Positions 1-64,000 of a stretch of 64,000 nt of DNA are shown in pieces. How positions within the stretch are numbered: the first letter of the stretch is position 1; every line of letters begins with the position of its first letter. Origin of the DNA: Candidatus Auribacterota bacterium (GTDB lineage Bacteria; Auribacterota; JAFGBW01); the NCBI GenBank assembly GCA_016932965.1, contig JAFGBW010000039.1:1-64000 (forward strand), written 5' to 3'. The notes under the pieces were generated by a model. The model saw nothing but the letters and a program-made list of their open reading frames with translations. It had not been told where the DNA came from and made no database searches. The position numbers and the translations under genes are program-made.

Positions 1-516
1 GGCGGAAATATCCCGTCCGAATATATCCCGTCCTGTGAAAAAGGATTTCTGGAAACCATGGAGAAGGGCCCTCTGGCCGGATACCCCATGATGTGGGTCG
101 GTGTGAAATTAACGGATGGGCGTTATCATGTAGTGGATTCATCCGACATGGCATTCAGGATTTGCTCCCGTGATGCTTTGAGAGAGACCATAAGAAAAGC
201 CTCTCCGGTTATTTTAGAGCCCATCATGAAGGTGGAAGTGGAAACGCCTAATGAATTTCAGGGTTCTGTGATCGGCGATCTTTCCTCCAGAAGAGGGGTC
301 ATACTGGGTTCTGAAACACGCGGTGACGATACGGTTATCCAGGCTTCTGTCCCTCTGGCGGAAATGTTCGGCTATTCAACGGATTTGCGTTCTGCCACAG
401 CCGGAAAAGCCACTTATACCATGGAGTTCGAACGCTACGCTCAAACTCCGAAGATGAGTCAGGAAAAAATTATTGCCGAAAGACAGGCCAGAAAAGAAGC
501 GGAGAAGAAGAAGTAA
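1..516 (+). CDS. fusA: Elongation factor G, C-terminal part (5' end outside window)
   Basis: The reading frame is open from base 1 with no start codon, so only about the last 171 residues are present. They cover the end of domain IV and domain V. EF-G is the GTPase that translocates tRNA and mRNA on the ribosome. Family motifs are visible: [41 protein letters not shown] and IGDLSSRRG. The G domain is not in the window, so a paralogous EF-G2 cannot be told from the main EF-G. The C terminus is unusually charged, ending in a Lys/Glu-rich tail ([13 protein letters not shown]). An AT-rich repeat starts directly after the stop codon. Confidence 0.93.
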
Positions 517-517
517 T

Positions 518-640
518 ATTGAGAATTGAGAATATTATTTGTAATTTTAAAATTGAATATGCGTTATGTTGTCAATATTTTATTAGCTTTATCATATAAA
601 AATACCCATTATAATTCTTAATTCTAAATTCTCAATTATC
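518..640. repeat. Inverted pair of AT-rich heptad repeats
   Basis: The left arm at about 518-540 reads ATTGAGAATTGAGAATATTA. The right arm at about 611-639 carries the inverted version (AATTCTTAATTC followed by TAAATTCTCAATTAT). Each arm is built from 7-bp units of the type AATTCTC/AATTGAG. The pair fills most of the gap between fusA and the mannose-1-phosphate guanylyltransferase gene and could fold into a long imperfect hairpin. Related arrays lie at 32861, 46127, 54563 and 60651. Confidence 0.6.
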
Positions 641-720
641 GTTTCCACATCTATAATAAAGTATTATAAATCAATAACAGTTTATTTTTACTTTTTCTTT
701 TAAGTATTTAAGGACACATC

Positions 721-1806
721 ATGTTTTGGGCTGTTATCATGGCAGGCGGTTCAGGAGAACGTTTCTGGCCAAAATCGCGTAAAGCAATTCCCAAGCAGCT
801 GCTGCCGATCACGGGAATGAAAACCATGATTCAGCTTACTGTGGAACGGCTTCTCCCTGTTGCTTCTGCCGAGAGAATGATCATCATTACAAACAGGGAT
901 CAGCGCCTCGAAATGATGAAGCAGCTTCCTGAAATTCAGGAGAAAAATATCATTGCTGAACCCGTAGGCAGGGACACTGCTGCCTGTATCGGATTGGCTG
1001 CTGTTTTGATTCAGAAACAGGACCCTCATGCCATCATGGGAGTTTTTCCTGCGGACCATGTGATCCATCCCAACGACCGTTTCAATGAATGCGTGAAGGC
1101 TTGTGCTGATTATATTTCACAAAACGGTGGCCTCATGACGTGCGGAATCAGACCGGACAGGCCTGCTACCGGTTACGGCTATCTTCATGCCGTTGAAGGA
1201 GTATCTTCCTCATCACTTTTTACCTTCATGAAAGTGAAACAATTTGTCGAAAAGCCCGATGAAATAAAAGCGAAAGCCTATTTTCAAAGAGGAGAGTATT
1301 TCTGGAACAGCGGCATGTTTTTTTGGAAGGTTTCCACTATATTGGATGAGCTGAAACAAAAAATGCCTGAATTGGCAGACGGGCTTAATGCAATCCGCCA
1401 AGGTTTGGGATCTAAAGATTTGGATAAAATGTTGGATGATATTTATCCGAATCTTCCTAAAATATCCATTGATTATGGCGTAATGGAACACTCAGAAAAC
1501 GTTTGTCTCTGCGTGGCTCCGTTTGACTGGGATGATGTAGGGTCATGGGAAGCGATCGGCAAGCATTATTCCGAGGACACAAACGGCAATGTCTGCATAG
1601 GTCAGGTCAGATTGATCAATTGTTCAAATATGCTGGTGTATAATCTTTCCCATGATGAAGGTCTCATTGCCACAGCGATGGATCTCACAGATCAGATCAT
1701 CATCCAAACCGATGATGCTGTTTTGGTTTGTCCGAAAAAATCTGCCCAAAAAGTAAAACAAATGGTCGATAAACTAAAACAGGACCAGCTTCAGCATTTT
1801 CTGTAA
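721..1806 (+). CDS. manC: Mannose-1-phosphate guanylyltransferase (GDP-mannose synthesis)
   Basis: This enzyme makes GDP-mannose from mannose-1-phosphate and GTP for surface polysaccharides. The N terminus has the nucleotidyltransferase signature GGSGERFWPKSR at residues 9-20, followed by the FPADHVI segment and the sugar-binding VEKPD. At 361 aa it is the short monofunctional type, without the C-terminal phosphomannose isomerase domain of ManC/AlgA proteins. It stands alone between two repeat-bearing gaps. A phosphohexomutase-like gene that could supply mannose-1-phosphate lies at 36827. The family call is firm. GDP-mannose as the product, rather than another NDP-sugar, follows from the motif pattern. 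Confidence 0.88.
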   Translation: MFWAVIMAGGSGERFWPKSRKAIPKQLLPITGMKTMIQLTVERLLPVASAERMIIITNRDQRLEMMKQLPEIQEKNIIAEPVGRDTAACIGLAAVLIQKQDPHAIMGVFPADHVIHPNDRFNECVKACADYISQNGGLMTCGIRPDRPATGYGYLHAVEGVSSSSLFTFMKVKQFVEKPDEIKAKAYFQRGEYFWNSGMFFWKVSTILDELKQKMPELADGLNAIRQGLGSKDLDKMLDDIYPNLPKISIDYGVMEHSENVCLCVAPFDWDDVGSWEAIGKHYSEDTNGNVCIGQVRLINCSNMLVYNLSHDEGLIATAMDLTDQIIIQTDDAVLVCPKKSAQKVKQMVDKLKQDQLQHFL

Positions 1807-1844
1807 ACTGGAAGCCTTATCCTGTTGGGACGGTCTGTCAAGTG

Positions 1845-1910
1845 ATTGAAGCTACCTCAAGCAAGCTTTCGGGTGTTTTCGTTCGTAAGGATGCATCAGA
1901 GCTGTTTTTT
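1845..1910 (+). ncRNA. Dispersed hairpin element, copy 1
   Basis: This roughly 66-nt segment in the gap before coaBC matches 10259-10321 without gaps over its first 50 positions (36 identical). The core ends in TTCGTAAGGATGC and is followed by a T run at 1904-1911. The core can fold as CGUUC-GUAA-GGAUG, a 5-bp stem with a GNRA tetraloop. A third copy lies on the minus strand at 29718-29765. The function is unknown; it could be a terminator, a structured RNA or a mobile repeat. I see no gene in the rest of the 1807-2108 gap. Confidence 0.4.
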
Positions 1911-2108
1911 TAGATCTATCTTTTCTTGCAAGTAAATGGTTTGCATCGGGCGAATTCATTCCGATTAAGGTGAGGTTCTGTGATAGTGTTACGTTACGCC
2001 ACGTATAATGATAAAATAGGATTAAAAAAATACATGACAATTGAATCCGCATATTTTTTAATAGAGTCCTGTTTTATCCGGAATATTTTATTTTAAGACT
2101 GGATCCAA

Positions 2109-3335
2109 ATGCGAAAAGACAGACCATTGGTTTTATTGGGGATTGGAGGCGGAGTAGCCGCCTACAAGGCAGTGGAAGTAGCCAGCACCCTTGTAAAGGA
2201 AAAGGTGGAAGTCCATGTCCAGATGACTGAGGCAGCTCTTTCTTTTGTGACTCCTTTGACTTTTTCCGCTGTGACAAACCATCCTGTCTATTCTTCCATG
2301 TTTCCTGATAGGGTCCTTGAAAAGAAGGAAGATATTTTTCCTCATCTGTATCCGGCCACACAGGCTGATGTCTTTGCAGTCATGCCGGCTACAGCCGATC
2401 TCATCGCGAAATTCAAGGCTGGCCTTGGTTTGGACCTTGTGACTGCAAGCACGCTGGCTCTTTCCTCTTCGTGTGTGCGGATTTTTTGTCCGGCTATGAA
2501 CGTGAATATGTGGAACAACCCCATCGTTCAGGCAAATACTAAGAGTCTTGAGAAGGACGGATGGATACGGATCGGCCCCAATAACGGTTTGCAGGCCTGC
2601 GGCGCTGTTGGCATGGGAAGAATGGCTGAACCCGATGAAATCGTCGGGGCGATTTTATATCAGTTGAAAAAAAGGCAGAGTTTTTCCGGTAAGAGAATTT
2701 TGATTTTATCCGGGCCTACCCGTGAATTTCTTGACCCGGTTCGTTATATAGGAAATCCCTCCAGCGGCAAGATGGGTAAGGCCCTGGCTCTTGCAGCCTT
2801 GGAGTTGGGTGCACAAGTGGATCTTCTTACCGGGCCTGTAGCTTCTTCTGATCTGCCATCAGGGTCCGGCTTGAACATTTTTCATGTGACCTCAGCTGGA
2901 CAGATGCTGGATAAAGCGAGAAAGCTGTTCCAACATGCAGACGGAATATTTTTTACGGCTGCTGTGTCTGATTACGCCCCCTTTGAAGCATCACCATTAA
3001 AACTTCCTAAAAAGGAAAGACTGACCCTCATGCTTAAAAAAACTCCTGATATTGCAGCTTGTTTGTGCAAGGAAAAACAGATTCGTCAGGTTGCTTTTGG
3101 GTTTGCTCTTGAAACTCATGAAAATCTGGACAAAGCTCAAAAGAAATTGAAAGAAAAAAAACTGGATGGAATTGTATTGAATGATTGTGATTCATTCGGG
3201 TCCGAAGAAGGACGTTTTCAATTTTTAGGTAAAGGGTCAGCCCAATGGGAAAATTGGGGCACCATAACGAAGAAACAATGCGCCAGTCAGTTGATGGAAA
3301 AAATGAACGCTTTGTTTTCATCAAACCGTAAATAA
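2109..3335 (+). CDS. coaBC: Bifunctional phosphopantothenoylcysteine decarboxylase / phosphopantothenate-cysteine ligase
   Basis: CoaBC carries out two consecutive steps of coenzyme A synthesis: CTP-dependent coupling of cysteine to 4'-phosphopantothenate, then FMN-dependent decarboxylation. The N-terminal flavoprotein half shows GIGGGVAAYKA at residues 12-22, CPAMNVNMWNNP and the active-site cysteine segment GLQACGAVGMGRMAEP. The C-terminal CoaB half begins at about residue 195 with LSGPTREFLDPVRYIGN and SSGKMG. The 408-aa length is normal for the fused bacterial enzyme. The nadD gene follows after 5 bp, so the two cofactor genes are probably co-transcribed. Confidence 0.95.
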   Translation: MRKDRPLVLLGIGGGVAAYKAVEVASTLVKEKVEVHVQMTEAALSFVTPLTFSAVTNHPVYSSMFPDRVLEKKEDIFPHLYPATQADVFAVMPATADLIAKFKAGLGLDLVTASTLALSSSCVRIFCPAMNVNMWNNPIVQANTKSLEKDGWIRIGPNNGLQACGAVGMGRMAEPDEIVGAILYQLKKRQSFSGKRILILSGPTREFLDPVRYIGNPSSGKMGKALALAALELGAQVDLLTGPVASSDLPSGSGLNIFHVTSAGQMLDKARKLFQHADGIFFTAAVSDYAPFEASPLKLPKKERLTLMLKKTPDIAACLCKEKQIRQVAFGFALETHENLDKAQKKLKEKKLDGIVLNDCDSFGSEEGRFQFLGKGSAQWENWGTITKKQCASQLMEKMNALFSSNRK

Positions 3336-3340
3336 ACCAG

Positions 3341-3931
3341 ATGAAAATCGGCATTTTCGGCGGGACCTTTGATCCGGTGCATGTTGGGCATGTTCAGTGC
3401 GCCCGTTTTGTTTTGGATGAACAATCTCTCGATGAAATCCTGTTTGTGGTTTCAGGAAATCCTCCGCACAAAAGACGAAAAATCACCTCGGTCAGTCATC
3501 GTTTGAGGATGCTGGAATTATCGCTTCAGAATGATCCGAAATTGGCCGTTTCTCATATTGAGATAAAACGGTCAGCCCCATATTATTCCATCGAGACCAT
3601 GAGACTGTTTAAAAAGGAACAGCCGCAAACCCGGTTTTTCTTTATCCTCGGAGATGACAACATGGGTTCTATCCATACCTGGCATGATTACCAGTCCTTT
3701 ATTGAAGAAAATGAATTTATATTGTTGAAAAGAGAGACGGATTTCCCTGAAAACTTCCGCCTGACAGAAAAGGAAAAGGAAAAAATCAAGACCCATGCCG
3801 TGAATTCTCCCACCATGCCTTGTTCCTCAACCATGATCAGGGAAAAAATCAAAAGAAAAGAATCAGTATCCGAATGGATTGATCCAAAAGTATTTGACTA
3901 TATTCTTGCCCATCACCTATACGGAGTTTAA
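3341..3931 (+). CDS. nadD: Nicotinate-nucleotide adenylyltransferase
   Basis: NadD adenylates nicotinate mononucleotide to deamido-NAD, the second-to-last step of NAD synthesis. The protein starts with the nucleotidyltransferase motif GGTFDPVHVGH (residues 7-17). It also has PPHKR, the FILGDDN segment, and the late SSTMIR motif that contacts ATP. At 196 aa it has the expected length. It lies 5 bp after coaBC and is probably translated from the same mRNA. It meets the oppositely oriented methyltransferase gene 13 bp downstream. Confidence 0.95.
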   Translation: MKIGIFGGTFDPVHVGHVQCARFVLDEQSLDEILFVVSGNPPHKRRKITSVSHRLRMLELSLQNDPKLAVSHIEIKRSAPYYSIETMRLFKKEQPQTRFFFILGDDNMGSIHTWHDYQSFIEENEFILLKRETDFPENFRLTEKEKEKIKTHAVNSPTMPCSSTMIREKIKRKESVSEWIDPKVFDYILAHHLYGV

Positions 3932-3944
3932 TCCGGGGGTAAGG

Positions 3945-4685
3945 TTAAGTCGTGAATTGATGCAGAAATATGCCTAGAGCAACCACGACATTCAGGGATT
4001 CCATTTTTCCAGAACCGTTGATCCTGAAACGATCATCGCTGACATCCAGGAGTCCTTGCGAAAGGCCATTGGCCTCATTTCCAACGAGGAGAACCCATTT
4101 TTCATGCTTTGTTTTTTGAATCGGATACCCGTTTAAATCAGATGCAATGATGGCATATCCCTTATGCCTGATTTTCAGGATTTCTTTTTTCAGATCATGA
4201 ACCATCTGAAACCGGATGCCGCCCAAGGCCCCCATGGAACTCCGGACCACTTTTTCATGAAAAGGATCCACGCTTTGAGAATCCATTAAAAAATCACGCA
4301 CTCCGAACCATAATGCTGTTCTGTATAGAGCCCCCATGTTCCCTGGATCATTGATTCTGTCCAGCGCAATGATTCGTTTTCCGGTCAACGGTCTTAGAGG
4401 CGGTATTTTTAATACCGCGCCTATCCCCGGAAATGTTGACGTGCTTTTGATTCTTGATATATCCTTCAAACGGCAATGATAAATACGTGCTTGATAGGCA
4501 AGCATTTCCTGGGGTAACGCTTCACCTTCTTTCAACACAAAATATTCTACCTCTGTTCCGAGGTCGATTAAACTTGATAGCGTCCTCGTTCCTTCGGCCC
4601 AATATCGTTTTGTTTCATAGCGAAATTTTCGATCTCTGAGGTTGCGGATCATTTTTATCTGTTTTAGCGTCAGCATAGGTTGCAT
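3945..4685 (-). CDS. TrmH/SpoU-family RNA 2'-O-methyltransferase
   Basis: This is an S-adenosylmethionine-dependent 2'-O-ribose methyltransferase of the SPOUT class, acting on tRNA or rRNA. All three family motifs are visible: NDPGNMGALYRTA (motif 1), LLVGNEANGL (motif 2) and SLNVVVALGIFLHQF (motif 3), which form the trefoil knot that binds the cofactor. An N-terminal RNA-binding region starts LRDRKFRYETKRYWAEG. I use the ATG at 4685 (246 aa) because GGAG lies 8 nt upstream. A TTG at 4727 would add 14 residues without a better ribosome site. The target nucleotide cannot be deduced. Confidence 0.88.
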   Translation of the reverse strand: MQPMLTLKQIKMIRNLRDRKFRYETKRYWAEGTRTLSSLIDLGTEVEYFVLKEGEALPQEMLAYQARIYHCRLKDISRIKSTSTFPGIGAVLKIPPLRPLTGKRIIALDRINDPGNMGALYRTALWFGVRDFLMDSQSVDPFHEKVVRSSMGALGGIRFQMVHDLKKEILKIRHKGYAIIASDLNGYPIQKTKHEKWVLLVGNEANGLSQGLLDVSDDRFRINGSGKMESLNVVVALGIFLHQFTT

Positions 4686-4784
4686 TGGGGCATCTCCGTT
4701 CTTGACTGAAGAGGTGATAAAATGCAATTTTATTTTCTTTCAGGGAATAAGAAAAGAAAAACTCTTTCCGGAGGATGAAATTTG

Positions 4785-6017
4785 ATGGGTCTATTTATCA
4801 TGAGTATCAGCATTGTCATTTCTGTTTCTGCTGTATGTTCTCTTTTTGAGGCGACACTATTGAGCCTAACTCCGGCACAAATCGCTGAATTATACCATCG
4901 CCGTCCTAAAGTTGCCAAACTGTGGCAGAGGTTTAAAACTGAAATCCATCGGCCTATTGCCGTTATTTTATTTTTGAACACATCCGCTTATACCATAGGA
5001 GCCACCATTGCCGGAGCCCAATTCAGGGATCTGTTTCAGGGAAAAGGTTTGGCTGTTTTTTCCATCGTATTCACTTTCATGATGCTGCAGTTTACTGAGA
5101 TCCTGCCTAAAACACTTGGTGTGCGTTATAACAGCCGTATCGCACCGGTCATGGCCTATCCCCTGGCTGTTTTCATCCAAATTTTATCCCCTTTTCTTTA
5201 TTTTCTTCATCTAATCAACAGGCCTTTTGCTCCGCCGCGTTCGAAAACCGAGAGTAATCCAACCATGGAAGAAATTTCGGCTTTAGCTGGATTAGCCCGT
5301 CTTTCCAACATCATCGGTTCTCATCAGGAACAGATCATCAAAGGCGCCGCCGGGCTTTCTAACATCGCTGTGAGCCAAGTCATGATTCCTGTTCACCAGA
5401 TTACTTTCATCTCCACTAACCAGACTCTGACCGAGGCGATTCTGACAGCCCACCTGGATCCACATACGCGTTTTCCCATCCATGAAGGAGACAGTCCGGA
5501 TCAGATATTAGGTTATGTGAATTTCAAGGAAATGGTTTATCTTTTACGCACCAATCCGGTCAATGCATCTTTACGCGGAATCATCCGTCCTGTTCGTTTT
5601 GCCTCTTCTTCTACAAGCTGCTCGGAAATATTAAAATCCTTTGTGGAAGAACACGTCCACATGGCTGTCGTTCGTTCTGGAGACGGACATGTTTTGGGAC
5701 TGGTGACGATGGAGGATATTGTTGAGGAATTAATCGGAGGGGAGTTGGAGGATGAATTTGACCGTTTGCCAAAGATGTTTCATTCGCTGGAAGGTGGAAC
5801 CTGGATGGTGGGGGGGGGGTTGCCTGTTTCCAAACTTTTTGCAAGTCTCGGAGTGGAGATGAAGGAAGTTTTATCTGGTACGGTTTCCGACTGGCTGGTA
5901 AAGAGGATGGGGCGTGTTCCAAAAGTGAATGAAACATTCAAGGAAAAAAATGTCGAATTCATGATCCGCCGTATTCGTCGTGGAAGGATTTTTGAAACTG
6001 CCGTGACAAAGACTTAA
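4785..6017 (+). CDS. CNNM/CorC-type membrane protein (DUF21 + CBS pair + CorC_HlyC)
   Basis: Family members are linked to magnesium or cobalt transport and efflux; the substrate here is not known. The N terminus has about four hydrophobic segments up to residue 145 (DUF21). It is followed by a CBS pair (motifs VMIPVHQITFI and ILGYVNFKEMV, then HMAVVRSGDGHVLGLVTMED) and a C-terminal CorC_HlyC domain from about residue 325. The start is set at ATG 4785, 10 nt after GGAGG; a TTG at 4782 is equally placed. A tract of ten G residues at 5810-5819 lies in the CorC_HlyC part and could be prone to slippage. Confidence 0.88.
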   Translation: MGLFIMSISIVISVSAVCSLFEATLLSLTPAQIAELYHRRPKVAKLWQRFKTEIHRPIAVILFLNTSAYTIGATIAGAQFRDLFQGKGLAVFSIVFTFMMLQFTEILPKTLGVRYNSRIAPVMAYPLAVFIQILSPFLYFLHLINRPFAPPRSKTESNPTMEEISALAGLARLSNIIGSHQEQIIKGAAGLSNIAVSQVMIPVHQITFISTNQTLTEAILTAHLDPHTRFPIHEGDSPDQILGYVNFKEMVYLLRTNPVNASLRGIIRPVRFASSSTSCSEILKSFVEEHVHMAVVRSGDGHVLGLVTMEDIVEELIGGELEDEFDRLPKMFHSLEGGTWMVGGGLPVSKLFASLGVEMKEVLSGTVSDWLVKRMGRVPKVNETFKEKNVEFMIRRIRRGRIFETAVTKT

Positions 6018-6030
6018 AACTCACAGCATG

Positions 6031-6948
6031 TTAAGAGGCATCAGCCAGAGCCATAGGGCGAGTGGACTCCATCATTTTTGACAAAGCGACAGCAATGGAT
6101 TCCAGAAGATTATCCGGAATACCGTCGAAATGATGGGATTTCATGCGGAAGTCAATCGGATCATTCACATAATCGACAACCACCAGTTTGTCATCCGTCT
6201 GAACGGCAATTTCAGATGAAAAAAAGTTCAATTTGGATATCCGTGCTATCTGCTTCATGATGGAATTGATTTTTTCAAGAAGAGGCGGTTCGATGCCGTT
6301 TTCATGGAGTTGCGTGTAAAGACGATTCTGTGGATTCCAAAAACATAGAAATGTTTCTCCAAAGACATGGAATGTGCGAAACCACAATGGATGTATGGCC
6401 GTGTTTTTAGGTACAATGGTTTGTTGAATCAGATAGTCATCATTCTGGAATTCCTTGCGATAATAATGAATTTGATTTAATTCCGTGAGCCCCACATGAA
6501 CCCCTTCTCCACCTCCGCCGTGAGACGGTTTCATGACAAAAGGGATCCCGATATCAGTCAGAGTAAAAAAAGGCAGTTCCGTTTTTTTGCTGAAAGGCGG
6601 GAGAATGAGAGTCTGGGGAACAGAGATACCGTGTTTTAGAAATAATTTATGAAGATAGGCCTTATTCAATATTCGCTGGACCCTTCTGGGCGAATTGATT
6701 GCTTTGAATTTGAATAGCTGGCACATTTGAATGAGTGGAAGAAAACGTGGGTCCGATTCTGATGCTCTGTCCAGATACCAGTTGAACCGTATCTCGCCTT
6801 TGCTGACCTTGTTTTCCACAAAGAGAACATTGTCTATATTGACAAAGAGAATGGCCAGATTTTTTTTACTGAATTGATCCTGAATAAGACGATTAAACGG
6901 TTCGTCAAAAGGCCATTCCCAGATTATTGCAAGGTCATACGTTTTCAC
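6031..6948 (-). CDS. ATP-grasp domain protein, substrate unknown
   Basis: This is probably an ATP-dependent carboxylate-amine/thiol ligase. Visible ATP-grasp features are the central lysine region PFVMKPSHGGGGEGVHVG (about residues 155-172), the adenine-contacting LIQQTIV, and the late acidic/Asn segment VVVDYVNDPIDF that could bind metal. The N-terminal ~110 residues form a pre-grasp-like region. It is the last gene of a tight minus-strand operon (aminotransferase, rpe, this gene; gaps of 5-6 bp). The substrate is not evident, and I do not assign it to RimK, glutathione synthetase or D-Ala ligase. Confidence 0.72.
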   Translation of the reverse strand: MKTYDLAIIWEWPFDEPFNRLIQDQFSKKNLAILFVNIDNVLFVENKVSKGEIRFNWYLDRASESDPRFLPLIQMCQLFKFKAINSPRRVQRILNKAYLHKLFLKHGISVPQTLILPPFSKKTELPFFTLTDIGIPFVMKPSHGGGGEGVHVGLTELNQIHYYRKEFQNDDYLIQQTIVPKNTAIHPLWFRTFHVFGETFLCFWNPQNRLYTQLHENGIEPPLLEKINSIMKQIARISKLNFFSSEIAVQTDDKLVVVDYVNDPIDFRMKSHHFDGIPDNLLESIAVALSKMMESTRPMALADAS

Positions 6949-6952
6949 AATC

Positions 6953-7609
6953 TTATTGATTTTTCATTTGTTGAATCAATTTATTCATGTTTTCTGCGCG
7001 GTACAGTGTTGTTCCAGCAACTACAATATCCACTCCGGCATCCCTGACAAGGGGGAAATTATCCATGGTGATACCGCCATCAATTTCAATTTGATAATGA
7101 TAGCCCTTTTCTTTTCTTATTAAAACCAGTTTTTTTATTTTTTCAAGCACATTAGGAATAAAAGTTTGACCCCCAAAACCAGGAAAAACAGACATGACCA
7201 AAACGATGTCGCTTTCGGGAAGAACAGGAAGGATTTCTTCTATGTTTCTGTCTGGATTCAATGCCGGACCGGCCTTGACTTTTTTCGAGCGAATCATCCT
7301 CAAAGTTGATGGCATGTCATGGTTCGCTTCCGCGTGAACGGTGAGATAGGATGCTCCGGAATTGATAAAAGCTTCCAGATATTGATCCGGATGGGAAATC
7401 ATCAGATGGACGTCCAGAGGAATGGAAACAGACTGTTTCAGCATGGAAACAACTTGCGGCCCAAAGGTGATATTCGGAACAAAATGACCGTCCATGACAT
7501 CGATATGCAGCAAATCCGCACCGGATTTTTCAGCTTTCACAGCCTCTTCCCTCAAACAGCCGAAATCAGCTGCTAGAATCGATGGCGCAATTTGGATTTC
7601 AGACGTCAT
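6953..7609 (-). CDS. rpe: Ribulose-phosphate 3-epimerase
   Basis: Rpe interconverts ribulose-5-phosphate and xylulose-5-phosphate in the pentose phosphate pathway. The 218-aa TIM barrel shows the family signatures in order: IAPSILAADFG at the N terminus, LLHIDVMDGHFVPNITFGP with metal-binding His and Asp, DVHLMI, VMSVFPGFGGQTFIP, and EIDGGI with the catalytic Asp. It lies 6 bp downstream of the aminotransferase and 4 bp upstream of the ATP-grasp gene, within one operon. Confidence 0.96.
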   Translation of the reverse strand: MTSEIQIAPSILAADFGCLREEAVKAEKSGADLLHIDVMDGHFVPNITFGPQVVSMLKQSVSIPLDVHLMISHPDQYLEAFINSGASYLTVHAEANHDMPSTLRMIRSKKVKAGPALNPDRNIEEILPVLPESDIVLVMSVFPGFGGQTFIPNVLEKIKKLVLIRKEKGYHYQIEIDGGITMDNFPLVRDAGVDIVVAGTTLYRAENMNKLIQQMKNQ

Positions 7610-7615
7610 GATGTA

Positions 7616-8710
7616 TTATTTACCTATTTCCCGAAGGCGTTCAATTCCTCTTTTTAATTCGGAATCAGAATTCGCAAAAGAAAGGCGAAAATGAGTGTTT
7701 TTTTGTGAGAAAACACTGCCCGGAACCAGAAGAACCTCTTTTTTCAGGGCATTCATAACCAAATCGTCTCCGTTCATGCTGTGATGCTTCATGAAGAAAT
7801 AAAATGCCCCGTCTGGTTTTTGAATATCATAAAAGGGACTGAGTGCTTCCATGACAAGATTTCTTTTTTTACGGTACGCATCCCGTATATGATCAGTAGA
7901 GATGTCCCACGCTGTCAGGCAGGCATGTTGCGCGAAGGAAGGAGCACAGACAAACGTGTACTGCTGAAGATTGATCATGGCATCGATAATCATTTTCGGT
8001 CCTGCGGCGTATCCCATTCTCCATCCCGGCATCCCCGCACTTTTGGAAAAACCGTTCAAAGTCAAGGTCTTTTCATGATATTTTCCAAACGAAACCAGCT
8101 GGTTTTCATAATCGAATGCTTCGTATATTTCGTCTGAAATAACCCACACCGGTGTGCCACGGAGAATTTCGGCAATTTCTTTCATTCTTTTTTCGTTCAG
8201 AATCCTTCCTGTGGGGTTGGATGGATTGTTCAGGAAAAGTATTTTCGTTTTAGGGGTGATGACTTCCTTTAATTTTTCAGGATCCAGCCTGAAATCGGGA
8301 TAGGTGTCGATTTTGATCACTTTCGCGCCTATGAGCGGAGGGAGCTGATCGTACATCACAAAATAGGGGTCTGGTACCAGGACTTCATCACCGGGATTTA
8401 AAAGCGCCATGAGGGAAAGCAACAGTCCACCGGAAACGCCGGAGGTGAGCATGACCGATTCCGTGATCAATCCGCGCTCGTTTAAACTGCTTTGTATTTT
8501 ATCTCTCAACTGCTGGATTCCGGCTGAAGGGGTATAACGGTTGTTGCCGGCCTGAATTTCCCTTATGGCTGCTTCTTTAACAACAGAAGGGATATCAAAG
8601 TCCGGCTGTCCGATGGACAGATTGACCGGATTTTTCATGCTGGAAGCCAGATCAAATACTTTTCTGATTCCGGATACGTTTAATTGTTGGCAGCGAAGGG
8701 AGATAGTCAT
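7616..8710 (-). CDS. Class I/II PLP-dependent aminotransferase
   Basis: This is a fold-type I aminotransferase in the aspartate/alanine aminotransferase group. Motifs include SIGQPDFD near residue 33, LNNPSNPTGRI, the PLP-contacting SDEIYEAF, the Schiff-base lysine in LNGFSKSAGMPGWRMGY, and the substrate-binding Arg in THFRLSFANS near the C terminus. At 364 aa it is slightly short for the family but complete. It heads the operon with rpe and the ATP-grasp gene. The amino donor cannot be fixed from the sequence. Confidence 0.9.
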   Translation of the reverse strand: MTISLRCQQLNVSGIRKVFDLASSMKNPVNLSIGQPDFDIPSVVKEAAIREIQAGNNRYTPSAGIQQLRDKIQSSLNERGLITESVMLTSGVSGGLLLSLMALLNPGDEVLVPDPYFVMYDQLPPLIGAKVIKIDTYPDFRLDPEKLKEVITPKTKILFLNNPSNPTGRILNEKRMKEIAEILRGTPVWVISDEIYEAFDYENQLVSFGKYHEKTLTLNGFSKSAGMPGWRMGYAAGPKMIIDAMINLQQYTFVCAPSFAQHACLTAWDISTDHIRDAYRKKRNLVMEALSPFYDIQKPDGAFYFFMKHHSMNGDDLVMNALKKEVLLVPGSVFSQKNTHFRLSFANSDSELKRGIERLREIGK

Positions 8711-8970
8711 TTATGTTATATCGTAACGATTGGAATGGTCTGTTAGATGATGGGATATATTGAAGTTATTTCCATATAAAAATAATGAAAAACATAATAA
8801 AGGATTGACTGTTCGCAGGAAAAATAATCAATTTGTCTGCTCCTTATTTTGAACTAAATGAATCACAGGATAATGAATTATTCTTACCATTGCCGGGGCC
8901 TTTCTTTAATATCCTTTTCTGGTATAACAAAATATCATGGAAGTTGGCTAGCAGAGAGTTTAATCGTCTG

Positions 8971-9687
8971 ATGAAGAAGAAAATCTTTGAAAACATCTAT
9001 CATCTGTTATTGAAGACCTACGGTCCTCAGGGTTGGTGGCCTTTGATACAATGCCGTCAAAAAAACGCTGTTAAGAACGGCCCCCTCCGGGGGTATCATG
9101 AAAATGATTATACCTATCCCAAAAACAGCCTTCAGCAGTTTGAAATAGCTATAGGAGCTGTAGCGACACAGAACACCAGCTGGATTCAGGCGGAGAAAGC
9201 CATGATGAATCTTCATGATTTGAATCTATTGACCCCGAATGAATTATCTCGAATAGATTTGGCTCGACTGGGCAGCGCACTCAAGCCCGCAGGATATTTC
9301 AATCAAAAAGCCAAAAAAATGAAGATCCTCGCGGAGTTCTGGCTGAAGTTAGCCCGCAGAGTTCCTGAAAGAAATGAATGGCTGAAACTGTGGGGAATCG
9401 GTCCTGAAACGGCTGATTCTATTTTATTGTATGCTTTTCGGAAACCCGTGTTTGTTGTGGACGCATACACGAAGAGACTATTCAGCAGGCTGCGAATTTT
9501 TCGCGAAAGTCTTTCTTACGATGACGTGCAGAACATCTTTGAAAACAATCTGGAATCTTCCTATAAGATTTATCAGGAATACCATGCTCTGATCGTGGAA
9601 CATGCTAAAAGACACTGTAAAAAGAAACCGGTATGCCAGGGATGTGTCTTAAAGAGATATTGCCGTCCCATCTGTCACGCAGAATAA
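8971..9687 (+). CDS. HhH-GPD DNA glycosylase with 4Fe-4S cluster (endonuclease III-related)
   Basis: This is a base-excision repair glycosylase. The helix-hairpin-helix reads LWGIGPETADSILL and the catalytic Asp lies in VFVVDAYTKRL. The C terminus has a 4Fe-4S loop (C-x5-C-x2-C-x5-C, CKKKPVCQGCVLKRYC). The position that is the catalytic Lys in endonuclease III (GxGxKTA) is Glu here. The enzyme is therefore probably a monofunctional glycosylase of the MagIII/endo III-related type without lyase activity. I chose ATG 8971 (238 aa) from family length; a TTG at 8833 would add 46 residues that resemble no domain. The DUF523 gene starts directly at its stop. Confidence 0.85.
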   Translation: MKKKIFENIYHLLLKTYGPQGWWPLIQCRQKNAVKNGPLRGYHENDYTYPKNSLQQFEIAIGAVATQNTSWIQAEKAMMNLHDLNLLTPNELSRIDLARLGSALKPAGYFNQKAKKMKILAEFWLKLARRVPERNEWLKLWGIGPETADSILLYAFRKPVFVVDAYTKRLFSRLRIFRESLSYDDVQNIFENNLESSYKIYQEYHALIVEHAKRHCKKKPVCQGCVLKRYCRPICHAE

Positions 9688-10155
9688 ATGAATGACATGA
9701 ATAAACCCAAAGCCATCATTTCAGCCTGTTTGGCCGGAGAGAAATGCCGTTATGACGGCGGAACCAAGACCACCGTTTTATTGGATGAATTGAGAAAATC
9801 CTATGACCTTGTTTTGGTTTGTCCGGAACTGCTCGGCGGGCTTTCCGTACCTAGAGAAAAAGCCTGTATTTTGGGAAAAGACGGGAATCATGCCGGGGGG
9901 ATGTCTGTTATTCAGGGAACTGCCAGAGTCTTAATGGAATCAGGAAAAGACGTGACATCTGATTTTATTAAAGGAGCTAAAAAAATCATGGAACTCGTGA
10001 AAAACAATCAAATTAAAACCGCATTTCTGAAAAGCAGATCTCCTTCCTGCGGGTATGGAACCCTTTCCACTCCCAATGGGCTCATCACCGGAAACGGGAT
10101 TTTGACCGAGATGCTCCTTATGGAAGGAATGGATGTCAGGGAAGTTCATGAATGA
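9688..10155 (+). CDS. DUF523 (YbbK-like) protein
   Basis: This is a small cysteine-containing conserved bacterial protein of unknown function. Family features are visible: SACLAGEKCRYDGG at the N terminus, LVCPELLGGLSVPREKACI in the middle, and FLKSRSPSCGYG towards the end. The conserved cysteines suggest a metal or thiol role, which is not proven. The 155-aa length is typical. The start codon immediately follows the stop of the glycosylase gene, indicating co-transcription and probably translational coupling. Confidence 0.88.
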   Translation: MNDMNKPKAIISACLAGEKCRYDGGTKTTVLLDELRKSYDLVLVCPELLGGLSVPREKACILGKDGNHAGGMSVIQGTARVLMESGKDVTSDFIKGAKKIMELVKNNQIKTAFLKSRSPSCGYGTLSTPNGLITGNGILTEMLLMEGMDVREVHE

Positions 10156-10258
10156 ATTAATCATTTGTGATTAGATTTTTCGTGTATTCAGAGTGTTTCG
10201 TTGTTAATAATAACATGATCCAAGATTCGAATATTATTCCTCATGAATCCTGATGGGT

Positions 10259-10321
10259 ATTGAAGTTCTCTGCGCCGGGCTTTTGGGAATCTTCATTCGT
10301 AAGGATGCTTGGGGGTTTTTT
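10259..10321 (+). ncRNA. Dispersed hairpin element, copy 2
   Basis: This segment between the DUF523 gene and murA matches the element at 1845-1910 (36 of 50 ungapped positions). The core ATTCGTAAGGATGC can form CAUUC-GUAA-GGAUG. Relative to copy 1 the second base pair changes from G-U to A-U, so pairing is kept. The core is followed by a G-rich stretch and a run of six Ts, as in a terminator. The remaining bases of the 10156-10398 gap show no gene. Confidence 0.4.
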
Positions 10322-10398
10322 GTTCGGCCCTTTCCCCGTTCCAAGCAAAAAAAGGGGGGGTGCGGCCATTGATTCAGGTTTACAGAAGGAAAAAACCG

Positions 10399-11676
10399 AT
10401 GGATGTTTTTAAAATACAAGGCGGAGTACCTCTGAAAGGAGAAGTCACTGTTTCAGGTTCTAAGAATGCCGTGCTGCCTCTCATGTGCGCCGCTCTCATG
10501 GGAGATTCTCCTTCCATCATAAGAAATGTCCCCAGACTCAGAGACGTGTTCAGCATGATTGAAATCCTGAATTCACTTGGTGCTGAAGCAGAATTTATTG
10601 AGGATTCTGTGTTGAGGATTGATCCATATTCTGTCAATAAATATGAAGCACCATATGAGCAGGTCAAAAAAATGCGGGCTTCCATTTGTGTTTTAGGTCC
10701 TTTGTTTGGAAAATTCGGGGAAGCTCGGGTTTCCATGCCCGGAGGGTGTGTGATAGGCCCCAGGCCAGTGGATATCCATTTAAAGGGATTAAAAGCTTTG
10801 GGTGCGGAGATTACCATAGAACACGGGTATATCGTGGCCAAGGGAAAACCTGTAGGGGGAGAAATTTTTCTGGGAGGAAGATTCGGGTCTTCGGTTACAG
10901 CCACTGCCAATATTTTAATGGCCGCTGTATTGGCAAAAGGGAGAACGATCATCGAGTCTGCTGCCATGGAACCGGAATTGGGGGATTTGGCTCAATTTTT
11001 AAATAGGATGGGGGCAAAAATAACCGGACTCCATTCGCACGTTCTTCAGATAGAGGGCGTCTCCCGTCTTCACGGGATTGAATATTCGGTCATTGCTGAC
11101 CGCATCGAAGCAGGAACTTTCATGCTCAGTGCTGCCATCACGCAAGGGGATGTTTTTGTCCGGAATGCGCAGGTTCGGCATTTGAGAGCTTTGATGGATA
11201 AACTGATTTTAAGCGGAATCCAGGTAAACGAGGAAAAAGACGGGATCCGTGTGGTATCGGAATTAAGACCCAAATCTGCCGAAATCATCACTTTTTCTTT
11301 TCCGGGTTTCCCGACTGATCTCCAGGCCCAGATGATGGCTCTCATGTCTGTGGCTGATGGAATATCCGTGATTACGGAAAAAATTTATCCGGAAAGGTTC
11401 ATGCATATTTCCGAACTCAACCGCATGGGAGCGGAAATTTCTTTGGAAGGCTCAACGGCTGTCATCAAAGGAGTTTCAACCCTCAGCGGGGCTCCTGTCA
11501 TGGCGTCTGATTTGCGGGCTTCTGCCGGACTGGTTCTTGGGGCACTTGTCGCAAAAGGGGAAAGCCTGATCTATCGGGTTTATCATATCGACCGCGGATA
11601 TGAGCAGATAGAAAAAAAATTGTCTGATTTGGGAGCGGTCATTATAAGAGAAAAAGAGGAAGAGCCATCAGTTTAG
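10399..11676 (+). CDS. murA: UDP-N-acetylglucosamine 1-carboxyvinyltransferase
   Basis: MurA transfers enolpyruvate from PEP to UDP-GlcNAc, the first committed step of peptidoglycan synthesis in the cytoplasm. The protein starts MDVFKIQGG and shows SGSKNAVLPLMCAAL, the catalytic loop PGGCVIGPRPVDIHLKGL with Cys117, the site fosfomycin modifies, and FPTDLQAQMMAL. I set the start at ATG 10399 because AGAAGGA lies 8 nt upstream and the family begins here. The frame is open back to 10309, but those 30 residues do not belong to the family. The last 9 bp overlap the convergent treZ gene. Confidence 0.96.
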   Translation: MDVFKIQGGVPLKGEVTVSGSKNAVLPLMCAALMGDSPSIIRNVPRLRDVFSMIEILNSLGAEAEFIEDSVLRIDPYSVNKYEAPYEQVKKMRASICVLGPLFGKFGEARVSMPGGCVIGPRPVDIHLKGLKALGAEITIEHGYIVAKGKPVGGEIFLGGRFGSSVTATANILMAAVLAKGRTIIESAAMEPELGDLAQFLNRMGAKITGLHSHVLQIEGVSRLHGIEYSVIADRIEAGTFMLSAAITQGDVFVRNAQVRHLRALMDKLILSGIQVNEEKDGIRVVSELRPKSAEIITFSFPGFPTDLQAQMMALMSVADGISVITEKIYPERFMHISELNRMGAEISLEGSTAVIKGVSTLSGAPVMASDLRASAGLVLGALVAKGESLIYRVYHIDRGYEQIEKKLSDLGAVIIREKEEEPSV

Positions 11677-13488
11677 CTGGAATATAATCAATCCAAATCC
11701 TTTTAGTTCTATTTCGTATTGATTTGATTTTTTCTTGCGGAGAATAGACCCTTTTCCAAGCCATTTTTCTTCATATGAATCGAGTCGTTTTATCCATTTA
11801 CCGATAGGGAATTTCATGGTGCATTTATCCTGACGGTCGGAAAAATGAGCCACGATAAAAATTTGGCTTTTATTTTTAGAGCGGTGGATGGCCATGATGC
11901 TTTTATCTTCCATGAAATGCACGGATAAGGTTTTCTTGCTAAAATCAGACAAAACAGGAGTGACCCTGCGGAGCCGGATCAATTCCCTGTACCAGTTCAG
12001 TAAAATGCTGTGCGGTTTTTTCGTTCTTTTCTCCCACTGGAGAATACATTGTTCGAAAGTCCAAGTATCATAGGGATCAGGCGGGTCTTTTTTCCAATGG
12101 AAGGCTTCGAATTCTTTTTTTCTGCCATTGCGAACAGCCTCAATGAGATTTGGATCCTGATGACTGATGAAATATAAAAAGGGAGCGTTTTCCCCATATT
12201 CCTCTCCCATAAAGATAAGGGGTATAAAAGGGGAAAGAAGGGTCATGCCTGCGGCCAGTTTTAATCCGTCAAAATCAACTAGATTTGACAGCCGTTCACC
12301 GTTCATACGGTTCCCTGTCTGGTCATGGTTTTGCGAGAAAACGACAAAACGGCTGCCTGAAATTCCTGCAGCTGAGTTGCCGTGATTGCGTTTTCTAAAT
12401 GGAGAATACTGCCCGGAATAGACGTAATTATCAGTCAGACATTTTTCAAGTTGTGTCAGCTTGCCGAAATCCCCGTAGTAACCTGTTTTTTCATTTGTGA
12501 GAAGAGTATGGATGCAGTGATGAAAATCATCGTTCCATTGGCCGTGTATTCCGTATCCGTTGTTTTTTTGGTCCGTTACGAGGATTGCATTGTTCAGATC
12601 ACTTTCTGCAATCAGATAAAACGGACGGCCCTGATCCTTGGAAAATTGGTCGGTTTTATCAGCCATTTCCCGGAGAATATGCTTTGCGCTGAAATCGTAG
12701 ATGCCATGTACGGCATCCAGTCTCAATGCGTCGATATGAAAATATTTAAACCAGTACAGGACGTTGAAAATAAAATAATCCCTTACTTCCCGGCTGTATT
12801 CCCCGTCAAAGTTAATGGCCCAACCCCAGGGCGTTTTATACCGGTCGGTGAAATAGGGAGCGAAATCCCAGATGGTATTTCCTTCAGGCCCCAGGTGGTT
12901 GTAAACGACATCCAGAACCACGGCCATTTTTTTTTGATGACAGAAATTGACCAGTTTTTTTAATCCTTGGGGTCCTCCGTAAGAATTTTGAACGGCAAAA
13001 GGATAAACTCCGTCATAACCCCAGTTTCTGCTGCCCGGAAATGATGAAACCGGCATGAGTTCAATGGCATTGACTCCGAGCTCCTTCAAATCGTCAATAC
13101 GTTTGATGATGCCTTCGAAGGTTCCTTCTTTTGTGAACGTCCCGGTGTGAAGTTCGTACAGGACCATTTTTTCCAATGGAATCCCATGCCATCGGTCATC
13201 GGTCCAGTTGAAAGCGGAGTGATCGATGACTTCGGATGGGCCGTGAACGCCTTCCGGTTGAGAAAACGATAAGGGATCAGGGCGGTCTCTGTCCTTGTCG
13301 ATGTTGTAGAAATATCTCAGTCCGCTGCAAGGGAAATCGAGCTTAGTGTGCCAGTAGCCGTTCTGATCTATTTCCATTGGGATGATTTTTTCCTCAGGAA
13401 AAACGAGATGCAGATCGATCGATTTTTTTAAGGGAGCAAATACGCGAAAATGGATACAGTCATTTTTTTTGAATGCACCTGGTTCCAT
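11668..13488 (-). CDS. treZ: Malto-oligosyltrehalose trehalohydrolase (GH13)
   Basis: TreZ releases trehalose from the end of malto-oligosyltrehalose, linking glycogen-type glucans to trehalose. An N-terminal E-set domain (residues 1-95) precedes the GH13 barrel. Catalytic residues are visible: nucleophile D258 in DALRLDAVHGI, acid/base E295 in LIAESDLN, and the transition-state Asp D389 in NHDQTGNR. The 606-aa length is typical. The partner TreY is not in the window. It is one of two signs of alpha-glucan metabolism here, the other being the dikinase at 40301. The mscS gene lies 4 bp upstream, so the two may be co-transcribed. Confidence 0.9.
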   Translation of the reverse strand: MEPGAFKKNDCIHFRVFAPLKKSIDLHLVFPEEKIIPMEIDQNGYWHTKLDFPCSGLRYFYNIDKDRDRPDPLSFSQPEGVHGPSEVIDHSAFNWTDDRWHGIPLEKMVLYELHTGTFTKEGTFEGIIKRIDDLKELGVNAIELMPVSSFPGSRNWGYDGVYPFAVQNSYGGPQGLKKLVNFCHQKKMAVVLDVVYNHLGPEGNTIWDFAPYFTDRYKTPWGWAINFDGEYSREVRDYFIFNVLYWFKYFHIDALRLDAVHGIYDFSAKHILREMADKTDQFSKDQGRPFYLIAESDLNNAILVTDQKNNGYGIHGQWNDDFHHCIHTLLTNEKTGYYGDFGKLTQLEKCLTDNYVYSGQYSPFRKRNHGNSAAGISGSRFVVFSQNHDQTGNRMNGERLSNLVDFDGLKLAAGMTLLSPFIPLIFMGEEYGENAPFLYFISHQDPNLIEAVRNGRKKEFEAFHWKKDPPDPYDTWTFEQCILQWEKRTKKPHSILLNWYRELIRLRRVTPVLSDFSKKTLSVHFMEDKSIMAIHRSKNKSQIFIVAHFSDRQDKCTMKFPIGKWIKRLDSYEEKWLGKGSILRKKKSNQYEIELKGFGLIIFQLN

Positions 13489-13492
13489 GGGA

Positions 13493-14542
13493 TCAATTTC
13501 TTTTTAAATAGAGAGTTTGGGTTGGGAAAGCAAATTCGATTGTATTTTTTTCAAATTCTTCTTTGATCGCAAAGTTGATGGTTTGCTGGATGTCCATGTA
13601 CTTATTGTAATCAGAACTCAAGATATAATATACGATCTCATAAACAAGGCTGAAGTCTCCGTACGAAGAGAAATGAGCCCTGTCAAAACGGGTATCGGGG
13701 ATATTGAGGATGATGTTTTTGATCATGTCCGGAATGGCTTTGACTTTATCGCTGGGGGTGTCATAAACGACTCCGATTTGGAACACGACACGCCTTTCTT
13801 TCATGAGTTGGTAGTTTCTCAGCCTGGATTCAGTGAGGTCGGTGTTCGAAAAAACAAGCAGTTCTCCGCTCAAGCTCCTGATTCTTGTTGTTTTGATCCC
13901 GATATGTTCAATGGAGCCGAGGAATTCGCCTACAATGATGAAATCGCCTACAGCAAACGGCTGGTCCAGGAGGATCGAAATATAGCTGAATAAGTCTTTT
14001 AAAATGATCTGGGAGGCAAATGCAATCGCAATACCTCCGATGCCCAGTCCGGCGACAAGAGTGGAGATATGGAATCCAAGGTTTTCCAAAAAGAATATAG
14101 TAGCTATGATCCAGAGTGAGATTTTGATGATTTTTGAAAATCCAGGCATTGCGGTCTTGATGGCGGGTTTCAGGTCCTTTTTCTTTAAATTCTGTTTCAG
14201 CAGCCAATCAATGATGCTGGTTGAAAGCAGCATGATGGTGCTGATAAAAAGGATTTGGCCGAAAATGTGATAGGCTTTCTCCAGATAGGATGTCAGATTG
14301 AGAAATCCGAAATTGAGATAGAAAGCGACCCCATACAGTAAAGGTATTCCATATCCGTCAATGAATCCCAATACCGGTTCGCTAACAGGCAGGTTTTTAT
14401 TTTTAAAGAATTGTTTGAGATATTTCAGGCCGTTCTTTTTGAATTTCTTAATGAGATAGAAAAAGACCAGCAATCCTGAGAAGAATAAGACCCATATGGT
14501 AAGCGGATTCCCTATGAATGAATAATTCATGATATTTTTCAT
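13493..14542 (-). CDS. Small-conductance mechanosensitive channel, MscS family
   Basis: This channel opens on membrane tension to release solutes during osmotic downshock. The 349-aa protein has three or four N-terminal transmembrane segments. The pore helix (about residues 165-180) carries the Gly/Ala-rich VAGLGIGGIAIAFASQ, and the cytoplasmic MscS domain follows (ILLDQPFAVGDFI). A clear ribosome site, AAGGAG, sits upstream of the ATG at 14542. treZ follows after 4 bp; trehalose is a compatible solute, so a shared osmotic role is plausible but inferred. Confidence 0.92.
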   Translation of the reverse strand: MKNIMNYSFIGNPLTIWVLFFSGLLVFFYLIKKFKKNGLKYLKQFFKNKNLPVSEPVLGFIDGYGIPLLYGVAFYLNFGFLNLTSYLEKAYHIFGQILFISTIMLLSTSIIDWLLKQNLKKKDLKPAIKTAMPGFSKIIKISLWIIATIFFLENLGFHISTLVAGLGIGGIAIAFASQIILKDLFSYISILLDQPFAVGDFIIVGEFLGSIEHIGIKTTRIRSLSGELLVFSNTDLTESRLRNYQLMKERRVVFQIGVVYDTPSDKVKAIPDMIKNIILNIPDTRFDRAHFSSYGDFSLVYEIVYYILSSDYNKYMDIQQTINFAIKEEFEKNTIEFAFPTQTLYLKRN

Positions 14543-14680
14543 AATCGATTACTCCTTAATATAAAACCAGTCCCTGATCTTTTGCACTGTTTCACCTTCA
14601 TTTCAATAAAAAAATGCAGATCCATCCGGCCCAATCCTGTCAGTAAACGAAAAGAAGAGGCGTGAGGCTCTTCATGAGTT

Positions 14681-16606
14681 TCATTTTGATCTGGCGTGAT
14701 TCATGTAAGATAAGGGTCGGCCAAGATATTCCCGGATGCCGGAATTTCTTTCAATGGGCGTACGGATCGTATTCATAAGAAGGCTTTTTTTACCGACGAT
14801 CCACAGGCGTTTTTTCGCGCGGGTGATTCCCGTGTACAAAATTTCGCGGGTCAGAACCGGAGAAGGTCTGTCAGGAAAAACAAGAAGAATATGATCCGCT
14901 TCTGAACCCTGACTTTTATGAATGGTCATGGCGTAAGCGGTTTCGTAATCCTGAAGCCGGGAGGGGGGGATTTTTCTGAAAATCATTCCGTCCTGGAAGA
15001 CAACGCGAAGCCCATCCCCATCCACGTCCAGAACCATTCCCCAATCCCCGTTATACAGAGAATTTTTATAATCGTTTTTTACGATTAAAACAGGCTGGCC
15101 GGGATAAATCCTGTCTGCATCTGCATATGACTGCATGCATTTTTGATTGATAAAGACCGTTCCCCAGGGGCCGTTTTTTATCGCGCATAAAATTTTAAAA
15201 TTTTGATAGATAGAAAATATCCGCCTTATTTTTTCCCGGCCTTCTTCTTGTTCAAAATCCATCCGTTTAAATTGAAAGGATTCCTTTTTATCAGATTCCG
15301 GATATGGGACGCGGATTAAACGAGTCAGCATCTGGTCTGATGGGGCCGTCTTGTCCGTATCAAAGAATAAAACCGGGGCTGAAGAAAGGGGGTTGCCCAT
15401 CTCTTCCTGCTGCATGAGTGAGAATGCTGCATCCGCATCTCCCCTGTTTACAGCCTGGGCTAAATCACTGATTTCTTTTGCGCAGCGTTTCATCTCGCTT
15501 AATTCCGTAATATGCCCCGTTAGAGCATGTGGGCTGATATCGCGATGCCTCGGCAGCATGTCGGCCAGGATAGTCCCGCTCTCAACAGAGGGAAGCTGGT
15601 TCTTGTCACCCATTAGAATCAGTTTCCCATTTTCAGGAATCGACTCCATTAGCAGGGCCATTTGTCCAGCATCTATCATGGATGCTTCGTCAACAACGAC
15701 TGCATCAGCAATCAGTTTTTTCGGGTGCGATTCATTGATGGAAGAAAGCCCTTCCTGTAAAAGACGATGCAGGGTGAATGCCTTTTCAGGAAGAGCTGCA
15801 TCGATTTTCTTCTGCAAGGCGTTCCTTCCCTGGAAAGCGGCAGAAGCACGGATTTTTTCCATCAATGTGTCTGCAGCCCTGCCTGTCGGAGCCGCGAGTA
15901 AAATGACATAAGGTCTGGTTCCGATTTTTTCCTCCATCAGATGAGCATAAAGCAATGCCCTAAGGAAATTGATCACAAGAAACGTTTTTCCTGTTCCAGG
16001 GCCTCCGGTCACGATGGAGAATTTTTTTTCGAGGACCGTCTTGAGGGCTTTTTTCTGTTCCTCATTTAGACTAAATGAAGTGCTGTGCTCCTCATGTTTG
16101 AGAGCCATTTCCATGGCCTGTTCCTGGACCGATTTTGAGAAAAAATCCTGTCTGGATGAAAGAAAATTCCCCAGACTTCGAAGGATCCTTTTTTCGTAAT
16201 GATAGTATTTGTGCAGATAGAAATAAGGGCCGGACATGATCACGGGTTTTTCTTCCTCGTCTTTTCCAAAAATGTCCGGATTGGTTGATAGCATTACGGG
16301 CAAAGCATGGACCATTTCTTTAATTTGTTCATGAAAGCGTATCCGGACATCCTTTGAATGATCTTCAAGCCAGTAGTTGAATTCCTGCTGTATTTTTTCT
16401 GAAAAAGACTCGTCCGCCGGATCCATGAAAATTCGTAAATGGCCTTCCCGGGTTTTTAATGCAAGATATAAAAGAAAGAATTTCAGACTGAATGACCCGT
16501 CCCCCCGTTTGCCCCCCATGTAATCAGCAAAATAATAAATCACAGGCGACAACGACAGGTTCTCCATCTCCCGAAGAAAACCATTATCTGTTGTTTTCGA
16601 AAGCAT
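14681..16606 (-). CDS. recD: RecD-like exodeoxyribonuclease V alpha subunit / SF1 helicase
   Basis: This is an ATP-dependent 5'-3' DNA helicase of superfamily 1B, the RecD subunit of RecBCD. Motifs: FSIVTGGPGTGKTFLV (Walker A), VVDEASMIDAGQ (Walker B), LMGDKNQLPSVESG (motif III) and a C-terminal YAMTIHKSQGSEADHI followed by ILYTGITRAKKRLWIV. No recB or recC is in the window. A TTG at 16651 would lengthen it, but that codon sits in the 16629-16668 hairpin. I use ATG 16606 (641 aa); ATG 16567 is a further option. None has a strong ribosome site. Confidence 0.85.
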   Translation of the reverse strand: MLSKTTDNGFLREMENLSLSPVIYYFADYMGGKRGDGSFSLKFFLLYLALKTREGHLRIFMDPADESFSEKIQQEFNYWLEDHSKDVRIRFHEQIKEMVHALPVMLSTNPDIFGKDEEEKPVIMSGPYFYLHKYYHYEKRILRSLGNFLSSRQDFFSKSVQEQAMEMALKHEEHSTSFSLNEEQKKALKTVLEKKFSIVTGGPGTGKTFLVINFLRALLYAHLMEEKIGTRPYVILLAAPTGRAADTLMEKIRASAAFQGRNALQKKIDAALPEKAFTLHRLLQEGLSSINESHPKKLIADAVVVDEASMIDAGQMALLMESIPENGKLILMGDKNQLPSVESGTILADMLPRHRDISPHALTGHITELSEMKRCAKEISDLAQAVNRGDADAAFSLMQQEEMGNPLSSAPVLFFDTDKTAPSDQMLTRLIRVPYPESDKKESFQFKRMDFEQEEGREKIRRIFSIYQNFKILCAIKNGPWGTVFINQKCMQSYADADRIYPGQPVLIVKNDYKNSLYNGDWGMVLDVDGDGLRVVFQDGMIFRKIPPSRLQDYETAYAMTIHKSQGSEADHILLVFPDRPSPVLTREILYTGITRAKKRLWIVGKKSLLMNTIRTPIERNSGIREYLGRPLSYMNHARSK

Positions 16607-16628
16607 AGGTCGTTGGGGGGCTGAATCT

Positions 16629-16668
16629 GAAGGCAAACCTTTCTTTTCCAAAAGAAAGGTTTGCCTTC
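16629..16668 (-). terminator. 19-bp perfect hairpin after the oxidoreductase gene
   Basis: The arms 16629-16647 and 16650-16668 are perfect reverse complements around a 2-nt CC loop. The hairpin begins 10 bp after the stop codon of the minus-strand oxidoreductase gene and lies upstream of recD. No clear T tract follows on the minus strand, so it could be a terminator, an RNA-stability hairpin or a processing site. One arm (AAAAGAAAGGTTTGCCTTC) closely resembles the hairpin sequence at 48696-48715. Confidence 0.6.
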
Positions 16669-16678
16669 TAATCAGATC

Positions 16679-19600
16679 TTATTTCCCTTCTTCTTTTGCT
16701 GGGAATTTGATGGTAGAGAGGTATTTGTACAAGGCCCAGCGGAGGTTGACATCCTCCTGGGCTTCGGCGAAGAGGTGTTTCATTTCTTCGGGTTTGGTTT
16801 TACCGAGCATTTTGAACCGGGTTTCCATGTTGAGGTATTTTTCAACCGGAATTTCCGGGTCTTTGGAATCGAGCTGGAAGGGATTTTCTCCGGTCTTGAT
16901 CCGGTCCGGATTGAAGCGGTAAAGCGGCCATTGTCCGGAGGCCACGGCGGCTTTTTCATTCTGGAGCCCTTTGGCCATGTCGATGCCGTGGGCGATGCAG
17001 TGGGAATACGCAATGATGAGGGAAGGGCCTTCATAGGCTTCTGCTTCCAGGATGGCTTTCAGGGCGTGGTCATCGCGGGCGCCGATGGAGATTCTGGCGA
17101 CATAAACGGTTCCATAGGTCATGGCCATGAGTCCCAGGTCTTTTTTAGGAGCAGGTTTCCCGGCTGCGGCGAATTTGGCAACGGCTGCACGTGGAGTGGA
17201 TTTGGACATTTGTCCGCCGGTGTTGGAATAGACTTCCGTATCCAGAACCAGCATATTCACATTTCGTCCGCTGGAGAGCACGTGGTCCAGTCCGCCGTAA
17301 CCGATGTCATAGGCCCATCCGTCACCGCCCAGGATCCAGACACTCTTTTTAACCAGCATATCGGAGATGGCGAGAAGATGTTTTGCCTCCGGCGAATTCA
17401 TTTTTTCCAGTATTTTTTTTAATTCTGCCACCCGTTCACGCTGTTCATAGATTTCAGCTTCGGTTTTCTGCTGAGATTTTAAGATGAAATCTGCCAGCTC
17501 CTGTCCGACCTGACTGGATAATTTCATCAATAATTCGGAGGAAAACTCGATCATTTTATCAATGGTCAGGCGGAACCCAAAACCGAATTCGGCGTTGTCT
17601 TCAAAAAGAGAATTAGACCAGGCAGGTCCACGGCCTTGAGCGTTCACGGCCCAGGGAGTTGTCGGCAGGTTCCCTCCGTAAATGGAGGAGCAGCCGGTCG
17701 CATTGGATGCGATCATGCGGTCTCCGAACAGCTGGCTGATGAGTTTCAAGTAGGGTGTTTCCCCGCATCCGCCGCAGGCTCCTGAAAATTCAAACAAAGG
17801 CCGCATCAACTGCTGTTCACGGATTACATTGGTTTTAAGGAGTCTGGGATCGGCATCCGGAAGAGAAAGAAAATATTTCCAGTTTTCTTTTTCCGCAGCA
17901 CGCAAGGGGGGCTGCGGGGCCATGTTGATGGCTTTTTTGGACGGATCAGTTTTATTTTTGGCAGGGCAGGCATCCGTGCATACAGAACAGCCGGTGCAGT
18001 CTTCCGGGGAAACCTGGATGGAGCATTTCATGCCCTTGGAAGCGCCGGCTTTGACATCAGCGGATTTAAATGATGGTGGTGCTTTTTCCAGGAGTTTCGG
18101 ATCGTATGTTTTCATGCGGATGACCCCGTGGGGGCAGACAATGGAGCATTTACCGCATTGGATGCAGGTGGCAGGGTCCCACACCGGTATTTCCAGCGCG
18201 ATATTTCTTTTTTCATACTGGGACGTGGCTGTTGGAAACGTTCCATCCGCAGGGAACTTGCTGACAGGAATCAAATCCCCACGGCCGGCGATGATTTCAC
18301 CCAGAACTTCTTTCACGAAAACGGGCGAGTCTTCTGCAACAGCAGGCGGCATGGTGAATGTGCTGGTGACTTTGTTAGGGACTTTGACCTCGGACAAATG
18401 AGCCAGGGTCTGATCGACGGCATCCATATTTTTTTTCACCACGTCGTCGCCTTTTTTGCCGTATGTTTTCTTAATGGCTTTCTTGATTTCTTCAATAGCC
18501 TCGTTTTTTGGAAGGACCCCGGAAATGGCAAAAAAGCAGACTTGCATGATGGTATTGATCCGCTGTCCCATGCCGGTCTCTTTGGCCACCTTATAGGCGT
18601 CGATCACATAGAATTTCATTTTTTTAGCGATGATTGTTTCCTGCACTTCTTTCGGCAGATGGTTCCAGACTTCATTCGGCCCGTAAGGCGAGTTCAACAG
18701 GAAGGTTCCCTTATCTGCGGCATTAGACAGCATATCGTATTTTTCAAGGAATAGATTCTGATGACAGGCCACGAAATTAGCCTGGCTGATCAGATAAGTG
18801 GAATGGATTGGGTTGGAACCGAATCTCAAGTGGGAAACCGTGACAGCACCGGCTTTTTTAGAATCATAAACAAAATACCCTTGGGCGTAATTATCCGTGT
18901 TTTCTCCAATGATTTTGATGGAATTTTTATTGGCGCCGACGGTTCCATCTGAACCCAGGCCGTAAAAAATAGCCCGTGTTACTTTGTTCGATTCAGTTGA
19001 AAATTGAGGATCATACGGAAGGCTCAGATGGGTGACATCGTCCTTGATTCCGATTGTGAAATGGTTTTTCAGATGGCCGCTGTCTAAATGGTCAAATACT
19101 CCCTTGATCATAGCGGGTGTGAATTCCTTGGAGGAAAGACCATATCGGCCGCCAATGATTTTGGGCGTGTTTTTCATGCTTCCCCATCCGAGCAGCTGAG
19201 CTTCATGAAAAGCATTGACACAATCCAGATACAGGGGTTCTCCCGGGGAACCGGGTTCTTTTGTCCGGTCAAGCACCGCGATTTTTTGTACGGTAGCGGG
19301 CAAACTGTCAACAAAGCGTTTCATATCAAACGGGCGGTATAAACGTACTTTTAAAACACCGACCTTTTCACCCTGGGAAAGGAGGTGGTCCACTGTTTCA
19401 TGGACGGGCTCGCAGCCCGATGCCATGAGTATGATCACTCGTTCCGCATCTTTTGCTCCGTGATAGTCAAATAAATGGTATTCTCTGCCGGTTTGCGAGG
19501 CAAATTCATTCATTTTTTGCTGAACGATGTCCGCACAGGCATTGTAATAAGGATTGCAGGTTTCCCTAGCCTGAAAAAACACATCAGGATTCTGGGCTGT

Positions 19601-20254
19601 TCCACGGATAACAGGATGATCAGGACTCAATGCCCGCTTGCGGTGTTCCAGGATTTTATCGGTATCAAGCATTCGTCTCATCACGTCATCAGGAACCACT
19701 TCTATTTTTGAGACTTCATGGGATGTCCGGAATCCGTCGAAAAAATGAAGGAAGGGGATCCTGGAGTCCAGGGAAGCAGCCTGGGCGATGAGGGCGAAAT
19801 CCATGGCTTCCTGAACGGACGCGGAAGCCATGAGGCCGAATCCGGTGGAGCGCACTGCCATGACGTCACTGTGATCTCCGAAAATAGACAGGGCATGTGT
19901 GGCCACGGTTCTGGCCGAGACATGGATGACAACAGGCGTTAATTCTCCGGCGATTTTAAACATATTCGGGATCATCAGTAACAGTCCCTGGGAGGCAGTG
20001 AAAGTGGTGCCTAATGCGCCTGATTGGATGGCTCCATGGAGCGCACCGGAGGCTCCGCCTTCGCTTTGCATTTCCACTACACGCGGAATGGTTCCCCAGA
20101 TATTGGTTTTGCCTTCTGCGGCCCATGCGTCAGCCCATTCTGCCATGTTGGAGGAAGGGGTGATCGGATAAATGGAGATCACTTCATTGATGCGGTATGC
20201 TACATAAGCAACGGCTTCATTGCCGTCGATGGTTGTAAAGTTTTTTTCTTTCAT
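16679..20254 (-). CDS. nifJ: Pyruvate:ferredoxin (flavodoxin) oxidoreductase, single-chain
   Basis: This enzyme oxidises pyruvate with CoA to acetyl-CoA and CO2, reducing ferredoxin or flavodoxin, and is central to anaerobic carbon metabolism. The 1191-aa chain has the usual order: the pyrimidine-binding domain (TIDGNEAVAYVAYR onward), the gamma and CoA-binding middle part, two 4Fe-4S motifs (CIQCGKCSIVCPH and CTGCSVCTDACPA, about residues 690-760), and the C-terminal TPP domain (GGDGWAYDIGYGG, VYSNTGGQMSKSTP). A strong AGGAG lies 5 nt before ATG. Use with ferredoxin rather than flavodoxin is not decided by sequence. Confidence 0.96.
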   Translation of the reverse strand: MKEKNFTTIDGNEAVAYVAYRINEVISIYPITPSSNMAEWADAWAAEGKTNIWGTIPRVVEMQSEGGASGALHGAIQSGALGTTFTASQGLLLMIPNMFKIAGELTPVVIHVSARTVATHALSIFGDHSDVMAVRSTGFGLMASASVQEAMDFALIAQAASLDSRIPFLHFFDGFRTSHEVSKIEVVPDDVMRRMLDTDKILEHRKRALSPDHPVIRGTAQNPDVFFQARETCNPYYNACADIVQQKMNEFASQTGREYHLFDYHGAKDAERVIILMASGCEPVHETVDHLLSQGEKVGVLKVRLYRPFDMKRFVDSLPATVQKIAVLDRTKEPGSPGEPLYLDCVNAFHEAQLLGWGSMKNTPKIIGGRYGLSSKEFTPAMIKGVFDHLDSGHLKNHFTIGIKDDVTHLSLPYDPQFSTESNKVTRAIFYGLGSDGTVGANKNSIKIIGENTDNYAQGYFVYDSKKAGAVTVSHLRFGSNPIHSTYLISQANFVACHQNLFLEKYDMLSNAADKGTFLLNSPYGPNEVWNHLPKEVQETIIAKKMKFYVIDAYKVAKETGMGQRINTIMQVCFFAISGVLPKNEAIEEIKKAIKKTYGKKGDDVVKKNMDAVDQTLAHLSEVKVPNKVTSTFTMPPAVAEDSPVFVKEVLGEIIAGRGDLIPVSKFPADGTFPTATSQYEKRNIALEIPVWDPATCIQCGKCSIVCPHGVIRMKTYDPKLLEKAPPSFKSADVKAGASKGMKCSIQVSPEDCTGCSVCTDACPAKNKTDPSKKAINMAPQPPLRAAEKENWKYFLSLPDADPRLLKTNVIREQQLMRPLFEFSGACGGCGETPYLKLISQLFGDRMIASNATGCSSIYGGNLPTTPWAVNAQGRGPAWSNSLFEDNAEFGFGFRLTIDKMIEFSSELLMKLSSQVGQELADFILKSQQKTEAEIYEQRERVAELKKILEKMNSPEAKHLLAISDMLVKKSVWILGGDGWAYDIGYGGLDHVLSSGRNVNMLVLDTEVYSNTGGQMSKSTPRAAVAKFAAAGKPAPKKDLGLMAMTYGTVYVARISIGARDDHALKAILEAEAYEGPSLIIAYSHCIAHGIDMAKGLQNEKAAVASGQWPLYRFNPDRIKTGENPFQLDSKDPEIPVEKYLNMETRFKMLGKTKPEEMKHLFAEAQEDVNLRWALYKYLSTIKFPAKEEGK

Positions 20255-20345
20255 ATGTACTCCTGATTGCTGTGATAGGTTAAAAGAATAATAAAGTCTT
20301 CGTTGCTAACTTGGAACAGCGGGGACTATTTTTAATAGATCTTGT

Positions 20346-20374
20346 ATTATAGCCCTTTGTTAGCTTAATATGAA
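20346..20374 (-). promoter_or_regulatory. Sigma-70-type promoter for the oxidoreductase gene
   Basis: On the minus strand, TTCATA (20369-20374) and a perfect TATAAT (20346-20351) are separated by 17 bp, about 90 bp before the start codon. The -10 box matches fully and the -35 box matches 4 of 6. The call is based on sequence only. Confidence 0.5.
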
Positions 20375-20424
20375 TAAAATTTTGTCTTTTCATTGAAAAA
20401 TTTTTTAAAAATAAAGAGGAAAAC

Positions 20425-21912
20425 ATGACCCAGTTATTTATCTATAACACCTTATCCAGGCAGAAAGAAATTTTTAACCCGGTCAAGCCCGGGGAAGTAT
20501 CCATGTATGTCTGCGGACCTACGGTTTATGATTACTGCCATTTGGGGCATGCCAGGGCTGCTGTTTCTTTTGATACGGTATTCCGGTTTTTAAAATACTT
20601 GGGATACCAAGTGACGTATGTCCGGAATCTCACGGATGTGGATGATAAAATCATCAAACGTTCAAGAGAAGAGATGCCTGATTATGAACATGATCCCAAA
20701 GAGGCGTGCAGGCTCCTGTCAGAAAAATACACGCATGCTTTTCATGAAGACATGTTGGCCTTGAATCTTCTTGCTCCTACGATGGAACCGAGAGCCACGG
20801 AACATATTCAGGAGATGATCCGCATGATAGAAGTGCTGCTTAAAAACGGTCAGGCATACAATGTGGGTGGGAACGTGTATTTTGATGTTTCCTGTTTTCA
20901 TGAATACGGGAGTCTTTCTGGGCGGAACATGGAAGAGATGGAAACTCATTCGAGATTGGAAGAGGATCCGGATAAAAAAAATCCACTGGATTTCGCCTTA
21001 TGGAAGAAAAGCATTCCGGGTGAGCCGTTTTGGGAAGCCTCTTTCGGGAACGGCCGGCCGGGGTGGCATATCGAATGTTCCGCCATGAGCACCAAATATC
21101 TTGGCGATACATTCGACCTTCACGGTGGCGGACAGGACCTCATTTTCCCTCATCATGAAAATGAAATATGCCAATCCAGATCTTTTTCCGGGAAAAGATT
21201 CGCCGTTTACTGGATGCACAATGGCATGATCACCATCCACAGGGAAAAAATGTCCAAATCTCTCAAGAATTTCAAGCTGCTTCGGGAATTGTTTATCGAG
21301 TTCAGGCCGAGGATCATTAAGTTTTATCTGCTTTCCACCCATTATCGTTCACCGCTGGATTTTGATCCCGGATTGATAGCCAAAGCCGGTGAAGGATTGG
21401 AACGAATTGATAACACACTTTCCAGGGCCAAGGCTTTCCTTTTACAAAAACACGGGACATCTATAGTCGGGGAAGGGGAACCTGATCCGGAATGGGTGGA
21501 GGCGTTGTGTGATGATTTCAATACCCCAAAAGGATTGGGGGCGGTTTTTTCCTCCTGTACCCGGTTGAATACCTTGCTTGCTCAGGGCGTTGCCCCATTG
21601 GAAGAAATCAAGAATTATTTCGCCAGCATATTGAAGATGATGTCTTTGTTGGGGTTGGAGGCGGAAACGGATCAGATTCATACGGTCTTGCGATCGGATT
21701 TTCCTTCCGGTTTTGATGCCGTGATGGAACTGCTGGCGGCAAAGAAGCACGATCTCGCTGATCATGAAATTCATCTGCTTGTTGCCGGAAGAGGTCTGGC
21801 AAAACTAAGGAAGGATTTCAAGCTGGCGGATGAGATAAGGAACCATCTGACTTTATCTGGAATCGAACTTCGGGATGCTGCTCAAGCCTTTTATTGGAAG
21901 AGAAATCATTAA
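20425..21912 (+). CDS. cysS: Cysteinyl-tRNA synthetase
   Basis: CysS charges tRNA-Cys with cysteine. It is a class I synthetase with the HIGH-type motif HLGH at residues 39-42, the zinc-binding cysteine in YVCGPTVYDY, and KMSKS in REKMSKSLKNF (about residue 272). Zinc-binding HIECSAMS and HHENE segments also lie in the catalytic core. The 495-aa length is normal. AAAGAGG precedes the ATG. The gene is divergent from the oxidoreductase gene across a gap of 170 bp. Confidence 0.97.
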   Translation: MTQLFIYNTLSRQKEIFNPVKPGEVSMYVCGPTVYDYCHLGHARAAVSFDTVFRFLKYLGYQVTYVRNLTDVDDKIIKRSREEMPDYEHDPKEACRLLSEKYTHAFHEDMLALNLLAPTMEPRATEHIQEMIRMIEVLLKNGQAYNVGGNVYFDVSCFHEYGSLSGRNMEEMETHSRLEEDPDKKNPLDFALWKKSIPGEPFWEASFGNGRPGWHIECSAMSTKYLGDTFDLHGGGQDLIFPHHENEICQSRSFSGKRFAVYWMHNGMITIHREKMSKSLKNFKLLRELFIEFRPRIIKFYLLSTHYRSPLDFDPGLIAKAGEGLERIDNTLSRAKAFLLQKHGTSIVGEGEPDPEWVEALCDDFNTPKGLGAVFSSCTRLNTLLAQGVAPLEEIKNYFASILKMMSLLGLEAETDQIHTVLRSDFPSGFDAVMELLAAKKHDLADHEIHLLVAGRGLAKLRKDFKLADEIRNHLTLSGIELRDAAQAFYWKRNH

Positions 21913-21996
21913 TCTTGATTCCCTTTTTAAAAATTTATGGTAATATAGCGTCATATCTTGAAAATCATGATGAAGGATGGTTTTTTTCAGGGTGAA

Positions 21997-22590
21997 ATGA
22001 TGAATAGAATCAGGAAAAGTTTTTTATATGGCTTTTTTTTATTGTTGCATCTTCCCGTAGTTGTATCCGCTGACTATGATTCCGGTTTGAAGGCATACAG
22101 CAACGGGGATTTTCAAAAAGCATTGAAGGAATGGAAACCGCTTGCCGAACAGGGTGATGCCCAGGCTCAGCACAATCTGGGGGTCATGTATGGGAAAGGC
22201 AAAGGGGTGCAGAAAAGTGATGCGGAAGCTTTCAAGTGGTTTTTAAAAGCTGCGGAACAGGGTTATGCCAAGGCCCAATCCAACCTGGGGGTTCTCTATG
22301 CCACCGGAGCAGGGGTTGAAAAGAATCTGGGGGAAGCGTTGAAATGGTACACCAAAGCCGCGGAACAGGGCGTGACTCAGGCCCAGTATAATTTGAGCGT
22401 GATGTATTTCAAGGGAGAGGGCATTAAACCTGATTTTGTGAATGCTCTGTTTTGGGTCATGTTGGCTGAAAGTGATTATGGGCCTGCCGTTGATTTGCGG
22501 AAGGAGATTCTGAAAAATGCTACCACAAATCAGATTGAGACAGCCAAGCAGAGGGTGAAGGAATGGAACTCAAAAAAGAGTCTCGAGTAG
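21997..22590 (+). CDS. Exported Sel1-repeat (TPR-like) protein
   Basis: The N terminus is a signal peptide (RIRKSFLYGFFLLLHLPVVVSA). About three Sel1 repeats follow, with the pattern EQGDAQAQHNLGVMYGKG, EQGYAKAQSNLGVLYATG and EQGVTQAQYNLSVMYFKG. Sel1 repeats form alpha-solenoids that bind partner proteins, often in the periplasm; no specific partner is evident. The start is one of two adjacent ATG codons at 21997 and 22000. A longer frame from 21958 lacks support. Confidence 0.82.
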   Translation: MMNRIRKSFLYGFFLLLHLPVVVSADYDSGLKAYSNGDFQKALKEWKPLAEQGDAQAQHNLGVMYGKGKGVQKSDAEAFKWFLKAAEQGYAKAQSNLGVLYATGAGVEKNLGEALKWYTKAAEQGVTQAQYNLSVMYFKGEGIKPDFVNALFWVMLAESDYGPAVDLRKEILKNATTNQIETAKQRVKEWNSKKSLE

Positions 22591-22654
22591 TCCGATGAAT
22601 TTTTTCCGGGAGTTTCATGCGGGAAACGGGTTTGATCGATGGGGAGAACTGTGA

Positions 22655-24502
22655 TCATTCGACAGTGACAGACTTGGCCAGGTTTCTCGGTTTGTCGATC
22701 TGGTTTCCTTTATGTTTCGCAAAATAATAGGCCAGCATTTGAAGGACGATGACATTCAGTATCGGGGACAATTCTTCGGCGGTCTCGGGAATATAGATCA
22801 CTTCATGCGAAAAGGACTTGACTTGTTCATCACCTTCTGTGGCCAATGAAATGATGATGCCTTCTCTGGCCTCGACTTCTTTGATGTTTGAAATCATTTT
22901 TTCATAAGTTTTAGATGCGGTACAGATGCATATCACCGGCAAGGCCTTGTTGATGAGAGCAATGGGACCGTGCTTCATTTCCCCCGCGGCGTATCCTTCG
23001 GCATGCATGTATGAGATCTCTTTATTTTTGAGTGCTCCTTCCATGGCCACGGGAAAATTCAGATGCCTTCCCAGATACAATGCGCTTGTTGCGAGATGAT
23101 ATTTTAAGGCGCATGAACGGATATGCTTTTCCGCCTGCAGTACTTTTACCACTTTAGATGGGAGATGGAAAATTTCTTTTAAAAGAGGATTCTTTTGTTT
23201 CCTTTTAAATTCTTTTCTGATTTGCGCGATATGGATTGAGAGAAGCAACAGGGTGATCACCTGGCTTGTAAGCGCCTTAGTTGAAGCAACCCCGATTTCA
23301 GGACCGGCATGAGTGTAAACAACACCGTGACTTTCTCTGTCTATTGAGCTGTTCAGCACATTCACAACGGAAAGGACTGTTGATCCGTGTTTTTTTGCTT
23401 CTAGGATGCTGGCGAGTGTATCAGCCGTTTCACCGGATTGAGAGATTGCAATAACTAGATTGTTTTTATTGAGTTTCGGTTTTGCGTATCTGAATTCAGA
23501 AGAAAGCATGACCTCCACAGGGAGATCCATGAATTCCTCAAAATAATATTTTCCAATATAGCCCGCATGATAGGCCGTGCCGCAGCCGGTAATATATATC
23601 CGGTCAATGGAGCGGAAAAAATCATCCGGGATCTTTAGATCATTGAAACACATTTGAAAAGCATTTCTGTTGTTTCCCAGCCGTAGCCGGATAATCCGTT
23701 TCAATATTTCCGGCTGTTCATGGATTTCTTTATGGGTATAGGATTCATGACCGCCCAAGCCTATGGACAAATTCTTAATATTAAGGCGGGTCGTCCTGAT
23801 TTTTTTGTTTCGGCCGGATGAGACATTGAATAATCGGGAAGATGTGCCGTTGAAAATAAGGACGTCGCCTTCATCAAGGTAGAGGACTTCACGGGTACGG
23901 GTTATGAAAGGGGACGCATCTGAAGCCAGAAAAACTTCGTTATCCTTGAACCCTGCAATAAGGGGAGACCCTTTTCGTGCGGCGTAGATGGTTCCTGGAG
24001 TGTCTTTAGCGATCATGGCAATAGCGAATGCTCCTTCCAGTCTGGAGAGTGTTTTCATGAAAGCGTTTTTCATAGACATACCCTGAGAGAGGTATCGCGC
24101 GATCAAATGAGGGATCACTTCAGTATCGGTTTCTGAGATAAAATGAATGCCTGCGTTTTTCAGCTCATGGCGCAGAACATCATGATTTTCAATGATGCCG
24201 TTATGAACAATACAGATCTTTTTGTCTTGTGACAGATGGGGATGGGCGTTATTTTGTGTCGGTTTCCCATGGGTTGCCCAGCGCGTATGGGCTATACCGG
24301 TTTTGCCTTGAAGAGGCCCATTTGAAAGGGATTTTTCCAGCATGTGAAGCATCCCGCATTCCTTGCGGATCTCGATATCGCCGATCGGGTTGACGACGGC
24401 AATCCCTGCGGAATCATAGCCACGGTATTCAAGGAGCCTCAACCCGTTCATCAAAAAATCAACACAATCCTTTTTTCCTGAATAAGCCACAATCCCGCAC
24501 AT
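22655..24502 (-). CDS. glmS: Glutamine-fructose-6-phosphate aminotransferase (isomerizing)
   Basis: GlmS makes glucosamine-6-phosphate from fructose-6-phosphate and glutamine, feeding UDP-GlcNAc to murA and the cell envelope. The protein starts MCGIVAYSG with the nucleophilic Cys2 of the glutaminase domain. It also has HTRWATHG and HNGIIENHD, then two SIS domains with SQSGETADTL and the C-terminal LAKSVTVE tail. The 615-aa length is typical. pyrE ends 3 bp upstream, so they form an operon. I see no glmS ribozyme in the upstream sequence. Confidence 0.97.
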   Translation of the reverse strand: MCGIVAYSGKKDCVDFLMNGLRLLEYRGYDSAGIAVVNPIGDIEIRKECGMLHMLEKSLSNGPLQGKTGIAHTRWATHGKPTQNNAHPHLSQDKKICIVHNGIIENHDVLRHELKNAGIHFISETDTEVIPHLIARYLSQGMSMKNAFMKTLSRLEGAFAIAMIAKDTPGTIYAARKGSPLIAGFKDNEVFLASDASPFITRTREVLYLDEGDVLIFNGTSSRLFNVSSGRNKKIRTTRLNIKNLSIGLGGHESYTHKEIHEQPEILKRIIRLRLGNNRNAFQMCFNDLKIPDDFFRSIDRIYITGCGTAYHAGYIGKYYFEEFMDLPVEVMLSSEFRYAKPKLNKNNLVIAISQSGETADTLASILEAKKHGSTVLSVVNVLNSSIDRESHGVVYTHAGPEIGVASTKALTSQVITLLLLSIHIAQIRKEFKRKQKNPLLKEIFHLPSKVVKVLQAEKHIRSCALKYHLATSALYLGRHLNFPVAMEGALKNKEISYMHAEGYAAGEMKHGPIALINKALPVICICTASKTYEKMISNIKEVEAREGIIISLATEGDEQVKSFSHEVIYIPETAEELSPILNVIVLQMLAYYFAKHKGNQIDKPRNLAKSVTVE

Positions 24503-24505
24503 GGG

Positions 24506-25060
24506 TTAATTTCCTTTTTTGTCTGGGGGCAGAAAATCTTGGATTTTGAAAAGAGACCGCATGGGAATGCCCAGTTTTTCAAAGGCTTCTTTTCCTCCCT
24601 GGCTGCGATCCACGATGCAGAGAACGACAGCCACTTTAAGCCCTGATGCCAGGGCTATTTCCGTCGCTTTTAAAGCGGAACCGCCTGTGGTGATCACATC
24701 ATCCACGATCGTTACCAAGCTGCCTTCCGGAGGAGGATTTTCCATCTGACTGGTTGTTCCATGATCTTTTTTTTCTTTGCGGACCAGAAATCCCTGGATA
24801 GGTCTTTTTTTTAAGTGGGAGACTAAAGTGATGCTGCTGACAATCGGGTCCGCTCCCAACGTCAAGCCGCCCACCGCGATGCAATCTTCAGGAATAAGCT
24901 CAAGTAAATTTTCCCCCACCAGATAGGAACCTTTTGCGCTTAATGTTACCGGCTTGCAATTGATGTAGTAAGAACTTTTTTGCCCGCTGGCTAAAGTAAA
25001 ATCGCCGAATTTTAAGGCATGATTCAATAATTCCTGTTTTAATTCAGACAAAGAATCCAT
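24506..25060 (-). CDS. pyrE: Orotate phosphoribosyltransferase
   Basis: PyrE joins orotate to PRPP to give OMP in pyrimidine synthesis. The PRPP-binding motif IVDDVITTGGSALKA is visible in the second half, with the N-terminal FTLASGQKSSYYINCK segment typical of PyrE, and the KKDHGT catalytic-loop region. At 184 aa it has a standard length. It is the first gene of a pyrE-glmS operon. The dihydroorotase gene of the same pathway lies at 46221. Confidence 0.92.
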   Translation of the reverse strand: MDSLSELKQELLNHALKFGDFTLASGQKSSYYINCKPVTLSAKGSYLVGENLLELIPEDCIAVGGLTLGADPIVSSITLVSHLKKRPIQGFLVRKEKKDHGTTSQMENPPPEGSLVTIVDDVITTGGSALKATEIALASGLKVAVVLCIVDRSQGGKEAFEKLGIPMRSLFKIQDFLPPDKKGN

Positions 25061-25388
25061 ACGCTGCTGTCCGGTATTTATTATCCTTGTTTATTTCATT
25101 ATTCTTCGTTTTTAGAATCCAGAATTCAGGAGTCAATTTCGTTTTTGCCTCTGATTTCCATCCCTAGTAGAAGGGTGAAGCCCGTCATCTGTTACGGCCG
25201 TTTCATATCAACGGATTATATTTTTCATCTTCTAACACCGGTTATATGCATAAAAACATTTTTTAATCATATTCGCAGTATTGATGCTGAACGTCCATCT
25301 TTTTTTAAATTGCCAGTTTTTTCAATCATTAGTAATCTTGCCTCACCATTTTCTGGATTTAACAGATATCATATTTGAGAGTCATTTC
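25061..25388. other. Intergenic region between pyrE and the HTH-EIIA gene
   Basis: This gap of 328 bp separates divergent genes and must hold both promoters. The only recognisable content is a copy of the CAGGAGTC repeat at about 25115-25136 (AGAATTCAGGAGTCAA). On the minus strand the repeat contains TTGACT at 25131-25136, which could act as a weak -35 box for pyrE. The frame to the right is open from 25281, but the true start is ATG 25389. I see no RNA gene. Confidence 0.5.
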
Positions 25389-26099
25389 ATGCCCCAGAGT
25401 AAACTTGGTTTAAAAGAGGCCGCTGAATATCTTGATCTTTCCGTCAAGGATCTTCAGTTTTTGGTGGAAAAGGGAAAGGTGCCTCATGAGATGGAACGAA
25501 ACAAGTTCGTTTTCCGTAAAGGGGTATTGCGAGACTGGGCCAATCAATTCCTTTTTTCTGACACAACGAACCTGTCTGGGAAGAAGCATCACGGTTCTTT
25601 CAAATTATGGTCTAAGGCGAATCTCATTGAAAAAAAACTCGGAGACTGGCTGTTGAATGAATCGATGGAGCCTTTTTTACCGGCCAGGACCAAACCTAGC
25701 GTTTTAAGAGAATTAGTGAATGTGGCGGCAAAAACGGGCATGCTTTCAGATCCGACCAAATTGTTGGGGTTGTTGAGAAACCGCGAAGAATTAGGACCGA
25801 CAGGATTGAAAAACGGCATAGCCATTCCTCATCCCAGGATTCATACACCGGACTTGTGTTATGAATCTTTCATGGTTATTGCAAAAGTTCCCGGCGGGAT
25901 CCCTTTCGGATCCCTGGACGGAGAAAACAGCGATCTTTTTTTTATGCCCTGTGCTCAAACTGAGGAAGATCATATCTTCATGCTGGGACGTCTGACTTCC
26001 ATGATAAAAAAGACGGATCTCTGTCAGTCTTTGAGAGACGCAAAAGACGCGGAAGAAATGATATCGTATTTTCAAGCTTGCGAAGAGAAACTCATTTGA
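25389..26099 (+). CDS. HTH (excisionase-like) + PTS EIIA (fructose/PtsN type) fusion
   Basis: Residues 1-60 resemble an excisionase/MerR-type DNA-binding domain (LGLKEAAEYLDLSVKDLQFL, VEKGKVPHEM). Residues from about 95 onward are an EIIA domain with the phosphorylatable His in GIAIPHPRIH. No EIIB or EIIC transporter gene is near, so the protein is more likely regulatory than transporting, signalling the PTS phosphorylation state. The ATG at 25389 fits the domain start and has GAGAG upstream. A second EIIA gene is at 32884-33375. Confidence 0.75.
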   Translation: MPQSKLGLKEAAEYLDLSVKDLQFLVEKGKVPHEMERNKFVFRKGVLRDWANQFLFSDTTNLSGKKHHGSFKLWSKANLIEKKLGDWLLNESMEPFLPARTKPSVLRELVNVAAKTGMLSDPTKLLGLLRNREELGPTGLKNGIAIPHPRIHTPDLCYESFMVIAKVPGGIPFGSLDGENSDLFFMPCAQTEEDHIFMLGRLTSMIKKTDLCQSLRDAKDAEEMISYFQACEEKLI

Positions 26100-26174
26100 G
26101 TCTCGTCCAGATAAAACGAAATAGCCCCTTAAATTTTATTTTGCTTTCAATGAGATTCGTTTTAATATGGGGCC

Positions 26175-28286
26175 ATGACTACTCCTTCCGCAACAGAGCT
26201 GAAAGCTTTGAAACAAGGAATTGTGCGCAGGATTTCTCTGGGATTGAATTTGCTGACGCTTTATCCTCCGATCCATCCGGAAGTAAAAGCTGGAATTCAT
26301 AATCTGATGCTGCATTTGGAGCCGTTTTTTTCCATTGAAAAGGAACTTTGGATTGGGATCGAGCCGAAAGGATGGGTGATCCAGGGAGTGGATCTTTCCA
26401 AGGAAAATATACAATTCGGTGCCACTGCCCGCGAGCTTCACCGACGCGGCGTGTCAGCCTTTGTTGTTTATCCTGGTGTGACGGAAGTCACGCTTTTAAA
26501 TTTTTTTCGGATTGCTGCATTGCCGGTGGCTGAAGTCGAATCCAGAGGTGGGCTTATCAAGATTGCCTCGGAGTTTTCGCTCCCTTTCATCAATTTATTC
26601 GCTTTGGATTATGAAAAATTATTTTCTGAAGAATCTTCAACGGAAGATGATCAGCTATTTGAGGAAAATAAGTGGAAGAATCTGATAGATCGTTTTATTA
26701 CTGCCGGGGGAAATATTCTTTCAAGCGAATCCACGGGCCCTCGCTTCCAAACGGCGGAGGAACTGGCGCTCTTACTCAATCGGATTTATAAAAAAGGGGG
26801 GCTTGAAGAAACGGAGAAGATGATCTCTTTTTTAAAATTCCTAGGTACAGCCTGTCTCACCGAAGGGAATCAAAAAAAACCCAAGATTGAAAAATTCTGT
26901 CAGTTGATCTCCCAGCTCAATCCCGATATCGTGAATAAAACCGTTTCTTCTATCAACCGATCAGAAAAGCAGTTTGATCAGTTTGATGACAGGCTGCTTC
27001 AGACCTTTAATTTATTTTTAGATTCTTCTTCCAGGAAGGATGAACAGCAGATTTTTGAAGATAACAAAGAGACTGAGTCCTCATTTCAAGAGGCTCATCT
27101 TCTTCATGATATTTTTCAGAAAAGGTCAAAGGGGATTGCTTTTTCTGAAGCTTATAAAGGCTCCATCACCCAGATGATTGAAAGGATGGAACCTCTTATA
27201 ACCAGGGACGCTGACGCCCGTTCGGACCAGAAAAAGTATGAATCAGAATTACAGCCCGTGATTCTGTCTCATCATGTTTTTCGGGTTATTCTGGACCTCC
27301 TTGAACTCGAAAATAATCCCGTTGATTATATGAAGTTGATTTCCCGGCTGCCTCCTTATTTTGAAAGAGTATTTCAGTCAAGGAACCTGGATCTCATCTA
27401 TGAAGCCTTTTCTTTTCTGGACAGGCACAGTGCGCTCAAGGAGGATGATTTGATCCGTTCCAGTGCTGATCAAACCTTGAATCTGGTCTTTTCCGGTGCC
27501 GTTGTATTGGAATTAACGGAAAAGTATCTTAAAGAAAACAATAAGGAGTCTTTAATTCTTGAAAAACTTCTTTTGCGCCTCAATCGGTCCATGGTCATCA
27601 CACAGATACGTCTTTTTGGGTCTACGTTGACGGATGAAGAGACAAAGGGCCGCCTTTTTTCGCTTCTTTCCAAGCTCATGTATTCAAATATTCCATTACT
27701 AGAGGCAGACATCAAAAATCCGGATTCGAATGTGGTCAAGGATGCGATTCGGATCATGCGTTGCATGCCGAATGAATCCTGTGCGGATATGCTTGCGTCT
27801 TTATTAAATCATGCAGAAGCGGAAATCAGACATCAGGCATTGGACGCCTTGATGAATCATGGGACCCAGAGGAGCCTGGAATATCTTCTGCCTTTGCTGA
27901 AATTATCCAATAAGGATTTGTTTTCGAAAGCCGTTAAATCGATAGCCTGTTATGCCAAGATGCCTATCCTGCAGAAAGTGAAATCATTTTTGATTTCCCA
28001 GGATATGTTCGAACGTAATTATGACAAAAAAATGGACATCATCGCTGCGTTGGGGGATCAGAGAAATATCCATGCAGTGGCGTTGTTGACGGACGTGTTT
28101 AATCATACCCCTTTTTTCCGGGAGAAAAAGAATACAGCCTTTTGCGCAGCGATATTAAATGCTCTTGCCAAAATCGGAACCAATGACGCCTTGATAGCTC
28201 TGTCTTCCCTCAGCAAGAGTGGCAGCACAGTTCTTCAATTAACGGGCAACATCCTTTTGGAGAACAGAAAGACCCCCTCCCCATGA
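26175..28286 (+). CDS. HEAT-repeat protein sharing its N-terminal domain with the next gene
   Basis: The function is unknown. The N-terminal ~110 residues (LGLNLLTLYPPIHPEV, IEKELWIGIEPKGWVI, GVTEVTLLNFFRIAALP) follow the same pattern as the N terminus of the HD-GYP protein encoded next. A long helical middle part follows. Residues from about 500 to 690 look like HEAT-type repeats (VVKDAIRIMRCMPNESCADM, EIRHQALDALMNHG, KDLFSKAVKSIACYA). No signal peptide or membrane segment is seen, so it is probably cytoplasmic. The stop overlaps the HD-GYP start by 4 bp, implying translational coupling and joint function. Confidence 0.65.
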   Translation: MTTPSATELKALKQGIVRRISLGLNLLTLYPPIHPEVKAGIHNLMLHLEPFFSIEKELWIGIEPKGWVIQGVDLSKENIQFGATARELHRRGVSAFVVYPGVTEVTLLNFFRIAALPVAEVESRGGLIKIASEFSLPFINLFALDYEKLFSEESSTEDDQLFEENKWKNLIDRFITAGGNILSSESTGPRFQTAEELALLLNRIYKKGGLEETEKMISFLKFLGTACLTEGNQKKPKIEKFCQLISQLNPDIVNKTVSSINRSEKQFDQFDDRLLQTFNLFLDSSSRKDEQQIFEDNKETESSFQEAHLLHDIFQKRSKGIAFSEAYKGSITQMIERMEPLITRDADARSDQKKYESELQPVILSHHVFRVILDLLELENNPVDYMKLISRLPPYFERVFQSRNLDLIYEAFSFLDRHSALKEDDLIRSSADQTLNLVFSGAVVLELTEKYLKENNKESLILEKLLLRLNRSMVITQIRLFGSTLTDEETKGRLFSLLSKLMYSNIPLLEADIKNPDSNVVKDAIRIMRCMPNESCADMLASLLNHAEAEIRHQALDALMNHGTQRSLEYLLPLLKLSNKDLFSKAVKSIACYAKMPILQKVKSFLISQDMFERNYDKKMDIIAALGDQRNIHAVALLTDVFNHTPFFREKKNTAFCAAILNALAKIGTNDALIALSSLSKSGSTVLQLTGNILLENRKTPSP

Positions 28287-29656
28287 ATATAGAAACCAGT
28301 TTCACTCTATTTGAAAGATGCCTTCGCTGCATGAGCGGTTTGCTCCAGGATATGAAATTTTATCCGGACAATCACCCTACGATCAGGAAAAATACCGGTT
28401 TACTCATGGAACAGCTGTTTCAATATTTTAAGCTTAAAGATGAACTGCAATTCACCGTGATTGAGAATGAGATCATTTATGAAAATAAACCGCGGGTTGA
28501 ACTCAGCGAATCCCTTTCCCTTTTCATCTCATGCATTTCCGGTAAAAAGATATCCCGGATTACTTTTCTCAAGACCTTGCCTGAAAGGGAATTGGCAGAA
28601 TTCTGTAAGATATTATTGGGCACGGATCGGTTCCCCAAGCATGGTATTTCCTGGAATCATTATTTAAAGAGTGAAGGAATACATCATATATCATGCGATT
28701 TTTTATCGGTGGGAGTCCAGGAGGCGACAGAGCTAGAACAAACAACTGGTCCGATACCTGAGGATATTTTTCAGCAGGGTCTGGAGAAATTAAATGAATT
28801 AAATGAGGCCATGCTGAGCGGCAAGAAGATGGATTATGATTATCTGTTCCACATAGTCAATTATCTGACACCTCAGGTGTTGAATCATTATGAGGAACTG
28901 ATCTATCTCGGAACTGTCAAGGCGCACAACGAATACACCATGGAACACATGATGAACGTGGCGATTTTAACGGCTTTGCTTGGAGCCGCTTTGGGGCTTT
29001 CACGGGCCGTCCTGGATGAATTGTGCGTGGCTGCCCTCCTTCATGATATCGGAAAAACAGCTATTCCAACTGTCATCATCGATAAGCCGGAAAAATTGAC
29101 AGAAGAGGAATGGAAGGTCATGCAAACGCATTCCTTTGAGGGGGCAAAAAAGATTTTTCTTGAGGGACGTTTTCCGGAGATGGCCACAATTGTGGCGCTG
29201 GAACATCATTTGAATTATGATGGAAGCGGATACCCTAGTTTGTATCGGGAACGTCCATTGAGCCTTGCTTCCAGAATTGTTACCATTACGGACTTCTACG
29301 ATGCCTTGCGCGGAACAAGGGTTTATTGCGGTGAAATGCCTCCTGAAGAAGTGTACCGTATGATGCAGGATTTGAAAGGAAAAAAGTTCGATCCCCAGCT
29401 GCTGGATATTTTTTTTCAGACAATAGGCGTGTATCCGCCGGGCATTGAAGTGGAATTGAATACAAAAGAGATAGCCATCGTTGTGAAGGCGGACCGAAAT
29501 GATATTTTTCGTCCCATTGTGAAAATCATAACGGATAAAGCAGGCAGCCAAGTGCCCGCTCCTTTTTCAGTTGCCTTGACGGAGCGGGATGAAAAAGATT
29601 TCATCCGTTCCATTGTCAGATCCATACCTCCAATCCAAACCGCTGATAAGAAATGA
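28283..29656 (+). CDS. HD-GYP domain protein (probable cyclic di-GMP phosphodiesterase)
   Basis: HD-GYP proteins hydrolyse cyclic di-GMP or related dinucleotides. The HD motif is LLHDIGKTAIP (about residue 255) and the GYP part is HHLNYDGSGYPSLYRE, so catalytic residues are kept. The first ~120 residues form an uncharacterised sensor-like domain (FYPDNHPTIRKN, ELQFTVIENEIIYENKP, LPERELAEFCKILLG) also found in the upstream HEAT protein. The start codon overlaps the upstream stop as ATGA. No GGDEF cyclase is in the window. Confidence 0.85.
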   Translation: MNIETSFTLFERCLRCMSGLLQDMKFYPDNHPTIRKNTGLLMEQLFQYFKLKDELQFTVIENEIIYENKPRVELSESLSLFISCISGKKISRITFLKTLPERELAEFCKILLGTDRFPKHGISWNHYLKSEGIHHISCDFLSVGVQEATELEQTTGPIPEDIFQQGLEKLNELNEAMLSGKKMDYDYLFHIVNYLTPQVLNHYEELIYLGTVKAHNEYTMEHMMNVAILTALLGAALGLSRAVLDELCVAALLHDIGKTAIPTVIIDKPEKLTEEEWKVMQTHSFEGAKKIFLEGRFPEMATIVALEHHLNYDGSGYPSLYRERPLSLASRIVTITDFYDALRGTRVYCGEMPPEEVYRMMQDLKGKKFDPQLLDIFFQTIGVYPPGIEVELNTKEIAIVVKADRNDIFRPIVKIITDKAGSQVPAPFSVALTERDEKDFIRSIVRSIPPIQTADKK

Positions 29657-29717
29657 ATCCCGGTGCTCCATTCCCCCTTTGCTTACTGCGGGAAAATGAC
29701 CCAAGAATAATGGCGAA

Positions 29718-29765
29718 GCATCCTGACAGACGAAAATCCTAAAAAGTCAGATTTTTGGAAACTTC
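29718..29765 (-). ncRNA. Dispersed hairpin element, copy 3 (divergent)
   Basis: Read on the minus strand, this segment runs from GAAGTTTCC to TTTTCGTCTGTCAGGATGC and has nearly the same length and layout as copies at 1845 and 10259. The core pairs as CGUCU-GUCA-GGAUG. Several pairs differ from the other copies but remain compatible. It follows the stop of the BatA-like gene. Read on the plus strand, CTGAC...GTCAG followed by ATTTTT could also serve as a weak terminator for the HD-GYP gene. Confidence 0.3.
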
Positions 29766-29770
29766 CGATA

Positions 29771-31852
29771 TTATTTTCTCAAGCGGGAGATGATCAGCAT
29801 TTCCAAAATGAACATGACAACGACCATCCATAACAAAGCCTGCCAGAGATTAAAAAATCCGCTGTGCTGTTTCAAAAACAGATCCATGTCTTCGTTTGTA
29901 CTGCCGATAAAAAGTGGAGGAGACGCCACCGGGAGCCATGTCTGTTTGGGAAGGTAGGTTAGCTGCGATTCGGAAGGGATCGTATTGACGACAAATTGCC
30001 TGACGGTTTTCTGCTCCTTGATGATTTTATACATTCCGGGTTTTTCAGCGTAAAAAAACAGATGATCCGCATCCTTTTTATGCAGGACGGTTTTTCGCAT
30101 GTCCGGATCAAGACATGTCAGGATATCCGTACCTTCTTTTGAATCAAAAAAAATACGGTCTCCAATCCGTGAATAAATTTTTCTTCTTTTACCTTGAGTT
30201 AGAAAATCAGCCATGCGGTGGATCAACGGTACAAAAACGGGTTCCAGCACAAGAGACGTCCCTTGAGGTGAGGGATCGGTCAAAAACCACGCTGCGAACC
30301 CTGATCCTATTTTTCTGATCATGAGGAAAGGTTCATTTTCTTCATTTTGGATCCATATCTGATTCGATCCGGAAATTTCTTTCGTGTCGATTTCCAGCAT
30401 TCTTGAATAATAGGCGGACCGCCAGTAGAGGGGATCGGACAAGGCATCTAGAAAGCGTTCTCCGTCTTTTGTCACAATCAGGCGAGGCTTTTCTTCAGAT
30501 GCTTTCACCCGGAGGAGCTTGACTGCGAAAGCCCCGTCTTTTTTATGCCAGAGTGCATTGATGGATTCCAAAGGAGTGGACAATCCGAAACCGGCCAAAA
30601 GGCCGCCGCCTGATCTGACAAATTCCTCCAAAAGATGGGTTTGTCCTTGCGACAAGGTGCCGGCGTCCGGAAGGATGATCAGATCGTGATTGGAGAGATG
30701 GGAAATCTCTTCCAGGGAGGAGGCTGTTTTGACGATGAAAGAAGTTTTTCCTTTTCCGTCTTCAGATGCAAAAGGATCCAGAGCCCTTTCAAGATAAAAA
30801 GCTTTATTTTCGTCTGCGGACTGAAGAATCAGAATTCGTATCAGCGGAGGCCCCTTAAATAATCCGTAACAGGAATTGTCTTCTTTGAACTGATCGCCTG
30901 ACAGGACAGCGTTTATTAAAGTATCTTCGTTTTGATTCCGCGGGATCAACAAGGTTTGAGTGATAACGCTGCCTTCTTTTACTTTTAAAGGCATTTCCTT
31001 CAGAGGCAATCCGTTCAAACTGACCCTAAGCAGTGCGGGAGAATGGGGTCCGCCGCTGACAGCGATTTTGATTTCCACGGGAACGGTTTCCTTTTCCAGA
31101 TAGGAGACAAAAGGGATTTGGATATCTTCGAAGTAGAAATTATTCACTGAAACACCGCTTGTATTTTCGGGGAAAAATAGAAGTGTGGGGATAGGATTTT
31201 TTATGTTGGATAGATGATCCAGTAAAGGTTGGGCGCTGCTTTCCTGGAAATCCGAAAAAACAGCAATGGCTTTTTCTCTCGAGGCGATTCTTTCCAATAA
31301 AGATTGGGCCCTTTGATAGGTTTGAAGCAAGTCGGACTTGCCGTATCCGCATTTCAAGGTCTGTTGAATCCGGGTGATGTTTTCCGAATTCATCCTTTCG
31401 AAATGGTTGCCTAGTATGGATGAGGCTGCATCCGTGCTCAAGATGGTCACCCGATCCCTTTCCCCAACTTTTTCCAGAAAATGAATGGCCTTTGCAGACA
31501 TTTCTTCGAATAAGGTAGTATTGTTTTTACCGGCTTTCATACTGAGTGAATGATCCAGGATGAGGATATAATCCGTCACTCCTGACGAAAGAAATGCCCA
31601 TTTGGATGGAATCCGAATCACAGGCTTGGTAGAAGCCAGAGCGAGAAAAAGCACGATCAGTATCCGGACCAGAAGGAGAAGCAATTGGCTGAATTTGATC
31701 TGCTGATGTCGTTTACGGATTGTTTCCTTGAAAAGGAAAATAGCGGGGAAATAAAACGATTTGGTTTTTGCCCTGATTAGAAAATGAATCAAAACAGGAA
31801 GTGCGACTGCAAACAGGGCCGGAAACATTTGAGGGGCCTGAAATTCGATCAT
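29771..31852 (-). CDS. BatA-like membrane protein with von Willebrand A-type domain
   Basis: The N terminus matches the BatA/aerotolerance N-terminal region: two membrane helices (residues 9-26 and 57-78) around a basic loop. A vWA-like domain follows with the MIDAS motif DHSLS in LDHSLSMKAG. A long Ig-like and glutamine-amidotransferase-like region comes next (LLILQSADENKAFYLERAL, DLIILPDAGTLSQGQ). The last helix is FNLWQALLWMVVVMFILEML. Bat proteins work with MoxR ATPases and DUF58 proteins in envelope stress. The DUF58 gene overlaps by 4 bp, but no moxR is seen. Confidence 0.75.
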   Translation of the reverse strand: MIEFQAPQMFPALFAVALPVLIHFLIRAKTKSFYFPAIFLFKETIRKRHQQIKFSQLLLLLVRILIVLFLALASTKPVIRIPSKWAFLSSGVTDYILILDHSLSMKAGKNNTTLFEEMSAKAIHFLEKVGERDRVTILSTDAASSILGNHFERMNSENITRIQQTLKCGYGKSDLLQTYQRAQSLLERIASREKAIAVFSDFQESSAQPLLDHLSNIKNPIPTLLFFPENTSGVSVNNFYFEDIQIPFVSYLEKETVPVEIKIAVSGGPHSPALLRVSLNGLPLKEMPLKVKEGSVITQTLLIPRNQNEDTLINAVLSGDQFKEDNSCYGLFKGPPLIRILILQSADENKAFYLERALDPFASEDGKGKTSFIVKTASSLEEISHLSNHDLIILPDAGTLSQGQTHLLEEFVRSGGGLLAGFGLSTPLESINALWHKKDGAFAVKLLRVKASEEKPRLIVTKDGERFLDALSDPLYWRSAYYSRMLEIDTKEISGSNQIWIQNEENEPFLMIRKIGSGFAAWFLTDPSPQGTSLVLEPVFVPLIHRMADFLTQGKRRKIYSRIGDRIFFDSKEGTDILTCLDPDMRKTVLHKKDADHLFFYAEKPGMYKIIKEQKTVRQFVVNTIPSESQLTYLPKQTWLPVASPPLFIGSTNEDMDLFLKQHSGFFNLWQALLWMVVVMFILEMLIISRLRK

Positions 31853-32760
31853 CGGATTTTCTTTCGTTTGGCTAGATAGGAGGATAGAACGTATTCAAAA
31901 GGAACAAGGGTGTTCACAGGGATGTAATCTGTGTTCATTTTAGAAAAACCTGCCTGATAGTGTATTTTGAACTTTTCAATCGCCCGTAGATAGTCCATGC
32001 GCAGGGCAATGGGATCCACCGTTATTTTTTGGTGGGTTTCCATATCCACAAACGTGCTCATCTGTTTATATGGGAAAATCCATTCGGCATTATCCAGAAC
32101 ATGAAATACCATTATCTCGTGTTTTCGGAAGCGGAATTGTCCCACGGATCGCAACACCGTTTCAGGGTCGTCCAAAAGATCGGAGATGAGGATCAGGAGG
32201 GATCTTTTCTGAATCCGTTCAGCCAGATCTTGCAGCACGGCCGAGGTGTGGGTTTTGCCTTCAGCCTGGATGGAAGAGAGGTTGTTGATCATTCTGGCCA
32301 TGTGGTCAGGATGATGTCTGGGAGGAAGTATTCGGGTGATCTTGTTATTATAGGTCACCAGGCCCACCTGATCCTGCTGTTTGTTGATGAGATAGGCAAG
32401 GGCGGCGCAAAGATAGGTCCCATAGGTCAGTTTGGTCAGGCCAAATCCTCCTGAAAAATTCATGGATTCGCTGGTATCCAAAAGCAGGTAAACCCGCATA
32501 TTGGTTTCGGCTTCATATAGTTTGACAAAATATTTTTCTGTCCTCCCGTATACTTTCCAGTCCAGGTGTTTGATTTCATCCCCATGTGTGTATTTGCGAT
32601 GTTCGGCAAATTCCAGACTGAATCCCTTATATGGCGATTTATGATGCCCCGCCACCAGTCCCTCAACAATGCCCCTTGCCACAAGGGAAAGGTCCTTGAT
32701 TTTAATGATTTCTTCGGGTTTTAAAAACCCTTGTCGTCTCTGTGTTTTTGTTTGCGGCAT
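31849..32760 (-). CDS. DUF58 domain protein
   Basis: The DUF58 family consists of vWA-like proteins found beside MoxR ATPases and Bat proteins. The family core is visible: SPYKGFSLEFAEHRKYTHGD, IKHLDWKVYGRTEKYFVKLY, then a MIDAS-like LLLDTSESMNF. At 303 aa it is a complete, soluble version. It is the first gene of a two-gene unit with the BatA-like gene, overlapping by 4 bp. Its biochemical function is not established. Confidence 0.85.
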   Translation of the reverse strand: MPQTKTQRRQGFLKPEEIIKIKDLSLVARGIVEGLVAGHHKSPYKGFSLEFAEHRKYTHGDEIKHLDWKVYGRTEKYFVKLYEAETNMRVYLLLDTSESMNFSGGFGLTKLTYGTYLCAALAYLINKQQDQVGLVTYNNKITRILPPRHHPDHMARMINNLSSIQAEGKTHTSAVLQDLAERIQKRSLLILISDLLDDPETVLRSVGQFRFRKHEIMVFHVLDNAEWIFPYKQMSTFVDMETHQKITVDPIALRMDYLRAIEKFKIHYQAGFSKMNTDYIPVNTLVPFEYVLSSYLAKRKKIR

Positions 32761-32860
32761 CGTTTTTATTCAAAAGAATTGAGGATCGAGTAAAGAGAAT
32801 GGAGTATGATGAATGAAGACTTTGTGATTCCTGAAAAAAATATTTTTTTCTTTATTTTGT

Positions 32861-32898
32861 TCTCAATTTTCAATTTTCAATTCTCAATTCTTAATTCT
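32861..32898. repeat. AT-rich heptad repeat array
   Basis: Five consecutive units of about 7 bp, of the type TCAATTC/TCAATTT, run from 32861. They overlap the 3' end of the EIIA gene: on the minus strand the repeat supplies its last codons (Ile-Lys-Asn) and the TGA stop. A related AATTGAGG lies at 32778. Confidence 0.6.
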
Positions 32899-33375
32899 GG
32901 TATTATTCCTTGGTTTTTTTCGCCCTTTGACTGCATCCATCATCTGGATGACCTGTTCAGGGAAAGAGGCTGAAAGTAAGGCGGTTCGTAATGTTTTCCG
33001 GCTTAGTATCTTGGAAATGGTGGAAAGAATATCCAGATATTCATTGGCGGAACAAACAGGGCCGATCACCAGGAAAACAAAATAGACCAGACCTCCGTCT
33101 GATGATTCCCATTCAATTCCCTCTTTGAACCGGGCAAAGAGAATGCCTGTTTTGTTTACGGCATCTGTCCTTCCATGCGGGACAGCGAGGCCGTCACCCA
33201 ATCCTGTAGAGGTTTTCATTTCTCTGGTTAGAACAGTATTGATAACCAGATCACCGATGTTCTCGGGAAGAGAACGGCAATAATGCCGTGTGAGGCATTC
33301 GAGCACTTCCCATTTCGTGCCTTTTCGTGACTCCAGAAGGATTCCCTGATCAATGAGATATTCACTTAACTTCAT
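32884..33375 (-). CDS. PTS EIIA domain protein (PtsN/fructose type)
   Basis: This 163-aa stand-alone EIIA domain has the phosphorylated His in GLAVPHGRTDAV and the family pattern FARFKEGIEW and VYFVFLVIGP. Stand-alone EIIA proteins of this class usually have regulatory roles, as in the nitrogen-related PTS. I chose ATG 33375 (MKLSEYL) since the family starts there and GGA lies 8 nt upstream. A longer start at 33417 is possible. The extreme C terminus is encoded by the heptad repeat and is probably a late addition. Confidence 0.82.
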   Translation of the reverse strand: MKLSEYLIDQGILLESRKGTKWEVLECLTRHYCRSLPENIGDLVINTVLTREMKTSTGLGDGLAVPHGRTDAVNKTGILFARFKEGIEWESSDGGLVYFVFLVIGPVCSANEYLDILSTISKILSRKTLRTALLSASFPEQVIQMMDAVKGRKKPRNNTRIKN

Positions 33376-33755
33376 TTTTTTTCCATAAGTCGTTATGTGA
33401 AGGACAATCCCCCTCATCTAATAAAGAATATAAGGATGTCTATCAGAGATTAAATGATTTTAGAGAAGATGGTCAATCTAGAAGTAGCTTAAACCATCTC
33501 CTTTTCATCACAAAGGAGTTGACGCGTGGAAGCAGCAACTATCTATCATTTACTAAAATAGGTAGATCACCGTTAAAGTTTTTTGAGTTGTGCAATTTGA
33601 CAGATACATGAGTATCAAAAATTAGTATTTCACCACGGAGAACACGGAGGGAATTAGAATAAAATTGAATTGAAAGTTTTGAGTGATGAATTGGAATGTG
33701 GAATGTCATCCTTTGAAAGATCTGTGCTTCCTGCTGTTTGTTGAAAAAATGGGAA
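33376..33755. other. Intergenic region between the EIIA gene and rpsI
   Basis: About 380 bp without a gene. It holds one copy of the dispersed TTTGACAGATAC...CACCACGGAGAACACGG element (33596-33651) and an imperfect inverted repeat AGATGGT...ACCATCT around 33462-33498. I see no clear terminator for rpsI, whose stop is at the right edge, and no RNA gene. Confidence 0.5.
33596..33651 (+). repeat. Dispersed CACCACG-type repeat, copy 1
   Basis: The element begins TTTGACAGATAC, passes an AT-rich stretch (GTATCAAAAATTAG), and ends CACCACGGAGAACACGGAGG. The same order occurs at 38906-38960, with small indels. The CACCACG(A/G)AGAACACG core belongs to a repeat type seen in intergenic DNA of several uncultured bacterial lineages. 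Confidence 0.6.
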
Positions 33756-34160
33756 TTAACGTTTGGAGAACTGGAAGCGTTTTCTGGCTCCGGCCTGACC
33801 GTATTTTTTTCTTTCCTTCATTCGCTGATCCCGGCTCAGCAAAGAAGCTGATTTCAAGGGAGTCCTCATTTTTTCATCGAATTTACATATGGCTCTTGAA
33901 ATCCCAAGTCTCAAGGCTTCAGCTTGACCGGATTTTCCGCCACCGGAAAGAGTGACATTAAAATCAAAACGTTTTTCAGATTTGGAGATGGTCAAGGGAA
34001 AAGAAATGACTTTTTTGAGTGATAAGCTCGGAAAATAGGTCTCCAGGGAAACACCATTGATGTTGAATTTTCCTGAACCAAGCGTCATCCTGACTCTTGC
34101 GCTAGCCTTTTTTCTTCGGCCGATGGTCACTACTTCGTTATTGGATTTAGACTCTCCCAC
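33756..34160 (-). CDS. rpsI: 30S ribosomal protein S9
   Basis: This is a small-subunit protein whose C-terminal tail reaches the ribosomal P site. The 134-aa chain has the family pattern IGRRKKASARVRMTLGSGKFNINGV (in part), GGGKSGQAEALRLGISRAI and the conserved C terminus FQFSKR. The start is GTG 34160, with GGAGG 6 nt upstream. It lies 25 bp after rplM, the usual bacterial gene pair. Confidence 0.97.
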   Translation of the reverse strand: MGESKSNNEVVTIGRRKKASARVRMTLGSGKFNINGVSLETYFPSLSLKKVISFPLTISKSEKRFDFNVTLSGGGKSGQAEALRLGISRAICKFDEKMRTPLKSASLLSRDQRMKERKKYGQAGARKRFQFSKR

Positions 34161-34185
34161 GTTTTGCCTCCGCTATTGGTTTACT

Positions 34186-34614
34186 TTAATGTGTTGCCTT
34201 TTTTGGCTGCTGCGCCTGATGAGGATGCGCTTCCCCTTCATATGCCCGCAAACGGCTGAACATTCTTTTGCCGATTTTAGTCTTGGGCAACATCCTTTGT
34301 ACCGCATGTTCCAGAATTCGTCCCGGGTGCTTTTCCAGCATTTGTTCGTATGTAACTTTTTTTAGACCCCCAATATAACCAGAATGATGGTGGTACGTTT
34401 TCGTTTCCTTTTTATGACCGGTTATCCTGACCTTTTTGCAATTCAAGACAATCACGTGATCCCCTCCGTCAACATGCGGAGTATACTGAACCTTATTTTT
34501 TCCGATCAGAAGTCTTGCCACTTTGCAGGCAAGCCTCCCCATGACCTGGTCTGTCGCATCAAGGAAATGCCATTTCCGTATGATTTCTTCTTTTTTCAAT
34601 TCATATGTTTTCAT
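34186..34614 (-). CDS. rplM: 50S ribosomal protein L13
   Basis: This is a large-subunit assembly protein. The 142-aa chain has the family segments WHFLDATDQVMGRLACKVAR, LLIGKNKVQYTPHVDGGDHV, YHHHSGYIGGLKKVTYEQML and GRILEHAVQRMLPKTKIGKR. A GGAG ribosome site lies 8 nt before the ATG. It is the first gene of the rplM-rpsI operon, with a candidate promoter about 30 bp upstream. Confidence 0.97.
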   Translation of the reverse strand: MKTYELKKEEIIRKWHFLDATDQVMGRLACKVARLLIGKNKVQYTPHVDGGDHVIVLNCKKVRITGHKKETKTYHHHSGYIGGLKKVTYEQMLEKHPGRILEHAVQRMLPKTKIGKRMFSRLRAYEGEAHPHQAQQPKKATH

Positions 34615-34645
34615 TGCATGATCTCCAAAAACAAAAAGAGGAAAC

Positions 34646-34674
34646 CTTTTATCTTATCCTCGGTATCTAGTCAA
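34646..34674 (-). promoter_or_regulatory. Candidate promoter of rplM-rpsI
   Basis: On the minus strand, TTGACT (34669-34674) and TAAAAG (34646-34651) are separated by 17 bp, placing transcription start within about 30 bp of the rplM start codon. The -35 box matches 5 of 6 and the -10 box 4 of 6. Confidence 0.4.
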
Positions 34675-34795
34675 CAGGAAAATTCTGTATCTATTATCGT
34701 CGGAAAAAGGCTTCAGATTTCCGAATGATTTATCCATGGCGGATGAACAAGAGACGCTGGATTTCGCGCCCCGTTTTCAGGCCTTATCCAAGTTC

Positions 34796-35665
34796 TCAGG
34801 AGCTGGAAGAGTGTTTGAAATTTCTTCGTTCTTCTGAAACACGCGATAAAAAGCGCTGGATCGCCGCAGGATTTTTCCCGGAAAGCAATTGCCGGAAGAC
34901 TCGGAACTGTTTTTCAAAAACAGCCGTGGTTTTGAGGATTTCCCGGCGGTTTTCCTGGAAAATGCCTGTCCATAGTTCGGCGGAGCTGGCCGCGATTCGC
35001 GTCATGTCTTTGAAAGAGCCTGCGGCGATATTCAGGAGATCCGGCAGCCGGTTTTTTTGTTTTAAAAGGGAGTCCATGAGAACAAAAGACACGACGTGCG
35101 GGAGATGTGAGATCCATGCGACGGAAGTGTCGTGTCCTTCAGGAGTCATGATGAAGACCTTGGCCCCGAGTTGTTTCCAGAATTTTTCAGCCCTTGGCAA
35201 TGCCCAATCCGGGGTGTTTTTTTCCGGGGTCAGGATACACGGGGCCCCCCGATAAAGACCTGGTACAAAATTATTAAAACCAAATTTTTCCGTTCCTGTC
35301 ATAGGATGGCAACCCAGGAAACCCGCCTGCTTTCCCACAATGCGGCTGCATGCCGAAACCACGGGTTTTTTGACACTCCCCACGTCCATGACCAGTGACC
35401 GGGACGAGAGGAAAGGCAGGATTTTTTTTAACAGTTGAGGGATGAGACTGACCGGAGTGCACAGGATCACGATTTCCGCGTCTTTTACAGCCTTCTCAAT
35501 GCAACGGGTGGCAACATGCGCCAGTTTCAACCGGATCAAATCGGGTATGACTTCCTCCCGTCTCACCAGGCCGCAGACTTCTTTTGCCAGTTTATAACGG
35601 ATGAGGGTGTGCCCCAGGGAGGCCCCCATGACGCCCATGCCGCATATCGTAACTTTATTGAACAT
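34796..35665 (-). CDS. tyrA: Prephenate dehydrogenase
   Basis: TyrA converts prephenate to 4-hydroxyphenylpyruvate in tyrosine synthesis. It has an N-terminal NAD-binding GMGVMGASLG and DAEIVILCTPVSLI, the LVMDVGSVK segment, and the catalytic GCHPMTGTEKFG with the family histidine. A further His lies in WISHLPHVVSF. No ACT or chorismate mutase domain is attached. I use ATG 35665 (MFNKVTICGMG), as the family begins here; ATG 35698 would add 11 residues. The strand opposite this gene has a long open frame that is only a shadow. Confidence 0.87.
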   Translation of the reverse strand: MFNKVTICGMGVMGASLGHTLIRYKLAKEVCGLVRREEVIPDLIRLKLAHVATRCIEKAVKDAEIVILCTPVSLIPQLLKKILPFLSSRSLVMDVGSVKKPVVSACSRIVGKQAGFLGCHPMTGTEKFGFNNFVPGLYRGAPCILTPEKNTPDWALPRAEKFWKQLGAKVFIMTPEGHDTSVAWISHLPHVVSFVLMDSLLKQKNRLPDLLNIAAGSFKDMTRIAASSAELWTGIFQENRREILKTTAVFEKQFRVFRQLLSGKNPAAIQRFLSRVSEERRNFKHSSSS

Positions 35666-35791
35666 TTTGATTTTTTCTTTTAGATTTGATTTTTGCATGA
35701 AAAATGGTCAATTGGCGATAGAAATTTTTAACTTTTATTTTTTAGCATAATGTCTTAAATATGTCCGGAACAAAATAGATAGGGAAGACGC

Positions 35792-36823
35792 ATGATCATA
35801 GGTTTGACAGGCCGTAACGGTTCAGGAAAAAGTACGGTGGCTGAATTTTTGATTCATCGGGGTTTTCAATATTATTCATTATCGGATATCATCAGGGAAA
35901 TCCTTTCAAAAGAAGGAAAGGAATTTTCCCGGGAGAATCTGATTGAAACCGGTAACAGTCTTCGTTCCACCATGGGGGCGGCCGTTCTTGCGGAGAAGAC
36001 GGTTGAAAAACTGATGCCGGATCGAAATTATGTCATTGATTCCATCCGGAATCCGTCAGAAGTGGAGCGGCTGAGAAAGGTAAAAGGTTTTAAACTCATC
36101 AGGGTGGAAGCTCCCACCCGGGTACGGTTTGAACGCTGTAAATCACGCAACCGAGAGAAGGCGGATCAAGATCTGGACTCTTTCAAAAAGCTCGAGAAGA
36201 AGGAGCTGAAAAGTCCTGATCCTGTTTCCCAGCAGCTGGAGAAGACCGGAAAAATGGCGGATTATATCCTGAGAAACAGCGGTTCGCTGGAGACTCTTCA
36301 TGAGCAGGTAATCGAAATCTTGAAAGAGGTGACAAAAAAAATTTTCAGGCCGGGCTGGGACGAGTATTTCATGAATATCGCGAGAGTGGTGGCCCAGCGT
36401 TCCAATTGTGTGAAAAGGCATGTGGCTGCGGTCATCGTTCGTGATAACCGGATCATATCTACGGGCTACAACGGCACTCCCAGAGGGATCAAAAACTGCA
36501 ATGAGGGAGGATGTCCCCGGTGCAACAGTTTCGGGGTATCGGGGGAAAATCTGGGAGAATGCCTCTGTTCCCATGCGGAGGAAAATGCCATCACACAGGC
36601 AGCTTATCATGGGGTGTCCATCAGGGATGCAACATTATATACTACCTTTTCACCCTGTCTCATATGCACTAAAATGATCATCAATTCCGGTATTCGGGAA
36701 GTGGTCTATGACTCCCGTTATTCCTTGAATGCCCTGGAGCTTCAGCTTTTGAAAGAAGCGGGGATATCCGTCAGAGCGCTCAGAGAGCATCGGGATTTCC
36801 CCGATCCGTCTGCCGGCAGATGA
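35792..36823 (+). CDS. P-loop nucleotide kinase domain fused to dCMP deaminase
   Basis: Residues 1-180 are a P-loop kinase-like domain with Walker A GLTGRNGSGKST, similar to dephospho-CoA kinase/UPF0200-type NMP kinases (VIDSIRNPSEVERLRKVKGF). Residues 190-335 are a zinc deaminase domain: CSHAEENAI with catalytic HAE and SPCLICTK with the two zinc cysteines. The deaminase half probably turns dCMP into dUMP for thymidylate synthesis. The order resembles yeast Dcd1 and the larger anti-phage AvcD proteins. The setting here is housekeeping and the protein is smaller than AvcD, so I favour a metabolic role. The phosphohexomutase gene starts 3 bp downstream. Confidence 0.85.
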   Translation: MIIGLTGRNGSGKSTVAEFLIHRGFQYYSLSDIIREILSKEGKEFSRENLIETGNSLRSTMGAAVLAEKTVEKLMPDRNYVIDSIRNPSEVERLRKVKGFKLIRVEAPTRVRFERCKSRNREKADQDLDSFKKLEKKELKSPDPVSQQLEKTGKMADYILRNSGSLETLHEQVIEILKEVTKKIFRPGWDEYFMNIARVVAQRSNCVKRHVAAVIVRDNRIISTGYNGTPRGIKNCNEGGCPRCNSFGVSGENLGECLCSHAEENAITQAAYHGVSIRDATLYTTFSPCLICTKMIINSGIREVVYDSRYSLNALELQLLKEAGISVRALREHRDFPDPSAGR

Positions 36824-36826
36824 ACG

Positions 36827-38872
36827 ATGATGAATCCTGATTCTTTTGTTTCATTGATTGAAAAAGGGGAAATCTTCATACAGGATGGTTTCCTGCAGGA
36901 ATTTCTTTCGTTGACCAGGGAACATCAGGTCTTATTTTTAAGGGAATTGATTCGTATTTCGGAACGAGACATCATCCCGGGCAGTTTCAGGACCTACGAT
37001 TTGAGGATTGAAGCAGCCCGTCTTCCCAATCATGTCGTTTTTTATCTGGGGTTAAAAGCAGGGCCGATATTTAGAGAGATGACTCTGGGTCCGGACGGAA
37101 GATCGCTCATGATCGGAGTAGGCAGAGCGTTTGAAAAGGCCAGGCCTGGAAGTCATCGGATTCAACGCTGCTATATGAACGCATTGGCCCTGACCGGAGC
37201 CCGGGTCGTGGACCTGGGGGTCACAACCACCCCGGATATTTATTTCGGACTCGCGTACCTGCTTCATCAGGGGCTCCACGTGGCGGTCAACGTGTCGGCC
37301 AGCCATAATCCGAAAAAAGACACCGGACTGAAACATTGTATCCGGGACAGGGAAGGGTTCATTTACTCCATTTCCTCTGATCAGATGTCCCGGCTCAAAA
37401 ATCATGTTCTGCCCGGGAAAAAAGAAAAAATACAGAGTGATGCCTTTCTTTTAGACACGGATTTTCATTCGCTGGAAGTTTTTTCCGTTGATCATCAGAT
37501 GCTTCCTGATGAAAATACCCTGAGCCGGTTTCATCATGCTTTCATTGTCGCCTTCGGACTCCTGGGGAAAAAAGCCATGAATGAAATGACCGTCCGTTAT
37601 CAGGGTGATTTTTACCGGGTTCTTTCTTCACTGATTCCCCCGGAAAAACCGGATCAGTTGATCCCCGGATTGTTGAAATGGTTTGAAAAGCCGTCCGGGG
37701 AAATTCGGAAATGGCTGGAGTTGTCTCCGGATGTTTCTTTTCCCGGTGCCTGCGGGGAGAAGCCGTTGAAGGACATGGTTGTGGTTTTAGATCACGGCAG
37801 GGGGACGGCTTTCAGAACCATGGAAATTTATTCTGTGCTGGGCGCCCATGTCATCTGCGTGGATGAGGAAAGGGGGTATAATCCGTTGGAGTCGGGAAAC
37901 CAGATGCACTGGAGAAAAGCGGTTCTGAAAGCTGCCGGAGATTTTCCCGGCAGGGAAGTCATCGGCCTGGCCCATGATGAAGATGGAGACCGTCTCGCGG
38001 TCATGCGTTCTGACGGGATCAACGTGGAAGGAGACCGGCTGCTCGTCATTTCCTGCAGGCAGATGGAACCCTCGGAAAAAAAACCGATTGTGATCACAGA
38101 AGTCAAATCGAGACCCGAGACAAGGAAGGCCCTGGAGGATTCCGGCGTCGTTCCTGTGATTGCACCGACAGGGTTCGCCTTCATCAAAGAGACGGCCATT
38201 ATACTGGAGAAGAAATTCAGGGAATTCCATGCCTGTTCGGAAAGCCCGGCGATCCTGAGACTTCACGGAAAGGAAATCAACCTGACAACAAACCTGCCTG
38301 TGCAGATGTGGGCGGAACTCAGCGGGCATTTCGGATTGAGCCAGGGATTGTCCTGGTTTTTTGATGATGCAACCCTCATGGCTGTGGATCTGCTTTTGGG
38401 TCTTGAAAAAAAAATTCAATCCGGAACCAGGCCCGGACGGGCGCTCATTTCTCTGGATGAAAGTTTTCCAAGGCATCCGAGTTCAGGTGAATTGAATATA
38501 TTTCTCCGGACAACAGATCCGGAGTATGTTCCGACTTCCGAAGAAAAAGAGGCGTTTGTAGCCTTGTTTGCAGAACTTTTTTCCGCTGATCCGGCAGTGG
38601 ATCATCTTGATCGTACGGATGGGGTTCAGATTTTTTTTAAAGACAGTCAGGGGGAATACGGCGGATGGATTCTGATTAGAAAATCCAACAATGAGGACAA
38701 GCTGGTTGTGGTGTCGTCAGCCCCCACAAAAGAACAACTGCATCATGTGGAACAATGCTTTCTGGAAAAAGCGCGTGCTCTTTCTCTTTCTCCTATTTCC
38801 GGGCTTGTGCTGACCCAAGAAGAAGAACAGGGAACAACCCGGAAAGCGGAACCGTATTTTTTGAATCGCTAA
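36827..38872 (+). CDS. Enlarged phosphohexomutase (phosphomannomutase/phosphoglucomutase family)
   Basis: Members move phosphate between C1 and C6 of hexose phosphates through a phosphoserine. The active serine motif NVSASHNPKK lies at about residue 157 and the metal loop DEDGDRLAV at about residue 384. The spacing of ~225 residues is about 90 more than in typical enzymes, and there is an N-terminal extension of roughly 55 residues. The total is 681 aa against about 450 normally. It follows the kinase-deaminase gene by 3 bp, so they are co-transcribed. It could supply mannose-1-phosphate to ManC or glucose-1-phosphate for glucan synthesis. Confidence 0.8.
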   Translation: MMNPDSFVSLIEKGEIFIQDGFLQEFLSLTREHQVLFLRELIRISERDIIPGSFRTYDLRIEAARLPNHVVFYLGLKAGPIFREMTLGPDGRSLMIGVGRAFEKARPGSHRIQRCYMNALALTGARVVDLGVTTTPDIYFGLAYLLHQGLHVAVNVSASHNPKKDTGLKHCIRDREGFIYSISSDQMSRLKNHVLPGKKEKIQSDAFLLDTDFHSLEVFSVDHQMLPDENTLSRFHHAFIVAFGLLGKKAMNEMTVRYQGDFYRVLSSLIPPEKPDQLIPGLLKWFEKPSGEIRKWLELSPDVSFPGACGEKPLKDMVVVLDHGRGTAFRTMEIYSVLGAHVICVDEERGYNPLESGNQMHWRKAVLKAAGDFPGREVIGLAHDEDGDRLAVMRSDGINVEGDRLLVISCRQMEPSEKKPIVITEVKSRPETRKALEDSGVVPVIAPTGFAFIKETAIILEKKFREFHACSESPAILRLHGKEINLTTNLPVQMWAELSGHFGLSQGLSWFFDDATLMAVDLLLGLEKKIQSGTRPGRALISLDESFPRHPSSGELNIFLRTTDPEYVPTSEEKEAFVALFAELFSADPAVDHLDRTDGVQIFFKDSQGEYGGWILIRKSNNEDKLVVVSSAPTKEQLHHVEQCFLEKARALSLSPISGLVLTQEEEQGTTRKAEPYFLNR

Positions 38873-38905
38873 TCTTCGGTCACCACAGGTTTTGGACTCT
38901 TAAAG

Positions 38906-38960
38906 TTTGACAGATACGGAAGCATCTTAAAAATAATTATCACCACGAAGAACACGAGGG
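38906..38960 (+). repeat. Dispersed CACCACG-type repeat, copy 2
   Basis: It begins TTTGACAGATAC and ends CACCACGAAGAACACGAGGG, matching the layout of copy 1 at 33596. Its CACCACGAAGAACACGA end is also the left arm of an inverted pair with 39052-39075. Confidence 0.6.
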
Positions 38961-39075
38961 GTAAAAAGAGTTATGAGTGTTGAGTTTTTTTAAGTTTTGA
39001 GTTTAAATAAAATTATATTAGTAAACTCATTACTAAAAATTTTTTCAAATGTACTTCGTGTTCTTCGTGGTGAAA
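38941..39075. repeat. Inverted pair of CACCACGAAGAACACGA arms
   Basis: The left arm CACCACGAAGAACACGA (38941-38957) is matched perfectly by the right arm TCGTGTTCTTCGTGGTG ending near 39072. The arms enclose about 100 bp of AT-rich, non-coding DNA. This looks like a MITE-like or palindromic intergenic element. No transposase is present. Confidence 0.6.
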
Positions 39076-39191
39076 TAAAAATATTTAAATATAAAATAAA
39101 TATGAATGTTATACCATATTCAGTGGCTCATATAAAGAGGCTATGAGCTGATAATAATTATAAGCTACATAAAAATAATTAAAGAAATTGT

Positions 39192-39220
39192 TTGACAGAG
39201 GAACTATCATATAATATAAT
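39192..39220 (+). promoter_or_regulatory. Perfect consensus sigma-70 promoter
   Basis: TTGACA (39192-39197) and TATAAT (39215-39220) are both exact and separated by exactly 17 bp. The -10 box ends 54 bp before the ATG of the HTH gene. This is the best promoter in the window and predicts strong constitutive expression unless repressed. The HTH protein itself could bind here. Confidence 0.8.
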
Positions 39221-39274
39221 CTATTTCTAACATAATGAAATGAGTTTTTTGCAATAAGAGATTTGGAGGAAACA

Positions 39275-40024
39275 ATGACAAGGATCATGACAATTGGCAG
39301 TCGGGCAATCCGTGAAAGGGGACAATATTTTCATAATGATGAAAATGAATTATCCAGGCCGGTCGCGCAATCAGCAGGCTCTCAACAAGACTCAGTGACA
39401 GGCGGCGGTGAGTCCATTGCTGAAAAAAAATCGTTTAGTCATCAGGAATTGATGGCCAAACAGGCTGAAGTAAGAAAAGAACTCATTAAGACCATGTTCA
39501 GGAAATATCAGGAATACCGGACCCTGCAGAAAGTGGCTTCTGATTATGGGTACACCCGTGAGCGTATCCGTCAGTATTTTGCCATAGGAAATAAACTGGG
39601 GATCATTGATTACAAGCCTTTCAACCGGCAGAACTTTCAGAGAATAAAAAATGAACTGACCAAGGATCGCCTGATCAAATATTTGAATGAAATGGGGACA
39701 ATCCGCCGTATTTCCGAGGAATTGAATGTGGCAGTCAGTCATGTGAATCGCCTGATCAAATTATATAAATTGAATCTGTCCCAATTCAGGAGGAATTACC
39801 TCAAAACCGAAATATGCAAACAGTATTACACCATGGTGGAACAGCTGGGAGGCAAGCACCCATCCACTTACGATCTCTTGCTCATTAAAAACGGCCGGAA
39901 TCTCTGGGCAAAAATTTCAAGGAATTGGGGAACCGTAAAAAAATTCCGGGAAGAGCAGCATATCCAGCTGGCAAGAAAATCAAGAAGAAGAAGAAAGAAC
40001 AAGAATCTTCCTCCGGCTCAATGA
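39275..40024 (+). CDS. Sigma region 4-like helix-turn-helix protein
   Basis: The function is unknown. The 249-aa basic protein has a helix-turn-helix segment, TLQKVASDYGYTRERIRQYF, that strongly resembles sigma-70 region 4.2 (the TRERIRQ signature). A second HTH-like stretch follows, GTIRRISEELNVAVSHVNRL, then a C-terminal domain (EQLGGKHPSTYDLLLIKNG) and a very basic tail RKSRRRRKNKN. No regions 2 or 3 are present, so it is not a full sigma factor. The start is ATG 39275, with GGAGGA just upstream; a TTG at 39263 would place the ribosome site inside the gene. It is flanked by its own promoter and terminator. Confidence 0.68.
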   Translation: MTRIMTIGSRAIRERGQYFHNDENELSRPVAQSAGSQQDSVTGGGESIAEKKSFSHQELMAKQAEVRKELIKTMFRKYQEYRTLQKVASDYGYTRERIRQYFAIGNKLGIIDYKPFNRQNFQRIKNELTKDRLIKYLNEMGTIRRISEELNVAVSHVNRLIKLYKLNLSQFRRNYLKTEICKQYYTMVEQLGGKHPSTYDLLLIKNGRNLWAKISRNWGTVKKFREEQHIQLARKSRRRRKNKNLPPAQ

Positions 40025-40093
40025 GGTTATATTTTTCTCGAGATTTTTAAGTCTTGAGAGATAAATGATAATGAATTGAGAAATATTAAATTT

Positions 40094-40131
40094 GCCCTCT
40101 TTATCCCCTAGGTGATAAAGAGGGCTTTTTT
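40094..40131 (+). terminator. Rho-independent terminator of the HTH gene
   Basis: A perfect 12-bp stem, GCCCTCTTTATC (40094-40105) with GATAAAGAGGGC (40114-40125), encloses an 8-nt loop and is followed by TTTTTTATG. It ends transcription of the HTH gene about 70 bp after its stop, so the glucan dikinase gene must use its own promoter. Confidence 0.92.
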
Positions 40132-40230
40132 ATGCCTGTCTGATTTTGATAATTCTTTTATTTTCATGAATAGACTGAAGCGGAATCGGTCTGTTTGGAA
40201 AAAGAGTGAATCTCCGAAATGATTGACCCC

Positions 40231-40259
40231 TTGACAAAGTAGATATTTACAAGTATTAT
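40231..40259 (+). promoter_or_regulatory. Near-consensus promoter of the glucan dikinase operon
   Basis: TTGACA (40231-40236) and TATTAT (40254-40259) are 17 bp apart, 41 bp before the ATG of the dikinase gene. The -35 box is exact and the -10 box has one mismatch. It lies between the terminator at 40094 and the operon, so it is well placed. Confidence 0.72.
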
Positions 40260-40300
40260 TAATATGCTTATGTTTTGAATCTATTGTCAGAGAAAATTAT

Positions 40301-43300
40301 ATGATAGGTCACAAGAATTTTTTTATTTGCATGATTGCCTGGTTTTTATCGACCGGATTTTTATGCCAACCGGTTCAATGTTTTTCGCAATCTGTGGATT
40401 CTTCTTTTCTGGCTCCTTCGCATTCAGCCCAAGACCTGACCCCCATCATGGTATTAGCCGGAAAAATGCAGGGAAATCAGCCTGTTATCTGGGATGTTTC
40501 TGCAACAGGAGTGAATAAAAAAGTAATCATTGTTGTTAAGAGCAGAGAGAGAGTGCATGTTCACTGGGGTAAAAGCCGCTACGGGAATTGGGAAATTCCC
40601 CCGGAAGCCATTTGGCCGGATCACACAACAAAGATGGATGATAAGGCGGTGCAAACAGCCTTACAGCCTGTTTCGGATAATATCCGGGTTTTTTCAGTCA
40701 CTATTCCCAACTCCATGGAATTCAATGAACTGGAATTTGTGCTTTTCTATCCTGACCGTCCCCCTCACAATCAGTGGGTTAAAGACGGAAACAGGAATTA
40801 TAAAATTACCGTTAAGGACGATCCTGGACTGGAAGAAATGGCTGGTGAAACCAAGAGTTGGATTCACACCATGATAGAAGGTGAAAGAGGGGAGCATGGC
40901 CGGAGTCTGATGCATAGAAATAAATTTGTTTGCGAATTGCTTGGCAGATTTCCTCATTGCAAAGAATTTTTCAGCACCCTGGCAGTGTACATGAGATACA
41001 ACCGGCTTGGAGTCCTGCCGTGGCAGAGAGGTTATAATACGACGCCAAGAGAAATGACTGCGAGCGTTGACAGATTGAATGAGACTATTTCAAGATTGAT
41101 GATCACGGATTCTAAACATTATTCGATGGTCAGATTATTGATGAGTTTTTTAACCCTTGGCGGAGAAAATGGACAGCAAATCCGCGATAATATTTTGCAT
41201 ATTTTACAGAATAACGGGGTCCGGGGGACTACTTTTCTGGAACAATGGCACCAGAAATTACACAACAATGCCACCCCTGATGATATTGGAATCTGTGATG
41301 CTTATCTGGCTTTTTTAAGAAGTAATGGAGATAAAGGTACATTTTATCGGGTCTTATGGGAGGGGTATGGAATTTCCAGGGAAAAACTGGCAAGTTATGA
41401 GAGACCCATTACGGTTGAGCCTGAGTTTTACGGATATGCCAAAGATGGTTTGATCCGTGATTTTGAAGCTTATCTGGAGCTCAACAGGAAAGTCCATTCC
41501 AGGGGTGATTTATTCCGGGCAAAAGCAAATGCTGAAAAATATGATGCGCCAGGATTGAATAAGCCGCTGTGGGATTTTTTTACTTTGAAATATCAGGTGG
41601 AGACCTCACAGGTGGAGCAAGGCTGGGTTAAATTATTGGACAAGCTGGTTGAAGTGCGGAGAGAGCTGCGGAGACTCATTTTTGCGGGAGGCGACTGGTG
41701 GTATCTGAGGGATTTAGTATTTTTGGATTTAAGTCTGGAAGAATATTCCAGGACCATTTCTGACAAAATCTCAGAACAAGTTAACGACCAGGAAATCATG
41801 TGGGAAGCAGCTAGGAATTTAAGCCTTCAACTTGAAAATATTGTACTCAGTTCTGATGCAGACGATTGGGATATGCTGGAAATCAATATCATAAAAAGAG
41901 AATGGGACAAGATTCAACAAGAGCCGATTAAAGACGAACAATGGCATTTGCATTCCAAAGCTATTCTGGACCGTTTGCAGAGAGTCATTGGAGACCGTAT
42001 TCAAAAGGAGACTGAACTGCTTCAGCCCAAGGCTGAACTATTAGGAAACCAGGTCCTTGCAGAAAAAGACAAATGGGCCATTCCTCTTTTTAGCGAAGAA
42101 CTGGTCCGGGGTTCCCCTCTATTTTCTATAGCCAATATTTTGAAACCCCTGCGCAAGGCAGCCAGACAAAAAGCTCTCTTGCCTCCCTGGGATGTCATTG
42201 TGCCTGGCAGAGTTTCTGCAGAAGTGAGGAAAGCAAAATCATTGAAAGAAATTTTGGCAGGAATACAACCGGGAGACAGGATCATTGCTGTTGTCAAAGA
42301 CCTGGATGGAAGCGAAGACATTCCTCCCCAGATAGCAGGGATTATCAGCCAAAGGGAAGTGGATATCACATCGCATCTGGCTGTCAGGGCAAGGAATTTA
42401 AAAGTTCCCTTTGTTTTCATTGATTCGGAAGAAGAATTTCAGACCGTTTATCAAAATGACCGTCCTGTCAAACTTCATGTTTTTGAAGGCATGACAAAAC
42501 CCTGGCAGGTTTATACAGGGGATTTAAGCATGGTCAGTATCCCTGCCGAAATTCCTGAAATCACCATCCCTTCTGTTGATCTGACAGCAGAACCTGCCTG
42601 TCTAAAAATACAGGAATTCACAATGGATAAGGTCGGGCCAAAAGGTTCCCAGATAAAGCAATTGATGGAAGACGTGAGTGAGAAGAAAGACGTGACAATT
42701 CCTAATTCAGTTGATGTGCCGTATGGAGTTTATCAGGCAGTGCTTAAAGATAAAAACAATTTAGAAATAGCACAACAAATACAAGAGTTAATTGCAAGAG
42801 CGGACGCTGAAACTGCAAGAGATGCCGCCAAGCAGTATATTGCGGAGATAGAGAGATTGACTAAAACATTAGTGATACCTGATGAGATTTTAAAGCCTAT
42901 TTTAGATGCGATAAAACAAGAGATAGGAGAGGATAAAATTCTGATGGTGCGTTCTTCAGCTAACGGGGAGGATCTGGAAAAATACGCCGGCGCAGGTTTA
43001 TATGAATCTTATTTTAATGTTTCATTGGATAAGGTGGAGCAACATATCAAATGGGTGTGGGCTTCCAAATGGACGGAACGCGCGTACTGGAGCAGGCGCG
43101 ATATGAAAATTGACCATGACCAGATCCATGTTTCAGCGCTTATTCAGGAATGTTTTCATTTTGATTATTCCTTTGTGATTCATACGGTCAATCCGGTTAA
43201 CAATGATCCGGATGAAGTCATGATTGAGGTTGCCCAGGGGCTGGGGGAAGCCATCGTTGCCAATTATCCGGGGAGCGCCTATCGTTTCATTTATAATAAA

Positions 43301-43651
43301 AAAACACATGAAGTCAGGCGCATCGCCTTTGCCAGTAAAAGTCTGAAATGCATTATCAAAGACGGCCAACTGCAATTGGTTTCAGTTGACTACAGCGATG
43401 ATTTCCTGGCAGGACCAAAAGAGCAATGGGAGGAAGTGATAAGGTCTATCGGTGAAGCAGGATGTTTGATTGAAGAAAAAAGGGGAGGGAATGCCCAGGA
43501 TATCGAAGGAGGGTATTTTTCCAGGTATGCAGACAAGCCGGATATCCTGGGTTTGGTCCAGACGAGGGACCAGATGATTGTAGAGATTGTAACGGAGAAG
43601 CCTGTTGGACCAGCGGCGGAACCACCGGACGCAGTTTTGACTGCGGCATGA
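40301..43651 (+). CDS. Alpha-glucan water dikinase-like protein with signal peptide
   Basis: GWD phosphorylates starch-like glucans on C6, using the beta phosphate of ATP through a phosphohistidine. An apparent signal peptide (residues 1-30, IAWFLSTGFLCQPVQCFS) precedes a CBM45-like module (VHWGKSRYGNWEIPPEAIWP ... WVKDGNRNYKI, about residues 86-163). The GWD core has LEQWHQKLHNNATPDDIGIC, the phosphohistidine region DITSHLAVRARN (H692), and a C-terminal ATP-binding domain RSSANGEDLEKYAGAGLYES (from residue 884) ending QDIEGGY. At 1116 aa it is shorter than plant GWD1, consistent with one CBM45 rather than two. Export of an ATP-using enzyme is odd. The HAD phosphatase gene follows after 12 bp. 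Confidence 0.85.
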   Translation: MIGHKNFFICMIAWFLSTGFLCQPVQCFSQSVDSSFLAPSHSAQDLTPIMVLAGKMQGNQPVIWDVSATGVNKKVIIVVKSRERVHVHWGKSRYGNWEIPPEAIWPDHTTKMDDKAVQTALQPVSDNIRVFSVTIPNSMEFNELEFVLFYPDRPPHNQWVKDGNRNYKITVKDDPGLEEMAGETKSWIHTMIEGERGEHGRSLMHRNKFVCELLGRFPHCKEFFSTLAVYMRYNRLGVLPWQRGYNTTPREMTASVDRLNETISRLMITDSKHYSMVRLLMSFLTLGGENGQQIRDNILHILQNNGVRGTTFLEQWHQKLHNNATPDDIGICDAYLAFLRSNGDKGTFYRVLWEGYGISREKLASYERPITVEPEFYGYAKDGLIRDFEAYLELNRKVHSRGDLFRAKANAEKYDAPGLNKPLWDFFTLKYQVETSQVEQGWVKLLDKLVEVRRELRRLIFAGGDWWYLRDLVFLDLSLEEYSRTISDKISEQVNDQEIMWEAARNLSLQLENIVLSSDADDWDMLEINIIKREWDKIQQEPIKDEQWHLHSKAILDRLQRVIGDRIQKETELLQPKAELLGNQVLAEKDKWAIPLFSEELVRGSPLFSIANILKPLRKAARQKALLPPWDVIVPGRVSAEVRKAKSLKEILAGIQPGDRIIAVVKDLDGSEDIPPQIAGIISQREVDITSHLAVRARNLKVPFVFIDSEEEFQTVYQNDRPVKLHVFEGMTKPWQVYTGDLSMVSIPAEIPEITIPSVDLTAEPACLKIQEFTMDKVGPKGSQIKQLMEDVSEKKDVTIPNSVDVPYGVYQAVLKDKNNLEIAQQIQELIARADAETARDAAKQYIAEIERLTKTLVIPDEILKPILDAIKQEIGEDKILMVRSSANGEDLEKYAGAGLYESYFNVSLDKVEQHIKWVWASKWTERAYWSRRDMKIDHDQIHVSALIQECFHFDYSFVIHTVNPVNNDPDEVMIEVAQGLGEAIVANYPGSAYRFIYNKKTHEVRRIAFASKSLKCIIKDGQLQLVSVDYSDDFLAGPKEQWEEVIRSIGEAGCLIEEKRGGNAQDIEGGYFSRYADKPDILGLVQTRDQMIVEIVTEKPVGPAAEPPDAVLTAA

Positions 43652-43663
43652 TGAGAATGTGTC

Positions 43664-45343
43664 ATGGATAATAGCAAACCAATTCAGAAACGATTGAATC
43701 TCCCGGTTTTTCTTTTAGGAAAAGCTGGAAGAATCAGGGGTCAATCAATTTTTTTAATCCTATCCGGTTTCATCAGCAGTCTTCTTATTTTTTTCCATAC
43801 ACCGGCGTTTGCTGACCTCTGTTTATTCTGTCTTGCCCCACAAGAGCAGACTTCAAGAGAAATGGCGGTTTTTACTTCCATTTCGAAAGAGCTGAACAGG
43901 GAAGGGCAAGTGGCTTTCAGAAGCATTCAAAGACCAGGCGAGGTCGATCTGATTGCTGCGGTGAAGTCAAGTGAGCCCGTCTATCTCCACTGGGGAGTTT
44001 CCCGTTTCGGGAAATGGGAGATGCCGCCTGAAGACATCCGGCCTTTGGATTCAATACCTAATCAAAAAGGGACATCTCTTCAAACCCGGATGCAGTCTTT
44101 ATCGGGTGATATCCGGTTTGTAAAAATAACTGTGCCTGAACATGTTGATTGCAGCGAAATCGCTTTTGTTTTTTATTATCCGGAACGGGCGAAGGAGCAA
44201 CAGTGGGTTAAAGACGGAGACAAGGACTATTATCTGGCAGATATTCACACATTCCCGGAATTAATTAGCTGCAATGAACAGACAAGGACCCTGGAATTCA
44301 ACAAACATGAACTGAAAAAATGGATCATTGGATTGATTGAAAGAGGACTTCTTCCCATGCTGTTTTTTGATTTTGATGATACGTTGAATCTGGGGTATGG
44401 CGGATATATGCCTGACGAATCCATTGGGGCTTTGGATCAGCTTGTCAATGCCGGCGGGATCATTGCCATTCATTCAGGGATAGATTTATTATGGGGAAGC
44501 CAGAAAATTCTCCGTTTGACGCAATCCAGATTTCCGTTTCATTTTCTGGTCTTGAGCACGGGTAAAGATATTTTTGCCTGGAGTCATCAGCATAAGGCCT
44601 ATTTAAAACTTCCATTCTCAGGAGACAATAAGAGCGATGCTTTAATGAAACTGGCCTCTTTTTTAGGAATTCTGCCTCATCAAATGGGGTATTGCTGTGA
44701 TTTTCCCGGAAGCGGTGATAAACAGGACGGGATTGATGATCCGACATTATCTTCAAACATCGGTTTCATAGCCAATGTAAGTCCGTTTGGAAGAATGATG
44801 AAACTTCCCGCTGAATCTTCAACCAGACTGATTCAGCCTGATGATAACCCTTTGACAAGGCAGGCTAAAGGCGCCTGTAATTACATGGCTGCGGCAAGCG
44901 ATGTGTTGCGACAATATGGTCAAACACCGAATCAAGCCATCAGTGATATCAACACCAAGTTACTGGCCGCTGGTTTTAAACTGCCGGTCCTGGAACCCCG
45001 TGTGGATCAATATACTGTCTGGACCAAGGACAATCAGGTGTCAGCTATCCCTGAAGGACATGTTCTGCGTGTTGAGACTGACAAACCCGGAATGGTCTAT
45101 GCCGGAAAAGAAGGAATCAGCGGCTGGGAACGAACGTACGCTATTCCCCTAAGATTAGAAAGCGGTAAATGGATAGCTGATATTTTAGACCCTGAAGTCA
45201 ATACCTTTACTTTTATCGAGAACGATCCTCTTGATGAAAAAAAGGTCGGGTGGCTAGGAAAAAAAGGCGCAAATTATTATTTTTCCAGATACGCTGTTCC
45301 ATCCGGGACGTCTCATGGGTCCCAAGCTTCGTTTTCAGCCTGA
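43664..45343 (+). CDS. CBM45-like module + HAD-superfamily phosphatase, exported
   Basis: Residues 28-50 are a hydrophobic export or anchor segment (SIFLILSGFISSLLIFFHT) ending in AFA. Residues 95-195 are a CBM45-like module nearly parallel to that of the upstream dikinase (LHWGVSRFGKWEMPPEDIRP, WVKDGDKDYYL). Residues 230-390 are a HAD domain: motif I D236-F-D238-D-T240, motif II around IHSG, motif III K323, and motif IV D346 with G351-D352. The C-terminal part is unassigned. HAD enzymes are mostly phosphatases; with the module and the operon partner, I infer a glucan-phosphate phosphatase comparable in role to plant SEX4, but of another fold. Confidence 0.72.
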   Translation: MDNSKPIQKRLNLPVFLLGKAGRIRGQSIFLILSGFISSLLIFFHTPAFADLCLFCLAPQEQTSREMAVFTSISKELNREGQVAFRSIQRPGEVDLIAAVKSSEPVYLHWGVSRFGKWEMPPEDIRPLDSIPNQKGTSLQTRMQSLSGDIRFVKITVPEHVDCSEIAFVFYYPERAKEQQWVKDGDKDYYLADIHTFPELISCNEQTRTLEFNKHELKKWIIGLIERGLLPMLFFDFDDTLNLGYGGYMPDESIGALDQLVNAGGIIAIHSGIDLLWGSQKILRLTQSRFPFHFLVLSTGKDIFAWSHQHKAYLKLPFSGDNKSDALMKLASFLGILPHQMGYCCDFPGSGDKQDGIDDPTLSSNIGFIANVSPFGRMMKLPAESSTRLIQPDDNPLTRQAKGACNYMAAASDVLRQYGQTPNQAISDINTKLLAAGFKLPVLEPRVDQYTVWTKDNQVSAIPEGHVLRVETDKPGMVYAGKEGISGWERTYAIPLRLESGKWIADILDPEVNTFTFIENDPLDEKKVGWLGKKGANYYFSRYAVPSGTSHGSQASFSA

Positions 45344-45366
45344 AAATATCCCAAGTTTTTCTAACA

Positions 45367-45396
45367 TACGATGTTTTGTTTTGACAAAACATCGTA
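45367..45396 (+). terminator. Hairpin after the glucan cassette
   Basis: TACGATGTTTTGT (45367-45379) and ACAAAACATCGTA (45384-45396) form a perfect 13-bp stem with a TTTG loop, 23 bp after the stop of the HAD gene. There is no strong T tract, so it could be a terminator or a protein-binding palindrome for the following TPR gene. Confidence 0.5.
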
Positions 45397-45595
45397 CACC
45401 TTTGTTAAGAAATTCAACACCAGTACAAATGCGAACAGCATTTTTCGTTTGAATTCGATAATTTTCTGGTCATTAAGAATATATAACTTATTGCTAGTGA
45501 ACAGGATATAAAAATGTCTATCTCAGATATTGCTCTTGGCACAAATATTGTTTCTTTCTGGTCTGCATTGGAAATAACAACTAAGGAAACCAGCC

Positions 45596-46081
45596 ATGAT
45601 CATGACCATTTTAAAACAGACCATACGGTTTCATCTGGATGAGAAAGAACATGAAATAGCCAGTGTTTATGCAGAATTATACAGCAAGATGGTCGTGCAA
45701 TATGTCAATAAACGTGAACAAGCCCTGGCTGCATTGAAAGATCTAGCCTATGAATTTCATATATATGGCCATCATCGCAGTGCGTTAAAATATTACCTGG
45801 AAGTCAAAAAACAGTATGGGGATTCAGCCTTAAATGACCAGGATATCCTTTATCTGGCCGAAAGCTGCGAAAAATTGGGACAGGCCAACGAGGCGCTTTT
45901 GGAATATCAGAGGCTGATTCGATATTATCCTTATTCTCCGCACGTAAAAATGGCCTATGAAAACATCAGCCGGATTTATCAGTCGTGTTCCAATCAGAAT
46001 AAAGCGGAAATGTTTAAGAAAATGGCCCTGCTTGAACCCAATTGGGATGCAACCCCTGTTCCTGCAAAGAAAGTGTCCTGA
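45596..46081 (+). CDS. TPR-repeat protein
   Basis: This small 161-aa protein is made of about three tetratricopeptide-like helical pairs (LAYEFHIYGHHRSALKYYLE, LYLAESCEKLGQANEALLEY, AYENISRIYQSCSNQNKAEM). TPRs mediate protein contacts; no partner or catalytic domain is visible, and there is no signal peptide. AAGGA lies 9-10 nt before the ATG. It stands alone between the glucan cassette and the dihydroorotase gene. Confidence 0.75.
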   Translation: MIMTILKQTIRFHLDEKEHEIASVYAELYSKMVVQYVNKREQALAALKDLAYEFHIYGHHRSALKYYLEVKKQYGDSALNDQDILYLAESCEKLGQANEALLEYQRLIRYYPYSPHVKMAYENISRIYQSCSNQNKAEMFKKMALLEPNWDATPVPAKKVS

Positions 46082-46126
46082 GCAGGCAGGCTTAGAGTGA
46101 TTTGGCTTTGATTTATTTTGTTCTTT

Positions 46127-46150
46127 TCTCAATTCTCAATTCTTAATTTT
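46127..46150. repeat. AT-rich heptad repeat array
   Basis: Consecutive 7-bp units of the type CTCAATT (CTCAATTCTCAATTCTTAAT) lie in the gap between the TPR and dihydroorotase genes. They are in the same family as the arrays at 518, 32861, 54563 and 60651. Confidence 0.6.
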
Positions 46151-46220
46151 TTTCTTACAATGAGCTTTAAACGAACTATAATCCGTTATACTCCCGGATA
46201 TTTTTTAAAAGAAATATAAA

Positions 46221-47546
46221 ATGCTTTTGATTAAAAATGCCGAAGTCGTTTCCTCCAATAGAACCGACACTGCCGATGTCTGGATTGAAGGAACAACTAT
46301 TGTTCAGGTAGGGGGGAGTTTAAAAACCATTCCTGTTGAAACCATTGATGCAAAAGGATTGATGCTCATTCCAGGCGTCATAGATACACACGTCCATTTC
46401 CGTCAGCCTGGAATGGAATGGAAAGAGGATATTAAAAGCGGCTCTTCTGCAGCCGCCGCCGGGGGAGTCACTACGGTCTTTGACATGCCTAATACGATAC
46501 CTCCCACAGTAGATGAGAGTTCATTGACCGCCAAGAGAAAGGCTTTTTCTGAACAATCCCTGGTTAATTACGGAATTTTTATCGGCGCCGCTTCCTCCAA
46601 TATGGATTTTTTAAACACGGCCGAAAATGTTCCGGGAATCAAGGTGTTCATGGGTTCTTCAACAGGTTCGCTTCTTCTGTCAGACGAAAAAGAGCTTGAA
46701 AAAGTGTTTGCCTGCGGGAGCCGTTTGATAGCCGCGCATGCGGAAGATGAAGCGCTTCTCCTTTTGAACAAGGAAAAATACCGCTCTGCAAACCAGGCTT
46801 CCTTCCATCCCCTCATACGAAGTCCGGAAACCGCTTTAACGGCCACAGTGAAAGCGGTTCAATTCTCCCAGAAGTACCAGCGGCGTCTTCATCTGCTTCA
46901 TTTGAGCACTCAGGAGGAGGTGGAATATTTATCAGGGATCTATCATAAAAAACATATCACTGCGGAAGTCACTCCGCATCATCTGGTTCTGTCTTCGCCG
47001 GAATGTTATGAACAATTAAATACATTTGCTCAGACGAATCCGCCTGTCAGGGAAAAACGGCATTCACAGGCCCTCTGGACTGCTTTGAAGAAAGGAGTCA
47101 TTCATACGATTGCCTCTGATCATGCACCCCATTTAGTTTCAGAAAAAGAGAAAGGTTATGGCCTGGCCCCTTCCGGTGTACCAGGTGTGGAGACGTCTCT
47201 TCCCCTGATGCTGAACCAGGTCAATAAAGGACAATGCTCCGTGCATGAAATTGTCAAATGGATGTGTGAAAATCCAGCCCTGATGTTCCGCCTTAAAAAT
47301 AAAGGATTCATTAAAAAAGGATTTGATGCCGACCTGGTACTAGTTGACATGAAGAAAAGAAAAAAAGTCCAAAACGGGCGATTGTTCACCAAACCCAACT
47401 GGAGTCCTTATGACGGCTGGACGGTTCAGGGATGGCCGGTCATCACTTTTGTGAATGGACAAATTGCTTTTCGTGAGGGGGAAATCATGACCAGCACACT
47501 GGGAAAAGAAGTGGTTTTTAATAAATATGAATTCAGGAGTCAGTAG
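46221..47546 (+). CDS. pyrC: Dihydroorotase-type amidohydrolase
   Basis: Dihydroorotase cyclises carbamoyl-aspartate to dihydroorotate in pyrimidine synthesis. Motifs: PGVIDTHVHFRQPG with metal-binding His-x-His, GGVTTVFDMPNTIPPT, KVFMGSSTG, HAEDE, HLLHLST, TAEVTPHHL and IASDHAPH with the catalytic Asp. The 441-aa length fits class I DHOase; allantoinase is a related alternative, but MPNTIPPT and pathway context (pyrE at 24506) favour DHOase. The last codons (EFRSQ) and the stop are formed by a copy of the CAGGAGTC repeat, as also seen in other genes here. Confidence 0.85.
   Translation: MLLIKNAEVVSSNRTDTADVWIEGTTIVQVGGSLKTIPVETIDAKGLMLIPGVIDTHVHFRQPGMEWKEDIKSGSSAAAAGGVTTVFDMPNTIPPTVDESSLTAKRKAFSEQSLVNYGIFIGAASSNMDFLNTAENVPGIKVFMGSSTGSLLLSDEKELEKVFACGSRLIAAHAEDEALLLLNKEKYRSANQASFHPLIRSPETALTATVKAVQFSQKYQRRLHLLHLSTQEEVEYLSGIYHKKHITAEVTPHHLVLSSPECYEQLNTFAQTNPPVREKRHSQALWTALKKGVIHTIASDHAPHLVSEKEKGYGLAPSGVPGVETSLPLMLNQVNKGQCSVHEIVKWMCENPALMFRLKNKGFIKKGFDADLVLVDMKKRKKVQNGRLFTKPNWSPYDGWTVQGWPVITFVNGQIAFREGEIMTSTLGKEVVFNKYEFRSQ
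47528..47543 (+). repeat. CAGGAGTC repeat inside the dihydroorotase 3' end
   Basis: GAATTCAGGAGTCAGT here matches AGAATTCAGGAGTCAA at 25121 and TCAGGAGTCAGAAT at 50159. An inverted related copy (GGCTCCTGAATT) lies at 47729-47740. This copy encodes the terminal residues of the dihydroorotase. Confidence 0.45.
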
Positions 47547-47809
47547 ATTAAAACCGGCTGCCTGAATTCTTCGTTCTACCTCTCCTTTCTAACCGCTTAT
47601 TTTATTGTTTTATTCTTTCATCTCATTCACATTTCAACATTCCTTATCGCATAGCCTTACAAAATGGTTCCCTATTAGGAATTCGCCGGCTGCAAATCCC
47701 TCTGCTTGCTGCAGGGAACTTCAATTCTGGCTCCTGAATTTTATTCCCTGGTATATTTATTGCTTTTATCTGGCTTGTCGGTTTTTACTGCAATTAAGGA
47801 AATTTCAAC

Positions 47810-48667
47810 ATGAAATGGATGCTCAGGCCCTTTATTGTGGCATTGTTCACAGCGTTTTTACTGCCGGTATGGTCGGAATTTGACGGGTTCGAATTTGATG
47901 TCAGTTACTGGAGAATTCTGAACGGCGAGACCAACTTTTCGAAGCAGACAAGGGAAGAAGAGCAATCTGAACCATCGGGGATATTTGATACGGCTGAAAT
48001 TTCGACCACTTTGACCCGGTTTAATGTCAAAACAGACGCCAGTAAATATCTTTTTGAAGGACGTTACCGTTTTGTGGACACCCTGCATCGTTTAACTTTA
48101 GGATTTCAATATGCCACAACGGGAAATGCCAAAGTGAGTAATATCTCCATTGCAGGTCAGCCTGCCGATATCATCAAGGTTTTTACGGATTTTTCAGCCA
48201 GGAGCATGAAATATTTTCACGGTTATGCGGCTTACAGACTGCTCCCTTTGAATGAGGACAAAAATCTGGATAGAAACGGGATTGACGTGTGGCTGAGCTG
48301 GATTCAGCAGGAACAGGATTTCAGGGTTCCTGGCCGAGCTTATACCCTGACCAGTGAATCCTGGGGAGTGGGTCTTGGCGGGGAGCACCGCATCGTGAAT
48401 GATGATTTTTCTCTGAAAGGTCGTATCATCTATCTGCCGTTTTTAAACATGGACGGAAGCGGATGGGACATTGAACTCAGGCTGATCTACCATTTCTCGG
48501 ATTATCTTTTCATCTATCTCGCCGGCAAGGGATTCCATCTGAACAGCCTGGAAATGAATAACACCATCCAGTTCACCAATCTTCCTAAATTTACCGACCT
48601 GACTCCCTTCAACGTTCTTGACACCAAACTTGAAGGCTATGTCCTTGGTGTCACTTTTAGGTTTTAA
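47810..48667 (+). CDS. Probable outer-membrane beta-barrel protein
   Basis: The 285-aa protein has an N-terminal signal peptide (RPFIVALFTAFLLPVWS). The rest alternates polar and hydrophobic residues with many aromatics, as in beta strands (YLFEGRYRFVDTLHRLTLGF, YLFIYLAGKGF). It ends in VTFRF, with the terminal Phe typical of substrates of the BAM machinery. I recognise no specific family. It supports a Gram-negative cell type. An open frame from 47605 overlapping its start is a shadow. Confidence 0.7.
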   Translation: MKWMLRPFIVALFTAFLLPVWSEFDGFEFDVSYWRILNGETNFSKQTREEEQSEPSGIFDTAEISTTLTRFNVKTDASKYLFEGRYRFVDTLHRLTLGFQYATTGNAKVSNISIAGQPADIIKVFTDFSARSMKYFHGYAAYRLLPLNEDKNLDRNGIDVWLSWIQQEQDFRVPGRAYTLTSESWGVGLGGEHRIVNDDFSLKGRIIYLPFLNMDGSGWDIELRLIYHFSDYLFIYLAGKGFHLNSLEMNNTIQFTNLPKFTDLTPFNVLDTKLEGYVLGVTFRF

Positions 48668-48672
48668 GCAAG

Positions 48673-48719
48673 TCATGAAGGAAAATCTATCTTTTTGAAA
48701 AGAAAGGTTTCCTTCATGA
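48673..48719. terminator. Hairpin between convergent genes, with nested palindromes downstream
   Basis: TCATGAAGGAAA (48673-48684) and TTTCCTTCATGA (48708-48719) form a perfect 12-bp stem. The loop itself can form a TCTTTT/AAAAGA hairpin. Just beyond lie two overlapping palindromes, TTTTCTTAAGAAAA (48723-48736) and AAAATAGATCTATTTT (48733-48748), the second followed by a T run. It probably terminates transcription from the outer-membrane protein gene. Confidence 0.65.
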
Positions 48720-48837
48720 TGGTTTTCTTAAGAAAATAGATCTATTTTTTTTGTGCATATGGTGGAGGGATGATCAAGGGAAGATTCAATTTGACATTAC
48801 CATCATGCGGGTTTCCCGGACCTTTCAAAAAAATTCT

Positions 48838-50100
48838 TTAGATTTTATCCAACGAATTCAGGCGTTCGGCGAGGGTTGGGTGGGAGTAATAGAAGAAGCT
48901 ATACAGGGGATGGGGGGTGAGGTTGGAGAGATTTTCCTCGTTGAGTTTCAGAAGGGCTTCTTTCAGGTCATTTGGTGAATGGGTCACTTTGGCGGCAAAA
49001 GCATCCGCCTCGAATTCATGTTTTCTGGACAGAAAATTCATGAAAGGCGCCAGCAGAAAAGAAAAAGGGCCGAGCAGCATGGGAAAAAGAATGAGGGACG
49101 GGAAAAGATGCTCTCCCTTTAATCCAAACGCTTGATAGAATTCGGGAGTGTAGAGTAAAAGATTCCAGATATAAAAGCCCGTTCCTGTTAACAACAAGGA
49201 CAGGATGAGAAATTTCCGGATATGCTTGAGTTTATTATGCGCCATTTCATGGGTGAGCACTCCCACCAGCTCGTTTGTCGAAAGGGATTTGATCAAGGTG
49301 TCGAATAAAACGATTCGCCGGTTTTTGCCGAATCCGGTGAAGTAAGCATTTGAATGCGTGGAGCGTTTGGACCCGTCCATGACAAAGATTTCAGATATGT
49401 TAAACCGAATCTCCCTGGCAATATTCATGATGCGCGAACGCAGTTCTCCGTTTTCCAGTGGAACAAAACGGTTAAAAAGCGGAGATATCCATACCGGATA
49501 TATCCACATGATGAATAACTGAAAACCGGTCACCGCACCAAAGCCATAAATCCACCATTTATCCCCGGTAGCCCGGATCACCCATAATAAAAATACGATC
49601 AAGGGAGCGCCCAGCAAAAAGGAAAGGAGGATTTTTTTTATAAAATCCTTGATATAAAGGCTTGCAGTCATTTTGTTGAACCCGTATTTTTTTTCAAGAA
49701 TGAAGGTGAAATACAGGTCAAAGGGCATGTCGATGATTTCTTTTCCAACGATGATGGTGAAACAGAAGATGATGCCCTGCAGCCATTCGGAAGAGGAAAA
49801 ATGAACGGAAATATTTTCAAAGAGGGTGAAACCGCCGGAAAAAAGGAACGCAAGAAGGACTAACAGATCGTAGGTTTCAGAATAAAAACCAAAACGGGAT
49901 TTGGCGAGTGTATATTGTCTGCTCTGGCTGTATTTTTCCTGCGGCATCCGGCTGGAAAAACGTTCCGGCACAAATGAATTTTTTTTAACTTCATTGGCGT
50001 TCAGATAGTGAAGCCAGAGAAAGAAAAAATATTCCGTCAGTTTGGCCAAGAGAAATAATAAAAGAAAAAAGGAAGGAGACATCATAGGCATAAGATTCAT
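48838..50100 (-). CDS. M48 family (Ste24-like) membrane metalloprotease
   Basis: This is a zinc metalloprotease of the Ste24/CAAX-protease type with several transmembrane helices. The zinc motif is VGVLTHEMAHNKLKH (HExxH, about residue 285), and the third ligand lies in SRKHEFEADAFAAK. DGSKRSTHSNAYFTGFGKNRRI is the usual segment before the active site. The 420-aa length matches the family. In bacteria such enzymes degrade or process membrane proteins; the substrate is unknown. Confidence 0.9.
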   Translation of the reverse strand: MNLMPMMSPSFFLLLFLLAKLTEYFFFLWLHYLNANEVKKNSFVPERFSSRMPQEKYSQSRQYTLAKSRFGFYSETYDLLVLLAFLFSGGFTLFENISVHFSSSEWLQGIIFCFTIIVGKEIIDMPFDLYFTFILEKKYGFNKMTASLYIKDFIKKILLSFLLGAPLIVFLLWVIRATGDKWWIYGFGAVTGFQLFIMWIYPVWISPLFNRFVPLENGELRSRIMNIAREIRFNISEIFVMDGSKRSTHSNAYFTGFGKNRRIVLFDTLIKSLSTNELVGVLTHEMAHNKLKHIRKFLILSLLLTGTGFYIWNLLLYTPEFYQAFGLKGEHLFPSLILFPMLLGPFSFLLAPFMNFLSRKHEFEADAFAAKVTHSPNDLKEALLKLNEENLSNLTPHPLYSFFYYSHPTLAERLNSLDKI

Positions 50101-50157
50101 GATTCCATATGTCGGTGTGCGTATTCCATGTTAATACTTTCTTTGGCAGTAATCGGG

Positions 50158-50175
50158 ATCAGGAGTCAGAATTTA
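50158..50175 (+). repeat. CAGGAGTC repeat copy
   Basis: ATCAGGAGTCAGAATTTA, in the gap between the M48 and beta-propeller genes, is one of four copies of this motif in the window (25115, 47528, 47723 inverted, and here). Confidence 0.4.
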
Positions 50176-50264
50176 TTTCCATTAGCTTAGTTGCCTATAG
50201 ATGTAAAGAGAATAAACTGTCTCCGTACGGGAGCTTAGATCGTTCATTTTATCAATAAGTCTGT

Positions 50265-52574
50265 TTACCGATATAAATACAGGGCTTTTGTTGATTGGTC
50301 GAATATCAGAAGTTCTCCGTCTCCGAAGGCGGCTAAAGCCCCTGATCTGCTGCCTATCTCTTTTTTGATAGAAATTTCTCTTTTCAGGTTACCAGAAGGG
50401 TCATATTTGAATACCACTCTGCTGGAGGGGTCTAAAATATAAATGTTTCCGAACAGATCCACGCTCAGGTGTTTTGCCTTTGAAAAAGAACCCTGGATGA
50501 TCTTCATTTCCTTGGAGGAGGGAGAATAGATGAAAACCGCTTTTCTGGATTTGTCCAGGAGATAGACCAGCCCCTTTACATCCACATAAAAGGATTCGCA
50601 ATTAAGCCATTCATTGTTTTTTATCGGCGGGATTTTAGGGGAAAGATCTTCCGTCTTGATCTCTGAACCCAGCTTGGAAAAGATGGTCAGGGTAGCGGGT
50701 GTTTTCAAAAGATAGGTTTGCTTCCAGCCGTCTACACCGATGCCAATGATTTTTTCCTTGGAATTGAGGGGAAAGGCAATATCCCTGATCGGACGTCCCT
50801 GAAAGTCATATACCCTGATCTTGTTGGTTCCCTTATTGACCAGATACACGTTTTCTTCTTCGTTCTCAGCCTGGGTATCCACTGCCATGGCAAGGAGATT
50901 TCCGTCGTTCTTGAAGCTTTGATCCACCCATCCGAAACAATTCAGCCTTTTGATCATCGAATTTTTGCTTTGGAAATAGATGTTACCGAGACGGCCGGCG
51001 GCAATGACAGTGGAATAATAAGGATCTTCCTGCAGAAATTGGGCTTTGAGCCTTCCTTTTGAATCAATCAATAGAACAGGGCCGGGTTTTTCCGTGGTCA
51101 CGATCAATTCTCCATCCGGGTCTAAAGAGATGGTTCGAAGGGGATTTTCTTCCGTTCCCTGAACCGGAGCTATTTTTACTGCGGCTTTATCCCGTATATC
51201 CAGCACCGTCAGATATCCTACTGCTTCGGACCTTGAAAGGGTTTTTAGATTGCCTGAAAGGATGATTTTTCGCGAAATGTCATCCAAGGTCAGGTCCCGG
51301 TATGTAAAACGTTCGCTCAGAGAAAAACTGTCTTTCAGCTGAAATCGTGAATCATAGGCTTTGATTTTCAAGTCTCCTTCGTCTAGGACATACAGGGTGC
51401 CGTCTTGAGAGAGTTCCATGGCAATGGGGTGAATCCATTGGTTTTCTGTTTGCCCTTTATGCCCGATGCTGCCGGTTAAATAGCCGTTAGCATTGAAAAG
51501 AAATATCCTGCAGAATACATCATCCAGAATATATATGGTTCCATTGCTTCCTATTTCCAGATCACTTGGATTAACGATTTCGACCCCGTCTTCTGATTGG
51601 GATAATTTTTGAGTTTGGCAGAGGAGTTTTCCATCCAAGGTGAATTTGAATACGGTTTTCTGTTCCTTGTCCAATACGAAAACATAACCTGAATCCTTAT
51701 CGAACTTGACTTTCAGCCCGTTTTCAAAATAGCCTTTCAAAAGTTTTTTCAGCACTCCGCGGGAAGAAAATATTTTTACATTATTTTTTTCAAGAACCAG
51801 GATCGTCCCTTCAGGATCCACGAGGCAGTCCTGGGCAGAAGACCGCAGATGGTTTTTAAAATAAGTGTTTTTAAACTCATACAAATCCTTTGAGCTTTTA
51901 TTTTGAACCGTCACGATTGCATCATGGGAAGCTCGTCCGCCGAAGGCATCCACGGCAGTCAGAGTCAGTTTGACGGTTCCGTTTTCTTCAGGAGCGATAT
52001 AATAGTTGAAACCGCTTCGTGTCTTGGATTTCATCCAGTGTCCTTTGTCTGATTTCCATTCGATGGTAAAGGAGTCATTTTCCGCATCCGTAGCGGTCAC
52101 TTGCGCCCATATTTTTGTTCCCTTGGGCACGGAAGTGTTGGACAATTTAAGCGACAGGAATTTAGGGGGCCGGTTGGAAACCCATTGTATTTTGCATCCC
52201 CTTTTGATGGCCAAGGGTGTGATTTCTGAAGCGATCTCGAATGAGGATGAACCGGAAAAAGGGACTACCCGGATCTCTCCTACTTTAAGCCATTCGTTCA
52301 CGATGGCCACTTCCGTTCCGGGAAGCGTGACGACCCGGTTGGGGGAATAAACGCAGGCGGCCAGTTCTTTTTCAGCGTTTTTGATCTGATCCAGACGGCA
52401 TACGACCTTGTTTTCCTTTCGTTCCACGATTTCGCCGTCGAATTGAAAGGATTCTCCGGCAAGTAAAGTGGGCAGACTCGATAGGAGGATAAAACAGTTC
52501 CCGATAAAACGAGTGAGGGCCCTTTTATTTGTCCGTTTCATGACAAATATCGCGTTGTTCATGTTTGGATTCAT
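50265..52574 (-). CDS. Secreted Ig-like + NHL-type beta-propeller protein
   Basis: The 769-aa protein has a signal peptide (residues 12-40, FIGNCFILLSSLPTLLAGES). An Ig/cadherin-like domain follows at about 140-225 (VPKGTKIWAQVTATDAENDS). A long run of NHL/6-blade-type repeats comes next, each with DPEGTILVLEKNN- or NGTIYILDD-like blades. It is encoded 24 bp after the Ser/Thr kinase gene, so it could be the extracellular partner of that receptor kinase. AAGG precedes the ATG at 52574; an inner ATG at 52541 is possible. The ligand is unknown. Confidence 0.75.
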   Translation of the reverse strand: MNPNMNNAIFVMKRTNKRALTRFIGNCFILLSSLPTLLAGESFQFDGEIVERKENKVVCRLDQIKNAEKELAACVYSPNRVVTLPGTEVAIVNEWLKVGEIRVVPFSGSSSFEIASEITPLAIKRGCKIQWVSNRPPKFLSLKLSNTSVPKGTKIWAQVTATDAENDSFTIEWKSDKGHWMKSKTRSGFNYYIAPEENGTVKLTLTAVDAFGGRASHDAIVTVQNKSSKDLYEFKNTYFKNHLRSSAQDCLVDPEGTILVLEKNNVKIFSSRGVLKKLLKGYFENGLKVKFDKDSGYVFVLDKEQKTVFKFTLDGKLLCQTQKLSQSEDGVEIVNPSDLEIGSNGTIYILDDVFCRIFLFNANGYLTGSIGHKGQTENQWIHPIAMELSQDGTLYVLDEGDLKIKAYDSRFQLKDSFSLSERFTYRDLTLDDISRKIILSGNLKTLSRSEAVGYLTVLDIRDKAAVKIAPVQGTEENPLRTISLDPDGELIVTTEKPGPVLLIDSKGRLKAQFLQEDPYYSTVIAAGRLGNIYFQSKNSMIKRLNCFGWVDQSFKNDGNLLAMAVDTQAENEEENVYLVNKGTNKIRVYDFQGRPIRDIAFPLNSKEKIIGIGVDGWKQTYLLKTPATLTIFSKLGSEIKTEDLSPKIPPIKNNEWLNCESFYVDVKGLVYLLDKSRKAVFIYSPSSKEMKIIQGSFSKAKHLSVDLFGNIYILDPSSRVVFKYDPSGNLKREISIKKEIGSRSGALAAFGDGELLIFDQSTKALYLYR

Positions 52575-52598
52575 GGCGCCTTGATGTTAAGGGTGAGT

Positions 52599-54533
52599 TC
52601 ATCGGGAGGAATTTTTCCATAGGAAACCTTTAATTTTCCATTGCTGATCTTTTTTTCCAAATTCCACTGTCACGGAACGGTTGAAGAGAGTATAAAAGGA
52701 AGTGTTATTTAAGAACATGGCTTCCAGTTTCCATGATAGCAAGACCTCTGCGCGGGACTCATCCACATGGATTCTCAATAATTCAAAAGAATTGCTGATT
52801 TCTGACGACAAATCAAATAAATTTTCCAGTGAATTTTTTTCTCTTTGATAAAAGGATTTATTCTCTGAATCCAATAAAAGCAGGCAATTTTGGAGCTTTT
52901 TTGCTGTGAGCGCTTTACCGAATTTGGAAAATACGTCCTTTATTTTCTGTTCATCCATTTTTCCATCCTCGATTGTTCTTTGTTCACGGATTTTGAATTG
53001 GATTTTTTCTTCCAGTTGATTGAGAGATTCGCTAGGTCCGTTGATTGCCTTGAAATCCTGAATCTGGCGTAAGGCCTCGCTATATTCTTCTTCTTTGCAT
53101 AAGCGAACCGCCTGTTTCTGGATGCGTTCTATATTTTCCTGCCTTTGTTTTTCCTGTAAATGTCTTTTTGCATCCTGGAGTATTTCCATGCCTTTTGGAT
53201 CCAGAGGATAGAGCTCAAGAAATCGTTCCGTTTCAAGAATGAGTTTTTTTTCATTGGCCCCCTCTTTGAGACGGATGATACGGGTCAATGCTTTTTTTCT
53301 ATTTCTTTGCTGCAGATGTTTCCGGATGAGTGAGAGTTGAGATTTAAGGAGAAGGGATTCTTTGGGGACTAAAATGGTATCCAATGGATGAATGCTGGAG
53401 GGAGGTAGATCCTGTTCATTTTTGTTTGCAACAGGATGGACGGGATCCATTCCAGGAGAAGGGGCGACAATTGGGGTGGAAATGATAGATTGATTTCCTG
53501 GTTTGTCTGCATCTTGGTGCCGGGTTCTTGGGATATGTTTGTTGGATTCGAATTCAGAGATGTCCCTCTGCTTGATGAAAATTTGCTGCATGATCAGGAC
53601 GGAAAGGAGGATGGAAATGAAAGTCATTCCAGGAGTGAACATTTTATTCTGGAGAACGATCCAGATGTCGGTTTGCAGTTTTTCCAGTAAAGAGGGACGG
53701 AATGTGAGATAATCCGGCCATTTTCCTTCCAAAGCCATGGCCATGTCCTGACAGGAGTGAAAACGGAGGGCTTTATTTTTAGCCATGGCTGCCATCACAC
53801 AACGGGAAAGCGGTAATGGAATCGAATCATCCAGGTGTTTCGGCGGCAGCGGTTCTTCCGTAATGTGTTTCATGGCCACACTGATCGGATCGTTTGCAAT
53901 AAAGGGAAGCTGTTCTGTGAGACATTCATATAAAACCACTCCCAGACTATAGATGTCCGCGAGGCCGTCTAAGGGTTCCCCCTTGATTTGTTCCGGAGAC
54001 ATGTAACTTGGCGTTCCGATTGCTGAGGCTGTGGTATTGGTGCTTTGCATGATTTTAGATATGCCAAAATCCATCAGCTTGGCTTTTTTCTCTTTGGTGA
54101 TGAAGATATTGGCGGCTTTCACGTCACGATGAATGATTTCGTGACGGTGAGTGCATTCCAGGGCTGAACAGATCTGGCTGATGAAACCGACCAGTTCTTC
54201 CCGTGTTACCGTGAGAGCCTTGTTTCGGATGATTTTATCTAACGGGATCCCCTCCAGGTATTCCATGATGATGAAAAAAAGAGAATCTTTTTCCTCGATG
54301 TCATAAATCTGGACGATGTTTTCGTGATTGAGTTTTGCGATGAGCTTGGCCTCTTGAATAAAACGGCTGACGGATTGCTTGTCTGAGACCAGGTGCGGCG
54401 AAAGCACCTTGATGGCCACTTCTCTATCCAGGGATTTATGATACCCTTTATAGACAATTCCCATTCCTCCCCGGCCGATTTCAGAGTGGATTTCGTATTT
54501 GCCTATGGTTTTTCCCAAGAGATCATCTATCAT
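52599..54533 (-). CDS. Eukaryote-like Ser/Thr protein kinase with transmembrane segment
   Basis: The N-terminal kinase domain (residues 13-270) has the Gly loop GRGGMG (20-25), K42 in VAIKVL, the catalytic loop HRDVKAANI, DFGIS and GTPSYMSPEQ, so it should be active. A membrane helix lies at about 308-325 (GMTFISILLSVLIMQQIFI). The C-terminal ~300 residues are outside and partly coiled coil (KHLQQRNRKKALTRI, FRIREQ-like repeats) with a final NTF2-like stretch. The protein is a PknB-type receptor kinase of 644 aa. The beta-propeller gene follows in the same operon. Confidence 0.9.
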   Translation of the reverse strand: MIDDLLGKTIGKYEIHSEIGRGGMGIVYKGYHKSLDREVAIKVLSPHLVSDKQSVSRFIQEAKLIAKLNHENIVQIYDIEEKDSLFFIIMEYLEGIPLDKIIRNKALTVTREELVGFISQICSALECTHRHEIIHRDVKAANIFITKEKKAKLMDFGISKIMQSTNTTASAIGTPSYMSPEQIKGEPLDGLADIYSLGVVLYECLTEQLPFIANDPISVAMKHITEEPLPPKHLDDSIPLPLSRCVMAAMAKNKALRFHSCQDMAMALEGKWPDYLTFRPSLLEKLQTDIWIVLQNKMFTPGMTFISILLSVLIMQQIFIKQRDISEFESNKHIPRTRHQDADKPGNQSIISTPIVAPSPGMDPVHPVANKNEQDLPPSSIHPLDTILVPKESLLLKSQLSLIRKHLQQRNRKKALTRIIRLKEGANEKKLILETERFLELYPLDPKGMEILQDAKRHLQEKQRQENIERIQKQAVRLCKEEEYSEALRQIQDFKAINGPSESLNQLEEKIQFKIREQRTIEDGKMDEQKIKDVFSKFGKALTAKKLQNCLLLLDSENKSFYQREKNSLENLFDLSSEISNSFELLRIHVDESRAEVLLSWKLEAMFLNNTSFYTLFNRSVTVEFGKKDQQWKIKGFLWKNSSR

Positions 54534-54562
54534 AACTTGTCTCTACCAAAATCTAACGGTCT

Positions 54563-54690
54563 ATTAATTAAGAATTTAAAAATTAAGATTAAAAATGAAA
54601 AATATTCATTAATAGTGTATGGAATGCAAATGGGAAAGGAATGAATGGTTACATTGTTCAATGTCTTAATTCTCAATTTTAAAATTTTAT
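54563..54690. repeat. Inverted pair of AT-rich heptad repeats
   Basis: The left arm (ATTAATTAAGAATTTAAAAA from 54564) and the right arm (CTTAATTCTCAATTTTAAAA, 54665-54684) face each other across about 75 bp in the gap of 232 bp between the kinase and deacetylase genes. I see no gene in the gap. Confidence 0.5.
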
Positions 54691-54765
54691 TTTTGTTCTT
54701 TTTCAATAAGCTATAACAAAACTATGTCGAAATAGAATCACGGATTTCTTCAGATCCAAGACATG

Positions 54766-55668
54766 TTATCCCTCCTGGACTGCGGCAAAGCCTTCCCGGC
54801 CAGGTATCCTTGCTTGCTTGATGGGCAGTGAGGGTATGGATGAGGGGCTGTTAAGGAGTGTTCCCAGCGGAATAAATTGTCCGCCCTCAGCATGGATTTT
54901 TTCAATGAAATCTTCAAAGAGACGGAAACAGGCAATCCCTTCTGCTTCGGCATGGATGGTGAGGACATTCAAATCCTGGCGTTTCACTAAGGATATCAGA
55001 TGCTGATTGTAGTTCCCATTCGTGATTCCATTCCGGCCTATCACTTCGTCATAGGTGGGAAGTGTGGTCGGAATCTGCGGCTGTTTTCCGGATTCCCCGT
55101 TGATGAAAGGATAGAACATGTTCTGTCCACGGCAGTCGCTGTTGTAGGAAAAATCATAACTTTCTTTGACCCGGAGTATTTTATCCGTGCATTTCCACGC
55201 CGGAGCCGCAGAGCATTTGGGAAGCTGACCCGTGATTTTTTCTAGCATTTCCATTCCCATTTGAATCTGGTTTCGGATGAACGGTTCCCCTGCATGTTGC
55301 ATTTTGGCCTGCCACGCATAATGATCCCATGCATGAAGGCCGATTTCATGACCTTCTTCATAGGCCTGCCGGATGATGTGACCTAATTTGGTTCCGATGA
55401 GCGGTCCTCCCCAGAAGGTTCCTTTGAAAATGATATCCCAGCCGTACAGGCTGGTGGCCTTGGTTTTAAGCATTTTGAATAAGAATTGAGGACGAAAAAG
55501 CCGCCATAGATTCCGTCCCATGTTGTCCGGCCCTACGGAAAAGAAAAAAGTCGCCTGTATTCCTTTCTTTTTCAGAAGGTTACATAACGCAGGAACACCA
55601 TCTTTGGTTCCGCGGAACGTATCCACATCAATTTTTAAAGCAATCTGCATACGAGCCATGTCTATCAT
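54766..55668 (-). CDS. ArnD-like polysaccharide deacetylase
   Basis: This is a carbohydrate esterase 4-type deacetylase close to ArnD, which deformylates undecaprenyl-phosphate 4-deoxy-4-formamido-L-arabinose during lipid A modification. Visible elements: ALKIDVDTFRGTKDGVPAL with the catalytic Asp, GIQATFFFSVGPDNMGR, GHEIGLHAWDHYAWQ with metal-binding His, and LNVLTIHAEAEG. The 300-aa length fits. No other arn genes are in the window, so the natural substrate is uncertain. The start could also be ATG 55659 or 55650. Confidence 0.82.
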   Translation of the reverse strand: MIDMARMQIALKIDVDTFRGTKDGVPALCNLLKKKGIQATFFFSVGPDNMGRNLWRLFRPQFLFKMLKTKATSLYGWDIIFKGTFWGGPLIGTKLGHIIRQAYEEGHEIGLHAWDHYAWQAKMQHAGEPFIRNQIQMGMEMLEKITGQLPKCSAAPAWKCTDKILRVKESYDFSYNSDCRGQNMFYPFINGESGKQPQIPTTLPTYDEVIGRNGITNGNYNQHLISLVKRQDLNVLTIHAEAEGIACFRLFEDFIEKIHAEGGQFIPLGTLLNSPSSIPSLPIKQARIPGREGFAAVQEG

Positions 55669-55805
55669 AATATTGAGTTGCCCCTATTGACATATTCTAT
55701 GTATGTCAAATATGAAATATTAGAATATTTTTCTATTGAATAACAAATAAAAAGCATGCCGGTATGATGAATAAGCATCCATGGATAGGGTGAATCAGTG
55801 TCTAC

Positions 55806-56648
55806 ATGATATTTATTTCTGTCTGTTGCTCAGATCGTTTTAGTCACGGACACTCAGAATCCGTGTCAGACGTGAATGTTCTTGCTCCTGTTTCGAGCCT
55901 TGAGAAATATTCTTTTGATCTTGAGTACGGGGCCGGCTTCAGTGAAGTTGTACAAGAACTGTCTGCTGATATGGAATTAACTGCAGGCAGGAAGGAAGAA
56001 TTTAGGATTTTTTATATATCATACAGTCAATTTCAAAGGATGTGGATTCTCCGTACATGGACTATTCCTGAAGAATATTTGAGGAAATGTTTCTCTGCAG
56101 AAAGGATCGCAGACCTTTTTTACCTCTATGAGGTCTATCAATTCAATGTGATTGATCTGCTGCAGAAGAACCATACCCAAGGGATCCTGACTTCGGATGA
56201 GGGAGTGCAAACAAGATATGTTTTTAATAAAACAGGTCATTTCAGCCTCATTTTGACTCAGAATAGGGAGGACACACAAATAGAATTAGGAAAAGCTGTC
56301 CGCGGCTCTTATGGATTGAATCCGGAATATTATGAAATGACCAAAGGAAAGAATCTGGGAAATTTTTTAATCAAAGCCCATTTATTTCTCGTTTGGTTTA
56401 CAGGAGAAAATGCCGAAGATGTTCAAATAGCCGCAAACGGGATGCAGGAATTAAGAAAATATTATCGATCTATCGGAGCAGAGATCTGTGCTCCACACAG
56501 GGCATTATTCCGTCTTTTTGGCGGATTGGATGCAGCTATTCTCACTCCGGAACAGGCCCGTTTTTTAAAAAAACAGAAATGTACCCTGGAAACAATGGAG
56601 CCAGCGGAAGTTGGACAGATATTATCAAAGGGCAAGACGAGGTGCTAG
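55806..56648 (+). CDS. Protein of unknown function
   Basis: I do not recognise this 280-aa protein. It has no signal peptide, membrane helix or catalytic motif that I can name. It is rich in aromatic and charged residues (FRIFYISYSQFQRMWILRTW, FYLYEVYQFNVIDLLQKN), and the C-terminal half looks helical (GMQELRKYYRSIGAEI, LFRLFGGLDAAILTPEQARF). The start is ATG 55806 without a clear ribosome site. It lies between the deacetylase (divergent) and the flavin reductase gene. Confidence 0.6.
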   Translation: MIFISVCCSDRFSHGHSESVSDVNVLAPVSSLEKYSFDLEYGAGFSEVVQELSADMELTAGRKEEFRIFYISYSQFQRMWILRTWTIPEEYLRKCFSAERIADLFYLYEVYQFNVIDLLQKNHTQGILTSDEGVQTRYVFNKTGHFSLILTQNREDTQIELGKAVRGSYGLNPEYYEMTKGKNLGNFLIKAHLFLVWFTGENAEDVQIAANGMQELRKYYRSIGAEICAPHRALFRLFGGLDAAILTPEQARFLKKQKCTLETMEPAEVGQILSKGKTRC

Positions 56649-56946
56649 TATCCCTTTACAGGGAGAGAATCCGGCGCATTCAGCCTGAACAAAGAAGCAA
56701 AAATTATTTTCCTGATTTTTGTATTTGCCGAGAGAAATCGTTGGTCTTTTCCCGTCATTCAGATTGTTGTCGGGATATCTCTGATTGAGTGTCATGATAG
56801 GAGAGATCAGCATCAATCGCAGATTGTAATTAATTTGTTTTTGAGTTAATATAATAAATTAAATTCATGTGAATCCAATAGAGTATGAATAAGGAATCAT
56901 CTGATAATAAGATATCTCATTTTTTGATATTAGGGAGAATCGTATC
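56649..56946. other. Intergenic region before the flavin reductase gene
   Basis: This gap of 298 bp has no gene. Just after the unknown gene, TCCCTTTACAGGGA could form a short hairpin. The right end is AT-rich and presumably holds the promoter of the flavin reductase operon, but no convincing -35/-10 pair stands out. GGGAG lies about 10 nt before ATG 56947. Confidence 0.4.
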
Positions 56947-57504
56947 ATGGAAAAATGGATGGAAATACCGGTTAACACTGCATACCGTTTGATCAATCAT
57001 GGGCCTTTATTATGGGTGTCCACTTGTTCTTCAGAAGGCCGATACGATATCGCTCCCATAGCGTGGAGTTGTCCTTGTGAAATGAAGCCCACAAGAGTTC
57101 TGCTGGTCATGGATATGGAACATCAGACCTATCATAATATCATGGAAACAAAAGCCTTTATCACCTGTGTCCCTCACTCATCCCAGGCGGATCTGGTCAG
57201 AAAAACCGGCGCTGTCTCAGGGAAAAAATGCGACAAATTCGTTGTTTATTCAATGGAATGTTTTGAGGGGGAAAAAATAAAGGCCAAGATCCCTTTAGGC
57301 TGCATCGGATATTTGGAATGTCAGTTTTTGGAAACGATCGAACGGGTGGGGACGGGGTTGGTCATCGGGGAATGCGTCCGTGCCTGTGTGCTGAGGGATG
57401 CGTTCAATGAACGATTCTTAACAGAGAAGAAACAGGGAAAAACATTGCATCATCTCGGCAAAAGTATTTTTGCCATGCCTTCTGACACTATTTTGGATCA
57501 GTAA
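56947..57504 (+). CDS. Flavin reductase-like (FMN-binding split barrel) protein
   Basis: The 185-aa chain fits the flavin reductase/FMN-binding split-barrel family: an N-terminal strand pattern (NHGPLLWVSTCSSEGRYDIA), the cofactor segment PIAWSCPCEMKPTRVLLVMD, and VSGKKCDKF. Members reduce flavins or other electron acceptors, using NAD(P)H or reduced flavin. The precise substrate is unknown. Its last base is the first base of the next gene's ATG, so the two are translationally coupled. Confidence 0.82.
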   Translation: MEKWMEIPVNTAYRLINHGPLLWVSTCSSEGRYDIAPIAWSCPCEMKPTRVLLVMDMEHQTYHNIMETKAFITCVPHSSQADLVRKTGAVSGKKCDKFVVYSMECFEGEKIKAKIPLGCIGYLECQFLETIERVGTGLVIGECVRACVLRDAFNERFLTEKKQGKTLHHLGKSIFAMPSDTILDQ

Positions 57505-59429
57505 TGGAAAAAAGAAAAACGGTTTTTTTTATCCAGGTGAGTCGGGCTGTTCCCAATCAAAGAGGGATGCCATGCCTCATGATGGAATGGGTCGGCGGAG
57601 AGCCTGTTCTGGTTAAAATGTTAAAAAGACTCGTTTCATCTGAAAAAACGGACGAGTGTTGTGTGGTTTGTTCTGATGCGTCGTGTGATGATATCATTGA
57701 ACAAAAGTTGAAGGAGTCCTTTCCTGCCCATGAGTGTGTTTCCTGCATCCGTATAAAAGCCGGAACGGACGGAGCATTTACCGATGATCATTTGCGAAGG
57801 AACCCTTTTTATCCAGTCACTTTTTTGCCTCTCACAGGGCTTTATCATCTGGGCTGCTTTTTTCAGGTGTATGAAATGCGCCCTTTTGAAACAGCGATAA
57901 TATGCTGGGCGGACATGATTCCTCTTATGAGCGGAGAAACAGTGGATGAGTTGCTGGATCAGGCAAAAAACCGTCTTTGTTTTTATTCCTGGGGTGTTCA
58001 TCTGCCTCCACTGGCTGTCATGCCCTATCAGGAAGTGAGAGAAAAATCCGAGGAGCTCCGTTCTGAAATCACTCAAAGCAGGCTGTTTCATCAAAAAAAA
58101 GACAGTGAGCGTTTTTTTTCGACTCTCTGGTCCGTCCTCGGTCTGATTCCCAAGGCGAGTTATATTTCTTCTTTTCAGCATTTATGGAGGGATTCTCCTG
58201 TTCTGAATCCGTTTTATTGTCTTCATACTCAGGAAGAATGGCAGGAATTCAAACTGCTTTTCCCCTTATTGGAAGATGCGGCATCCCGTTTTTCCTCTTT
58301 GAAATCTTTTCTGGATAGTTTTTCCTCAGAATCTTGGGAAAAATCATGCTTGTTATTTGATGATGCTGTCAGAAAAAGTGAGGATGAAATGGGGATCAGG
58401 GCAACTCATTGGATTCAGGATATTGCCGAGGAGACGGGGGAGGAACATTATTTCATGTCAGTTACCGATTTTAAAAGATGTCTCGATTCCTTCTGCAGAG
58501 CTCCCGATCTTTTGACGTTGGGGAATTTTTATGAGCCTGTACGTCACCCTGATTTGCCGTTTTTTCTGGAAGAAGCAGGCAGGAAACATGTTCTTTCCGG
58601 CATCAAGACAAGCCATTTTTCTCTGTCAGAAAATGTGATGCTGGATCTCATTTCAAAAGGACTGGGTTTCATTATCCTGGATCTGGATTTTTCTGCCAAA
58701 GAGGAGGACATGCATTCCTGCATTGAAAAACTACTCCGGTTGAAGTCTTCTAAACCTGAATTTTTGATTTATCTTCAAATCACTTTTTCTTTTGACCGGG
58801 AAGCATGGATCCGGAGTCTCTATGAGCTGTATGAATTCCGCGTGGATTCCATTGCGGTGCTTCCTTCAAAAAGCAGGAACCATTCCCCGGATTTAAATCC
58901 TTTGGATAAAAAGAAGGGATGCGGTTGGTCCCTGAATACGGTTGTTTCCGGTGCCCGCGGGCAGATGTTTTTATGCGAAGAAAATTCCGGTGACAGTTGG
59001 GAGTTCACAAAAGAAAATCTCTCAGTCCTGTCAAAGTTGAGAGGATACCATAACGCCTGTATTTCCTGTTATAGAAAATTTCGGCATAATGGGAGTGGAG
59101 AGAGGGGATCAGAGCATGTTATGACCCGTCCCCATCCCGACAAGGGGTTGCTTCTTTTAGCGTTAAAAAAGGACATGGAAAAACGGGCGGAAAAGGCGCT
59201 TGAAAATAACCATATTGACTCAGTTAGAATGTTTATCAGCTCCATGCTGGAGAAGCAGATCATTTGTTCTTCTTCTTTGTTGATCAAGTCTGCTGAATTG
59301 TTTTATCATGCCGGTCTGCCTGAAGAGGCTTTTTATTATTTGGAGTTAGTTTTAAAACAAGATCCTTCCAGCGTAAAGGTTCATGCTTTGCTGGATCAAT
59401 GGGAAAAAGAACAGACATTTTCGGGATGA
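57504..59429 (+). CDS. Nucleotidyltransferase-like + degenerate radical SAM/SPASM-like protein
   Basis: The N-terminal ~220 residues resemble a cytidylyltransferase-type domain (KTVFFIQVSRAVPNQRGMP; CCVVCSDASC). From about 290 to 520 the pattern follows radical SAM/SPASM proteins (DFKRCLDSFCRAPDLLTLGN, FYEPVRHPDLPFFL), but no CxxxCxxC cluster motif exists in the chain. A SPASM remnant, ACISCYRKF, follows. The C terminus looks TPR-like (LLIKSAELFYHAGLPEEAFY). This layout recalls the spiro-SPASM proteins of spirochaetes. The absent cysteines suggest a catalytically inactive or repurposed enzyme. dxr starts 2 bp after its stop. Confidence 0.6.
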   Translation: MEKRKTVFFIQVSRAVPNQRGMPCLMMEWVGGEPVLVKMLKRLVSSEKTDECCVVCSDASCDDIIEQKLKESFPAHECVSCIRIKAGTDGAFTDDHLRRNPFYPVTFLPLTGLYHLGCFFQVYEMRPFETAIICWADMIPLMSGETVDELLDQAKNRLCFYSWGVHLPPLAVMPYQEVREKSEELRSEITQSRLFHQKKDSERFFSTLWSVLGLIPKASYISSFQHLWRDSPVLNPFYCLHTQEEWQEFKLLFPLLEDAASRFSSLKSFLDSFSSESWEKSCLLFDDAVRKSEDEMGIRATHWIQDIAEETGEEHYFMSVTDFKRCLDSFCRAPDLLTLGNFYEPVRHPDLPFFLEEAGRKHVLSGIKTSHFSLSENVMLDLISKGLGFIILDLDFSAKEEDMHSCIEKLLRLKSSKPEFLIYLQITFSFDREAWIRSLYELYEFRVDSIAVLPSKSRNHSPDLNPLDKKKGCGWSLNTVVSGARGQMFLCEENSGDSWEFTKENLSVLSKLRGYHNACISCYRKFRHNGSGERGSEHVMTRPHPDKGLLLLALKKDMEKRAEKALENNHIDSVRMFISSMLEKQIICSSSLLIKSAELFYHAGLPEEAFYYLELVLKQDPSSVKVHALLDQWEKEQTFSG

Positions 59430-59431
59430 TC

Positions 59432-60595
59432 ATGAAAAAACGGATTGCAGTTTTAGGCAGCACGGGTTCCATCGGCAGGAGTACATTAGATGTAGTCCGG
59501 CATCAAAAGGATCTGTTTGAAGTGTTTGCTTTGACTGCGCACACCAATAGCGATATGTTGCTCAACCAGATAAACGAATTTCATCCCAAAGTGGCGGTTC
59601 TGACTTCCGATATGGCTGCTGAAGAAGTCAGAAAAAAAGCACCTCCTAACGTCAAAGTTTTATACGGGGAAGCGTGTCTGGAGGAGGTGGCTTCAGCGAA
59701 ATCCGTTGATTTCGTGATGGCAGCGATGGTGGGATCTTCAGGTCTTCTCCCTTTTCTTGCCGCTTTAGAAAGTAAAAAACAGATCGGACTGGCTAACAAA
59801 GAAGTACTGGTTATGGCCGGAGAATATCTGCATTCGAAATACCCCGGATTTTTAAAGCAGATCATGCCGGTAGATTCGGAACATTGTGCTATTTTTCAAT
59901 GCCTTTTAAGCGGCAGGAAGGACGAGGTGGAAAGTTTGATTCTGACTGCTTCAGGCGGTCCGTTCAGAAAGCGGAAGAATCTGAAATCTCTTACCGTGAA
60001 AGAGGCGTTGAAACACCCCAACTGGCAAATGGGGCGCAAGATCACGATTGATTCTTCCACTCTCATGAACAAGGGATTTGAAGTCATGGAAGCGAGATGG
60101 CTTTTTTCAGTTGCACTGAATCAGATAAAGGTCCTCATCCATCCCCAGAGCATCATTCATTCCATGGTTTGTTTCCAGGATGGTTCGGTTGTGGCTCAGA
60201 TGGGGGTAACGGATATGAGGCTGCCTATTCAGTATGCCTTGAGTTATCCCAGGCGTTTGGCCAATTCATTTCCAAGACTGGAGTTGTCCAAAATAAAGAG
60301 CCTGACGTTCGAGAATCTGGATAGGAACAGATTTCCCTGTTTGCAATTCGCTTTCACGGCGCTGGAGAAAGGCGGCACATATCCCGCAGCGCTTAACGCT
60401 GCAAATGAAATAGCAGTAAGCAATTTTCTTGAAGGAAATATTTCTTATTGGGATATTGTGGAATGCAACCGTTATATTTTGGGACATCATCAGATGGAAG
60501 GTCCATTTGGTTTGGATTCGATCATGCGGGCTGACAAAAAAGCAAGACACAAAGCCCAAGAGTGGATTGCAAAGAGGTTCACCAGAAAGAAATGA
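59432..60595 (+). CDS. dxr: 1-deoxy-D-xylulose 5-phosphate reductoisomerase
   Basis: Dxr makes 2-C-methyl-D-erythritol 4-phosphate, the committed step of the non-mevalonate isoprenoid pathway. The protein begins MKKRIAVLGSTGSIGRSTLD with the NADPH motif. It also has LANKEVLVMAGE, the metal-binding MPVDSEHCAIFQCL, and LTASGGPFRKRKNL. The start ATG 59432 lies 2 bp after the upstream stop; an in-frame upstream ATG at 59399 adds residues that overlap the previous gene and are not family-like. The mature length is 387 aa, as expected. Confidence 0.96.
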   Translation: MKKRIAVLGSTGSIGRSTLDVVRHQKDLFEVFALTAHTNSDMLLNQINEFHPKVAVLTSDMAAEEVRKKAPPNVKVLYGEACLEEVASAKSVDFVMAAMVGSSGLLPFLAALESKKQIGLANKEVLVMAGEYLHSKYPGFLKQIMPVDSEHCAIFQCLLSGRKDEVESLILTASGGPFRKRKNLKSLTVKEALKHPNWQMGRKITIDSSTLMNKGFEVMEARWLFSVALNQIKVLIHPQSIIHSMVCFQDGSVVAQMGVTDMRLPIQYALSYPRRLANSFPRLELSKIKSLTFENLDRNRFPCLQFAFTALEKGGTYPAALNAANEIAVSNFLEGNISYWDIVECNRYILGHHQMEGPFGLDSIMRADKKARHKAQEWIAKRFTRKK

Positions 60596-60650
60596 TAGCT
60601 TCGATTGGCAAAGGATAAGGATCGTTTGATGTAATTGAACAAGTTAGAAT

Positions 60651-60720
60651 CATGAATTGAGGATGATAATTATAACTCATTAGAGAAAGGATTTTTTTTA
60701 ATTCTCAATTCTAAATTATA
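60651..60720. repeat. AT-rich heptad repeats between dxr and rseP
   Basis: The left part (ATGAATTGAGGATGATAATT, from 60652) and the right part (TTAATTCTCAATTCTAAATT, 60698-60717) form an imperfect inverted pair of the AATTGAG/CTCAATT family. Confidence 0.55.
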
Positions 60721-60732
60721 TTATGGATAGTT

Positions 60733-62136
60733 ATGACAGTAGACTCATTTATTTTGTTTATCAATAAAATCCTTTTTTATCTTACCCACGCTGGTATTTT
60801 TCTGGCAACCTTAAGCATTTTAGTCCTTTTTCACGAATGGGGGCATTTTATTGTGGCCAGGTTTTTCGGAGTGAGGGTCCTTGAATTTGCCTTTGGCATG
60901 GGAAAATTGCTGTTTTCAAAAAAATACGGTGATACGTCTTATCAGTTCAGGATGGTTCCCATGGGGGGATACGTGAAACTAGCAGGGACAGAAGAAGATC
61001 TGGACAAGCCTGACTACCGTCCTCAAAAGGATGAATTTTACGGAATTTCTCCGTCCCGAAGGATTGCTGTCGTGTTTGCAGGCCCAGCCATGAATTTAAT
61101 TCTGGCCATGGTGGCGTTCTGGATCGGGATTTTTTTTACAGGACAGGTTCTGACGAAACCCGTTATTGGATACCTGCCACCCAATTCCTCAGCATCCAAG
61201 GCGGGAATCCTCAGCGGAGATTTAATATTGAACGTGAATGGAATCCCTATCGAGAGTTTGGAGCAAGCGGCTGAAATCATCGCGAAAAGTCCTGATCAAA
61301 AAGTGCGGCTGGAAGTGAGTGGTGCAAGCGGAAATAAAAATTTTGAATTGATTCCGCAAGCCAAGGAAGAACAAGACCTATTAGGGGATCTCATCCGTTT
61401 CGGTGATATAGGACTTCATGGTTATCACCCTGCAGTGATAGGGGCGGTATCACAGGATTCTCCTGCTGAAAAAGCAGGACTCCTGCCGCAAGACAGGATC
61501 GTTGAAGTTAACGGCGAGACTATTTCTTTCTGGGAGGAGCTGGTTGATCAGATATATAACAATCCAGGTAAAAGGCTTTCTATTTCGTGGGAAAGGGATG
61601 GTAAAAGGCATTCAGGGTTTGTGGTCCCGGAAGAGAAGGAGGTGAATCAATCGCCCGAGAAGAAAAAGAAGATAGGGCTGATCGGTATTTCCTTCCAAAA
61701 AGACGAGACGATGGTGTTTCATAAAAAAGTCTCTCCTATTTCAGCCCTCGCACTCACATTAAGTCAATTACTGGATTACACTGTATTGACTTATCGCGCG
61801 TTGAGAAAAATGATTTTGGGTGCGGTCTCTAGGGACAGCGTCATGGGGCCGGTTCGTCTGGCAGGGATTGTCAGCAAAGTTGCAAGTACAGGTTTTTTCC
61901 CATGGCTCATGCTTTTGGGATTCATCAGCCTTCAACTGGCCATTTTCAATTTTCTTCCTTTTCCGGCTCTGGATGGCGGACAGGCTTTTTTCTTTATGCT
62001 TGAATTTATTTCCAGAAAACAGTTGGATGTCCGCTTTATCAAAATGGTTGAAAGGATCAATCAGGTTGGATTTACTTTATTGATCGGACTGTTTGTTCTT
62101 ATTATGATCAATGACGTCTCTTTATTAGGAAAATAA
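60733..62136 (+). CDS. rseP: Site-2 intramembrane zinc protease
   Basis: RseP cuts membrane-bound anti-sigma factors and leftover signal peptides within the membrane. The active site FHEWGHF (H34, E35, H38) sits in the first helices, and the second motif is NFLPFPALDGGQ near the C terminus. Two PDZ domains lie between (NSSASKAGILSGDLILNVNG and SPAEKAGLLPQDRIVEVNGE). The 467-aa length is normal. It is followed by proS after 5 bp. The order dxr-rseP-proS is common in bacteria. Confidence 0.95.
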   Translation: MTVDSFILFINKILFYLTHAGIFLATLSILVLFHEWGHFIVARFFGVRVLEFAFGMGKLLFSKKYGDTSYQFRMVPMGGYVKLAGTEEDLDKPDYRPQKDEFYGISPSRRIAVVFAGPAMNLILAMVAFWIGIFFTGQVLTKPVIGYLPPNSSASKAGILSGDLILNVNGIPIESLEQAAEIIAKSPDQKVRLEVSGASGNKNFELIPQAKEEQDLLGDLIRFGDIGLHGYHPAVIGAVSQDSPAEKAGLLPQDRIVEVNGETISFWEELVDQIYNNPGKRLSISWERDGKRHSGFVVPEEKEVNQSPEKKKKIGLIGISFQKDETMVFHKKVSPISALALTLSQLLDYTVLTYRALRKMILGAVSRDSVMGPVRLAGIVSKVASTGFFPWLMLLGFISLQLAIFNFLPFPALDGGQAFFFMLEFISRKQLDVRFIKMVERINQVGFTLLIGLFVLIMINDVSLLGK

Positions 62137-62141
62137 AATCC

Positions 62142-63878
62142 ATGAGATGGAGTCAGACATTCATCCCAACTTTGAAGGAAGCCCCTAAAGATGCCGAAGC
62201 GGTTTCCCATCAGCTCATGCTCAGAGGCGGATTCATTCAACCTCTTTCTTCAGGATTATACATTTATCTCCCATTGGGGAACAAAGTATTAGATAAAGTA
62301 TCACGGGTGATTAGAGAGGTTCTGGGAGAATACGGAGCGATCGAGCTTTCCATGCCGGCTTTGCAGCCCAAATCCATTTGGGAAAGAAGCGGCCGGTGGG
62401 AGACCATGCAGGATATCATGATGAAAATCAGGGACAGGGAGGAAAAGGAATTTATTTTAGGCCCTACTCATGAGGAAATCATCACCGATCTGGTTGCCAG
62501 ACGGGTTTTTTCTTACCGTCAATTGCCCTTGAATTTTTATCAGATACAAACCAAATTCAGAGATGAACTCCGGCCTCGTTTCGGGCTGGTCAGGGCCAAG
62601 GAATTCATCATGAAGGACGGGTACAGTTTTGATTTGTCCCCAGCAGGTGCTGAAATTTCATATCAGAAGATGTATGAGGCTTATTTCAAGATATTTCATC
62701 GCTGCGGAATGCCTGTGGAGGCGGTTCAGGCAGACACAGGCGCCATGGGGGATGGCGGCAAATCTCATGAATTTATTGTGCTGACACCAATCGGAGAAGA
62801 TATGGTGGTCAAATGTTTTTCCTGCGGATATTCAGCTAATCTAGAATTGGCGGAAAGAAAACCGAAGGGGGTTCCTGAAAAGCAGGAAGGAGACAAATCT
62901 CATGAACTGGTTCATACTCCAAATGCCAGAACGATAGAGGAGGTTTCCGCTTTTTTTAATGCCCAGGTCTGGAAATTCATTAAAACGCTGATTTACATAG
63001 CGGATGAAAATGAAAAGCTGGCTGTACTGATCCGGGGGGATTACGAAGTCAATGAAATCAAGTTGAAACGGTATTTGAAATGTCAGCAGTTGAGGATGGC
63101 AACGCCTGGAGAAATCGAGAAAGCAACCGGGGCTTCAGTCGGATTTGCCGGGCCTGTTCAATTGAATCGAGCCTGCCGTTTGATAGCGGATCTCTCTCTT
63201 TCAACTCTCAGCCAGGCCATTACCGGAGCCAATAAGACGGACCATCATTATCAGCATGTGAATCCCGGGAGGGATTTCGAGATGAATGAGATGGCGGATA
63301 TCGGTACGGCCATGGAAGGGGATGCTTGCGTTCGTTGCGGGTCTGCTTTGAATTTAAAGAGAGGAATCGAGGTGGGGCATGTATTTTTTCTGGGTGAAAA
63401 ATATACCAGAAAGCTGGACGCCAAAGTGGTCATGCAGGACGGAAACGAAAGCCATCTGGTAATGGGTTGTTACGGAATCGGGGTTTCCAGAATGCTTTCA
63501 GCCATCGTCGAATCCAATCACGATGGACAGGGCATCATCTGGCCAGTAAGTGTGTCTCCGTTTGAAGTGATCATCACGCCTGTTGATTTTTCAGATGAAC
63601 GGACACGAGTGGAATCGTTGAGGATTTATGAAGCATTGAAGATTCAGAATGTGGACATCCTCCTTGATGACAGGGATGAACGGCCCGGCTTCAAGTTTAA
63701 GGACGCTGACTTGATAGGAATTCCGATAAAAGTAATCATCGGTAAAAAAGGATTGGATAAAAACATCGTGGAAATCCTGTTGAGAAAGGACGGGACAAAA
63801 ACGGAAGTTCCCCTGGATAAAGCCGTGCAAACCATTCTGGAAACAAAACGGCTTTGCTTGGAGAAGCTTAATGGCTGA
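62142..63878 (+). CDS. proS: Prolyl-tRNA synthetase
   Basis: ProS charges tRNA-Pro. It is a class II synthetase of the long bacterial form (578 aa) with an inserted editing domain. Motifs: LGPTHEEIITDLVARRVFSY, FRDELRPRFGLVRAKEFIMK with motif 2 Arg, the editing insert between about 220 and 400 that includes the VSAFF...LIRGDYEVNEIKLK region, and the C-terminal anticodon-binding domain DERPGFKFKDADLIGIPIKV. The last 8 bp overlap the next gene. Confidence 0.97.
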   Translation: MRWSQTFIPTLKEAPKDAEAVSHQLMLRGGFIQPLSSGLYIYLPLGNKVLDKVSRVIREVLGEYGAIELSMPALQPKSIWERSGRWETMQDIMMKIRDREEKEFILGPTHEEIITDLVARRVFSYRQLPLNFYQIQTKFRDELRPRFGLVRAKEFIMKDGYSFDLSPAGAEISYQKMYEAYFKIFHRCGMPVEAVQADTGAMGDGGKSHEFIVLTPIGEDMVVKCFSCGYSANLELAERKPKGVPEKQEGDKSHELVHTPNARTIEEVSAFFNAQVWKFIKTLIYIADENEKLAVLIRGDYEVNEIKLKRYLKCQQLRMATPGEIEKATGASVGFAGPVQLNRACRLIADLSLSTLSQAITGANKTDHHYQHVNPGRDFEMNEMADIGTAMEGDACVRCGSALNLKRGIEVGHVFFLGEKYTRKLDAKVVMQDGNESHLVMGCYGIGVSRMLSAIVESNHDGQGIIWPVSVSPFEVIITPVDFSDERTRVESLRIYEALKIQNVDILLDDRDERPGFKFKDADLIGIPIKVIIGKKGLDKNIVEILLRKDGTKTEVPLDKAVQTILETKRLCLEKLNG

Positions 63879-64000
63879 AGAGATGATCAGTCAAAGAGCA
63901 AGGCTTTGCACTCTCATCAATGGATATGAAGGGTATACCAGCCCTTCCTTTCGGATTAAATCCTATGAAACATATCATAAATTTCTTTTTGATAAAATCA
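63871..64000 (+). CDS. Start of an unidentified gene (cut by window end)
   Basis: ATG 63871 overlaps the proS stop by 8 bp and is followed by an open frame to the window end (43 codons). The first residues are MAEEMISQRARLCTLINGYE. GGAG lies 8 nt before the ATG, inside proS. Too little is visible to name a family. Confidence 0.5.
   Translation, partial: MAEEMISQRARLCTLINGYEGYTSPSFRIKSYETYHKFLFDKI

Follow-up and report, generated by a model that had tools for sequence, protein, structure and literature searches.

In plants, starch is reversibly phosphorylated through the combined action of glucan water dikinase (GWD) and the dual-specificity phosphatases (DSPs) SEX4 and LSF2, and reversible phosphorylation of storage glucan is commonly viewed as a eukaryotic, plastid-linked trait. 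Glucan phosphatases have been stated to be absent from bacteria (PMC2714694), and the enzyme that phosphorylates glycogen to be unknown (PMC13011383). According to a passage of a 2018 study, GWD occurs only in starch accumulators; the GWD tree of the same study already includes bacterial genes, lateral transfer being considered possible, and the excerpted text describes no phosphatase partner or operon (PMC6260743). Here, two bacterial lineages are found to pair GWD with different predicted phosphatases.

One such pair lies in a 64,000-nucleotide stretch of DNA from a Candidatus Auribacterota bacterium, analysed here as a whole (the window); all positions below refer to it, and all features are on the + strand. 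The first gene, ORF1 (40301-43651, 1116 aa), was identified as a GWD from the list of open reading frames, Pfam, a profile match and a tree. It has the same domains as plant alpha-glucan water dikinase GWD1 (EC 2.7.9.4), in the same order and with the conserved histidine. The two differ in that a single PF23166 module is detected in ORF1, as compared to two CBM45 modules in potato GWD1 (PMC6243121), in that ORF1 has an export-type leader where plant GWD1 has a transit peptide, and in that the ORF1 gene, unlike that of plant GWD1, adjoins a gene for a candidate phosphatase.

This second gene, ORF2 (43664-45343, 559 aa), encodes an Ig-like module fused to a candidate capless phosphatase of the HAD type, as judged from Pfam and profile comparison. 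ORF2 resembles SEX4, LSF2 and laforin in its proposed role, i.e. removal of glucan phosphate, and in the idea of combining a carbohydrate module with a phosphatase, but as a HAD protein it is unrelated to them in fold and mechanism. With Cof-type/HAD-IIB sugar phosphatases (YidA, S6PP and TPP) it shares the core fold profile and motifs I-III; it departs from these enzymes through the missing C2 cap, an altered motif IV, the Ig module fusion and a secreted-type leader.

Results

The two open reading frames are separated by 12 bp and lie where the preliminary description had placed them. The near-consensus promoter reported there is also present, as a sigma-70-like TTGACA-17-TATTAT element at 40231-40259 that was recognized by consensus match only (11/12 bases); it ranks best among the 14 sites scoring at least 9/12 in the region, as compared to ~11.5 such sites expected by chance. 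Further upstream, a terminator-like hairpin with a 12 bp stem and a T tract (40094-40125) closes the preceding unit. It is a good intrinsic terminator and insulates the ORF1-ORF2 pair on the 5' side. Because of the promoter and this upstream terminator, the pair can be considered as one unit. On the 3' side of ORF2, the 13-bp perfect hairpin previously thought to bracket the pair (45367-45396) is real (z = -5.0), but with its weak T tail, CACCTTTG, it is a poor terminator.

The identity of ORF1 as a genuine GWD is firmly supported. The protein comprises an Ig-like, CBM45-like N-terminal module (PF23166, Ig_N_CWD1; aa 69-170, 40505-40810; E 3.6e-16, 59.9 bits against a curated cut-off of 27), a central domain that contains WHQKLHNNATPDD and matches the solved central domain of plant GWD (aa 182-623, 40844-42169; 9ha9/9qvi, E 1.4e-64), a phosphohistidine domain (PF22973, GWD1_pHisD; aa 630-719, 42188-42457; E 4.4e-15) and a C-terminal ATP-grasp domain (PPDK_N; aa 777-1091, 42629-43573; E 2.9e-38). 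This succession, CBM/Ig, central, phosphohistidine and ATP-grasp, is the GWD order and not that of PEP synthases. The plant-type core claimed in the preliminary description, i.e. LEQWHQKLHNNATPDDIG, DITSHLAVRARN with H692 and the C-terminal ATP-binding domain, is found in full, and the HMM matches above bear it out. H692 (codon at 42374-42376) is the catalytic histidine and is invariant in 9/9 aligned bacterial GWDs. In a tree built on the ATP domain only, with the row PEPS_C143 disregarded as its slice falls outside the domain, the GWDs form one group, separate from PPDK- and PEP synthase-type domains.

ORF2 carries the same N-terminal CBM45-like module as ORF1, as had been noted before (PF23166, Ig_N_CWD1; aa 82-191, 43907-44236; E 5.4e-12, 46.4 bits against the cut-off of 27), and the two modules are 42% identical over 97-99 aa. 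A transfer of the module to ORF2 from the adjoining GWD is unsupported, as the module tree joins ORF1 to a second GWD of the genome (0.55), not to ORF2. The HAD core was located by profile alignment at aa 223-408 (44330-44887). It has no C2 cap, with only ~20 residues at the position where the cap belongs, after strand S3. Motif I is D236-F-D238-D-T (DFDDT), and motifs II and III are represented by S271 and K323, respectively. Candidates for motif IV are D346 and GD352/D355/D358-D359, which are plausible but atypical and depart from the textbook GDxxxD; motifs III and IV were positioned by alignment after removal of the cap.

Full-length ORF2 yields no significant Pfam match for the HAD domain, and the isolated domain matches Hydrolase_3 at E=0.0095, under the curated cut-off. 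Against the Cof/HAD-IIB profile, the core scores 43, whereas the highest score among 100 shuffles is 22. The hhalign probability of 84% increases to 93%, spanning both halves, once the cap is deleted. The C-terminal half aligns weakly, the same score being reached in 4/200 shuffles. Alignment-free AlphaFold predictions of ORF2 and of its HAD domain reached pLDDT 37-39 and provided no usable model. The assignment as a capless HAD-IIB core is supported, but weakly. Of the HAD motifs I-IV reported earlier, I-III are present and accompanied by the profile match, whereas motif IV is unusual and the Pfam match stays under cut-off. The DSP fold with CX5R loop of SEX4, LSF2 and laforin was not found in ORF2, which gives no DSPc match in Pfam. 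The C-terminal region (aa 426-559, 44939-45340) has no Pfam match; it was considered as a further copy of the Ig module and rejected, as no significant similarity was detected.

The preliminary description had looked to related genomes for conservation of the pair, and here the outcome is negative: no second GWD+HAD pair was found in 44 genomes of the phylum, in a cross-domain sample or in a second GWD-bearing phylum. Neither the 44 genomes nor the second phylum contain an ORF2 homologue, and when the cross-domain sample was queried with the ORF2 HAD domain, the sole match below E 0.001 was one generic HAD-IIB protein. Two genome-contig scans and one viral-contig scan returned no relatives of ORF2 or of the GWD pair, which is weak negative evidence as the peptide patterns, at least for the GWD pair, did not cover the motifs that are best conserved. 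Nine GWDs used as queries in a viral scan gave no match, and tblastn of plasmids and phages gave matches only to the ATP domain of PEP-synthase types.

In three genomes of the second phylum, a DSP gene and a radical-SAM gene directly follow GWD, the GWD-to-DSP gaps being 8, 33 and 92 bp. These DSPs, of the SEX4/laforin class, bear CRAGIGRS and its upstream Asp and are candidates for a glucan phosphatase function only; their CxAGxGR loop, with N in place of H before the Cys, is also seen in classical PTPs. Their N-terminal region was tested as a copy of the Ig module and rejected. Another GWD of this phylum adjoins GH13 and glycogen-debranching genes. The GWD+DSP operons add weight to the proposed coupling of a dikinase with a phosphatase that bears a glucan module.

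The genome of the pair encodes a second GWD (paralogue L009:682-4023) and a full glycogen gene set: GlgA, GlgB, GlgX, GlgE, TreS-maltokinase, TreY and TreZ. An alpha-glucan is therefore probably available.

Both proteins have leaders predicted to be signal-like, with a basic N-terminus and a hydrophobicity of 2.1-2.4 over 12 residues. In ORF1 (40301-40417), a hydrophobic segment at aa 7-20 is followed by SSFLAPS, and the leader is kept in the paralogue. The leader of ORF2 (43664-43840) is basic and hydrophobic, with a possible cleavage site AFA/D and then CLAPQ. The preliminary description mentions neither the leaders nor the second GWD gene, and the cytoplasmic, plant-like cycle that it assumed does not agree with signal-peptide-like leaders on both proteins. 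We note that export-type leaders on these proteins and on the second GWD are difficult to square with a use of ATP in the cytoplasm.

Discussion

Based on these analyses, we lean towards the view that the two genes form a cassette by which a bacterial alpha-glucan is reversibly phosphorylated, and in which a capless HAD replaces the SEX4/LSF2-type phosphatases. Glucan substrate, enzyme activities, direction of control and compartment are predictions from sequence, and the cycle could operate as follows. In ORF1, H692 would receive the beta-phosphate of ATP from the C-terminal ATP-grasp domain. The phosphohistidine domain would swing to a glucan chain gripped by the central domain together with the N-terminal module, yielding C6 (or C3) glucosyl phosphate, AMP and Pi. 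ORF2 would dock on the same polymer through the same module family, and its open capless site, with D236 as nucleophile and D238 as acid/base, would strip the phosphate, thereby filling the role that the unrelated DSPs SEX4 and LSF2 have in plants. Control may be exerted in the direction of opening the polymer for the GH13 and debranching enzymes of the genome.

For the cassette as previously proposed, the GWD is firm and GWD+DSP operons exist elsewhere, whereas HAD support is weak and the exact pair was found in no other genome searched. The idea of an independent version of the plant cycle applies to the phosphatase, a HAD and not a DSP; the kinase is homologous to the plant enzyme.

It is doubtful, though conceivable, that this chemistry is extracytoplasmic, with the GWDs, ORF2 and a GH13 amylase exported via a common leader. 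The target would then be starch or glycogen of foreign origin at a site that contains ATP, e.g. inside a host or prey cell. Export is suggested by the signal-like leaders: a hydrophobic leader with (F/Y/C)LAP(S/Q) is common to both GWDs of the genome, ORF2 and the GH13 amylase on C284, and it is missing from the ordinary GlgA, GlgB and GlgX of the same genome. No hydrophobic leader of this kind is seen on the GWDs and DSPs of the second phylum. Moreover, other leader-bearing proteins hold ATP/NTP-type domains (ABC, HATPase, and weak kinase and cytidylyltransferase matches), and large proteins of the same phylum join N-terminal signal-like segments to PPDK_N domains. On the other hand, the leader may be a membrane anchor, and at the DNA level the LAP-type motif is not enriched over control. 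We find it decidedly unlikely that an exported full kit (two GWDs, capless-HAD phosphatase and GH13 amylase) opens foreign starch in an ATP-containing host or prey compartment, and that reversible glucan phosphorylation arose at least twice in bacteria with different phosphatases.

Alternatively, ORF2 may act on a small phosphorylated sugar rather than on the polymer, such as malto-oligosaccharide phosphate or hexose phosphate from GWD-primed breakdown. Phosphatases of sucrose, trehalose and sugar phosphates are among the HAD-IIB relatives, and a divergent phosphohexomutase gene lies upstream of the pair. However, ORF2 lacks the C2 cap, with which HAD-IIB enzymes enclose small substrates, and in addition bears a polysaccharide module; we regard this substrate as unlikely. 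Macromolecules are the typical substrates of capless (C0) HADs (PMC8069645).

The chance is slim that ORF2 has no catalytic activity and serves as a HAD-like scaffold, recruiting GWD to the glucan or regulating it there; its divergent motif IV, weak C-terminal alignment and lack of a known homologue in the genomes searched (44 of the phylum and the second phylum) are compatible with such a role, but D236, D238, S271 and K323 are all kept, which would be needless in a dead copy. Finally, a relationship of ORF1 to PEP synthase/PPDK, a grouping with PEP synthases having been considered in the preliminary description, and with it a pair unconnected to glucan, can be dismissed almost entirely, as PEP synthase models match only the ATP-grasp domain, far under cut-offs, and ORF1 lacks the layout of N-terminal ATP-grasp and C-terminal PEP-binding domain, has no PEP-binding domain at all, shows the reverse domain order and a plant GWD central domain, and is kept apart in the ATP-domain tree.

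Returning to the cassette for reversible phosphorylation, such a cycle may exist in bacteria. If true, bacterial GWD-phosphatase operons, involving a HAD in this genome and a DSP in another phylum, would provide a full cycle in bacteria and bear on the origin of plant GWD. They would also make compact enzymes of bacterial origin available to structural studies and to the engineering of starch.

Results

Domain architecture of the two proteins

ORF1 (40301-43651, plus strand, 1116 aa) and ORF2 (43664-45343, plus strand, 559 aa) are present as described in the preliminary description, including the 12-bp spacing, H692 and the named motifs. Along ORF1, the CBM45-like module Ig_N_CWD1 (PF23166), GWD1_pHisD (PF22973) and PPDK_N follow in order, each exceeding its Pfam cut-off, and residues 182-623 match the structurally determined central domain of plant glucan water dikinase (GWD; about 1e-64), bearing out the proposed GWD core. 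Assignment of ORF1 as a PEP synthase was rejected, as those models match the ATP-grasp domain only, far under their cut-offs. ORF1 is thus almost certainly a GWD.

The N-terminal module claimed to be common to both proteins was recovered in ORF2 as well, with Ig_N_CWD1 above the Pfam cut-off. The full-length ORF2 search against Pfam gave no HAD match; the HAD stretch alone yielded Hydrolase_3 (0.0095) and HAD-IIB (0.035), both under curated cut-offs. Its first half is matched by L051, a 275-aa HAD-IIB protein from the cross-domain survey (BLASTP E 1e-8, single comparison), and a HAD-IIB profile of six proteins, L051 and five taken from plasmid records, scores 43 against ORF2, compared to at most 22 for 100 shuffles. 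The uncut profile alignment stops where the C2 cap starts. With the cap columns removed, the alignment spans both HAD halves (93% probability) and assigns K323 to motif III and GD352 to motif IV. ORF2 therefore most likely has a HAD-IIB core from which the cap has been lost. The second half on its own is marginal (4 of 200 shuffles are equally good), and of the HAD motifs I-IV reported previously, the residues of I-III are intact but IV is atypical. AlphaFold, run twice without an alignment, was uninformative. Taken as a whole, ORF2 very probably has a HAD fold. HADs without a cap typically have macromolecules as substrates (PMC8069645), and a capless core would suit a glucan polymer; we lean slightly towards ORF2 working on phosphoglucan.

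Genomic context

The contig carrying the window is 70 kb long and belongs to an assembly of 3.1 Mb (300 contigs, 92.6% complete); base composition across the pair equals that of the remainder. The bracketing promoter and hairpin were confirmed in part: the promoter matches at 11/12 positions, and the hairpin is far more stable than shuffled sequence yet has no T tract. Upstream of the pair, the preceding gene ends at a good terminator. Immediately 5' of the cassette, 39263-40024 encodes a helix-turn-helix protein of 253 aa that includes a segment resembling sigma-70 region 4; a strong intrinsic terminator comes after this gene. A divergent phosphohexomutase 1.4 kb upstream (36827-38872; 681 aa, unusually long, PGM/PMM domains matched weakly) belongs to a separate unit, and 35792-36823 encodes a single protein of P-loop kinase plus dCMP-deaminase type, similar to anti-phage dCTP deaminase (NF041025, under cut-off).

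An alpha-glucan substrate is plausible, since the genome encodes glycogen synthase (contig C118), branching enzyme (C112), two GlgX-type enzymes (C88, C131), GlgE (C201), TreS-maltokinase (C286), trehalose phosphatase (C70) and, named from GH13 matches, TreY-like (C288) and TreZ-like (window 11668-13488) proteins.

A shared leader

A second GWD of this genome (GWD2; contig C219, L009:682-4023) is 56% identical to ORF1 and keeps the histidine and leader. In both GWDs (40301-40417; L009:682-800), ORF2 (43664-43840) and a GH13 protein on C284, the N terminus consists of a hydrophobic segment and then (F/Y/C)LAP(S/Q). The ORF1 leader is probably translated, because just about 35 nt separate the predicted promoter from the ATG. 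Searching the whole genome for the pattern and reading the matches in frame identified eight such proteins, the other four being a giant that contains an ABC domain, one protein with HATPase and a further two whose cytidylyltransferase or kinase matches are weak; loci outside the pair and GWD2 are L077:751-3024, L139, L140:2067-3167, L141:2555-4876 and L142:3856-4929. Several contain ATP/NTP-using domains. A comparable hydrophobic leader is absent from the genome's cytoplasmic glycogen enzymes and from GWDs and dual-specificity phosphatases (DSPs) of the second phylum, that of genome G307. As GWD requires ATP, either the leader serves something other than export, or the system operates in an extracytoplasmic setting that contains ATP. 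The leader is possibly a lineage-specific sorting signal.

PPDK_N-region matches also occur in large or giant proteins of the window's phylum (1488-5100 aa; L143:2461-10482, L144:6799-14820, L145:1074-16376, L148:241-4707, L149:137-6871), most with an N-terminal signal-like segment. Among those scanned, L143 combines PPDK_N and HPr, L148 shows a GWD-like pHis-ATP arrangement, and L149 is PPDK-like with N-terminal TLAPQSS.

Discussion

Conservation of the GWD-HAD pair in related genomes was not observed: across 44 genomes of the phylum, neither the Ig module nor a complete GWD nor ORF2 turned up in any other genome, and the exact pair remains a single case. Of 384 genomes sampled across domains, just the window's genome and G307 had a GWD above the cut-off. 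A 2009 survey judged glucan phosphatases unlikely in bacteria (PMC2714694), a 2018 tree includes bacterial GWDs, remarked on as possibly acquired laterally (PMC6260743), and a 2024 review covering prokaryotic alpha-glucan enzymes is silent, in its accessible part, on both dikinase and glucan phosphatase (PMC11046441). In the largely open-access literature covered, no paper uses the phrases bacterial GWD or bacterial glucan phosphatase.

In G307's phylum, seven GWDs occur in 4/9 genomes, all four from one family. Short GWDs without the Ig module (L040:7463-10129, L043:1097-3814, L044:7974-10892; 888-972 aa) are mutually 60-69% identical, that of L043 adjoining trehalose-6-phosphate phosphatase and a HAD-GH65 fusion. 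Another GWD, from genome G385, adjoins a GH13/debranching-type protein and amylo-1,6-glucosidase. Three genomes share the order GWD - DSP - radical SAM (L041:4773-11595, L045:7424-13175, L046:7499-13198), which may be a finding in its own right; GWD-to-DSP spacings are 8, 33 and 92 bp, and these DSPs have an N-terminal domain without assignment. Their loop is CRAGIGRS, preceded at a distance of about 31 residues by an Asp; this would fit a glucan phosphatase but falls short of proof, because classical PTPs also carry CxAGxGR. The LSF2 loop, in comparison, reads HCSAGLGR (PMC5779698). In a tree of the ATP domain, the window's GWDs cluster with the DSP-paired GWDs (support 0.805).

A GWD gene beside a phosphatase gene is therefore seen again in a second phylum, where the phosphatase belongs to a different class. 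This recurrence, new relative to the preliminary description, is the observation that most strongly supports the functional interpretation of the pair.
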